Source: a virus | IMG/VR virus record: IMGVR_UViG_3300043436_002340 | Location: 1-32,397 of that record | Strand: one strand, 5' to 3' | DNA: 32,397 bases | In this document: in pieces, positions 1 through 32,397 of the stretch | Layout: the number at the start of each line of letters is the position of its first letter | Numbering within the stretch: the stretch's first letter is position 1 | Program-made: the position numbers and the translations under genes | The notes under the pieces: generated by a model | Databases searched by the model: none | The model's input: only the letters and a program-made list of their open reading frames with translations | Told to the model about the DNA's origin: nothing

Positions 1-127
1 GGGCAACGAGTGGGAAGAGCACGCCTTACTAGAGCTCAAAAAGGCCCTGAAAAGCCCCGACGAAAGTACCGAACTTAAACCCTCTTTTAAACTCTTTAAC
101 GAGTATTTCGGTTGCTCACCTGACGCC
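1..127. repeat. Terminal direct repeat (left copy)
   Basis: Bases 1-127 are identical to 32271-32397. The repeat lies inside the exonuclease coding frame and the reading frame continues correctly when the ends are joined. This means the molecule is circular or circularly permuted with a unique length of 32,270 bp. A length of exactly 127 is a common assembler k-mer size, so I read the overlap as an assembly closure and not as a physical terminal repeat. Confidence 0.95.
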
Positions 128-469
128 TTTATGATTCACCCCGACTTCGGCCCCGTTGGATGCGAAATTAAGTGCCCGTGGAATTCGGTCAACCATTACC
201 TCCATAGCACAGTAACCGACGGCGAGCGGCTTAAATCGGTGAACTCCGATTACTATTGGCAAATCTTGGGGAACTGTCTAACCTTTAACCTCCCCGCGTG
301 GATTTTTGCAAGTTACGACCCGCGCCAACCTGAGCACCGCCGACTACATTACGCGGTAATTGAGCCCGAAATCGAGGAGTTGACCCTATTGTGTGAACGA
401 ATGGAGGCCGCGCACCGAATGAAGCTCGAAGTATTAGAGCAATGGAATAACCCTTTTAAAACCAATTAA
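2..469 (+). CDS. YqaJ-like viral exonuclease (C-terminal part; gene wraps from 32026)
   Basis: This is the 3' part of a gene that starts at 32026; the joined product is 237 aa. It belongs to the YqaJ/lambda-exonuclease nuclease family, which resects dsDNA ends to give 3' single strands for annealing. In the joined protein, an SPDA motif gives Asp123 and EIKCP gives Glu137-x-Lys139, the expected metal-binding and catalytic residues. The N-terminal part has WDKLRLGRFTGSGISALM, typical of the family. A later YYWQILGNCLT segment matches the conserved helix that packs near the active site. It is translated directly after the annealing protein (ATGA overlap), the usual exonuclease/annealase pair. 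The reading frame is open from base 2, so the apparent internal ATG at 131 is not the start. Confidence 0.93.
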   Translation, partial: GNEWEEHALLELKKALKSPDESTELKPSFKLFNEYFGCSPDAFMIHPDFGPVGCEIKCPWNSVNHYLHSTVTDGERLKSVNSDYYWQILGNCLTFNLPAWIFASYDPRQPEHRRLHYAVIEPEIEELTLLCERMEAAHRMKLEVLEQWNNPFKTN

Positions 470-479
470 TTTTTATAAT

Positions 480-905
480 ATGAATAAGAGAAGCCCTTTT
501 AGTTATGTAGCCCGAATTGAGCGGGTGCAAAAATGGATAACCGATAACCCAGGCGTTCACGTTAATGATATGCTAGACGAAATGAGCGACACCCCGCGCG
601 GTACTTTGAGCTCGTTATTGAGTCATATGTTTAGCGCTGGGCACTTATTACGACCCTCAAAAGGTTTTTACACCTTGCCCGAATTAGTGGCGAGCCCTCG
701 TTCGGTAGCGTATGATATTAAAAAGCTAAAAAAATCGCCCAATATTTTCCGCACCATAAAAAATAGAAGCGCAAAGCCAAAAGAACTATACTCTGAAATT
801 CCCCTAAATGCCTCCGAGCCGAATGAAATACACGCCGCCATTGAACTGTTGAAAAGTAACGGTTACAAAATACTAAAGCCGACGACCGAGTTTAAGGAAA
901 TTTAG
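480..905 (+). CDS. Winged-helix DNA-binding-like protein
   Basis: A 141-aa protein of unknown role. Residues ~10-70 look like a winged-helix fold: a helix with RVQKWI, a second helical stretch with NDMLDEM, a likely recognition helix RGTLSSLLSHMFSAGHL, and a short wing ending in KGFYTLP. The C-terminal ~35 residues (IHAAIELLKSNGYKIL) form another predicted helix pair. The gene starts 10 bp after the exonuclease stop and is the last before a 114-bp intergenic stretch with strong RNA pairing potential. It could be a replication accessory protein or a transcription regulator; the sequence does not decide. The fold assignment is by pattern only. Confidence 0.7.
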   Translation: MNKRSPFSYVARIERVQKWITDNPGVHVNDMLDEMSDTPRGTLSSLLSHMFSAGHLLRPSKGFYTLPELVASPRSVAYDIKKLKKSPNIFRTIKNRSAKPKELYSEIPLNASEPNEIHAAIELLKSNGYKILKPTTEFKEI

Positions 906-914
906 TATTATTGC

Positions 915-1016
915 CCCGACACTCAGTTATGAAAATCTTGAATACAGACCGCCGCCGCATTGCCAAAGCCTAAGTCGGGCGCTGGGTGTCCCTTGCGTGC
1001 GGTGGTCGTATTTTTT
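915..1016 (+). promoter_or_regulatory. Candidate structured RNA leader with Arg-rich leader peptide
   Basis: The gap before the replication gene is GC-richer than its surroundings and has three good pairings. GACACTCAG (918-926) pairs with CTGGGTGTC (982-990), 9 bp with one G-U. GACCGCCGC (947-955) pairs with GCGGTGGTC (999-1007), 9 bp with one G-U, and is followed by a T6 run at 1011-1016. CCCGAC (915-920) pairs with GTCGGG (974-979) and competes with the first helix. The first two helices interleave, so they would form a pseudoknot or be mutually exclusive. The pairing was found by eye and has not been folded energetically. Confidence 0.4.
929..973 (+). CDS. Possible 14-aa leader peptide MKILNTDRRRIAKA
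   Basis: A short ATG-to-TAA frame inside the structured leader. It contains three consecutive CGC Arg codons (residues 8-10) exactly in the segment that can pair with 999-1007. Ribosome position on these codons would control which downstream helix forms, as in classical attenuation leaders. No homology is claimed and the frame is short enough to be chance. It is listed because its placement is suggestive. Confidence 0.25.
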   Translation: MKILNTDRRRIAKA

Positions 1017-1019
1017 AAA

Positions 1020-1631
1020 ATGAGAACATATTGCGTCTTTTACCGCTCTTTTTATGAGGCTCTTTCTGAGCTCCCCGAAAAGAACCAACTCGAAATTTAT
1101 CGAGCCATTTTTGAACTCTCACTAAACGAAAATCGTATCGAATTAACAGGACTTTCGAAAACTATTTTTACTCTTATCGAGCCTCAGGTTTTGGCTAATT
1201 TACAGCGTTTCAAGAACGGAAGCAAACCAAAAGAAAAGCGAAATGGAAGCGAAACGGAAGCGAAAAAAAAGCAAACCAAAAGCGAACCTGAAGCTAATAA
1301 GAATAAGAATAAGAATGAGAATAAGAAAGATAATGAGAATAAGAAAAAGAATTTAGAACCGCCAACCCTTGAGGAGGTTAAACAATGGTTTACCGAGCAA
1401 GGCTCAACCGCTGAGCAAGGCGCCAAAGCGTGGCAATACTACACCGACGGGAATTGGCACGATGCAAAGGGTCAACCCGTTAAAAATTGGCGGCAGAAAA
1501 TGAGGGGCGGGCGGTGGCTGGAGGTGAAAGCCCAGCCCCCCCAAACCTCTGAACTTAAACAATACAAACCCTTAGACCTTTATGAACCTGAACCAAACGC
1601 CGAAATTAACGACTTTTTTACCGCCGAGTGA
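1020..1631 (+). CDS. DUF6291-like phage replication protein
   Basis: A 203-aa protein. The N-terminal ~60 residues (FYRSFYEALSELPEKNQLEIYRAIFE, then ELTGLSKTIFTLIEPQ) resemble the DUF6291 family of Bacteroidota phages. A Lys/Asn/Glu linker of about 40 residues follows, built from short AAGAAT-like repeats. The C-terminal part (GAKAWQYYTDGNWHDAKGQPVKNWRQKM) resembles the C-termini of phage replication initiators and helicase-loader proteins. It overlaps the DnaB gene by 50 bp, so a role in loading the helicase is a reasonable inference. I chose the ATG at 1020 because the frame upstream opens only from a TTG at 960 and the domain starts at residue 1 of the ATG product. Confidence 0.75.
   Translation: MRTYCVFYRSFYEALSELPEKNQLEIYRAIFELSLNENRIELTGLSKTIFTLIEPQVLANLQRFKNGSKPKEKRNGSETEAKKKQTKSEPEANKNKNKNENKKDNENKKKNLEPPTLEEVKQWFTEQGSTAEQGAKAWQYYTDGNWHDAKGQPVKNWRQKMRGGRWLEVKAQPPQTSELKQYKPLDLYEPEPNAEINDFFTAE
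1294..1351 (+). repeat. Degenerate AAGAAT/GAGAAT short tandem repeat
   Basis: A run of degenerate 6-bp units (AAGAAT, AATAAG, GAGAAT) inside the replication gene. It encodes the Asn-Lys-rich linker between the N- and C-terminal domains. Units slip in frame because the period is 6. Strand slippage here would change linker length without frameshifting. Confidence 0.7.
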
Positions 1632-2943
1632 CGTAGAACTTGAACGAATGGTGTTAGGAGCCGTTTTACTCGATTTTAAGGCACTTTCTCGCGTCGAAGG
1701 TATATTGACCTCAGAAAAGTTTTTCGATGCCCGTAATGAGGCTGTAATGCAATCAATCCAAACGCTCAAAAATGAAAACGAGCCGATTGATATTTTGACC
1801 GTAACCCAAACGCTCAGAAAACGCCAAAAATTAACCGAGGCGGGCGGCGCTCAATACGTGGCCTCACTAACTAACCGCGTGGCTTCAACTGCTAACCTTG
1901 AAACGTGGGCGCTCCATTTAACTGAAATGTACTTAAAACGGGAGCTGAGCAAACGCGCCGCCCTTATGGCTGAGCTTTCACTAGCACCCGAAAACGACCC
2001 GTTTGAACTTTACAACCAATTCTCTAGCGAACTAACGGACCTCATTCGCCAAAACCTGAAGGGTGAGGTTAGCCACGTGAGTAATATAACCCCCGAAACT
2101 TCCCACAACATCGAAATGAGGGAAAGAACGGGAATAAGTGGAATACCGACAGGCATTAGAGTAATAGACGGGGTTTTAGGTGGCCACCAACCCGCCGACC
2201 TTATTTACATAGCGGCCCGCCCAGGAATGGGAAAAACGGCTTACGCTCTGAGCGTTATTCTAAACATAGCCCAAAAGGGTAAACCCGTCGCATTTTTTAG
2301 CCTCGAAATGAGCCGAGCCCAAATAGTCTACCGTTTGGCTTCAATGCTGAGCGAAATAAACGCTGAAATTTTAGCAAAACACCGATTAGACCGCGATACG
2401 AAAATTAAATACTACCAAACCGTGGACCAACTAAACGCCCTCCCCATCTATATAGACGATAACGCGGCCTTGAGCGTTCACGAACTTAAAACGCGCGTCC
2501 GTACACTACGCGAAAAATTCAAAATAGAGGCCGTGTTTATTGATTACGTCCAACTAATAGCGGCGGCAAAGAACAAAACGGCCAACCGCGAGCAAGAAGT
2601 AAGCGCGATTAGTCGGGGGCTAAAGTTAATCGCAAAGGAAAATAATATTCCTGTAATAGCACTCGCCCAGCTGAGCCGCTCACTAGAAACAAGGGGCGAC
2701 AAAAGGCCCATGTTATCCGACCTCAGGGACTCGGGAAGCCTTGAGCAAGACGCCGACGTGGTTTGCTTTCTTTACCGAGAGGATTATTATAACAAAGAAA
2801 CCCAAACTAACAACGCCGAGTTCATAATAGCCAAACACCGCAACGGTCGCACGGGTTACGTCCCCGTAAATTTCACCCCCGAAACAATGCACTACACCGA
2901 TATTCAAACCAAACCAATGAATAACGAATCATGGGAACTTTGA
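1582..2943 (+). CDS. dnaB: Replicative DNA helicase, DnaB family
   Basis: A 453-aa hexameric 5'-3' helicase that unwinds the phage replication fork. The N-terminal domain (residues ~15-150) begins with the typical DVELERMVLGAVLLD and contains FFDARNEAVMQSIQTL. The RecA-like domain has Walker A ARPGMGKT (212-219), VAFFSLEMS (236-244), Walker B VFIDYVQLI (318-326), ALAQLSR (360-366) and the LSDLRDSGSLEQDADVV motif (378-394). All key residues are present and the length is normal for the family. Its start lies 50 bp inside the upstream replication gene, so translation is probably coupled. No separate primase is seen in this genome, so priming may rely on the host. Confidence 0.97.
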   Translation: MNLNQTPKLTTFLPPSDVELERMVLGAVLLDFKALSRVEGILTSEKFFDARNEAVMQSIQTLKNENEPIDILTVTQTLRKRQKLTEAGGAQYVASLTNRVASTANLETWALHLTEMYLKRELSKRAALMAELSLAPENDPFELYNQFSSELTDLIRQNLKGEVSHVSNITPETSHNIEMRERTGISGIPTGIRVIDGVLGGHQPADLIYIAARPGMGKTAYALSVILNIAQKGKPVAFFSLEMSRAQIVYRLASMLSEINAEILAKHRLDRDTKIKYYQTVDQLNALPIYIDDNAALSVHELKTRVRTLREKFKIEAVFIDYVQLIAAAKNKTANREQEVSAISRGLKLIAKENNIPVIALAQLSRSLETRGDKRPMLSDLRDSGSLEQDADVVCFLYREDYYNKETQTNNAEFIIAKHRNGRTGYVPVNFTPETMHYTDIQTKPMNNESWEL

Positions 2944-3188
2944 AAAAACAAACAGCAGTAGAGTGGTTAGAAGAAGAATTGGCTAAAAAGCTAAAATTAA
3001 TAGTTTTAAATCAAGATTATCAATTGATGGAAACATTATTTGAACAAGCTAAAGTAATGGAGAAGGAGCAGATGGATATTGTAGCAGGTGATTGGTGGAA
3101 TGAAGGAGCATCCTATATGCACGATGTTAAAAGGAAATATGAATCATTCGAACAATACTATAACGAAACATATGGAGGTGACAAATGA
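2931..3188 (+). CDS. Small conserved-type phage protein of unknown function
   Basis: An 85-aa acidic, mostly helical protein (TAVEWLEEELAKKL, then EQAKVMEKEQMDIVAGDWWNEG). The pattern AVEWLEE...EQAKxMEKEQ is familiar from small proteins in many Bacteroidota phages, without known function. It overlaps the helicase stop by 13 bp. The DNA is distinctly more AT-rich than the helicase gene and marks the start of an AT-rich block that continues to about 4976, which suggests recent acquisition. Confidence 0.8.
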   Translation: MGTLKKQTAVEWLEEELAKKLKLIVLNQDYQLMETLFEQAKVMEKEQMDIVAGDWWNEGASYMHDVKRKYESFEQYYNETYGGDK

Positions 3189-3358
3189 AAGTTTATAAGA
3201 ACAAAACGGGCACGTTTGACGTACTAACACCTACGGGTTTACTGTTTCACGTGAATAAATACCAATGTACACTAATTGGGCGCGTTAACGAAAATTGGAA
3301 GCATAACGAGAAGCAGCTAACCCGAATACCTCGGGAGGTTGCAAAATTTTTTTATTGA
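3185..3358 (+). CDS. Small hypothetical protein (57 aa)
   Basis: A 57-aa frame, MKVYKNKTGTFDVL..., ending AKFFY. It overlaps the preceding gene by an ATGA junction, which supports real translation. The composition is basic and beta-prone (FDVLTPTGLLFHV, QCTLIGRV), with no recognisable domain. It is followed within the next 40 bp by the methyltransferase start. Confidence 0.65.
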   Translation: MKVYKNKTGTFDVLTPTGLLFHVNKYQCTLIGRVNENWKHNEKQLTRIPREVAKFFY

Positions 3359-3396
3359 GAAACACTATTAAACAATATAACATAAACACAATTAAA

Positions 3397-4281
3397 ATGA
3401 AAAATTTTGATTTATTTGGAAACGAAATAATTAGTGACCCATTATTAAGGGAAAAATTTATGGAGCCACCATTTAGCGTCCTGGATACAAAAGGTGGCGA
3501 TTGGCAAAACCGTAAACGCCAATGGAAAAAGTTAGGTATTGAAAGTCATTTAGGTAGGGATGCTGAATGTATGCCCTCTCAATTTGGTAGCGTATTAGAC
3601 GAAAACGGCTTTGACCAATACGGAAGAAAGCCAATGACTGGAATTAGTGTGTTTGACCCCGCCCTTTGTGAATTAATTTATAATTGGTATTGTCCCACGG
3701 GTGGGAGTATTTTGGACCCATTTGCGGGCGGTTCAGTGCGTGGAATCGTTGCTAATTATTTGGGATACAATTACACAGGAATTGATATACGCCAGGAGCA
3801 AATTGATAGTAACCGCGAACAGGCTTTAAAATTATTACCTGTAAACAAACAGCCTCAATATTACGTAGGTGATAGTAACGAAATGATTGAAACACTTTTG
3901 CCTCAATACGATTTGCTATTTAGTTGCCCACCATATGCGGATTTAGAGGTTTACAGCGATAACCCCAAAGACTTGAGCGTTATGAATTACGAGGAATTTA
4001 TAAATATTTATAGCCAAATAATTAAAAAAAGCGTTAAAAAACTAAAAAAAAATGGATACGCGGTATTTGTGGTAGGTGATATTCGTGATAAAAAAGGCTA
4101 TTATCGTGATTTTATTAGCCATACTAAAAAAGCGTTTATTGAGGCGGGAGCGGGTTTGTATAATGAGGCGATTTTATTGCAACCATTAGGAACGGCAATG
4201 TTAAGGGCGGGCAAAATATTTGAGGCTGGAGGAAAATTGACGAAGGTTCACGAAAATGTTTTAATATTTAAAAAACAATAG
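3397..4281 (+). CDS. DNA methyltransferase (amino-methyltransferase type, SCPPY motif)
   Basis: A 294-aa S-adenosylmethionine-dependent DNA methyltransferase. The SAM-binding motif is DPFAGGS (107-113), followed by GYNYTGIDIRQEQI as the second strand with its acidic residue. The catalytic motif IV is SCPPY (176-180) in FSCPPYADLEVYSDNPKDLS, a variant of D/N/S-PP-Y used by N6-adenine and N4-cytosine enzymes. Target specificity cannot be read from sequence. The frame opens at a TTG at 3355 overlapping the previous stop, but the ATG at 3397 precedes the conserved FDLFGNE start and is preferred. The gene is AT-rich and lies 2 bp before a PLP-enzyme-like gene. No restriction endonuclease is adjacent, so this is a solitary phage methylase or part of a modification pathway. 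Confidence 0.88.
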   Translation: MKNFDLFGNEIISDPLLREKFMEPPFSVLDTKGGDWQNRKRQWKKLGIESHLGRDAECMPSQFGSVLDENGFDQYGRKPMTGISVFDPALCELIYNWYCPTGGSILDPFAGGSVRGIVANYLGYNYTGIDIRQEQIDSNREQALKLLPVNKQPQYYVGDSNEMIETLLPQYDLLFSCPPYADLEVYSDNPKDLSVMNYEEFINIYSQIIKKSVKKLKKNGYAVFVVGDIRDKKGYYRDFISHTKKAFIEAGAGLYNEAILLQPLGTAMLRAGKIFEAGGKLTKVHENVLIFKKQ

Positions 4282-4283
4282 AC

Positions 4284-4976
4284 ATGATGATTCTAGAAAA
4301 ACATATGGAGGTTCAGGTTTTACGCGATGATTTATTGCCTGGTGGAACCAAAAGCGTTTTAATGCCTTCCATAATAGGTTCAAATTCAGAATATGTTTAC
4401 GCCTCACCCGTTTACGGCGGTTTTCAAATTGCGTTGGCATCGTATTGTCAGCAAGTAAATAAAAAAGCGACAATTTTTTGCGCTAAAAGGAAAAAACGCC
4501 ACGCCAATACAATAAAATTGATTGAATTGGGAGCAAACGTTATTGAGGTGGAATATGGATATTTAAGTGTTATTGAAAAAAGAGCGCGTGAATACTGCGA
4601 AAAAACGGGAGCTGAAAAATTAGTTTTTGGGGCAAACACTGAACACAATAAAAATATATTGACGGAACGGGTTATTGAGGTTTTAATTCAATTAAAACGG
4701 GAACCCGAGGAAATTTGGTGCGCCATTGGCAGCGGCACTTTAGTAGATGCAATTTTAAAAGCAACTAAAACCGCAAAAATATACGGGGTTCAGGTTGGAA
4801 AAGATTATAAACAAGAGCACCCCCGTTTAACCGTTTTAAAATATCACAAAAGTTTTGAAATGGAAAGTAATTTTAAAAGCTCGTTTCCTTCAATGCCTAA
4901 TTACGACCTAAAAGCGTTTGAGTATTGTATAAAGTATAAAAAAACCGATAATGTTCTATTTTGGAATGTTCTATAA
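4284..4976 (+). CDS. PLP-dependent (fold type II) enzyme-like protein, compact
   Basis: A 230-aa protein resembling 1-aminocyclopropane-1-carboxylate deaminase / D-cysteine desulfhydrase, but about 100 residues shorter. LRDDLLPGGTKSVLMPSI (13-30) corresponds to the family's REDLL..GGNK segment, giving Lys23 as the candidate PLP Schiff-base lysine. The usual QSNHxRA segment is replaced by ASPVYGGFQIALASYC. GSGT (149-152) fits the glycine-rich phosphate-binding loop. The C-terminus ends NVLFWNVL after FPSMPNYDLKAFEY. It is only 2 bp after the SCPPY methyltransferase and has the same AT-rich composition, so the two probably arrived and act together. The substrate is unknown. Amino-acid metabolism or DNA-base hypermodification are both open. 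Confidence 0.7.
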   Translation: MMILEKHMEVQVLRDDLLPGGTKSVLMPSIIGSNSEYVYASPVYGGFQIALASYCQQVNKKATIFCAKRKKRHANTIKLIELGANVIEVEYGYLSVIEKRAREYCEKTGAEKLVFGANTEHNKNILTERVIEVLIQLKREPEEIWCAIGSGTLVDAILKATKTAKIYGVQVGKDYKQEHPRLTVLKYHKSFEMESNFKSSFPSMPNYDLKAFEYCIKYKKTDNVLFWNVL

Positions 4977-4998
4977 AAATCATAAATAGCAGTTATTG

Positions 4999-5535
4999 AT
5001 GAAGCGTTGCAGGGTATGTAAAGAAAAATTTACGCCGACTTACTCGAGGTTGCAAGCCACTTGCACAAAGCCCCAATGCCTAATTGAATGGGGGCGGGTA
5101 ACTGAGCGAAAAAAGGCAAAGCGGGAAATAAAACGGATGCGAGAGAATATAAAAAGTGTTAGCCAGTACCGCCGAGAGTTGCAAAAGGTATTTAACGAAT
5201 TCATTCGCTTGAGGGACTCAAAACAACCTTGCATCAGTTGCGGCCGAACTTTGCCAGCTAAATATGACGCTGGGCACTTTTACAGCGTGGGAAGCTACCC
5301 GAATTTGAGGTTTAACGAGGATAACGTCCACGGCCAATGTGTCGAATGTAATCAGCACAAACATGGGAATCTTTTAGAATACGCCCCGCGCCTTACCGAG
5401 CGAATCGGTTACGAGAGAGCCTCGAAATTAATGATTCTCAGAAACGAGCCTTTGCGACTGGGCCTTGAGGAAATTAAACAATTAACCACACACTATAAAA
5501 AACGCGTGAACGAATGGAAAAAAGAGAACCAATAA
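4999..5535 (+). CDS. ninG: NinG/Rap-like recombination nuclease
   Basis: A 178-aa protein of the lambda NinG (Rap) family, structure-specific endonucleases that act on Holliday junctions and D-loops during phage recombination. The N-terminus has a Cys-rich start (CRVC at 4-7, then C22 and C27). A basic coiled region (ERKKAKREIKRMREN) follows, then an HNH-like zinc module with C78/C81 (CISCGR), His93 in DAGHFYSVGS, and C114/C117 (CVECNQHKHG). These are the family's hallmark blocks. I start at the ATG at 4999; a TTG one codon upstream is also possible. The 3' end overlaps the next methyltransferase gene by 22 bp. It fits functionally with the annealing protein and exonuclease. Confidence 0.92.
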   Translation: MKRCRVCKEKFTPTYSRLQATCTKPQCLIEWGRVTERKKAKREIKRMRENIKSVSQYRRELQKVFNEFIRLRDSKQPCISCGRTLPAKYDAGHFYSVGSYPNLRFNEDNVHGQCVECNQHKHGNLLEYAPRLTERIGYERASKLMILRNEPLRLGLEEIKQLTTHYKKRVNEWKKENQ

Positions 5536-6197
5536 GCCAGGTCACAAACGAGGATTGTATGGAACTAATGGGCCGTTACCCCGACAAATATTTTGAGCTG
5601 GCGATAGTAGACCCGCCGTATGGAATTAAAGAGGATGGTCGTAAATCAGAAAGCCGAGCCGTAAGTAGTCCAAAATGGAAAAACCCAAAACCCAAATATA
5701 CTTTTAAAAATTGGGATAACGAAAGAATGAATAAAAGTTATTTTGACGAATTAAAAAGAGTTTCTAAAAATCAAATAATCTGGGGGGCTAATCACTTCAT
5801 TGAAAATTTAGAGAATGCCAACAGTTCCGCTTGGATAGTTTGGTATAAAAAGCGATTTGATGAAATAAACGATTTTAGCGACTGCGAACTAGCATATACA
5901 AATTTTAAAAAAGGAGTTAGGCTTTTTCATTTTCCGTGGATAGGATTTGGGGCAGTTAACGCAAAAGAAAACAGAATACACCCCACCCAAAAACCCGTTA
6001 AACTTTATGAATGGATTTTAAAGAATTACGCCAAAGAAGGCGATAAAATACTGGACACCCATTTAGGAAGCGGCTCGAGTAGAATTGCCGCCGACAAAAT
6101 GGGCTTCGATTTTTACGCGTGTGAACTCGACCGCGATTATTTCGAGGCTCAGGAAAAACGATTTAAAGAATACAAAAGCCAGCTAATTTTGTTTTAA
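5514..6197 (+). CDS. DNA methyltransferase (DPPY type, N6/N4 class)
   Basis: A 227-aa DNA amino-methyltransferase in permuted motif order. Catalytic DPPYG (33-37) comes first, a putative target-recognition region follows (40-150), then HPTQKPVKLYEWIL (156-169) and the SAM-binding motif DTHLGSGSS (181-189). This order and HPTQKP are typical of solitary phage and Type II methylases. The target sequence is not predictable. By reading, GATC and CCGG do not occur in the genome, so neither is an obvious self-protection target. It starts inside ninG (22-bp overlap) and is followed by an ATG overlapping its TAA. The middle section is more AT-rich than the ends. Confidence 0.92.
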   Translation: MEKREPISQVTNEDCMELMGRYPDKYFELAIVDPPYGIKEDGRKSESRAVSSPKWKNPKPKYTFKNWDNERMNKSYFDELKRVSKNQIIWGANHFIENLENANSSAWIVWYKKRFDEINDFSDCELAYTNFKKGVRLFHFPWIGFGAVNAKENRIHPTQKPVKLYEWILKNYAKEGDKILDTHLGSGSSRIAADKMGFDFYACELDRDYFEAQEKRFKEYKSQLILF

Positions 6198-6358
6198 TGA
6201 GCGCCGAAAGAATTAGTGAACTAAAAGGCGAGCTTTTTATATTAACCGTCCGCCGTTCGCTTCGCCCATCAATGCAAGAAAACGCGCGAATGTGGGCAAT
6301 AATGCGCGAACTTTACGAACTAACAGGAAATGAAATGTATAATTTAAAACCAAAATAA
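6197..6358 (+). CDS. Small hypothetical protein (53 aa)
   Basis: A 53-aa frame starting at an ATG that overlaps the methyltransferase stop (TAATG). It is basic and helical, with LTVRRSLRPSMQENARMWA and a C-terminus YELTGNEMYNLKPK. The LTGNxxY ending resembles that of the 65-aa protein at 6759-6956, so the two may share a small module. No known domain is recognised. Confidence 0.7.
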   Translation: MSAERISELKGELFILTVRRSLRPSMQENARMWAIMRELYELTGNEMYNLKPK

Positions 6359-6360
6359 AC

Positions 6361-6606
6361 ATGAGCACTTTTACACACAAAGAAGGAGCGGGCTCGCTCT
6401 TCAAAAACGAAAAGAAAACGGCCGAAAATCAACCCGACTACCGAGGCGAAATCATGCTAAAAGGCGAAACGCTTATTCTTGCTGGCTGGGTGAAAGAAAG
6501 TAAAACAGGCAAAAAATTCGTAAGCCTGAAAGTTGAGGCCCAGGGCCAAAAAGCTGAGGCCAAAACCGCAACCCCTGAAGCAAAAAACGACGATTTGCCT
6601 TTTTAA
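6361..6606 (+). CDS. Putative SSB-like / DUF736-like DNA-binding protein
   Basis: An 81-aa protein. Residues ~10-58 (GSLFKNEKKTAENQPDYRGEI, then LILAGWVKESKTGKKFVSLKV) form a short beta-rich domain like small DUF736-type proteins found among phage replication genes. A Lys/Ala/Glu-rich linker follows, and the last residues are NDDLPF. That ending closely resembles the acidic-hydrophobic tip of bacterial single-stranded DNA-binding proteins (DDDIPF), which recruits other replication proteins. A role in coating single strands or recruiting host factors is inferred from this tip and from the replication-operon context; the core domain is not a clear OB-fold by eye. Confidence 0.65.
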   Translation: MSTFTHKEGAGSLFKNEKKTAENQPDYRGEIMLKGETLILAGWVKESKTGKKFVSLKVEAQGQKAEAKTATPEAKNDDLPF

Positions 6607-6609
6607 AAA

Positions 6610-6762
6610 ATGAGCCTAAAAACGTTAATTGAGCAACTAGATTCGATAGCCTCGAATTATAACGAGAAAAACGTGCAAATGAGCGACGGCCTCCGTAATT
6701 ATTTACGGGGGCTTCGCCAAGCGCGACACCTCGCCCAAAATCTTTTAGATAAAGAACTTTGA
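6610..6762 (+). CDS. Small hypothetical protein (50 aa)
   Basis: A 50-aa helical protein, MSLKTLIEQLDSIASNYNEK..., ending QNLLDKEL. It lies 3 bp after the SSB-like gene, and its TGA overlaps the TTG start of the next gene (TTGA), consistent with a translated, coupled frame. There is no recognisable domain. Confidence 0.6.
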   Translation: MSLKTLIEQLDSIASNYNEKNVQMSDGLRNYLRGLRQARHLAQNLLDKEL

Positions 6763-6956
6763 AACCATTGAATTTTAATAAAGCCCTTTTGGATGAGCTG
6801 GAAATAAGAACCCTCAGGGCTGAGCGGCGCCACCTTTATAATCAGCTTTTAGAAATTGATTCGAGGGACGGTATGAAATACGTGAACATAGCGCACCGCC
6901 TCGATATAATCAATAAAAAACTGTTTAAACTGACAGGAAACGCTATTTACCGTTAA
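6759..6956 (+). CDS. Small helical hypothetical protein (65 aa)
   Basis: A 65-aa helical protein with LLDELEIRTLRAERRHLYNQLLEIDS and the ending KKLFKLTGNAIYR. The proposed start is a TTG overlapping the upstream TGA; a second TTG four codons in is an alternative. It is the last gene of the early operon. Its TAA overlaps the stop codon of the convergent endolysin gene by 2 bp, so there is no room for a terminator between the two operons. Confidence 0.7.
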   Translation: MKPLNFNKALLDELEIRTLRAERRHLYNQLLEIDSRDGMKYVNIAHRLDIINKKLFKLTGNAIYR

Positions 6957-7339
6957 ACCTCGAAGTGTGGCAAATCCTTAAACGTTCGCCAATCTCCGCC
7001 CCACTTTATTAGGCCGTTAAAATTGGCTTTAATAATAGCCGCAAATTTGGCGAATAAATCGGGGCTCCAGTCTAATTTATTCTCGGCGTCTTTAAAAGCA
7101 ATATCGAAAGCCTGAGCGGGGTAAACGTTATGTTTTCCGCCCTTTCGAATATTGGTTACAATCTTTCCTGCCTTAGTTCGTCCCTTTGCATATAGTTCCG
7201 CTTGCTCTTCATTCGTGCGAAAAGTGCACGTTAAAAAGGGCTGAGGTAATTCGGGGTAATTCTCGCGCCATTCATGAACGGCCAAAGTGTACGCCCGTTG
7301 CAACCTGTAATCGAGGTCGGTAATTTTACGGCTTGGCAT
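6953..7339 (-). CDS. M15-family peptidase endolysin
   Basis: A 128-aa peptidase of the M15 (D-Ala-D-Ala carboxypeptidase / L-Ala-D-Glu endopeptidase) type, which cuts peptidoglycan peptides at lysis. The zinc ligands are His70 (GGKHNVYP), Asp79 (AFDIAF) and His125 (LPHFEV). CTFRTNEEQAELYAKGRTK (38-56) and GLIKWGGDW (109-117) are family signatures. It has no signal peptide or membrane segment, so access to the periplasm should need a holin. Two membrane proteins lie directly upstream. It is the last gene of the late operon and overlaps its upstream neighbour by 14 bp. Confidence 0.93.
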   Translation of the reverse strand: MPSRKITDLDYRLQRAYTLAVHEWRENYPELPQPFLTCTFRTNEEQAELYAKGRTKAGKIVTNIRKGGKHNVYPAQAFDIAFKDAENKLDWSPDLFAKFAAIIKANFNGLIKWGGDWRTFKDLPHFEV

Positions 7340-7904
7340 CGCTAAAAAGTTTTTTATCCTTCAAGTGTGAGCCCCGAGAGCTCCCCACGTAATAAGCAAA
7401 AATAGAAGTCCCAATAGATAGCACGCTTCCAAAAGTCATATCTGCGAGCCGCTGATTTTCGATAGGAATAACGATAAAAATAAGGCTCAAAACGACGCCA
7501 ACCGTTAGCAGTAAACCAACGATAACCACGGCCCCAAATAGCCAGTCCCTTTTACCCGTCGCATTCAAAAAGGCGGCCTCACGTACTCTAGCAGAATCGC
7601 GGTCGCTTACCTCGGTTTTATAATACTCAAGCTCGGTTTGCATATCGAGCCGCGTCATTTCGAGCTCAAAGTTTAACCGTAACTTTTCGAACTCTAAAGC
7701 AAGCGCCCCGTGTTCGTCCGATTTGTGACTTTGCCCATTTAGGAAAGCCCCCACGGTTTCTAACGCCTGAATGCCTGTAATATCGCCCGCAATTTCGAGA
7801 ATATCGCCCGCGACGGGTTTCACTTTATCGCGTACAAATACGCCGAATTTCGAGCCTTTAATTCGCTCGCCTATGGGTTTTTTATCTTTCTTCTTTTCGC
7901 TCAT
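7326..7904 (-). CDS. Putative holin (HP1/3TM-like), N-terminal cytoplasmic region
   Basis: A 192-aa protein. Residues 1-118 are soluble and charged, with a possible coiled stretch (FEKLRLNFELEMTRLDMQTELEYY) and DRDSARVREAA. Two hydrophobic segments follow, at ~120-147 (DWLFGAVVIVGLLLTVGVVLSLIFIVI) and ~155-174. The C-terminus FAYYVGSSRGSHLKDKKLF matches the GSSxGSxxK signature I associate with the HP1-like holin group. It lies directly upstream of the endolysin. Because the neighbouring 108-aa gene also looks like a holin, one may be a holin and the other an antiholin or lysis regulator. Confidence 0.7.
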   Translation of the reverse strand: MSEKKKDKKPIGERIKGSKFGVFVRDKVKPVAGDILEIAGDITGIQALETVGAFLNGQSHKSDEHGALALEFEKLRLNFELEMTRLDMQTELEYYKTEVSDRDSARVREAAFLNATGKRDWLFGAVVIVGLLLTVGVVLSLIFIVIPIENQRLADMTFGSVLSIGTSIFAYYVGSSRGSHLKDKKLFSDAKP

Positions 7905-8227
7905 TTTTTAGGCATGAAAAACGAAAGAACACCCGTTAGAATTCTTTTGTAGTTAGCCATTACGTAAATAAAAATCTTTTCGCCCATGAGTGTAGAAACA
8001 GGAACCGCCCAGCTCGATTCAGACTCGAGGCCGTTATTAGCACAATAAACGGAGGTTAAATAACCCGAGAAAATAGATAGGCCAACTACGGCTATCCATT
8101 GAATGACGGTAATTGTTCTTTTCATATATAGCTCATAAGATATTTTCCCCATTACCCCAATTAGTACCCCGAAAACCCAGTTATTCAGGTCACTAAAAAA
8201 CTCCGCCAACCCGTTAAAAAAACTCAT
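7901..8227 (-). CDS. Putative small holin (LydA-like)
   Basis: A 108-aa membrane protein with three hydrophobic segments at about 15-33, 39-63 and 76-95 and a positively charged C-terminus (FFMPKK). The motif LNNWVFGVLIGVMGKISYEL resembles the LydA/holin superfamily III start. It overlaps the following gene by an ATGA junction and sits in the lysis cassette. It forms membrane lesions if the assignment is correct; an antiholin role cannot be excluded. Confidence 0.75.
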   Translation of the reverse strand: MSFFNGLAEFFSDLNNWVFGVLIGVMGKISYELYMKRTITVIQWIAVVGLSIFSGYLTSVYCANNGLESESSWAVPVSTLMGEKIFIYVMANYKRILTGVLSFFMPKK

Positions 8228-8310
8228 TTCTTTTTAGTCTTTAGTATTAGTTGCTTCTCGTATTTCTTAAGCGCGATTAACTGCGCTTTCTTTTTCTCGT
8301 TCCTTTTCAT
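8224..8310 (-). CDS. Possible 28-aa basic micropeptide
   Basis: A 28-aa Lys-rich frame, MKRNEKKKAQLIALKKYEKQ..., that begins one base after the connector stop (TAATATG) and overlaps the holin start by ATGA. The tight fit between two coupled genes is the only support. It may serve mainly for translational coupling into the lysis genes. There is no homology claim. Confidence 0.4.
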   Translation of the reverse strand: MKRNEKKKAQLIALKKYEKQLILKTKKK

Positions 8311-8311
8311 A

Positions 8312-8872
8312 TTACGGAATTTGATTAATACGCCTATCGCCATAGGTACGGCTCGAGGCCGTATTTCCCGAACTGAATAAATAATTTTGTGAGCCTTTCT
8401 TAATTGATATTGGGCAACGCTGAGGCCAAACGTTGTTACTGTATTCGGGGAATAAATTAGAGTTAGCACAAAGGTAGTCAACCATTAAAGAAGTATAGTG
8501 CTCGGCGTTTTGTTGCCACCTCGCGAGCTGGTCTTTAAATACCACGTCCGCCACGGGCGAGGTATCGTCGGAGGTTCTTTGGACCATAGTGCCGTTATCG
8601 ACTTTATAAGTCAAAGAGGGGGCCGCTTCAACCATTGTCCACCACATAACCACGCGGCGGGCGTAATCGTCAACTAGCGTTAAATAGTCACCCGAAAGGG
8701 TGTTATTTTCGATATCGCTTTTAATCTTTTCGTAAAGGTTCGTTCCTAAATAGGGAGCTAAATATTTATCCTGAGCCAAATAAATAGACGGATAAAGTAA
8801 GTTAGGGTCTACCGCCCCGTTAACCGTGGTATATTTCTTAATATATACGTCGTTAATTATTAAAACCTCCAT
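8312..8872 (-). CDS. Head-tail connector / adaptor-like protein (DUF6712-like)
   Basis: A 186-aa protein directly downstream of the portal. The N-terminus (INDVYIKKYTTVNGAVDPNLL, then SIYLAQDKYLAPYLGTNLYEKIKSDI) resembles DUF6712-type and gp6-like connector proteins, which form a ring under the portal. The rest is helical up to ~150 (VVMWWTMVEAAP, DQLARWQQNAEHYTSLMVDYLCAN). The position in the head module supports a head-completion role. The assignment is by pattern and context. Confidence 0.7.
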   Translation of the reverse strand: MEVLIINDVYIKKYTTVNGAVDPNLLYPSIYLAQDKYLAPYLGTNLYEKIKSDIENNTLSGDYLTLVDDYARRVVMWWTMVEAAPSLTYKVDNGTMVQRTSDDTSPVADVVFKDQLARWQQNAEHYTSLMVDYLCANSNLFPEYSNNVWPQRCPISIKKGSQNYLFSSGNTASSRTYGDRRINQIP

Positions 8873-8884
8873 AGCTTTTTAGTT

Positions 8885-11005
8885 TTAGCGTCTATAATTT
8901 TTCCCGTCCTTTCCATATACGGGGTTCGTTTCTAAAAATCCGTTATAATCTTGGTCTACGGGTAGCAAGCTAACACGTATATCGTTTCGAACTACATACC
9001 CCATTTTTTCCGCTTTCCTTACCGCGATTTGTTGGGCGTCGTTAGCGAGCGGGTTTATTCCTTTCGCGTTAATATAGACCTCCTTTTGCCAAAAATGGTG
9101 ACAATTTCCGCCGCCTTTGTAGTAAAATATATTGTAATAATCCGTCCCGTTTGGCCCCCATCCTGGGTTAACGCGCTTACCCTCCATTGCTTCTATATCT
9201 TCCTTCCTATACAGCTTATCCGCGCTCAGCATTTTAGCGCAAAATGGACGGTTGCTCGAGGCTTTGCCCTTGTATCGGTATCGCGTCATGAAGGTAACGC
9301 CCGCGTAATTGGTTTCGTCCTGTTTACTCGGTGCCATTGGTTTAGCCGAACCCGTCGAAACCGCTAATTCGTGAGCTTCGATTTTAACGAGCTCCTCATT
9401 CTCGGCGTCGTCGTTATCGTAATCGACCTCGTAACTATCAATTAAAATGTAACCCTCGGGGGCGTCGGTTCCTAACGAAATTAATTCGTCGGCTATTTCG
9501 CTCGCTAAATTTTCGCGCTCGATTCTTTCAACCATACGCGCCGCCCAATCTCGCCCAGCGTCGCCGCCCCACAATTCCCACGCGATACGCCCCGCGCTAG
9601 GGTAACCCTCTTCGCCTTGGTTCCAACCGCTCGCCTCTTTGTCTACGGCGTGACGGCTGAAATAACTATTCATTCGTTGTATAGTTTCAACTGAAAGATT
9701 ACGCCCGTTTGAAATATCGCGAGCCCTAGCCACTCCGACCTCGGTTCCGCCCCTGTTATATTCGGCCCTCCATTTTAACCCCAATTCGGCCGCCGATTTC
9801 ATCTCATTTGTTGGCTCGAATGAGTCGGCTAAATTCTCGCAGTTACAAAACTTTTTTTTTTCGTCCTCAGCCATAACGGGAGCGGCGGGAGCGGGAATTT
9901 CCGCCGTAGTCGCGGGGGCTTGTATTAGTGGCGAGTTTGGAATTACCGTAATAGTCAATCCTGGCATTTCAAAGCCCAAAACCTCCTCGAAACTTTTCGC
10001 GATTTTATTCTGAGCGGGTTGGATTACCTGATTTGTAAAAATCTCAAGTCCCACCGCCATTTCGTCCTTATTAGAACCAAAACCGCCGCCCGTGTCGCGT
10101 ATTCCAAAAATCAAAGGAGTAACCACGCGGTGAGCAACCATGATAAGTGAGGTCGATTCTTTCGAAAGAAATTCGTATTGTTTGTCCGCGTCGCTGAGCG
10201 GAAAAGTAGTAATCTCAGGGCGCGGCGTGTCGCGCTCGTTAAACGTCATTATAAACTTTCCCGCATTTCTAGCGCCTGTTAATTGGCGTTCCCAATCTCT
10301 TTTAATTTGTTGCTGTTCGTCGGGAGCGGGCGCACCTTGGAAAAGGCTAACAATCATTGAAGGGCTGAGCCCGTTCATGATATTATTGACGTGGTAAATA
10401 CTAATTTCCTTCGCGAGCTCAATAGAATTTATTGCGCTATAATAGTCAGGGCGTGGGTAGAAATTAGAACCCGCGTAATTAAAGCAATAATAAACCTGTC
10501 GAGGCTCCTCGGCCTTGCTCATTACGTTATAAATCGGTATGAACTCGGGTTTATTCCTTTTCTTTCGCGTATTGGCCCAATCGTTCGAATGATAAACGCC
10601 GCAAATTTCCTCCTCCTCACCCGTAACAGCCAATCGGCACTCTTCAAAAGGCAAATGCCTCATTTTGGCCACGTTTTCGCGGTCTACCGTATAAATAATT
10701 TCAATGTAAAACCCGCCGTATAATTTCAAGTCGTTAGAACACCCATAAAAAACGTCGTAGGCTTTCAGTTCCTCGAGCCTTTTATTATAAACTCCCGCTT
10801 GTAATCCTTTGCCCGCTATCATTTCGCCAATAGAAACGCACAGCGAACCGTGAACGGCCCCCGTTTGGGCTAATTCCCTGAGGTATTGTGGAAATAAATT
10901 GTCTATTCCATAGCTCACCCAGCCCGAGCGGTCTAATTTCTGGGCCGAACTGCGAACCGTATAATCGGCTAGTTCTAATCTTTTGACTTGGTTAGGGGTT
11001 TCCAT
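8885..11005 (-). CDS. Portal protein fused to capsid-associated C-terminal domains
   Basis: A 706-aa protein. Residues 1-355 are a phage portal: WVSYGIDNLFPQYLRELAQ, HLPFEECRLAV, NGLSPSMIVSLFQGAP, FLSKESTSLIMVAHRVVTPLIFGI, and GFGSNKDEMAVGLEIFTNQVIQP. A Pro/Ala linker (~358-385) follows. A second domain (~396-497) has the GVARARDISNGRNLS and AVDKEA..GYPSAGRIAWELWGG patterns seen in many phage structural proteins. The last part (~565-645) has RYRYKGKASSNRPFC, then GWGPNG and GGGNCHHFW, resembling the Mu F-like C-terminal module that some phages attach to other head proteins. The portal forms the dodecameric DNA entry ring. The fusion is unusual, and the function of the two extra domains is inferred only. 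It overlaps the upstream gene by 14 bp. Confidence 0.85.
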   Translation of the reverse strand: METPNQVKRLELADYTVRSSAQKLDRSGWVSYGIDNLFPQYLRELAQTGAVHGSLCVSIGEMIAGKGLQAGVYNKRLEELKAYDVFYGCSNDLKLYGGFYIEIIYTVDRENVAKMRHLPFEECRLAVTGEEEEICGVYHSNDWANTRKKRNKPEFIPIYNVMSKAEEPRQVYYCFNYAGSNFYPRPDYYSAINSIELAKEISIYHVNNIMNGLSPSMIVSLFQGAPAPDEQQQIKRDWERQLTGARNAGKFIMTFNERDTPRPEITTFPLSDADKQYEFLSKESTSLIMVAHRVVTPLIFGIRDTGGGFGSNKDEMAVGLEIFTNQVIQPAQNKIAKSFEEVLGFEMPGLTITVIPNSPLIQAPATTAEIPAPAAPVMAEDEKKKFCNCENLADSFEPTNEMKSAAELGLKWRAEYNRGGTEVGVARARDISNGRNLSVETIQRMNSYFSRHAVDKEASGWNQGEEGYPSAGRIAWELWGGDAGRDWAARMVERIERENLASEIADELISLGTDAPEGYILIDSYEVDYDNDDAENEELVKIEAHELAVSTGSAKPMAPSKQDETNYAGVTFMTRYRYKGKASSNRPFCAKMLSADKLYRKEDIEAMEGKRVNPGWGPNGTDYYNIFYYKGGGNCHHFWQKEVYINAKGINPLANDAQQIAVRKAEKMGYVVRNDIRVSLLPVDQDYNGFLETNPVYGKDGKNYRR

Positions 11006-11387
11006 TATATATAATATCGTCGGTTATGGTTATCGAAGGAACGTCGTAATACTGAGTCGAATTAACGAGCTCAATAGTACCTATTTTGCAAAGGCCCACA
11101 ACGGCCGCGTTATTCGGGTCCAAATTTACGGCTGAATTTTGCCCGTAAACGTAATAGCGATAGCGGCCCTGTAAAGTTAGGCCAACAGTTGTTACCGTTA
11201 ATTGAGTTATTCGTTGGTTTTCGAGCACAATAACGGGCACTTGTGAGATACTATCGCCCGCCGTCGAATTCTCTTCGTGGGTTATAATTAAAAGAAAATG
11301 CGTAAACGTTTGGGCGAAATATTGCCTCGTTTCGTTTAAAGTTAGTCGGAGTATTTGCCCCGCGTTATTTGTAGCTAAATAATTCAT
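10992..11387 (-). CDS. Structural-module hypothetical protein
   Basis: A 131-aa protein, mostly beta-strand in appearance (QILRLTLNETRQYFAQTFTHFLLIITHEEN, then QVPVIVLENQRITQLTVTTVGL, GRYRYYVYGQ). Similar short beta-rich proteins occur near tail tube genes in Bacteroidota phages, without assigned function. I start at the ATG at 11387. The frame is open a little upstream, but only from a TTG inside a terminator hairpin. The hairpin sits directly before the gene, so it is expressed by readthrough. Confidence 0.75.
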   Translation of the reverse strand: MNYLATNNAGQILRLTLNETRQYFAQTFTHFLLIITHEENSTAGDSISQVPVIVLENQRITQLTVTTVGLTLQGRYRYYVYGQNSAVNLDPNNAAVVGLCKIGTIELVNSTQYYDVPSITITDDIIYNGNP

Positions 11388-11393
11388 TTTATT

Positions 11394-11420
11394 AAAAAGG
11401 GCGGGCAATTACACCCGCCC
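11394..11420 (-). terminator. Rho-independent terminator after the tail tube gene
   Basis: On the minus strand, GGGCGGG and CCCGCCC form a 7-bp all-GC stem (11414-11420 with 11399-11405) around an 8-nt loop, followed by T5 (11394-11398). It lies between the tail-tube-like gene and its downstream neighbour, with no new promoter visible after it, so it probably works as a partial terminator. Confidence 0.85.
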
Positions 11421-11458
11421 CGTTTAAATGTATAACCCTTATAACCTGAATAAATGCG

Positions 11459-12007
11459 TTATGAATTTACTACCGTAATTCCTGTAAAGTTATCGAAAGG
11501 AACCGAGGTATACGCCTCCAAAAAGTCGGGTTGGTTTGGCTCTTGAGCGTTAACGGTAATTTGGTAACCGTTTAAATCGCCTTTTGCCTTTCCTGACTGA
11601 TAAGAGCCCGTCGTTAAAAAGGCTCCATCGGTACGGCCAACACAAACGATTTGGTCGTCATAAAGCTGAACGAAAACAATTAGTTTCGCCTTGCTCATTT
11701 GCTCGAGTTCTTTTTTCTTATCGTTGGCCAACTTACCCAAAGTAAGTTCGACCGTTTGGTCGTAATATAGAGTCCCGTTTTCGAGGTTAGCGGTTGGAAC
11801 TACTGTAACCGCTCCCGTATTGCGGTTGGGTTGGTATTGGAAAACGTCAACGCTTCCCGCCGTTCCTGGCAAAGCGTCAATAATTCCGTTAGCGTCTAAA
11901 GTTATTCCGCTGGCGAAAAATTCCCAATTCGCGAAATAGACGTTTTTAACGCCGCCGACCCCCTCGTTACAATCGAGCATGAAGCCCGCACTCAGTAAAC
12001 ATGGCAT
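11459..12007 (-). CDS. Putative major tail tube protein
   Basis: A 182-aa protein. The start MPCLLSAGFMLDCNEGVGGVKNVYFANW and the blocks NGTLYYDQTVELTLGKL and GKAKGDLNGYQITVNAQEP match the pattern of a common Bacteroidota phage structural protein that I associate with the tail tube. It lies directly after the capsid gene and is bracketed by terminators on both sides, as expected for a highly expressed virion protein. A capsid decoration role is the main alternative. Confidence 0.7.
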   Translation of the reverse strand: MPCLLSAGFMLDCNEGVGGVKNVYFANWEFFASGITLDANGIIDALPGTAGSVDVFQYQPNRNTGAVTVVPTANLENGTLYYDQTVELTLGKLANDKKKELEQMSKAKLIVFVQLYDDQIVCVGRTDGAFLTTGSYQSGKAKGDLNGYQITVNAQEPNQPDFLEAYTSVPFDNFTGITVVNS

Positions 12008-12040
12008 ATCTTATTGATTTTTAGTTAGTTATGTTAAAAT

Positions 12041-12060
12041 GGGGGGCGTTTAAACCCCCC
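12041..12060 (-). terminator. Terminator after the major capsid gene (bidirectional type)
   Basis: A 6-bp G/C stem, GGGGGG (12041-12046) with CCCCCC (12055-12060), around an 8-nt loop. On the minus strand it is followed by ATTTT. On the plus strand it is followed by TTTTATTTTATT, so it can work in both directions. It lies 11 bp after the capsid stop and 34 bp before the tail tube start. Confidence 0.8.
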
Positions 12061-12070
12061 TTTTATTTTA

Positions 12071-12970
12071 TTAGAACCACGTTCCGTAAGCGGCAATTTC
12101 GTTACCGATACCGAACTGAGCACCCGCAAAGAACTTAGCAGAAAAACGAACGTTATCCTCGGCGAATTGGCCCATGTCCACAACCTGAATGTTATTCCAA
12201 TCGCTTAGGACGTTAGTTCCAAACCAAAGGTTTGATTTTTGAGCCATAACGATAGTGTCGTCGGGCATTCCTGGACAAATTGCCAACTGATAACCAAGGT
12301 AAGATTTAGGCATTTCAGGACCGCCGTAAGTATACCAACCATTTCCCGCCGCCGCGCTTGCTTGCATGAATGCCTCCCAAACGTTTTGCGCGATATAAAT
12401 AACAGGCTTTTCGATTGAGCGCTTTACAGCTGTTGGGCACGTTGCAACAGTAGCGGCAATTTTAGAAATTACGTTAGTTGAATCAATAGCCACGGGAGTA
12501 GAAACGAACAAAACACCCGAGCCGCCCGCGTTCATGAGGGTCAACAAACCATCATATTCGCCAGCGGTTGCGTTTGCACCCGTCCACAAAATTTCTTCGT
12601 TTTTCGCCGCGATACCCTCGAGCATATTCGCGATTAGAGTTTCGGCCAACGCTGGCTCGAGCTCGCCGTTTTGTACGAAACCAGCGCCCCAATCCGCAAG
12701 GAAAGTGTTTTTACACAAGTTGCGCTGAACTTGGAATTTCTCAAGCGTCAAAACGCGCTCGGTGATGGTCACCGTACCTAGTGGCGTAAAGTCGCAAGTC
12801 GGCGCCTCAAAACTGATATCGTCAACGAGTTTCTTTACGATTTGTTTGTAGTCGATATTTTCTTTAACGGTTACGTGTTGCAATGATTCATTCGCAAGGA
12901 ACGCCGCTTTAATGTACTCCCCCGCGTATTTACCCGCGTAGGTTGTAGTTAAACTAGTAGTTGTTGCCAT
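12071..12970 (-). CDS. Major capsid protein (HK97-fold type)
   Basis: A 299-aa protein that forms the icosahedral shell. Supporting evidence is its place directly after a scaffold-like gene, its length, and MCP-like blocks: KAAFLANESLQHVTVKENI, VLTLEKFQVQRNLCKNTF, a helix LAETLIANMLEGIAAKNEEILWTG like the HK97 spine helix region, KPVIYIAQNVWEAFM, and a C-terminus DNVRFSAKFFAGAQFGIGNEIAAYGTWF, typical of the capsid's final strand. It ends just before a strong terminator. No separate decoration gene is evident. Confidence 0.88.
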   Translation of the reverse strand: MATTTSLTTTYAGKYAGEYIKAAFLANESLQHVTVKENIDYKQIVKKLVDDISFEAPTCDFTPLGTVTITERVLTLEKFQVQRNLCKNTFLADWGAGFVQNGELEPALAETLIANMLEGIAAKNEEILWTGANATAGEYDGLLTLMNAGGSGVLFVSTPVAIDSTNVISKIAATVATCPTAVKRSIEKPVIYIAQNVWEAFMQASAAAGNGWYTYGGPEMPKSYLGYQLAICPGMPDDTIVMAQKSNLWFGTNVLSDWNNIQVVDMGQFAEDNVRFSAKFFAGAQFGIGNEIAAYGTWF

Positions 12971-12983
12971 TTTTTTTTAATTC

Positions 12984-13595
12984 TTATTTAATTTTTTCAA
13001 TATTTTTTACGATTCTTTCGCGGAGCGTCATTTGATTAAATGGCTTTTCCGCTTTTTGCTCGCCCATGATTACGCGAGTAGTGTTTTTTTCTTTTACCGA
13101 AACGGTCGCGGGTTGCTTTTTAACCGCGCTCAATTCCGCCTTAACCGCGCTCAAATTTTCGGCGCTTTTTGCAGCCTCATTTTTAGCGTTTGAAAGCTCG
13201 GTTTCGAGTTGGGCTTTCTCGCCCTCAAGGGTTGAAACGCGCTCACTCAGTTTGTTAATTGCGCTCAACAAATCGTCGGAAGTCATTTCGACCTCTTCGA
13301 GTTCAGGGATACCCATTTCCGCAATTTGGCCGAGCTCGTTAACGTCGATAAATTCGCCCGTTTCGAGTTCGTAACGCCCAGCGGCGGCCGCTACTTTGTT
13401 ACCCTCTTCGTCCTTAGTATAAACGTCGACGCCAATAGCGAAAGAATTCGCGCTGGTAAATACGGGGGTTCCGTCCTTTAAACGGCCCTCAGTTTCCAAG
13501 GCCACCTCTTCGAGTTTAATACCGTGAACGCTAGGGTCAATTTTGAATTTTGAAAATATCTCTTTCAAAGATTCTTTTAGATTAACTTTAGACAT
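12984..13595 (-). CDS. Putative capsid scaffolding protein
   Basis: A 203-aa acidic protein upstream of the capsid gene. The first ~95 residues are compact (GIKLEEVALETEGRLKDGTPVF, VDVYTKDEEGNKVAAAAGRYELETGEF). A long heptad-like helix follows (LLSAINKLSERVSTLEGEKAQLETELSNAKNEAA), then a basic C-terminus (NQMTLRERIVKNIEKIK) of the kind scaffold proteins use to bind capsid. I start at the ATG at 13595; the frame extends upstream only into the divergent intergenic region. Role by context and coiled coil; no catalytic motif. Confidence 0.75.
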   Translation of the reverse strand: MSKVNLKESLKEIFSKFKIDPSVHGIKLEEVALETEGRLKDGTPVFTSANSFAIGVDVYTKDEEGNKVAAAAGRYELETGEFIDVNELGQIAEMGIPELEEVEMTSDDLLSAINKLSERVSTLEGEKAQLETELSNAKNEAAKSAENLSAVKAELSAVKKQPATVSVKEKNTTRVIMGEQKAEKPFNQMTLRERIVKNIEKIK

Positions 13596-13661
13596 TGGTA
13601 TATAATTTTTTAGTAAAAACGGAAACGCTTTTTTTTTCCTACTTTCGTAAAAATTACACAC
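13596..13661. promoter_or_regulatory. Divergent intergenic region, scaffold (-) and unknown gene (+)
   Basis: 66 bp separate the divergent starts. On the plus strand TACTTTCG (13640-13647) is one base from the Bacteroidota -7 box TAnnTTTG and lies 15 bp before the ATG at 13662. No clear -33 TTTG is at the right distance. On the minus strand I see no matching box. The promoter call is tentative. Confidence 0.3.
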
Positions 13662-14708
13662 ATGGCAAACATTAATAAAACTCTAGAGGTGTTAGGCCTC
13701 CCCGACCATTTCGCCCGCTTTGATGGACAGGTACAAACCCGCGTAACGCGAGCGATAACTGTTTACGAAATAACCGATACAACGGGCCCGCTCCCCGTTA
13801 ATCGTTACGAGGTTGAATTCCGCGACGGAATACCCGCGCCGTTTGGTTTATATCCTTTAAATTATATCGCGGGAATGTTACACCATGGAAATTATACCGA
13901 CGCGGGCGAAACGCCTCAGGGTTATTTATTGCACCGCCCGAGCGTTTGGGTTGTTCACCCTCCTATGAGCGGGCTCGCTGGGCAAAACGTTTATTACGTG
14001 GACGGTAAATTGCTTTTAAATGAGGACCGAATAGAACAAATGTTTGAGCCTTACGAAACCACTTTAAACGGCGTGGCGTTAGATATGAACGACCCTGTTA
14101 TGCGAGTTCAGTATAAAGCTCGAATAGTGAAAGCGGGAAAAGTAGTTTGGACCTCGAGATTTGCAATTACCCCCAAAAAACGCCTCCGTCGTTCTGAATT
14201 TCTCACCCTTTGCGGGCTTACCATGGAGGAGGTAATTTATAAAAGCCGTTGGACTTATAATATAGTTAAAACGAACCCCGCCACTCATATAAACAATATT
14301 GCTATGGATATCGAGCGCACGGGTAACCAAGTAAAGAGCACGGTTTACATTAATGGCGAGCCGTCGAATTCGTTTAACTACAAAACGCTAATTAACTCAT
14401 TCGGTAAAACCTATTCGGGCTTCATGCAAATGTACCGCCTATATAACGGCCCAGGCCTGAACGTAACGGATAACGTCTACGGGTCTACTCTTAATATAGG
14501 TTTGGACCCCGCAAAAGATACGACGATTAACATACAGGCGGGAACCGTAAACGCTTTTGACGCTAAAACAAAAACGCTTACCTTTAACCCCGATTTGAAG
14601 GAATCGGCCGAACTGTTGGCGTATATGGAATTTTTGCCCGCTCAGGGAAAAAACGAAAATATCGGCCAATCGATAAATTTAGAAACAGGCGAGGAAAAAT
14701 TGTTTTAA
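13662..14708 (+). CDS. Unknown 348-aa protein on the opposite strand within the late module
   Basis: A 348-aa protein with no recognised domain. The first half has mixed alpha/beta character (LGLPDHFARFDGQVQTRVTRAITVYEI, RYEVEFRDGIPAPFGLYPLNYIAGML, a basic KKRLRRSEFLTLCGLTMEEV). The second half appears beta-rich with repeating polar strands (NQVKSTVYINGEPSN, TINIQAGTVNAFDAKTKTLTFNP). There is no signal peptide or membrane segment. It runs against all neighbours between the scaffold and protease genes, has its own short upstream region and ends at a bidirectional terminator. This is the arrangement of a moron-like insert. Base composition does not differ clearly from its neighbours. It could be a virion accessory, a host-takeover or a defence-related protein; sequence alone does not say. 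Confidence 0.8.
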   Translation: MANINKTLEVLGLPDHFARFDGQVQTRVTRAITVYEITDTTGPLPVNRYEVEFRDGIPAPFGLYPLNYIAGMLHHGNYTDAGETPQGYLLHRPSVWVVHPPMSGLAGQNVYYVDGKLLLNEDRIEQMFEPYETTLNGVALDMNDPVMRVQYKARIVKAGKVVWTSRFAITPKKRLRRSEFLTLCGLTMEEVIYKSRWTYNIVKTNPATHINNIAMDIERTGNQVKSTVYINGEPSNSFNYKTLINSFGKTYSGFMQMYRLYNGPGLNVTDNVYGSTLNIGLDPAKDTTINIQAGTVNAFDAKTKTLTFNPDLKESAELLAYMEFLPAQGKNENIGQSINLETGEEKLF

Positions 14709-14756
14709 TTTAGCGGCGTCCGCTTGGTTCTATATATATGTTTTTTGTTATTGTTG

Positions 14757-14786
14757 AAAAAGGCCCCCACGTTTGGAGGCCTTTTT
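14757..14786. terminator. Bidirectional terminator between convergent genes
   Basis: A near-perfect inverted repeat: AAAAAGGCC.CCA (14757-14769) pairs with TGG.GGCCTTTTT (14774-14786), one C/A mismatch and a 4-nt loop. There are A and T runs on both sides, so it terminates the plus-strand 348-aa gene and the minus-strand protease gene alike. Confidence 0.9.
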
Positions 14787-14833
14787 ACTTTAAACAATAA
14801 CACTTAAACACTTTATACCACACTAAACCAGCT

Positions 14834-15415
14834 TTATAAATTGCTCAATAAATTGTGCACCTCTAAAATTAAAAGCTCCTCAGGCGTTTGCGAAAGGCTC
14901 AAGCCCACGTGGTCAAAATAACCCTCAATCGAAAAGCCTTTAACTTTCCCCTCTTTGACGCTCGCCCATATTTCGGGGTTATCTACTTTCGAACCGATTA
15001 ACCACGTGCCAACGGGAACGTCCAGCCCCAAATGAGTACTCTTATCGTTCTCGCTTTCTTTATACCAACTTTCGACCACGGTAACGCCGTCGATAGATTT
15101 TTGGTGCTCGTATGTGTGCGCCTTCTGAAAACCATTTTTCATAAAGGCGTGAGCGCAATTGTAAATCGTTTCTTTATCAAATACAATATAATACTCCTCG
15201 CCTGTTTCTTTGTCAATTCTCAAAATCGGTTTGTCGGGAATCAGCGCGGGGCCGTATAGCATTCGGCGCTCGTTATCGAGTGCGCTCAATTTTGTTTCAG
15301 CTTTTAGAGCCACCCAATTCGATTCAATAGCGGGGAATTCTACTAACGAAATAGCATCGACCCCTAGGTTACCCTCGGCGTCAATAATGCATTTAACTAC
15401 TTTTTTCTTATCCAT
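14834..15415 (-). CDS. XkdF-like prohead serine protease
   Basis: A 193-aa protein of the PBSX XkdF type, a likely capsid maturation protease. Signature blocks are LYGPALIPDKPILRIDKETGEEYYIVF (53-79), KAHTYEHQKSIDGVTVVESWY (98-118), GTWLIGSKVDNPEIWASVKEGKVKGFSIEGYF (136-167). His104 and Ser162 are the likely catalytic pair in the prohead-protease pattern. It processes scaffold and capsid proteins during prohead maturation. It lies two genes away from the capsid, separated from scaffold by the inverted 348-aa gene, which may have been inserted into a once continuous protease-scaffold-capsid block. Confidence 0.85.
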   Translation of the reverse strand: MDKKKVVKCIIDAEGNLGVDAISLVEFPAIESNWVALKAETKLSALDNERRMLYGPALIPDKPILRIDKETGEEYYIVFDKETIYNCAHAFMKNGFQKAHTYEHQKSIDGVTVVESWYKESENDKSTHLGLDVPVGTWLIGSKVDNPEIWASVKEGKVKGFSIEGYFDHVGLSLSQTPEELLILEVHNLLSNL

Positions 15416-15433
15416 TTTTTTATATATTAGCGG

Positions 15434-15452
15434 CGAAAATTTTCCATTTTCG
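15434..15452. promoter_or_regulatory. 19-bp inverted repeat upstream of the protease gene
   Basis: CGAAAAT (15434-15440) and ATTTTCG (15446-15452) form a perfect 7-bp inverted repeat with a 5-bp centre. It lies in the short gap between the tape measure stop and the protease start, 19 bp upstream of the protease ATG. It could be an operator or an mRNA hairpin near the ribosome entry site. Confidence 0.35.
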
Positions 15453-15469
15453 AATAATTTGATTCAATC

Positions 15470-15495
15470 AGCCCTCGAAACGTCGGGGGCTTTTT
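15470..15495 (+). terminator. Plus-strand-oriented hairpin with T5 tract
   Basis: AGCCCTCGA (15470-15478) pairs with TCGGGGGCT (15483-15491) on the plus strand, 9 bp including a T-G wobble, and is followed by T5 (15491-15495). On the minus strand the wobble becomes an A/C mismatch and there is no T tract. The element therefore looks built to stop plus-strand (antisense) transcription although no plus-strand gene ends here. It may also act as a hairpin at the end of the tape measure mRNA. Confidence 0.55.
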
Positions 15496-15497
15496 GA

Positions 15498-17612
15498 TTA
15501 TAAACGGCTGAGGTCCGTAACTTTAGCGCGAGCCTCCATAGCGTTTGCAATATCGCCCGCTAATACGTAGGCGGGTTGTATTTGTTGCGGTTGGTTTAAA
15601 TTCAAACTAGCGAGCGGGTTAAACTCAGGAACGCCGCTAGAAGCAACGCCCGTCGAAGAAAGCTCACCACCGCCGCCCGTGCTGTTATTACCACCGCTAG
15701 GAGCGGGGCTTTCGTATGTAGTCGCCTTAATCTTTGCAATGTTAGCAAGCCCCGCCGCAACCGCAGCCGCCGCCGCCACTACACCACGAACTACTGAGGT
15801 CGGGTCGCCAGGAATAACCTGAGAGGCATAAGCCGCCGTCGCGCTTTGGTAGGTTTGAACGCTCGCCAATCCGATTTGTAAAGCCTTATTTCTTTTAAAA
15901 GATTTTTTTTGTGCCGCCTCGCTTTTACCCGAAAACGCCTCGTTTAACGAAATCAAAGTATTGAGGCCGTCCGTTGCGCTTTTTGTGATATTGTCGCTCG
16001 TTCGCATAAAAGCGTCTAACCTGTCTTGGTTGCTCTTTTCGTCGGCGGCTTTTTCGGTGTCGCGGTACTCTTTGTTTATTCTCGCTAGTTCCCTTTTTTG
16101 CTCTTCGGCTAGTTGCTTTTCCTGTGCGGCGTTACCGTTAGCAATGGCAAATTTTTCGTCATATTCCGCAACTAAATCGTCCACGGCCTTTTCGCGGCGC
16201 GCCTCGTTTTCTTTTAAGCGGGCGCGGTCTAATTCTTGTTGTAATTTAAATTGAGCGTCCTCGCGGCTAATACGGTCCTCGTTTGCTTTTACCGACGCGG
16301 CTCTTTGAGCTTCTAAAATTTTGGCGTCGTTCGCAGCTTGCGCGGCTTCTTCCTGAGCCGTGTATTTATCTCGTATATTTTGGCGGTCGGCTAACTGTTG
16401 CTCCTCGAGTTGGGTTATTAGTTTTTGATTCGTTCCCGCTTTTTCGACTAGCTTATCGTACTTTAATTGCAGTTGTCTTAACTCCCGTTCTTCGTCCGTT
16501 AGGGTGAGTTGGTAACGCTCTTCTTGAGCCTGTTTAATTGCGTCGGTAACCTCAGCCTCACGAGCCTTTCGAGCTTCGGCCGCTTGCGCCGCTTTTTGCC
16601 TCGCAACCTCCCGCGCTTGCTCTTCTTTTGCGAGTCTATCTTGTTCGGTTTTGGCGGCGTCATTACGCGCCTTTTCAACCGCTGAGGCTTCGTCTTCCGC
16701 TGATTTAATCGCGAGCTCCTTATTGGCGTCTATTGCTTTTTGGCGGGCGTCTAGTTGCTGTTTAGTTAGCTTAACCCCTGTCTTTTCGAGGTCGTTCGTT
16801 TGCTTAATTAAATCCTCATTTGTTTGAATTCGTTTTTTATTAAAATCCTCGTTTACTTTACTAACGTCTTGGCCTGTTTTTTTAGCATTTGCAACCGCTA
16901 AACGTTGGGCATTATCTAAATCCTTTTGGCGTTGGTCTAATGAGCCGATAGCCTTATCCACAGCATCAGCCGCCGCGACGCTCGTTAATCCTATCGCGTC
17001 AGTAAAACCCGTTACCGCGTCTTTTACAAAACCAATTACCGCCCCTATTGCCTCAAAAGCAATACCCAAGGCGGGGACCACGTTCGCGAGTTTATCAAAG
17101 TTTACTATCAAAAGCGCGATAGCCGAACCAATCAAAAAAAGCGGGTTCGTTAAAAGGGCTTTTCCAACCGCTCCGAACGATTTACCGACTTCGCCAATTC
17201 CTTTCGCGAATTCGCCTGGCTTTGCTTCCTTCAGGTTTTTAGCGAGTAGGTTTGCACCCTCAGCCGCTCCCGAAAAATCTAACGAATTGAGGCGGCTAGT
17301 TACTAAACCCAACGAACCCCCGACACGTTCGAAGGCGGGCCCAGCCTGAGCCCCTACGGCCTCGCTTGCGTCCCTTATTTGGTCTTTTAATTTACCCGCC
17401 GCCGTAGCGAGCTCGTTGTATTTGTCAGTTCCTGGGTCGGTGGCCGCGAGTGTAGCTTGTAATTCTCTTAACTGAGCCTTGAGGCTTTTAGTAGACGCGA
17501 CCGCAACCGCTCCCGCCGCTTCGACGCTGCCCGCTAATTTATCGACGCTTTGAACCGCGCCCGCGTCGTCAACCTCGAGGGTGAATAAAAACGTCGAACT
17601 ATCTTGAGCCAT
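15498..17612 (-). CDS. Tail tape measure protein
   Basis: A 704-aa protein that sets tail length and is threaded in the tail tube. It has an N-terminal FLFTLEVDDAGAVQSVDKLAGSVEAAG and a helical region (SLKAQLRELQATLAATDPG). Hydrophobic stretches follow at ~155-200 (NPLFLIGSAIALLIVNF, LGIAFEAIGAVIGFV), which are typical membrane-interacting parts. A very long charged coiled coil spans ~220-560, rich in Ala, Glu, Lys and Gln (QLQLKYDKLVEKAGTNQKLITQLEEQQLADRQN). The C-terminal part is Gly/Ser/Pro-rich. Assignment is by size, composition and position in the tail module. The length is modest, in keeping with a siphovirus tail. Confidence 0.9.
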   Translation of the reverse strand: MAQDSSTFLFTLEVDDAGAVQSVDKLAGSVEAAGAVAVASTKSLKAQLRELQATLAATDPGTDKYNELATAAGKLKDQIRDASEAVGAQAGPAFERVGGSLGLVTSRLNSLDFSGAAEGANLLAKNLKEAKPGEFAKGIGEVGKSFGAVGKALLTNPLFLIGSAIALLIVNFDKLANVVPALGIAFEAIGAVIGFVKDAVTGFTDAIGLTSVAAADAVDKAIGSLDQRQKDLDNAQRLAVANAKKTGQDVSKVNEDFNKKRIQTNEDLIKQTNDLEKTGVKLTKQQLDARQKAIDANKELAIKSAEDEASAVEKARNDAAKTEQDRLAKEEQAREVARQKAAQAAEARKAREAEVTDAIKQAQEERYQLTLTDEERELRQLQLKYDKLVEKAGTNQKLITQLEEQQLADRQNIRDKYTAQEEAAQAANDAKILEAQRAASVKANEDRISREDAQFKLQQELDRARLKENEARREKAVDDLVAEYDEKFAIANGNAAQEKQLAEEQKRELARINKEYRDTEKAADEKSNQDRLDAFMRTSDNITKSATDGLNTLISLNEAFSGKSEAAQKKSFKRNKALQIGLASVQTYQSATAAYASQVIPGDPTSVVRGVVAAAAAVAAGLANIAKIKATTYESPAPSGGNNSTGGGGELSSTGVASSGVPEFNPLASLNLNQPQQIQPAYVLAGDIANAMEARAKVTDLSRL

Positions 17613-17789
17613 TTAGAAAAAAAGTTTAAATAATAGATAAACGAGAAAGCCCCACCAAATGACGGCGCATCCGTACTTTATAAAACGGAAAACCCATAGC
17701 CTTTTACGTGTTAGTTCTTTGTTTGGGGTTTTGGATTGTATTCCCGCCTTTAGCATTTGGAGGGCTGGGCTGATTACGTTTTCTTTCAT
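17613..17789 (-). CDS. Small single-pass membrane protein (58 aa)
   Basis: A 58-aa protein with a basic N-terminal half (KTPNKELTRKRLWVFRFIKYG) and one membrane segment (CAVIWWGFLVYLLFKLFF) at the C-terminus. Its ATG overlaps the upstream tail gene's TGA, and its TAA is followed immediately by the tape measure ATG, so it is translated as part of this tight cluster. Function unknown. Confidence 0.7.
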   Translation of the reverse strand: MKENVISPALQMLKAGIQSKTPNKELTRKRLWVFRFIKYGCAVIWWGFLVYLLFKLFF

Positions 17790-20700
17790 CGAATTTGCGT
17801 ATAATAGAGGGTTAAATTACAATTCACGTCCTGAGGGAAACCCGAACCGCCCGAGGTAATTTTAAATCGGTGCTGAGCGGTATTTGTGGCCGTGTCGATT
17901 ACAAAGGTAATCGTTATCGTTGTCCCCGAATTGTCCGAACTAATAACAACGGGAGCGCTCGCGCTTGTAACCCCTCCTAACTTATCCAAATAAACCGAGC
18001 CCGTTTCGTAAATAAAGAAGCCGTTAACGTCGCTCGCGTGTAATATGTAGAAGCAAACCCAACTCGTTTTGTCAGGCATCGTTAAACGGGTTAAAACGTC
18101 ATTCGATGGGAAGAGCTCAATAGTTTGGCCTGAGGCGGTTAATGTGTTGGCATTGGTAAAAACAATAACCCCCGTTTGGCTGGCTCCCTCTTCTTGGGAA
18201 ATAGTACGGTCGCCCGCCCCGAAATGGAGGCCCGTAATATTTGCTAAAGCGTTGCGCCCTAAAAGTACGCTCGCCCTATTTGCCCCCTCCATTTTCAACC
18301 GTTCGCCAACCGCTAACGTGTTCTCGTTGCCCTTTTCTACGCTGATTCTTTCGCCAACGAAAACGCTAAACGTGTTAGAAACGCTAATATCGGTATTCGT
18401 GGTTTTCGCTAACGCATTTTGGACTACGCCTTGAGTTCCTGGGTTCATCATCATCGCCGAGGCTGAGCCGCCGCCGTTGGGGTCGGTTTCAATCGGAGTA
18501 CCGAACGCCAAACATTGGCCCAAGATTGGCTCCCATTGATAGCCATAACGAACGCAACAAGTAGACGTCGCGGGTTGCGGGTCGCCCGCGTAATCGGTGA
18601 ACTCGATAACCTGAACACCTCCGTCCGTAGTCGCTACCGAAGTCGGTACTAACTCGCAGTCGGGAGCGGGGTTAACGAGCTTCATTAGCTTAACCTTTGT
18701 CGATTCATATAACCCAATTTTATAATCTGAAATTTCGAGAATTCGCCAATAGGTGTCTTTTATGAAAATTCGGTCGCTATATTTAAAAGTCAATATATCC
18801 GCCAAATCGAGCGCAAAGTAAGCCTCCAAAATTCGCGTTTCGGGGTTGTAAAGTCCGTTTAAATAGTCGCGCCAATACTCGTTAAATAGATTCCTAAATG
18901 GATTCGTTATAATTGAGTGTAACGGCGTTTCAGGGTTAAAATTCAAGTCATAATCCCCGACGCTTGCGTTAACGCTTGAGTAGTGATTAAAAATATTTAC
19001 ATTTGCATTTTGCACGGTATCACTTCCGTCGTCGTACATACGAATTCGCGTCGTATCAGCCAAAAATAAAAAGCGCAAATTAGGCGCGACAAATTCGCCT
19101 TTGTCGTTTATAAACTTTGGAATAGGAATATTAGTCCCATTCACATAAGCGGCGGGCGTACTTTCAGCCGTGAGCTTAATATTAAAATCTCCCGACGCGA
19201 ATTCATTTGGCGGGGTGTTGCTGTTTACTGTATACCCGTTTAGTAGTTTATACTCGCCATAAGTTCGGCCGTTATCGGTGTAAAGTTTGCTCGATACGTC
19301 GCCGCCGTTTTTATAGGTGAAAAAGAAATTTCGCCGCTGTATTTCAGTCGTAGGGCTCAGCGTTATATCTTTCGAAATATCTAGCTTTTGCGTCCAGTTC
19401 AAAACGTCGCCCGTTGCGATATAATCGTTAATTGGCATAATTGTAACCTCTTTTGGAACCGAGCGCGAGGGGACAATTATAGCCGCGTGCATTTGCAAGA
19501 TATCGCGCACAAAATCGACTTGTTTAATATTGGGTGAATTAGCCGCCGCGTTAAACGTATCGCCCCAATTCCTGAAATAACTAAAGAGTTCCCACCCCGT
19601 ACCAACTAACGGGTCGTTAGTAGGTGAGCCGCCAAATAAAGGCGAGCCCGTAAATTCGGTGTAAGGTTGCATTCGTTCGCCCGCCAGCATATAAAGCGGC
19701 TCAGTTGTAAATAATATTCTTTGAGCTATTCCATTATTTTGGTCGGTTCCTGAAACTGCCACCTCAAAATTAACGACCACTTGGCCCGCTGTTGGGCTTC
19801 CCCCCGTGAACTTGAAAAACTTAATTCCACCCGTTGAAGGTCCAAACGTACCCACGGGAATAATGTTCGCCCAAAATCTAAAAGAATAAAAGCCCTCGAC
19901 GGGAGCCTCGAAGTAAGCCCCCGAATAGTTGCCCCCATTGTCCACGAATTGAGGCAACGTCAAAACGTTATCGTCGGTAACCGCTGTGGTCGTTACAAAC
20001 CCCGCGTTAAAATAGAAGTCCCCGACCACCTCGTTAACGATTACGTTTTTAGTGTTAATCCACGGGCACCAATACCCCGACAAAATGGTTTCGAGTGGCG
20101 TAGGCGTTAGCGTAAAGCCCGCGTCTTTTATAATATTGCTAAAGATAGTCCACGCATTTAAAAACGGCGTAAAATCAGCCGCAAATAAAGGGAGCTCGCT
20201 ATTGAATAAAGGCCGACTCCCAACGCTCCCCGTATTGTCCCAACGTTGGCCGCGGTCAACTAAACCCCACGTTATTACATCGCTGAGGTTTATCGTTTCA
20301 TAATTAATTTCTCTATCGAGACTTGGTAAATCTTGAATTTGATTTAATAGCTTGTCACCTATTGAACGAAACAGGTCGGGAGCCTCACCGTAAAAACATA
20401 ACTGAATATCACCGATAGCCCCGTTACGTTGGAACGTTTTTAAAACCCTTAAGTGTCCGCGTATAATGGGCAACGTATCGACGCGAATTTCGGCGGGTAT
20501 CTTTGTGCTATAAACCTCGCCGACGTCGCTAAATGTAAACGAATCGAGCAACCCGAAGACCTCCAAATTTCTATCTGAAGCGGGGACCCTGAACTCACGG
20601 GTGAAATCGCCTTGAGGCGCAAACGTTCCCACGTCCTGAAAGTTAAAATTTTGGCTAATTGACTCCTCCTCGTAAAGGTCAATATATTTTTCGGTCAGCA

Positions 20701-21037
20701 CGGGCACCGCTTCCATGTAGTTAAAATTGGGCAAATCAGCGCCGCCAACGCTAAAATTCCATGGAGCAGTAGTAAAAATTTGTGTATTTGTTGGGCTAAT
20801 GTAGGAAAAGGCGGGGTTATCAATTACAACCGCACTAATATAGTACGTGCCTAAATCGCCGTAGCTTAAACTTTGTATTTGTACAAAGCCACCGACATAA
20901 GCGCTCATATCATTTGGGTAACTAAACACGTCTTGAGGGCTAACGCTATCAATAATAACGCCCGACTCGGTGGCGGTTATAATGCCGCTAGGCGCTATGC
21001 CAGGTACTTTTACTATTAGTTGGGTTTCTCTTTTCAT
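17786..21037 (-). CDS. Large tail-tip / baseplate-like structural protein
   Basis: A 1083-aa protein. The N-terminal ~100 residues look like a small beta domain. Residues ~110-230 (EESISQNFNFQDVGTFAPQGDFTREFRVPAS, IPAEIRVDTLPIIRGHLRVLKTF) resemble tail proteins common in Bacteroidota siphophages. The central part is long and beta-rich. Near 890-960, the series NALAKTTNTDISVSNTFSVF, NENTLAVGERLK, NRASVLLGRNALANITGLHFGAGDR resembles YadA-like trimeric head repeats, and a final ~100-residue beta domain follows. This suggests a trimeric, adhesive distal tail element. It overlaps its neighbours at both ends. The exact place in the tail (hub or side fibre) is inferred. Confidence 0.7.
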   Translation of the reverse strand: MKRETQLIVKVPGIAPSGIITATESGVIIDSVSPQDVFSYPNDMSAYVGGFVQIQSLSYGDLGTYYISAVVIDNPAFSYISPTNTQIFTTAPWNFSVGGADLPNFNYMEAVPVLTEKYIDLYEEESISQNFNFQDVGTFAPQGDFTREFRVPASDRNLEVFGLLDSFTFSDVGEVYSTKIPAEIRVDTLPIIRGHLRVLKTFQRNGAIGDIQLCFYGEAPDLFRSIGDKLLNQIQDLPSLDREINYETINLSDVITWGLVDRGQRWDNTGSVGSRPLFNSELPLFAADFTPFLNAWTIFSNIIKDAGFTLTPTPLETILSGYWCPWINTKNVIVNEVVGDFYFNAGFVTTTAVTDDNVLTLPQFVDNGGNYSGAYFEAPVEGFYSFRFWANIIPVGTFGPSTGGIKFFKFTGGSPTAGQVVVNFEVAVSGTDQNNGIAQRILFTTEPLYMLAGERMQPYTEFTGSPLFGGSPTNDPLVGTGWELFSYFRNWGDTFNAAANSPNIKQVDFVRDILQMHAAIIVPSRSVPKEVTIMPINDYIATGDVLNWTQKLDISKDITLSPTTEIQRRNFFFTYKNGGDVSSKLYTDNGRTYGEYKLLNGYTVNSNTPPNEFASGDFNIKLTAESTPAAYVNGTNIPIPKFINDKGEFVAPNLRFLFLADTTRIRMYDDGSDTVQNANVNIFNHYSSVNASVGDYDLNFNPETPLHSIITNPFRNLFNEYWRDYLNGLYNPETRILEAYFALDLADILTFKYSDRIFIKDTYWRILEISDYKIGLYESTKVKLMKLVNPAPDCELVPTSVATTDGGVQVIEFTDYAGDPQPATSTCCVRYGYQWEPILGQCLAFGTPIETDPNGGGSASAMMMNPGTQGVVQNALAKTTNTDISVSNTFSVFVGERISVEKGNENTLAVGERLKMEGANRASVLLGRNALANITGLHFGAGDRTISQEEGASQTGVIVFTNANTLTASGQTIELFPSNDVLTRLTMPDKTSWVCFYILHASDVNGFFIYETGSVYLDKLGGVTSASAPVVISSDNSGTTITITFVIDTATNTAQHRFKITSGGSGFPQDVNCNLTLYYTQIR

Positions 21038-22317
21038 TAGGTGTTATAATCTTGAGAGTAACTCACTTTCAGAGCCACGTTATAAAGTTTATTGTTTCGC
21101 TCTTTGCGCTCGAGGTAATTGTTTTCGTCCATGCTAACGGGTATATGTGTCCCGTCGCTATTCACTATATGAACTTGACTCGAAACCATGAGCGAACGTA
21201 AAAAAACAAATTCATCTTCTTGAACCCAATCGCTCGTAATACTGAGCGTCCGCGTTACCACGTTGGCACGGTCGTATAATTGGCGGTCGTATCGGCTAAA
21301 TATTGTATTCGTTCCGTTAAATAAAACCCGCTTAAATTGCTTTCGGTCGATTTGGTTAGTAACCTCCGACTTTTTTATAAAGTTATAATAGTCCCAACCG
21401 CCGCGGCTGTTTACCCACGCGAGCCGTACGTTATCATAACGGCAATCGAATTGCCCGTATTTCTCGGCGTTAATAAAGTAGTATGTTTTGCTCACTATCG
21501 ACGCGCCATTATAAGCCTCAATAGTATAGTAATTCCAACCTAACGCCACGGGGTCGGGCATCGTTGGAAAAGTCGAATTAATTATATTTTGAGGGTAGGC
21601 GGGAATACCTACTTGAGGCGCGGCCGTAAAGTTTACGAACGCCGCCCCGCTACCCGTACCGAATACCGCCACGCGGTAACTATCCACCGTAGTGGGCGAA
21701 CAATATTCGTCCGAACCCGTCACGAATAACAGCCCCCAATCGCTGGGCAAACAAGGAATAAAAACCGTATTCGAGCTCGGCGTTATACCTAAACTAGCAG
21801 CCATTGAAAAAACCGTCGTATCATAACGGCGGTCGCTTTGCATATAGTCCGAATTCGCGTTATTAGCTATTTTAATAGTCTTATCGGTGCTCGCGAATAC
21901 ATTCGGGCGGTAACCGTCGATAGGTTGTAAATAGCCATTATAAACGGCCGTCGTTGCCGTTGCGCTCACGCCGTCGTTTTCCGTTAGTACCCCGCCCGTA
22001 ATCCACCACTCCGTAAAAATGAGCTCGTAACTTTTCCACGAATTACCCTCGGGCTCGGTGTATTGGTTAGCCGTAGTCGCGTGAATTGCTGTATTCTCTT
22101 TATTGAGTAAATTAACTAGCGGGTTCAAATCGAAATAAGCCGCGCCGTCGGGCGAAGGGTCTAAAAAAAAGTTATACGTTTTACCCGTGGCCACGTCGTT
22201 TACCTCAATCCCGAATTTAAAACCCGTATTGCCCGAGTTGGTAGACGTCAAAGCGTAAATTAACTTTTGCCCTCGAGGCGTCCAGGTGTAGGGTTGCCCT
22301 GTTATTGTAATCGCCAT
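21037..22317 (-). CDS. Putative distal tail structural protein
   Basis: A 426-aa beta-rich protein with ITGQPYTWTPRGQKLIYALTS at the N-terminus, YDNVRLAWVNSRGGWDYYNFIKKSEVTN in the second half, and QEDEFVFLRSLMVSSQVHIVNSDG near the end. The RLAWxNSRGGWDYYNF block recurs in Bacteroidota phage tail clusters. The gene is tightly coupled to the 1083-aa protein (TAATG overlap), so the two are probably partners in the tail tip. It could be the distal-tail (Dit-like) protein, but no domain is certain. Confidence 0.65.
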   Translation of the reverse strand: MAITITGQPYTWTPRGQKLIYALTSTNSGNTGFKFGIEVNDVATGKTYNFFLDPSPDGAAYFDLNPLVNLLNKENTAIHATTANQYTEPEGNSWKSYELIFTEWWITGGVLTENDGVSATATTAVYNGYLQPIDGYRPNVFASTDKTIKIANNANSDYMQSDRRYDTTVFSMAASLGITPSSNTVFIPCLPSDWGLLFVTGSDEYCSPTTVDSYRVAVFGTGSGAAFVNFTAAPQVGIPAYPQNIINSTFPTMPDPVALGWNYYTIEAYNGASIVSKTYYFINAEKYGQFDCRYDNVRLAWVNSRGGWDYYNFIKKSEVTNQIDRKQFKRVLFNGTNTIFSRYDRQLYDRANVVTRTLSITSDWVQEDEFVFLRSLMVSSQVHIVNSDGTHIPVSMDENNYLERKERNNKLYNVALKVSYSQDYNT

Positions 22318-22835
22318 TATTTAATGTATTTGTCGGCCTTCAATCGGACCTGTTTAACAACGTTTTTTTGGTACATGGTTCGAAACTCCTTACCGCTCTT
22401 TCGGCTTTCAGTTTGGAAAGCGTCGCGCATATAATCAATTCCGACGATACCTTTTCGGCCGATACTTTCAACCATTTTCGAAACTTGAATATATTCGCTT
22501 TTATTCGGTGTAAATAGCTTTTTATAACGCATCCACGCGCTAATAGGTGCGCGAGGTGGCCACGTGGTCGGGTTATCATTTGGGCGGCGTCCCTTTTCAA
22601 TAACGTCGGCATAATCTCTCACGGGTGAGTTAGGCTTAACTCCGAACCATTGCAAAATATTAGCCCCCCTTTTGAAGTAGCCAAAGGTTAGCTCTTTTTG
22701 CAAAGTTCCTTTATAAACGCGATTAACCGAGCGGCCCCGAATGGTTCGTTTCTTCCTGAGGTTAGCTTGAGCCCGCGCAATTACGCGAGCCCCGAAAGCG
22801 TCTAACTCTTCTTGGTAATCCTTTAAGTTTGCCAT
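22317..22835 (-). CDS. HK97 gp10-like tail/neck protein
   Basis: A 172-aa basic protein. The pattern YADVIEKGRRPNDNPTTWPPRAPISAWMRYK (residues ~75-105) and the final helical basic stretch (MRDAFQTESRKSGKEFRTMYQKN) are typical of gp10-like tail completion proteins, which help join tail to head. It overlaps both neighbours by one base (TAATG). Here it lies among tail-tip genes, while the head genes are far downstream. Confidence 0.72.
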   Translation of the reverse strand: MANLKDYQEELDAFGARVIARAQANLRKKRTIRGRSVNRVYKGTLQKELTFGYFKRGANILQWFGVKPNSPVRDYADVIEKGRRPNDNPTTWPPRAPISAWMRYKKLFTPNKSEYIQVSKMVESIGRKGIVGIDYMRDAFQTESRKSGKEFRTMYQKNVVKQVRLKADKYIK

Positions 22836-23095
22836 TAAACCAAAGTTAGATTTAAAGCGGTGGCCGCTATTGTATAAGCCTCAGCGTTACTATCGCCACT
22901 TGCTCCCCAATCTAGGTAGGTTTGGCCCTCAATACCTAACGAGCCCTCGGCAATACAAACGCCGTCTAACGTGCATAGTTGGTAAATTAAATTTGCGCGT
23001 GAGCTCAAATTATCATAACTAATGTATAGGCTCAGCGCGGCGGCCTCGAGAGTTTCGCCCGCGCTCCAAATGTTTATAGGTTGTATATTTCTCAT
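22835..23095 (-). CDS. Small hypothetical structural-module protein (86 aa)
   Basis: An 86-aa protein with IWSAGETLEAAALSLYISYDNLSSRANLIYQL and a beta-type C-terminal half. It overlaps the tail fibre stop (ATGA) and is directly followed by the gp10-like gene. No domain is recognised; it is probably a virion or assembly protein by context. Confidence 0.65.
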   Translation of the reverse strand: MRNIQPINIWSAGETLEAAALSLYISYDNLSSRANLIYQLCTLDGVCIAEGSLGIEGQTYLDWGASGDSNAEAYTIAATALNLTLV

Positions 23096-25437
23096 AGTTG
23101 TTCGATTATAAATGATACTGATACGATTGTTGCACTAACGTTTGTATGGTTATTAATCAACCTAAATACCAATTTGTCGCCTGCAATAGCTGTAAAGCTA
23201 TCGCTCAAATTAGAGCGTGTTCCCGATACTCCTGAAGCAGGCACCGTAACGGATAACGCAGTGCTGAGTTGATTTTGCATAACGTTAATTACTAATGAGC
23301 CTCCCGCACCTTGTTGATTAGAGGTATGTACATATAAATTTTTAACCGTACCTCCAAAGGGTATTGTAAATTCTCGGTTTGCGATATTGGTATTGAATGC
23401 AATAATACCCGATGAAATTGTACCGTATGTTGTTGTACTTGCTGGCACGCTTGCAATAAAACCACTACCATAAGCAATAACCCCGTAAGGTGTTGCGCCC
23501 AATAATTCCGATTTTAATTGTGCGGCTGTTATTGCAGTTGCTGAATTATCAGCGTTAATCCTTAAATAACGTATAGCATTTGGATTTGGCAGCGTTGCAA
23601 GGTTAGTACCTACCGTGGTGAAACCAACCGCATTTTGCTTGCCATTAAACGTGGCCCAATCAGCACTGGAAAGCGCGCCTCGATTTGAAGCTGAAGCCGT
23701 CGGGAGGCTGAAGGTATGCACCGAGCCCGCCGAGCTAATAGCGAAGTCGGTTCCCGCCGTGCCGACTGCGAGGTTTTGAACCTGAGCCGTTAACCCATTA
23801 ATCGCATTTACCCCCGTGCTGAGTGTGGTTATTACTTGGCTTAAGTGGCTGTTTTCAGTGTGTAGTTTAAGTGTGCGTCCCGAGGTCGTTACAAATACGC
23901 GCAAAGCTAACCTGTCGGTCAAAGTCATAACCGTTGGCGGTACTGCGAGAGCCGTAAAATAGGCGTCTATTGTGGTTCCGTTAGTAATATCCTCAGGCGT
24001 CGCCACGTCAGTAGCCAATAGCGTAAAAGCGGCCCCATCGTATTTATACAACTCAACGTAAAACGAGGGCGAGCCGCCACTTGAGGACGCATTAAAAAAA
24101 AGTTCTAAATTGAAATTACCTCCAGGAATTAGTAAAACGTTCGGGTCGTTTGCGTCCGTAATAAATTGCGCTATTAAGCCGTTACCCTGTGCATTCGTTC
24201 GGGTGAAATCCGTACCCGCTCCGAATACGGCCGTTTTACTCATTTGGTAATAAGTCGAACCGCCAATAGTACCTTGATTGATTGAGCCGTTTAAATAGTA
24301 GCTAACCGACGAACCGCCTCCGCCTGTTGTTGGAAAGTTGGCGAGTTGACCGTCGCCCCTTACATATTGCGTTGCGAGCCCCGCACCCGTTACGGCCAAC
24401 GTTCCCGCCGTGGTAATGGGTGAGCCCGTTACCGAGAAAGCCGCGGGCATAGTTAACGCCACCGAGGTAACCGTGCCAGTTGGTAATGTTGGCAGGTTAT
24501 CCAAATCGTTGTAATCATTCGAATAAGCAACCGCCCCGAGTTGGCCGTTTTTAAACTCATTAGAGGCCGCGTTAAATAGTAGCGTATCGTTTTGAGCTGG
24601 GCTTGAAATATCGACGTCCGTTAGGTCGTTTAATTCGGTGGGTATCGTTGGGAATGTTGTAAGATTACCTTTCCCATCTATATATTCGGTTTCGTCACCC
24701 GCGGCCGTTATTGCCAACGTGCCCGAGGTTGTAACAGGTGAGCCCGATACGTTAAAAGCGGCGGGAGCCGATAGGCCGACACTCGTAACCGTTCCGCCAC
24801 CGCCACCGCCACCGCTTGCGCTAATCGTAATCGTGCCCGAGCCATTGTCGGTTATCGTTACGTTTGTCCCTTGCTGTAAATTAAGCAACGATTGAGAGCC
24901 ATTATTAACCCCGTTCGTTTGAAGCAACAAACCAACGCCGCCACCTGAGCCGCCCGAACCCGAACCCCCTACCGTCCAGTCGGCGGGAATATCGCACGCC
25001 GACCAGTCCCACGGAACCGAAATAGTCAGGGTTAAATTAACCCCCGTTAGCGTATGGGTAAACTCTTTAATGAACGGCTCGATAGTGGCCGAACCTTCGA
25101 GCTCAACAGTTGGCCCGAATAGGACTAACCCGTTTTGGATTTCCGCTAGTAAGTCCTCGGCTAACTTTATGCAATCGCTCAGGCTTTCGCGCTGATATTC
25201 GGCGTCCGTTTCTTTGTCGCGTGGTAAATCGGCGAACGTCACAACGAACGTATAAAGGCGCGAGCCCGAGCGCGGTTCAACCTCCACGGGGAAAACGTGC
25301 ATCCACGGGAAGCGCTGTTCTTTTTCTAAATCCGTTTGGGCTAACTCGCCGTGAGTGAACGCCTCTATTAGATAGTGCCCCGACGCGAAGGCGCGGAACC
25401 GCTCGATTAATACGTTATAACTTATTTGGGTAATCAT
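23092..25437 (-). CDS. Tail fibre fused to an N-terminal tail-completion-like domain
   Basis: A 781-aa protein. Residues 1-~155 (VLIERFRAFASGHYLIEAFTHGEL, RLYTFVVTFADLPRD, LAEDLLAEIQNGLVLFGP) look like a compact tail-completion or minor tail domain. A glycine/serine hinge (GGSGSGGSGGGVG) follows. Two ~49-aa repeats begin GTVTSVGLSAPAAFNVSGSP and GTVTSVALTMPAAFSVTGSP, a pattern typical of phage fibres. There is a shaft-like region, then a distal beta domain (from ~600) with lower GC at 23.1-23.6 kb. The distal part is probably the receptor-binding region, and its base composition suggests replacement by recombination. Gene overlaps at both ends support coupled expression. Confidence 0.75.
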   Translation of the reverse strand: MITQISYNVLIERFRAFASGHYLIEAFTHGELAQTDLEKEQRFPWMHVFPVEVEPRSGSRLYTFVVTFADLPRDKETDAEYQRESLSDCIKLAEDLLAEIQNGLVLFGPTVELEGSATIEPFIKEFTHTLTGVNLTLTISVPWDWSACDIPADWTVGGSGSGGSGGGVGLLLQTNGVNNGSQSLLNLQQGTNVTITDNGSGTITISASGGGGGGGTVTSVGLSAPAAFNVSGSPVTTSGTLAITAAGDETEYIDGKGNLTTFPTIPTELNDLTDVDISSPAQNDTLLFNAASNEFKNGQLGAVAYSNDYNDLDNLPTLPTGTVTSVALTMPAAFSVTGSPITTAGTLAVTGAGLATQYVRGDGQLANFPTTGGGGSSVSYYLNGSINQGTIGGSTYYQMSKTAVFGAGTDFTRTNAQGNGLIAQFITDANDPNVLLIPGGNFNLELFFNASSSGGSPSFYVELYKYDGAAFTLLATDVATPEDITNGTTIDAYFTALAVPPTVMTLTDRLALRVFVTTSGRTLKLHTENSHLSQVITTLSTGVNAINGLTAQVQNLAVGTAGTDFAISSAGSVHTFSLPTASASNRGALSSADWATFNGKQNAVGFTTVGTNLATLPNPNAIRYLRINADNSATAITAAQLKSELLGATPYGVIAYGSGFIASVPASTTTYGTISSGIIAFNTNIANREFTIPFGGTVKNLYVHTSNQQGAGGSLVINVMQNQLSTALSVTVPASGVSGTRSNLSDSFTAIAGDKLVFRLINNHTNVSATIVSVSFIIEQL

Positions 25438-26185
25438 CTTCGTTGCTTCATTATTCTAATTTGCTCGCTATTGTAGTCCCTCATATAGCTCAAGTGAGTA
25501 AATATTGCGGTTATCGGCTGAGCTAAAACCGTTTCGTGTTTGGTTATATCATTTCCCGAAATCGACTCGAGTATGTGAAACCAACCCCACCGCGCTAATC
25601 CTGAGGGCGTGTAACTGTCGTTATCTCCGTCACTATCAGCTTGTCCAAATAGTCCAGAGAATTGTTCACTAATTCGGCGCTTAAACTTGAAAAAAAAAGC
25701 AACGCCCCCTGTATTCGGTCCATAGTTAAACACTTAACCGCGTCAATGTAACGAGGTACGCGCTCGCTATCGTATGGCTCCAAATTATAGAACGTCCCCA
25801 CCTGTTCCGCCACGGGTCTAAATAATATTGCCATAAGCTGAGGTAAGTTAGTATAGTTCGGTTCCTTACCTGTTGGCCAAACCGATTTAGCGAGCTGGTC
25901 CAAATCGGCCCACTCCTTAAACGTGAGTCCGTTTATATTCGGGTGGAACCCCAATTTAACCCCGTTAATTTCGATTATTGAGCCGTGGTTTTCTTTGCCC
26001 GTATTGCAAGCCGTCCCGAAAAGGTCGATTACCGTTTGCATCGTTGCGGCGGGCAACCCCTCGCAATATTCTCGGCTTTTGTTTATCGCCACCATAACAC
26101 GTTCCACGTCGTCGGCTGAGGTGTAAAACGTAACGAACCGCTCGAGGCTGATTTGGTCAATAGAAACAGGTATATATAGCTTCAT
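25434..26185 (-). CDS. Tail assembly chaperone, -1 frameshift fusion product (G-T type)
   Basis: Predicted 250-aa product made when ribosomes slip -1 at T TTT TTT (minus strand, 25697-25691) within a run of nine T. The first 165 residues come from the upstream frame and 85 from the downstream frame. The downstream part (LARWGWFHILESISGNDITKHETVLAQPITAIFTHLSYMRD) resembles the C-terminal part of tail chaperones that binds tape measure protein. The downstream frame has no ATG near its beginning (only a GTG at 25733) and its stop overlaps the fibre start, as expected if it is reached by slippage. The arrangement matches lambda G/GT, although here it lies upstream of the fibre genes and not next to the tape measure gene. 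Confidence 0.75.
25595..26185 (-). CDS. Tail assembly chaperone, unshifted product (G type)
   Basis: A 196-aa protein read without slippage. It has a mixed N-terminal domain (FVTFYTSADDVERVMVAINKS), then NHGSIIEINGVKLGFHPNINGLTFKEWADLDQL, LPQLMAILFRPVAEQ and a helical end. This LTxxEWxDL...LPxLMAILFRP pattern is typical of tail chaperones in Bacteroidota phages. After the slip site it carries only 31 further residues. It overlaps terminase small subunit by 4 bp. It should bind tape measure protein together with the shifted form and not be part of the virion. Confidence 0.8.
   Translation of the reverse strand: MKLYIPVSIDQISLERFVTFYTSADDVERVMVAINKSREYCEGLPAATMQTVIDLFGTACNTGKENHGSIIEINGVKLGFHPNINGLTFKEWADLDQLAKSVWPTGKEPNYTNLPQLMAILFRPVAEQVGTFYNLEPYDSERVPRYIDAVKCLTMDRIQGALLFFSSLSAELVNNSLDYLDKLIVTEITTVTRPQD
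25690..25698 (-). promoter_or_regulatory. Programmed -1 frameshift slippery site (T9)
   Basis: Nine T on the minus strand. In frame zero the codons are CTT TTT TTT TCA. The heptamer T TTT TTT (25697-25691) fits X XXY YYZ, and a -1 shift gives TTC AAG as the next codons, entering the 85-residue downstream frame. I did not identify a stimulating pseudoknot with confidence. Confidence 0.75.
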
Positions 26186-26538
26186 AGGTTTGCGCTGATA
26201 GTTATTATTGGTTGGTTATCGGCTCCCGTCAATTCCTGGCGCTCAACATAACCGCGTTTTTTGCCTTTCGTTTTCATGTAAAAAATAGTGGCGGCCGTAT
26301 CGCCGTCATTTATGAGCCCGTGCAATTTGCTCTCGGCAAAATCCAAAACCATATCGTCGACTTGTTCAACCGCCAATTTATACTCGGCGTCATTCTTTAA
26401 CCAATGGTAATGAATCTCGCGGCTCATTCCAACAGCGGCGGCGGCCTTGGTTACTATTCCCAAGTTAGCCTCGAGAGCTTCGATAAAGGCTCTTTTTTTG
26501 TTGTTAAAACCCGCGTAATCAATCTCGTTTTTTTCCAT
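26182..26538 (-). CDS. terS: Terminase small subunit
   Basis: A 118-aa DNA-binding protein that selects phage DNA for packaging. A helix-turn-helix lies at ~15-50 (FIEALEANLGIVTKAAAAVGMSREIHYHWLKND). The C-terminal part (DFAESKLHGLINDGDTAATIFYMKTKGKKRGYVERQEL) is the oligomerisation block seen in many Bacteroidota phage TerS proteins. It overlaps the chaperone gene. The large subunit is on the opposite strand more than 2 kb away, which is unusual. Confidence 0.88.
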   Translation of the reverse strand: MEKNEIDYAGFNNKKRAFIEALEANLGIVTKAAAAVGMSREIHYHWLKNDAEYKLAVEQVDDMVLDFAESKLHGLINDGDTAATIFYMKTKGKKRGYVERQELTGADNQPIITISANL

Positions 26539-26610
26539 ACCTCAAAAAGTCATTTTTCCCGTAAATACTACTGTTTCACCGACGGCGAAATCGCACTTCA
26601 GGGGTCTAAT

Positions 26611-26763
26611 TTAGTTATTAATTTGCAGTCGGTCGGCTTGGTATTGGCAAACCGCGTACCGCTGGGCCGCGTCGGGGTACTCTCGAATAACGAGGCTATC
26701 AGCCATACAGCGGCCTATAAATTCGTGGCGGTCCTCTTTTGGTTGTCTTATCGGTAGGGGCAT
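26611..26763 (-). CDS. Small protein with EYPDAAQRYAVC motif (50 aa)
   Basis: A 50-aa protein, MPLPIRQPKEDRHEFIGRCM..., with VIREYPDAAQRYAVCQYQ. The pattern MPxPxxxExxxxFIxRCMxD...EFPDxxQRxAVC is familiar from short phage proteins and from tails of head proteins near terminase genes. Its ATG overlaps the upstream TAA (TAATG). It is probably a packaging- or head-related accessory, inferred from the motif. Confidence 0.7.
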   Translation of the reverse strand: MPLPIRQPKEDRHEFIGRCMADSLVIREYPDAAQRYAVCQYQADRLQINN

Positions 26764-26867
26764 TATTTACGCTTTTTTGGGCCCGTTTTGGGCTTGTTGT
26801 TAGTTATGGTGAATATTTCCGCGAGTTCGTTTTTTATTCGCTTTAATAGTTCCTTTATTGCTTTCAT
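26763..26867 (-). CDS. Small basic protein (34 aa)
   Basis: A 34-aa Lys-rich frame, MKAIKELLKRIKNELAEIF..., ending PKKRK. It is joined to the 50-aa gene by a TAATG overlap. A 9-codon ATG frame at 26864-26893 ends across its start codon and could couple translation. There is no known domain; tight spacing is the main support. Confidence 0.5.
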   Translation of the reverse strand: MKAIKELLKRIKNELAEIFTITNNKPKTGPKKRK

Positions 26868-26920
26868 GCCTTAGTAACGGAAAGCCCGCCCATTTTTGCC
26901 CCGAATTGACCCGAGGGGGG

Positions 26921-27376
26921 TTAATCTTCGAGTCGGCCCGTTTCTGAGCGTAGATAGTTAATAACGGCTTTCGCGTTGCAACTAGCGCAACTAACGCGGC
27001 GGCCTGTCATCTTATAAACCCAATCGGCGGCGAGGCGTACGGTTGCCCCTGAAAGTTTACCGTCTGAAGGTAGCCCCGAAATGAAGGCGGCGAGCTCGCG
27101 GGCTTCTTCTTCATTCAATCGGTAGTAACCCCATTTATTGATAGGGCAACGCTCGAGGCTCCATTTAGATTTTTCAGGAATAAAGCAACCGCAAAGGCGC
27201 GTTTTTTTCCGATAGTGGGTTATTTGGTTATTTTCCTCGGCCTCGGCTAACTCCTCCTCGGTTAGTTTGCGGCCGACAATTATAGTCCCGCAAGAGTGGG
27301 TAGCTTGTTTAAAGTGTTTACAGCCCTTGCACGTCGTTAGACGTTGGGCCCGAATTGCTGGGGGTACGGTGAACAT
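26921..27376 (-). CDS. Cys-rich putative zinc-binding protein
   Basis: A 151-aa protein with cysteines at 16, 19, 29, 62, 64 and 77 (CKGC, CG, CGCF, C) and a second pair at 130/133 (CASC), enough for one or two zinc sites. The spacing resembles small phage proteins often found beside sigma-like or terminase genes in Bacteroidota phages. It overlaps the sigma-like gene by 59 bp. It could be a cofactor for late transcription or packaging; that is inference from position. Confidence 0.72.
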   Translation of the reverse strand: MFTVPPAIRAQRLTTCKGCKHFKQATHSCGTIIVGRKLTEEELAEAEENNQITHYRKKTRLCGCFIPEKSKWSLERCPINKWGYYRLNEEEARELAAFISGLPSDGKLSGATVRLAADWVYKMTGRRVSCASCNAKAVINYLRSETGRLED

Positions 27377-27869
27377 TTTTTTTTATTTTATTTATTGCTT
27401 TTTCAACTAAGCGGTATAACTCTTTGACGGGAATACCTGTAACGCGGCTCGCTTCTTTATAACTGAAGTCCTCAAACATATAGAGCCTCAAAATGGTAGC
27501 GTCTAATTCAGGCATGAGCGAAATATAGGCGTCTAAATATTCGTTATCTACTCTGGAGCCCATCCAAACGGGCACGGGTTCCCCAAGATGACGCTCACTT
27601 TCGCAGTCCCACTTTAACCCGAATTTGCTGTATTTAACGTGATAGCGACTACTCTTATCGGTTGCCATTAAAAAAAGGGCGCGGTTAACGTAAAATTCGA
27701 GCGTCCCCGCGGTGGCGAGCTCGGCCGCCTTTTCGGGTTGGTTTTCGAGTATCTTTAAAAGTGTTTCGTTTAAACAATCGTCGCCCTTTGCCTGAGAGCC
27801 AACTAGCCCGCGGGCGTATCGTCGCCACGTTGGATATAGTCTTTTTATTTCAGCCTCCAAAGTTTGCAA
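27318..27869 (-). CDS. Sigma-70-like late transcription factor
   Basis: A 183-aa protein with two blocks. A region-2-like block (residues ~10-75) has QAKGDDCLNETLLKILENQPE and LEFYVNRALFLMATDKSSRYHVKY. A region-4-like helix-turn-helix (~110-167) has LDATILRLYMFEDFSYKEASRVTGIPVKELYRLVEKAINKIKK. This is the shape of small ECF-type sigma factors, and similar genes occur in Bacteroidota phages. It is the first gene of the late strand, where I see no host-type promoter, so it is a good candidate for directing late transcription. The start is a TTG at 27869; no nearer ATG exists in frame. Confidence 0.78.
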   Translation of the reverse strand: MQTLEAEIKRLYPTWRRYARGLVGSQAKGDDCLNETLLKILENQPEKAAELATAGTLEFYVNRALFLMATDKSSRYHVKYSKFGLKWDCESERHLGEPVPVWMGSRVDNEYLDAYISLMPELDATILRLYMFEDFSYKEASRVTGIPVKELYRLVEKAINKIKKNVHRTPSNSGPTSNDVQGL

Positions 27870-27894
27870 TGTAGCAAAAGAACAACTAATTTTG
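27863..27894 (+). promoter_or_regulatory. Promoter P1 (Bacteroidota type)
   Basis: TTTG at 27863-27866, a 20-nt spacer and TAATTTTG at 27887-27894, an exact TAnnTTTG -7 box. The expected start is near 27901, about 43 bp before the first gene. The -33 box overlaps the start codon of the divergent sigma-like gene. The spacer holds the 19-bp element also present in P3. Confidence 0.75.
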
Positions 27895-27943
27895 CCCCAA
27901 GATACGGCGGCACGTTGCCCCGAGCAAAAAAATAACTGAACAA

Positions 27944-28081
27944 ATGGATATAACGATTAACGCCGCTTGGTTAATATTAGCCGCGGGGCTTATTGTGGTC
28001 GCTTTCGTGGCGGGCCACTTTCGCGGATGGTATGAGGCCCACGAGGATTTTTTTAACGAAAACAAACCCGACAATGAATAA
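27944..28081 (+). CDS. Small membrane protein (45 aa)
   Basis: A 45-aa protein with one N-terminal membrane segment (AAWLILAAGLIVVAFVAGHF) and an acidic tail (YEAHEDFFNENKPDNE). It is the first gene after P1 and overlaps the next by 8 bp. Early small membrane proteins in phages often affect the host envelope or superinfection; nothing in the sequence fixes the role. Confidence 0.65.
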   Translation: MDITINAAWLILAAGLIVVAFVAGHFRGWYEAHEDFFNENKPDNE

Positions 28082-28328
28082 CACCGCTACACTTTCGCCC
28101 GTGGGGGAATACCTCGAGGCGACCCGAAAGAAACTACAAAGCAACCCCCTGAGCCTATCAGCCCCAGCATACCGAGAAACGCTCGCTATTGGGCCCGAAA
28201 TGCTGGCTAACGAGGCCGAATTTGCGCGGGCCTGTTATATGGAGGGCTATAAAAAAGCGTTAGAAGATATTAAAGAAAATTTTAGCAATGCGAATAACGA
28301 CGCGAAAGCAAATGAGCAAACTCACTAA
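28074..28328 (+). CDS. Hypothetical protein (84 aa)
   Basis: An 84-aa mainly helical acidic protein (GEYLEATRKKLQSNPLSLSA, NEAEFARACYMEGYKKALEDIKENF). The block FARACYMEGYKKAL is helical with conserved-looking aromatic residues. I start at the ATG at 28074; an earlier in-frame GTG at 27993 would overlap the upstream gene heavily. It overlaps the next gene by 17 bp. Function unknown. Confidence 0.7.
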   Translation: MNNTATLSPVGEYLEATRKKLQSNPLSLSAPAYRETLAIGPEMLANEAEFARACYMEGYKKALEDIKENFSNANNDAKANEQTH

Positions 28329-28476
28329 CGACGAACTGAGGGGCCTACGTTGGCGTCTATTGGGTTACATACCTGAAAGCCGACCCGAGCGCGATAACCT
28401 TTATATGATTATAAAACGCTGTAAAGAGGAAATCGAATTTAGAAAACTAAAGAACCTATGGACGCAACCAAACTAA
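28312..28476 (+). CDS. Small hypothetical protein (54 aa)
   Basis: A 54-aa basic, helical protein, MSKLTNDELRGLRWRLLGYI..., ending LKNLWTQPN. It overlaps both neighbours. An upstream in-frame start at 28288 is possible but would extend into the previous gene. No domain recognised. Confidence 0.65.
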   Translation: MSKLTNDELRGLRWRLLGYIPESRPERDNLYMIIKRCKEEIEFRKLKNLWTQPN

Positions 28477-28643
28477 ACGCGATAGTTAACGAACATTTTG
28501 GAACCCGCGAATATTTTAGCCGCAAAATGAAGGTAAGCCGCTGGACGGCGTACCGTTGGTTAAAAAACCCCGAGCGAATGGATTTAGCCGACCTTCGAAG
28601 GCTGAGCACCATAACGGGCAAACCTCTAAACGAGTTAGTGTAA
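28458..28643 (+). CDS. Small helix-turn-helix protein (Cro/CI-like)
   Basis: A 61-aa DNA-binding protein. FGTREYFSRKMKVSRWTAYRWLKNPERMDLADLRRLSTITGKPLNEL is a compact helix-turn-helix of the XRE/Cro type (recognition helix around SRWTAYRWL). It is immediately followed by terL (TAATG overlap). It is the only clear single-domain repressor-type protein in the genome and a natural candidate to bind the repeats near 30 kb, though its place next to terL could also point to a packaging role. Confidence 0.8.
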   Translation: MDATKLNAIVNEHFGTREYFSRKMKVSRWTAYRWLKNPERMDLADLRRLSTITGKPLNELV

Positions 28644-29938
28644 TGGTTGAATTTTTGCCCAAACAAAAGGAATGTTTAAACGCCCTCGGGCTCGATAGTC
28701 CCGCCGAGGTTGTACTCTTCGGAGGTGCAGCAGGGGGCGCGAAATCGTTCACGGGTTGCGCGTGGCAAATTCAAAGGCGGCTAAAGTATCCAGGAACGCG
28801 CGGGCTAATCGGTCGGTCGAAACTCGATACACTCAAGAAAACCACGTTAAAAACGTTTTTCGAGGTGGCGGGAATGTTTGGGCTGAGGGCTAACGAACAT
28901 TATTCGTATAACGCTCAATCGCACGTAATAACGTTTTACAACGGTTCCGAAATAATTCTAAAAGATTTGTTCGCGTACCCCTCCGACCCCTCTTTTGATT
29001 CTTTGGGCTCGCTAGAAATTACCGACGCTTTTATAGACGAATGTAGTCAGGTTAGCAAAAAGGCTATTGATATCGTTCGGAGCCGTATTCGTTACCGCCT
29101 AAATCAATTTAAGCTCAGCCCGAAAACGTTGCTAACGTGTAACCCGTCGAAAGGCTGGCTATATAACGAATTTTTCGCCCCGTTTCGTTCGGGCCACCTT
29201 CCCGCGCATTTAGTTTTTATTCAATCGCGGGTGGCTGATAACCCCCACCTCCCCCCTACTTACGCCGAAACGCTCGCGCGGTTGCCTGAGGTGGACCGTA
29301 AAAGGCTATTAGAAGGGGACTGGGACTACGACGAAACATTAGACGCCCTTTTTACTACCGACGATTTGTTACGCTGTTTTCGAGGCCCTGAAGAAAGCGG
29401 GGAGTTATATATAACCGCCGACGTTGCCCGCCTTGGGAAAGATAGGACCGTTATTGCCCTTTGGCGTGGTTTGTCGCTCATTCAAATAATTGAGCTCAGA
29501 AAAAAGAAGATAGACGAAACGGCTTCGGTTATTCGCCAACTCGCGGACTTTAATAAAGTGAAACTATCCAACGTAATAGCCGACGCCGACGGGCTCGGGG
29601 CTGGGTTGGTAGACGTGCTCAAGTGCCGCGAGTTTCGTAACGGCTCAAGGGCAACTAAGCCCGAGCGGTTCGTAAACCTGAAGGCGGAATGTTTTTTTAA
29701 GCTCGCCGAACTGATAGAACTCAATCGAGTAATATTACCCCAAAACCACCGCGATACAATCGTTAAAGAGCTCGATTTAATACGCCGAAAGAACCCCGAC
29801 GGGGACGGTAAATTAGCAGTAACAGGCAAAGAGGAAATCCAACGCGTTCACGGCCTTTCGCCTGACTACGCCGACGCTATCGCCATGCGAATGTATTTCG
29901 AGTTATTCCCCAATTACGGGCGTTATTCCTATGCCTAA
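28643..29938 (+). CDS. terL: Terminase large subunit
   Basis: A 431-aa packaging motor and nuclease. Walker A GGAAGGAKS is at 27-35 and Walker B AFIDE at 129-133, followed by CSQVSKKAIDIVRSRIRYRL. TCNPSKGWLYNEFF (165-178) matches the coupling motif region. The RNase H-like nuclease carries Asp260 (YITADVARLGKDRTV), Asp314/Asp316 (VIADADGLGAG) and Asp408/Asp411 (SPDYADAIAM). I start at the ATG at 28643, which overlaps the HTH stop; the longer frame from 28556 is a different-frame run over the HTH gene. It is on the early strand, away from terS. Confidence 0.95.
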   Translation: MVEFLPKQKECLNALGLDSPAEVVLFGGAAGGAKSFTGCAWQIQRRLKYPGTRGLIGRSKLDTLKKTTLKTFFEVAGMFGLRANEHYSYNAQSHVITFYNGSEIILKDLFAYPSDPSFDSLGSLEITDAFIDECSQVSKKAIDIVRSRIRYRLNQFKLSPKTLLTCNPSKGWLYNEFFAPFRSGHLPAHLVFIQSRVADNPHLPPTYAETLARLPEVDRKRLLEGDWDYDETLDALFTTDDLLRCFRGPEESGELYITADVARLGKDRTVIALWRGLSLIQIIELRKKKIDETASVIRQLADFNKVKLSNVIADADGLGAGLVDVLKCREFRNGSRATKPERFVNLKAECFFKLAELIELNRVILPQNHRDTIVKELDLIRRKNPDGDGKLAVTGKEEIQRVHGLSPDYADAIAMRMYFELFPNYGRYSYA

Positions 29939-29940
29939 AC

Positions 29941-30025
29941 TCGATTAACATTTTTTAACAAATCGAAACGGCTCGATTTTAACAAATTTTAACATAATCG
30001 ATTGAATTTTAACAAATTTTAACTT
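29941..30025 (+). repeat. AT-rich direct repeats (operator or origin iterons)
   Basis: ATTTTAACAAATTTTAAC occurs exactly at 29976-29993 and 30006-30023, 30 bp apart (about three helical turns). A third partial copy TTTTAACAAAT is at 29953-29963. Between them AATCGA and TCGATT (29961-29978) form an inverted repeat, and ATCGAT lies at 29997-30002. The array ends at the -33 box of P2. It could be repressor binding sites, an origin, or both. Confidence 0.75.
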
Positions 30026-30054
30026 TTTGGGGTGTTGCAAATATACTACCTTTG
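30026..30054 (+). promoter_or_regulatory. Promoter P2 (Bacteroidota type)
   Basis: TTTG at 30026-30029, a 17-nt spacer and TACCTTTG at 30047-30054, an exact TAnnTTTG box. The start is expected near 30061, giving a leader of about 48 nt before the 82-aa gene. It is immediately downstream of the repeat array, so bound protein at the last repeat would touch the polymerase. Confidence 0.8.
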
Positions 30055-30108
30055 TAGGGTCCAAAGGGACGAACGTTATTTGAATTATTAACCCCTAAAA
30101 CTTAGAAC

Positions 30109-30357
30109 ATGAAAAAAGAGTTTACCGTGCGTCTAGTTGAATTGAAACGTTATGAGAACGGCGAAGCCTACGGAGGCGACGTTATCGACTACATAACGCG
30201 AACAACTAAAAAGGGCGCAATTAACGCCGCTAAAAAAGGCGTGAAAAGGCCCGAAATAATGAGCGCCTGGGTCGAAGAGGAAAACGTAGAATACGACCCA
30301 TTTCGCTGTTATATCTACAAAGGAGACACACACGTTACCGACCAAACGGGTTGGTAG
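30109..30357 (+). CDS. Hypothetical early protein (82 aa)
   Basis: An 82-aa protein with mixed composition (FTVRLVELKRYENGEAYGGDVIDYITRTTKKGAINAAKKG) and an acidic C-terminal half. It is the only gene between P2 and the terminator at 30364, so it forms its own small transcription unit at the regulatory hub. That placement suits an early regulator or host-takeover protein. No domain recognised. Confidence 0.75.
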   Translation: MKKEFTVRLVELKRYENGEAYGGDVIDYITRTTKKGAINAAKKGVKRPEIMSAWVEEENVEYDPFRCYIYKGDTHVTDQTGW

Positions 30358-30363
30358 AAACGG

Positions 30364-30384
30364 GGGGCGAAAGCCCCTTGTTTT
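30364..30384 (+). terminator. Terminator after the 82-aa early gene
   Basis: GGGGC (30364-30368) and GCCCC (30373-30377) close a GAAA tetraloop, followed by TTGTTTT. It is a short but stable GNRA hairpin 7 bp after the stop codon, separating the P2 unit from P3. Confidence 0.75.
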
Positions 30385-30429
30385 AACCCCTCAAAATTAT
30401 CTAACTTACTGATAATCAATATAGCAAAT

Positions 30430-30445
30430 GTTAAAATTTGTTAAA
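30430..30445 (-). repeat. Inverted copy of the hub repeat upstream of P3
   Basis: The minus strand reads TTTAACAAATTTTAAC, a 16-bp exact match to the repeat at 29976-30023 in the opposite orientation. It lies 3 bp before the -33 box of P3. The same protein could therefore control P2 and P3. Confidence 0.7.
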
Positions 30446-30448
30446 TAG

Positions 30449-30480
30449 TTGTATGTAGCAAAAAAGCAACTATATATTTG
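30449..30480 (+). promoter_or_regulatory. Promoter P3 (Bacteroidota type)
   Basis: TTG at 30449-30451, a 21-nt spacer and TATATTTG at 30473-30480, an exact TAnnTTTG box. It precedes the long replication operon. The spacer carries TGTAGCAAAAAAGCAACTA (30454-30472), nearly the same as the P1 spacer. Confidence 0.75.
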
Positions 30481-30504
30481 GCAAATAATTAAAACACTAG
30501 CAAA

Positions 30505-30741
30505 ATGCAAAAGCAAGTAGGCGACAAAATCAAAACGTTCACAGTTGTAAACATAGTTGACGGCATCGGTAAAAATTACGACGATTTTGGTAACGCAACT
30601 CCATACGCGACAAAATATATGTTATTACTATCAGAGCGCGGCGAACAGCGAGTTTTAGAAATCGGCAAAACAAACCTAAACGATTGCGTCCGCTATTACG
30701 GCTGGAGCAAGTTTAAGTTTGCTAAATGGTCTATGATTTAA
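30505..30741 (+). CDS. Hypothetical early protein (78 aa)
   Basis: A 78-aa protein, first in the P3 operon. It is basic and beta-prone (VGDKIKTFTVVNIVDGIGKNY, YATKYMLLLSERGEQRVLEIG), ending WSKFKFAKWSMI. No domain is recognised. It is followed by a 26-bp gap that contains a TAACCCC leader motif. Confidence 0.75.
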   Translation: MQKQVGDKIKTFTVVNIVDGIGKNYDDFGNATPYATKYMLLLSERGEQRVLEIGKTNLNDCVRYYGWSKFKFAKWSMI

Positions 30742-30767
30742 AAACGTAACCCCTTAAACCCTTTTAT

Positions 30768-30962
30768 ATGTATCAGATTATTATAACCCACCTCCAAAAC
30801 CGCACCGCTCAGGTGCTCGAATTTCCCAAGCTTGGCCAATGCCTCGAATCATTTAAAGAGATTTGCGACGCTCAAGGCTATAACTACGAATGGACCGAAG
30901 AGCTCCCCACAGCGGGCGGCGTTGGCCACGATTATCGTATCGAAGTATTTGTAAATTTTTAA
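30768..30962 (+). CDS. Small hypothetical protein (64 aa)
   Basis: A 64-aa protein (YQIIITHLQNRTAQVLEFP, CLESFKEICDAQGYNYEWT, YRIEVFVNF) with the look of a small alpha/beta domain. It is preceded by a TAACCCC motif shared with two neighbouring genes. No function can be assigned. Confidence 0.7.
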   Translation: MYQIIITHLQNRTAQVLEFPKLGQCLESFKEICDAQGYNYEWTEELPTAGGVGHDYRIEVFVNF

Positions 30963-30982
30963 TAACCCCAAAACCTCATAAC

Positions 30983-31270
30983 ATGAAAAAGATTCTAATT
31001 GATATCCAACGCCCCGCAACCGTGGACCGCCTCGAAGTAGAACTACCCGCGTTTACTAAATTAGGGAACTCCTATTTTTGCGTAACGGGCGAGAGCACAG
31101 GCGTACAAATTAACGAGTATAAGTCTATACGCTGTTATTCAATCCATAACATGACAAAGCGCGACGTCGGAGTCGCTTTCGATTGGGAAGCCGAAACGAT
31201 TACAAAGGCCGAATTCGAGAAAGCTCTAAACGCCGCTTACGATTCAATTAACTACGCTTTAAACCTATGA
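30983..31270 (+). CDS. Hypothetical early protein (95 aa)
   Basis: A 95-aa protein (KKILIDIQRPATVDRLEVELP, YFCVTGESTGVQINEYKSIRC, VAFDWEAETITKAEFEKALNAAY). It appears mixed alpha/beta, with no recognised family. I start at the ATG at 30983, which has the TAACCCC leader motif; the frame extends upstream to 30890 over the preceding gene. Its TGA overlaps the next ATG. Confidence 0.72.
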   Translation: MKKILIDIQRPATVDRLEVELPAFTKLGNSYFCVTGESTGVQINEYKSIRCYSIHNMTKRDVGVAFDWEAETITKAEFEKALNAAYDSINYALNL

Positions 31271-31368
31271 AGAGGCCCGACGAACTAATCCGATGGGCAA
31301 AGGTGGAAAATCGCTTATTGCTCGCCGTATGCATTATTGAGCTCCTTTATATCCTAATTAAAAAATAA
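31267..31368 (+). CDS. Possible small membrane protein (33 aa)
   Basis: A 33-aa frame, MKRPDELIRWAKVENRLLLA..., with one hydrophobic segment (LLLAVCIIELLYILI) and a KK end. The ATGA overlap with the previous gene and the 1-bp gap to the next support translation. Confidence 0.5.
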   Translation: MKRPDELIRWAKVENRLLLAVCIIELLYILIKK

Positions 31369-31369
31369 C

Positions 31370-32029
31370 ATGATTTACCCCCTTAACCCCGAAACGATGG
31401 GCCAACTCCAAAAGTTTACCCAGCGCCTGAACGCTGAGCCCGACCCGCTCAGCGTAGAATTAACCCCCGACCGCAAAGCGTCCACGGTTGTAATTAGTCA
31501 CATTGAAACCACGCTAGATGAGCTCTTCTTTGGGCAATGGAAAACCGAGGGCTTTAAATGGTCACCCGTGGCGAATGAAATTCAAGGTTCGCTTGAGCTG
31601 GTTTGCATCCACCCAGTAACAGGTTTCGAAATACGCCGAACGGGAGCCGCTAGTATTGTCATAATGGTAGACCGAGCACCCGAAAACCTAGCAGGGCAAG
31701 AACGCAACCAATGGGCGCTAAACCCATCCAACAAAAAGCCCAACGCCCTCGATATGGCTTTTCCTAAACTCAAGAGCGAATGCCTCAAGAATGCCGCGCA
31801 AAGTTTGGGTAAGGTATTCGGCCGCGACCTTAACAGGAAAAATAAGGACGTTTATAAGCCCTTTAAACTACCGAGCGCGGGCGAGCTGAGCGAATCGATG
31901 GTAGCACGTTTAGAGGTCGGTATTTTAAACCGCGAGGCCGCCGCTATCGAAGCCATTGAATTACTAGACGCCCACCTTTCACCCGAGCAAAAAAGCAAAT
32001 TACAAACCCTTAAAAATTCAATCGAATGA
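31370..32029 (+). CDS. Rad52-like single-strand annealing protein
   Basis: A 219-aa protein. The blocks VVISHIETTLDELFFGQWKTEGF, EIQGSLELVCIHPVTGFEIRRTGAASI and ALDMAFPKLKSECLKNAAQSLGKVFGRDL match the Rad52/Mgm101-like phage annealing fold: a beta sheet, a Gly-rich turn and the final helix with SECLKNAAxxLGKxFG. It would bind resected single strands and pair them. The C-terminal ~50 residues are a helical tail. It overlaps the YqaJ exonuclease by ATGA, the expected two-component recombination system. Confidence 0.82.
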   Translation: MIYPLNPETMGQLQKFTQRLNAEPDPLSVELTPDRKASTVVISHIETTLDELFFGQWKTEGFKWSPVANEIQGSLELVCIHPVTGFEIRRTGAASIVIMVDRAPENLAGQERNQWALNPSNKKPNALDMAFPKLKSECLKNAAQSLGKVFGRDLNRKNKDVYKPFKLPSAGELSESMVARLEVGILNREAAAIEAIELLDAHLSPEQKSKLQTLKNSIE

Positions 32030-32397
32030 GTAACCCCTATTTAACCGAATTTATGCAACAGGTGGCCCAGCAGTCGGCCGCGTGGGACAAATTACGCCTC
32101 GGCCGTTTCACGGGCTCAGGAATAAGCGCCCTAATGACGGACCCCAAAACCAAAGCCGCAAAGGAAGCGGGCGAGCTTTCAGAAACTGCCAAAAAGTATA
32201 TTTACGAAAAGGCTATGGAAACCGTAACAGGCCAAAGTAATAACGAGGCAACTAGCCGCGCTATTGATTGGGGCAACGAGTGGGAAGAGCACGCCTTACT
32301 AGAGCTCAAAAAGGCCCTGAAAAGCCCCGACGAAAGTACCGAACTTAAACCCTCTTTTAAACTCTTTAACGAGTATTTCGGTTGCTCACCTGACGCC
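32026..32397 (+). CDS. YqaJ-like viral exonuclease (N-terminal part; continues at base 1)
   Basis: The 5' part of the 237-aa exonuclease whose C-terminal part is at 2-469. It starts with MSNPYLTEFMQQVAQQ and contains SAAWDKLRLGRFTGSGISALM (residues 18-37) and DWGNEWEEHALLEL, the usual N-terminal helices of the family. The window ends within the codons for SPDA, the first catalytic Asp. The frame continues without change across the circular junction (32270 to 1). Confidence 0.93.
   Translation, partial: MSNPYLTEFMQQVAQQSAAWDKLRLGRFTGSGISALMTDPKTKAAKEAGELSETAKKYIYEKAMETVTGQSNNEATSRAIDWGNEWEEHALLELKKALKSPDESTELKPSFKLFNEYFGCSPDA
32271..32397. repeat. Terminal direct repeat (right copy)
   Basis: Exact copy of bases 1-127. 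See the left copy for interpretation. Confidence 0.95.

Follow-up and report, generated by a model that had tools for sequence, protein, structure and literature searches.

A DNA transferase of the CPPY family and a compact fold-type-II PLP enzyme, encoded side by side in the viral stretch analyzed here (32,397 nt, hereafter the window), are dedicated partners that we tentatively read as a phage DNA-hypermodification module in which the PLP step acts on an amino-acid group already bound to DNA. Hypermodification of DNA in some form by this pair, whichever enzyme acts first, is the broader claim, and we consider it probable. A module of this kind is supported by the dedicated pairing, by nested fusions of the two proteins, by an alternative AdoMet decarboxylase partner and by a SAM-binding loop that differs with the partner. 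Homology of the PLP protein to a family found in a thymidine-hypermodification operon adds further support. Both the transferase and the PLP protein belong to already-known gene families. Our literature search found no description of their coupling, of the nested fusion, of the alternation with AdoMet decarboxylase or of the hypothesis presented here; a prior mention is possible.

Gene layout and predicted proteins

Portal and terminase genes are present in the window, a virus record of 32.4 kb. The cassette has the following features:

3397..4281, + strand: CPPY-family DNA (methyl/alkyl)transferase, 294 aa; stop codon TAG at 4279-4281
3463..3558, + strand: conserved pre-domain PPFSVLDTKGGDWQNRKRQWKKLGIESHLGR, with W, R and G columns invariant or nearly so in aligned relatives
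3715..3744, + strand: SAM-binding motif I, DPFAGGSVRG, residues 107-116
3922..3936, + strand: motif IV, SCPPY, residues 176-180
4284..4976, + strand: compact fold-type-II PLP enzyme (predicted), 230 aa; ATG at 4284
4350..4352, + strand: Lys23, the candidate Schiff-base lysine, in RDDLLPGGTK; retained by 82 of the 84 relatives in the alignment
4728..4739, + strand: GSGT phosphate loop (residues 149-152), in which all 84 relatives keep Ser150 and Gly151
4902..4970, + strand: C-terminal YDxK ... FWNV signature (Tyr207, Lys210, Trp227)

Two base pairs separate the transferase stop codon from the ATG of the PLP protein. This layout, an SCPPY methyltransferase followed closely by a 230-aa PLP-type protein, had been proposed in a sequence-only reading of the window and is confirmed by the open reading frames. 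The same reading described both genes as more AT-rich than the replication genes around them. The cassette does have a GC content of 0.364, against 0.469 for DnaB and 0.451 for NinG on its flanks; this is in the lowest 0.7% of equally long stretches of the window, whose median is 0.454. The bias is not confined to the pair, however: because an ORF at 2931-3188 (GC 0.329) and a second methyltransferase gene at 5514-6197 (0.377) are equally AT-rich, the AT-rich region extends beyond the cassette, with NinG interrupting it. The second DNA methyltransferase, located after NinG, has a DPPY motif, carries motif IV before motif I and matches phrog_67/phrog_23224.

The transferase matches Pfam N6_N4_Mtase (PF01555) with an E-value of 9e-12 (45.8 bits against a cut-off of 26.7). 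The match is split into two stretches because motif I precedes motif IV in this protein. It also matches phrog_12517 (2e-91) and phrog_498 (6e-70). The SCPPY motif is invariant in a set of 11 sequences and conserved at 90% or more in a set of 40. It does not match the (N/D/S)PP(Y/F/W) catalytic motif, as the first position is Cys (CPPY) across the transferase family. An AlphaFold model (pLDDT 85.8) has a Rossmann methyltransferase fold closest to the tRNA guanine-N2 methyltransferases TrmN, Trm14 and Trm11 (Z 18.4-19.0, with TrmN at the top at 19.0). This modeled likeness is consistent with an exocyclic amine as the target and does not specify the base. The window protein lacks the fused N-terminal ParB domain present in most relatives. 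A defense-system reading was rejected, as PADLOC assigned mostly generic type II methyltransferase models to the transferase and nothing to the PLP protein.

The PLP protein matches Pfam PALP (E 8e-10; 38.9 bits against a gathering cut-off of 35) and phrog_7093, labelled 'threonine dehydratase' (E 8e-34). Searches of PDB sequences with the protein or its profile gave no convincing match, so it is placed by structure comparison only. The AlphaFold model, built with 30 relatives (pLDDT 91.8), matches many fold-type-II PLP enzymes at Z 20-22. The top match is the ACC-deaminase homologue 1j0a (Z 22.3, 230/230 residues aligned, 2.5 A), D-cysteine desulfhydrase scores 22.0 and CysK/CysM score about 20. 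The suggestion that the protein resembles a shortened ACC deaminase or D-cysteine desulfhydrase is thus upheld at the level of fold. The two best matches align over 228-230 residues, but the window protein is about 100 residues shorter, has 13-16% identity to them and differs at the QSN(H/Q)-type loop, which is replaced by GGFQIALA in the window and by GG(F/A)Q(I/T)AL across its family. None of the NCBIfam models for these enzymes (TIGR01274, TIGR01275, PRK03910) matches the protein; the only NCBIfam match is a weak one to threonine synthase, far below the cut-off.

Lys23, the GSGT loop and the changed QSNH segment are all as that reading described, and both fold and PLP residues are preserved in the structure model. 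Since Lys23 and GSGT are kept and the QSN(H/Q) loop is altered, the PLP pocket is likely present with changed substrate contacts, and the protein probably binds PLP. Lys210 and Trp227 are invariant among the 84 relatives, at an overall identity of about 40%. The two relatives with Arg in place of Lys23 (L083 and L085) are closely similar to each other and may be a lineage oddity or natural pseudoenzymes.

Pairing and nested fusion

We collected loci by searching with the PLP protein only, in phage records, IMG/VR and bacterial genomes. Bacterial relatives come mainly from Rhodobacterales and other Alphaproteobacteria and presumably reside in prophages. A transferase gene directly adjoins the PLP gene in 101 of the 106 loci, near-copies included (99 upstream, 2 downstream). 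The other five are one locus cut by a contig end, three N-terminally decayed copies of the PLP gene from Rhodobacter assemblies (L108, L109, L110) and L075, where a distance of 1.06 kb separates the PLP gene from that of a related transferase. This L075 transferase is fused to DNA polymerase A: the product (7732-11136) is a 1134-aa protein with an N-terminal DNA methyltransferase-like domain joined to the polymerase. Gene order is variable: besides the order of the window, we found PLP-transferase (L017) and ParB/PLP/transferase (L033, L202).

In four records (Erythrobacter phages R6L and ZS04, Pseudanabaena phage Pam4 and IMG/VR contig L200), the PLP domain is nested inside the transferase, between motif I/II and motif III/IV. 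In the resulting single chain of 810-850 aa, the PLP domain follows ParB, the pre-domain and motif I and precedes motif IV. Gene neighborhoods and nested single-chain fusions therefore bear out the expectation that the two genes would co-occur elsewhere, and they support well the view that the pair acts together, probably on DNA.

The association runs one way: the PLP protein accompanies the transferase and not vice versa. The transferase occurs without a PLP partner in many phages. L201 (3001-4761) encodes a single-chain ParB-transferase that is 72% identical to the ZS04 nested fusion and has no PLP domain, a natural empty site; the rest of its 66-kb record yielded no PLP gene either. In L133, a transferase like that of the window has no PLP gene beside it. 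Because both lack the partner, the transferase can evidently work without it.

The ParB-methyltransferase fusions of phrog_498 (phiFL3A gp36, Listeria B054 gp77) belong to the same CPPY family (47% identity) but have no PLP partner and are instead followed by a protein of 63-69 aa (phrog_10302). This small protein is conserved just after unpartnered transferases, mostly in phages of Firmicutes (L112 3968-4156, L113 3942-4139, L181, L183, L188, L191, L196, L197). Elsewhere, a PP-loop (SGGKD) protein of 384-394 aa follows the transferase with a 13-nt overlap (L149 1959-3140 and L151). It is a possible third partner, represented in L149 by a copy that matches no PHROG.

A sister clade paired with AdoMet decarboxylase

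In Croceibacter phage P2559S, the transferase gene overlaps an AdoMet decarboxylase gene (PF02675, E 2e-19) by 38 nt. We scanned IMG/VR with a transferase profile and ranked the loci by similarity to the P2559S enzyme. An AdoMet decarboxylase gene directly follows or overlaps the transferase gene in 53 of the 80 best loci, a proportion that describes this ranked set and not the whole family. No PLP gene was found in these 53, and none of the loci seen has both partners. The catalytic ESH...C is kept in 53 of 54 AdoMet decarboxylases, including that of P2559S. Such genes lie directly downstream of the CPPY transferase in dozens of viral contigs (L117 2512-4153; L120-L199), and these pairs are a lead for DNA aminopropylation in their own right.

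An E. coli speD mutant regains spermidine when given the P2559S decarboxylase, which was presented as a polyamine gene, with the methyltransferases unmentioned (PMC9992855). No spermidine synthase was found in P2559S or in six other phage records of the AdoMet decarboxylase-type transferase clade, five of which carry the decarboxylase. Because the synthase is absent from all seven records, the decarboxylase product appears to have no phage-encoded use in polyamine synthesis. The spermidine reading is weakened by this, though a host enzyme could use the product.

The SAM-binding loop differs between the two groups. All 54 transferases adjacent to an AdoMet decarboxylase have a loop of the GD[ST]VFG type, and Arg never occurs in it. 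PLP-paired transferases have GGSVRG, with Arg in 100 of 100 and Asp in none (one partial); these counts include near-copies and reduce to 39 and 22 representatives at 80% identity. In the decarboxylase-paired relatives, the second Gly of motif I has become Asp and the Arg has become Phe. Only L133 looks like an exception; it encodes two transferases, and the copy adjacent to the decarboxylase obeys the rule. Unpartnered transferases mostly share the GGSVRG loop.

In a transferase tree built leaving out the SAM-loop columns, the decarboxylase-paired enzymes group with a few unpartnered transferases in a single supported clade. Since the decarboxylase-paired enzymes form essentially one clade, we count the loop shift as one event. 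The tree has three changes for Asp and two for Arg, and an independent-pairs test was not significant. Repeated covariation of partner and loop was accordingly rejected: the tree does not support independent events, and the difference is one between clades. Judging from the motif, the loop Arg may hold the SAM carboxylate and be dispensable with decarboxylated SAM. A difference in the loop would be expected if one clade binds SAM without the carboxylate and the other with it.

Links to known DNA modification systems

The window PLP family is linked to PLP enzymes of phage thymidine hypermodification through Mycobacterium phage Vincenzo, whose PLP partner gp2 overlaps the ParB-transferase gp1. 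This partner matches both phrog_3650 (3e-106) and phrog_7093 (2e-11) and is closest by sequence to the ACC-deaminase / D-cysteine-desulfhydrase group. The nested ZS04 domain likewise matches phrog_7093 and phrog_3650 (2e-7), and the window protein matches phrog_7093 only. Profile alignment with hhalign relates the window family to the phrog_3650-type group with 96% probability (E 4e-9). The two share GY[LN]SVI[EQ]...FG, and the YDxK ... FWNV signature is the counterpart of YEGK ... FWIVG in phrog_3650.

Members of phrog_3650 include the PLP proteins of Glutamicibacter phage Montesquieu and of Ackermannviridae (e.g. Det7). In Montesquieu (L206 2943-6059), the PLP gene lies between genes for an alpha-glutamyl/putrescinyl-thymine pyrophosphorylase and kinase-like proteins, in an operon that is thymidine-hypermodification-like. 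Enzymes of phrog_3650 presumably edit an amino acid on DNA. PLP-dependent decarboxylases of phages are reported to trim amino acids on 5-hydroxymethyl-dU, and to say, as the sequence-only reading did, that a PLP enzyme beside a DNA methylase has no standard role is therefore too strong. The phrog_3650 enzymes are fold-type-II homologues of the window protein, bridged by Vincenzo, but they are longer (about 300-400 aa versus 230 aa). The window protein, for its part, is paired with a SAM-dependent transferase. A search of the window record, which may be partial, for the Montesquieu-type pyrophosphorylase (phrog_3271) found none and had no positive control. No thymidylate-synthase-type (dUMP) hydroxymethylase was found in this possibly partial genome either.

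The nearest proven analogue of the logic we propose for the pair is CmoA/CmoX of Synechococcus phage S-B43, in which a SAM derivative is made for a phage DNA transferase, yielding 5-carboxymethylcytosine, and an Arg decides donor choice (PMC12783734). There too, an enzyme that prepares a SAM derivative is teamed with a phage DNA transferase. The partners themselves, a Cx-SAM synthase and a C5-cytosine transferase, are unrelated to those described here, where an amino-type transferase is paired with a PLP enzyme or an AdoMet decarboxylase.

Proposed mechanism and alternatives

In the proposed module, the CPPY transferase would move a SAM-derived group to a DNA base, and the PLP enzyme, as a dedicated second step or as a built-in domain, would edit the amino-acid group. 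DNA is the probable substrate given the transferase family, the ParB fusion and the phage context. The PLP-paired transferase would move the 3-amino-3-carboxypropyl (acp) group of SAM, not a methyl group, and the PLP enzyme would act on the free amino acid of the DNA-bound acp, decarboxylation being the simplest reaction. The sister clade would reverse the order: AdoMet decarboxylase would first make decarboxylated SAM, and the transferase with the altered SAM loop would then move a 3-aminopropyl group to DNA. Transfer of acp followed by decarboxylation is attractive because both partners would remove the same carboxylate, one after and the other before transfer. Fold-type-II PLP enzymes are not typical decarboxylases, and we regard this version as a doubtful one. 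We infer the group moved, the target base and the reaction of the PLP enzyme. An amino-acid-derived group on DNA, as the sequence-only reading suggested, is made plausible by the AdoMet decarboxylase pairs and the thymidine-hypermodification homologue, with the chemistry still conjectural. Points against the module include the L201 and L133 transferases without a PLP partner, the homologues with Arg for Lys23, the altered QSNH loop and the GGSVRG loop of unpartnered transferases.

Alternatively, the PLP enzyme could act before transfer, reacting with the alpha-amino group of SAM to make another donor for the transferase. This would be an exact parallel to the AdoMet decarboxylase partner and to the CmoA/CmoX pair (PMC12783734), and it fits the mutual exclusion of partners in the loci seen. 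Yet PLP-paired and unpartnered transferases have the GGSVRG loop in common, so nothing points to an altered donor. In phages, homologous PLP enzymes also belong to operons in which the amino acid is presumably already on DNA. We consider action before transfer unlikely.

Rather less likely still is an ordinary N6-adenine/N4-cytosine methyltransferase with a non-catalytic PLP-fold accessory serving in target recognition, dimerization or the sensing of PLP or amino acids. The nested domain does lie near the usual site of target-recognition inserts in amino-methyltransferases, many relatives lack the PLP domain, the QSNH loop is changed, and L083 and L085 have lost Lys23 to Arg. Against this, between 82 and 84 of the 84 relatives conserve Lys23, the GSG loop, Lys210 and Trp227 at an overall identity of about 40%, and the full fold-type-II domain is retained, superposing on 1j0a over its whole length.

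The PLP enzyme might instead use beta-replacement to couple an amino acid to the base, with the transferase acting separately or later. Cysteine-synthase relatives of plants perform beta-replacement on nucleobases to make willardiine or lupinic acid, and the CysK/CysM fold match nearly equals that to ACC deaminase. We think this improbable, as the nearest fold belongs to the ACC-deaminase / D-cysteine-desulfhydrase group of elimination enzymes and the substitution of AdoMet decarboxylase for the PLP partner is left unexplained. A role in host metabolism had also been raised in the sequence-only reading. Action on host amino-acid pools as an auxiliary metabolic gene with a chance methyltransferase neighbor, which the ACC-deaminase-like annotation would favor, is very improbable and was dropped, being contradicted by the pairing in 101 of 106 loci and by the nested fusions.

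Phosphorothioation (dnd-like) was also dropped. A PAPS-reductase-like gene lies near the nested fusion in the Erythrobacter phages, and a PP-loop ATPase follows the transferase in two relatives; the candidate genes are not general, and neither adjoins the window pair.

Implications

The proposed DNA-hypermodification module offers a coherent account of two sets of phage genes whose present annotations point to unrelated metabolism: PLP proteins labelled 'threonine dehydratase/ACC deaminase-like' and AdoMet decarboxylases that are taken for polyamine genes. More speculatively, hundreds of phages may encode SAM-dependent enzymes that add the side chain of SAM itself to DNA, resulting in DNA aminopropylation. 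The side chain would be trimmed to an amine either before transfer, by AdoMet decarboxylase, or after it, by a PLP enzyme acting on DNA-bound acp. Decoration of DNA with an amino acid or amine from SAM was not found described for any virus in our literature search; here too, a prior mention is possible. If the proposal is true, SAM serves phages as a source of amino-acid or amine groups for DNA. The modification would likely shield phage DNA from restriction, and its enzymes would offer a compact means of placing reactive amines on DNA.
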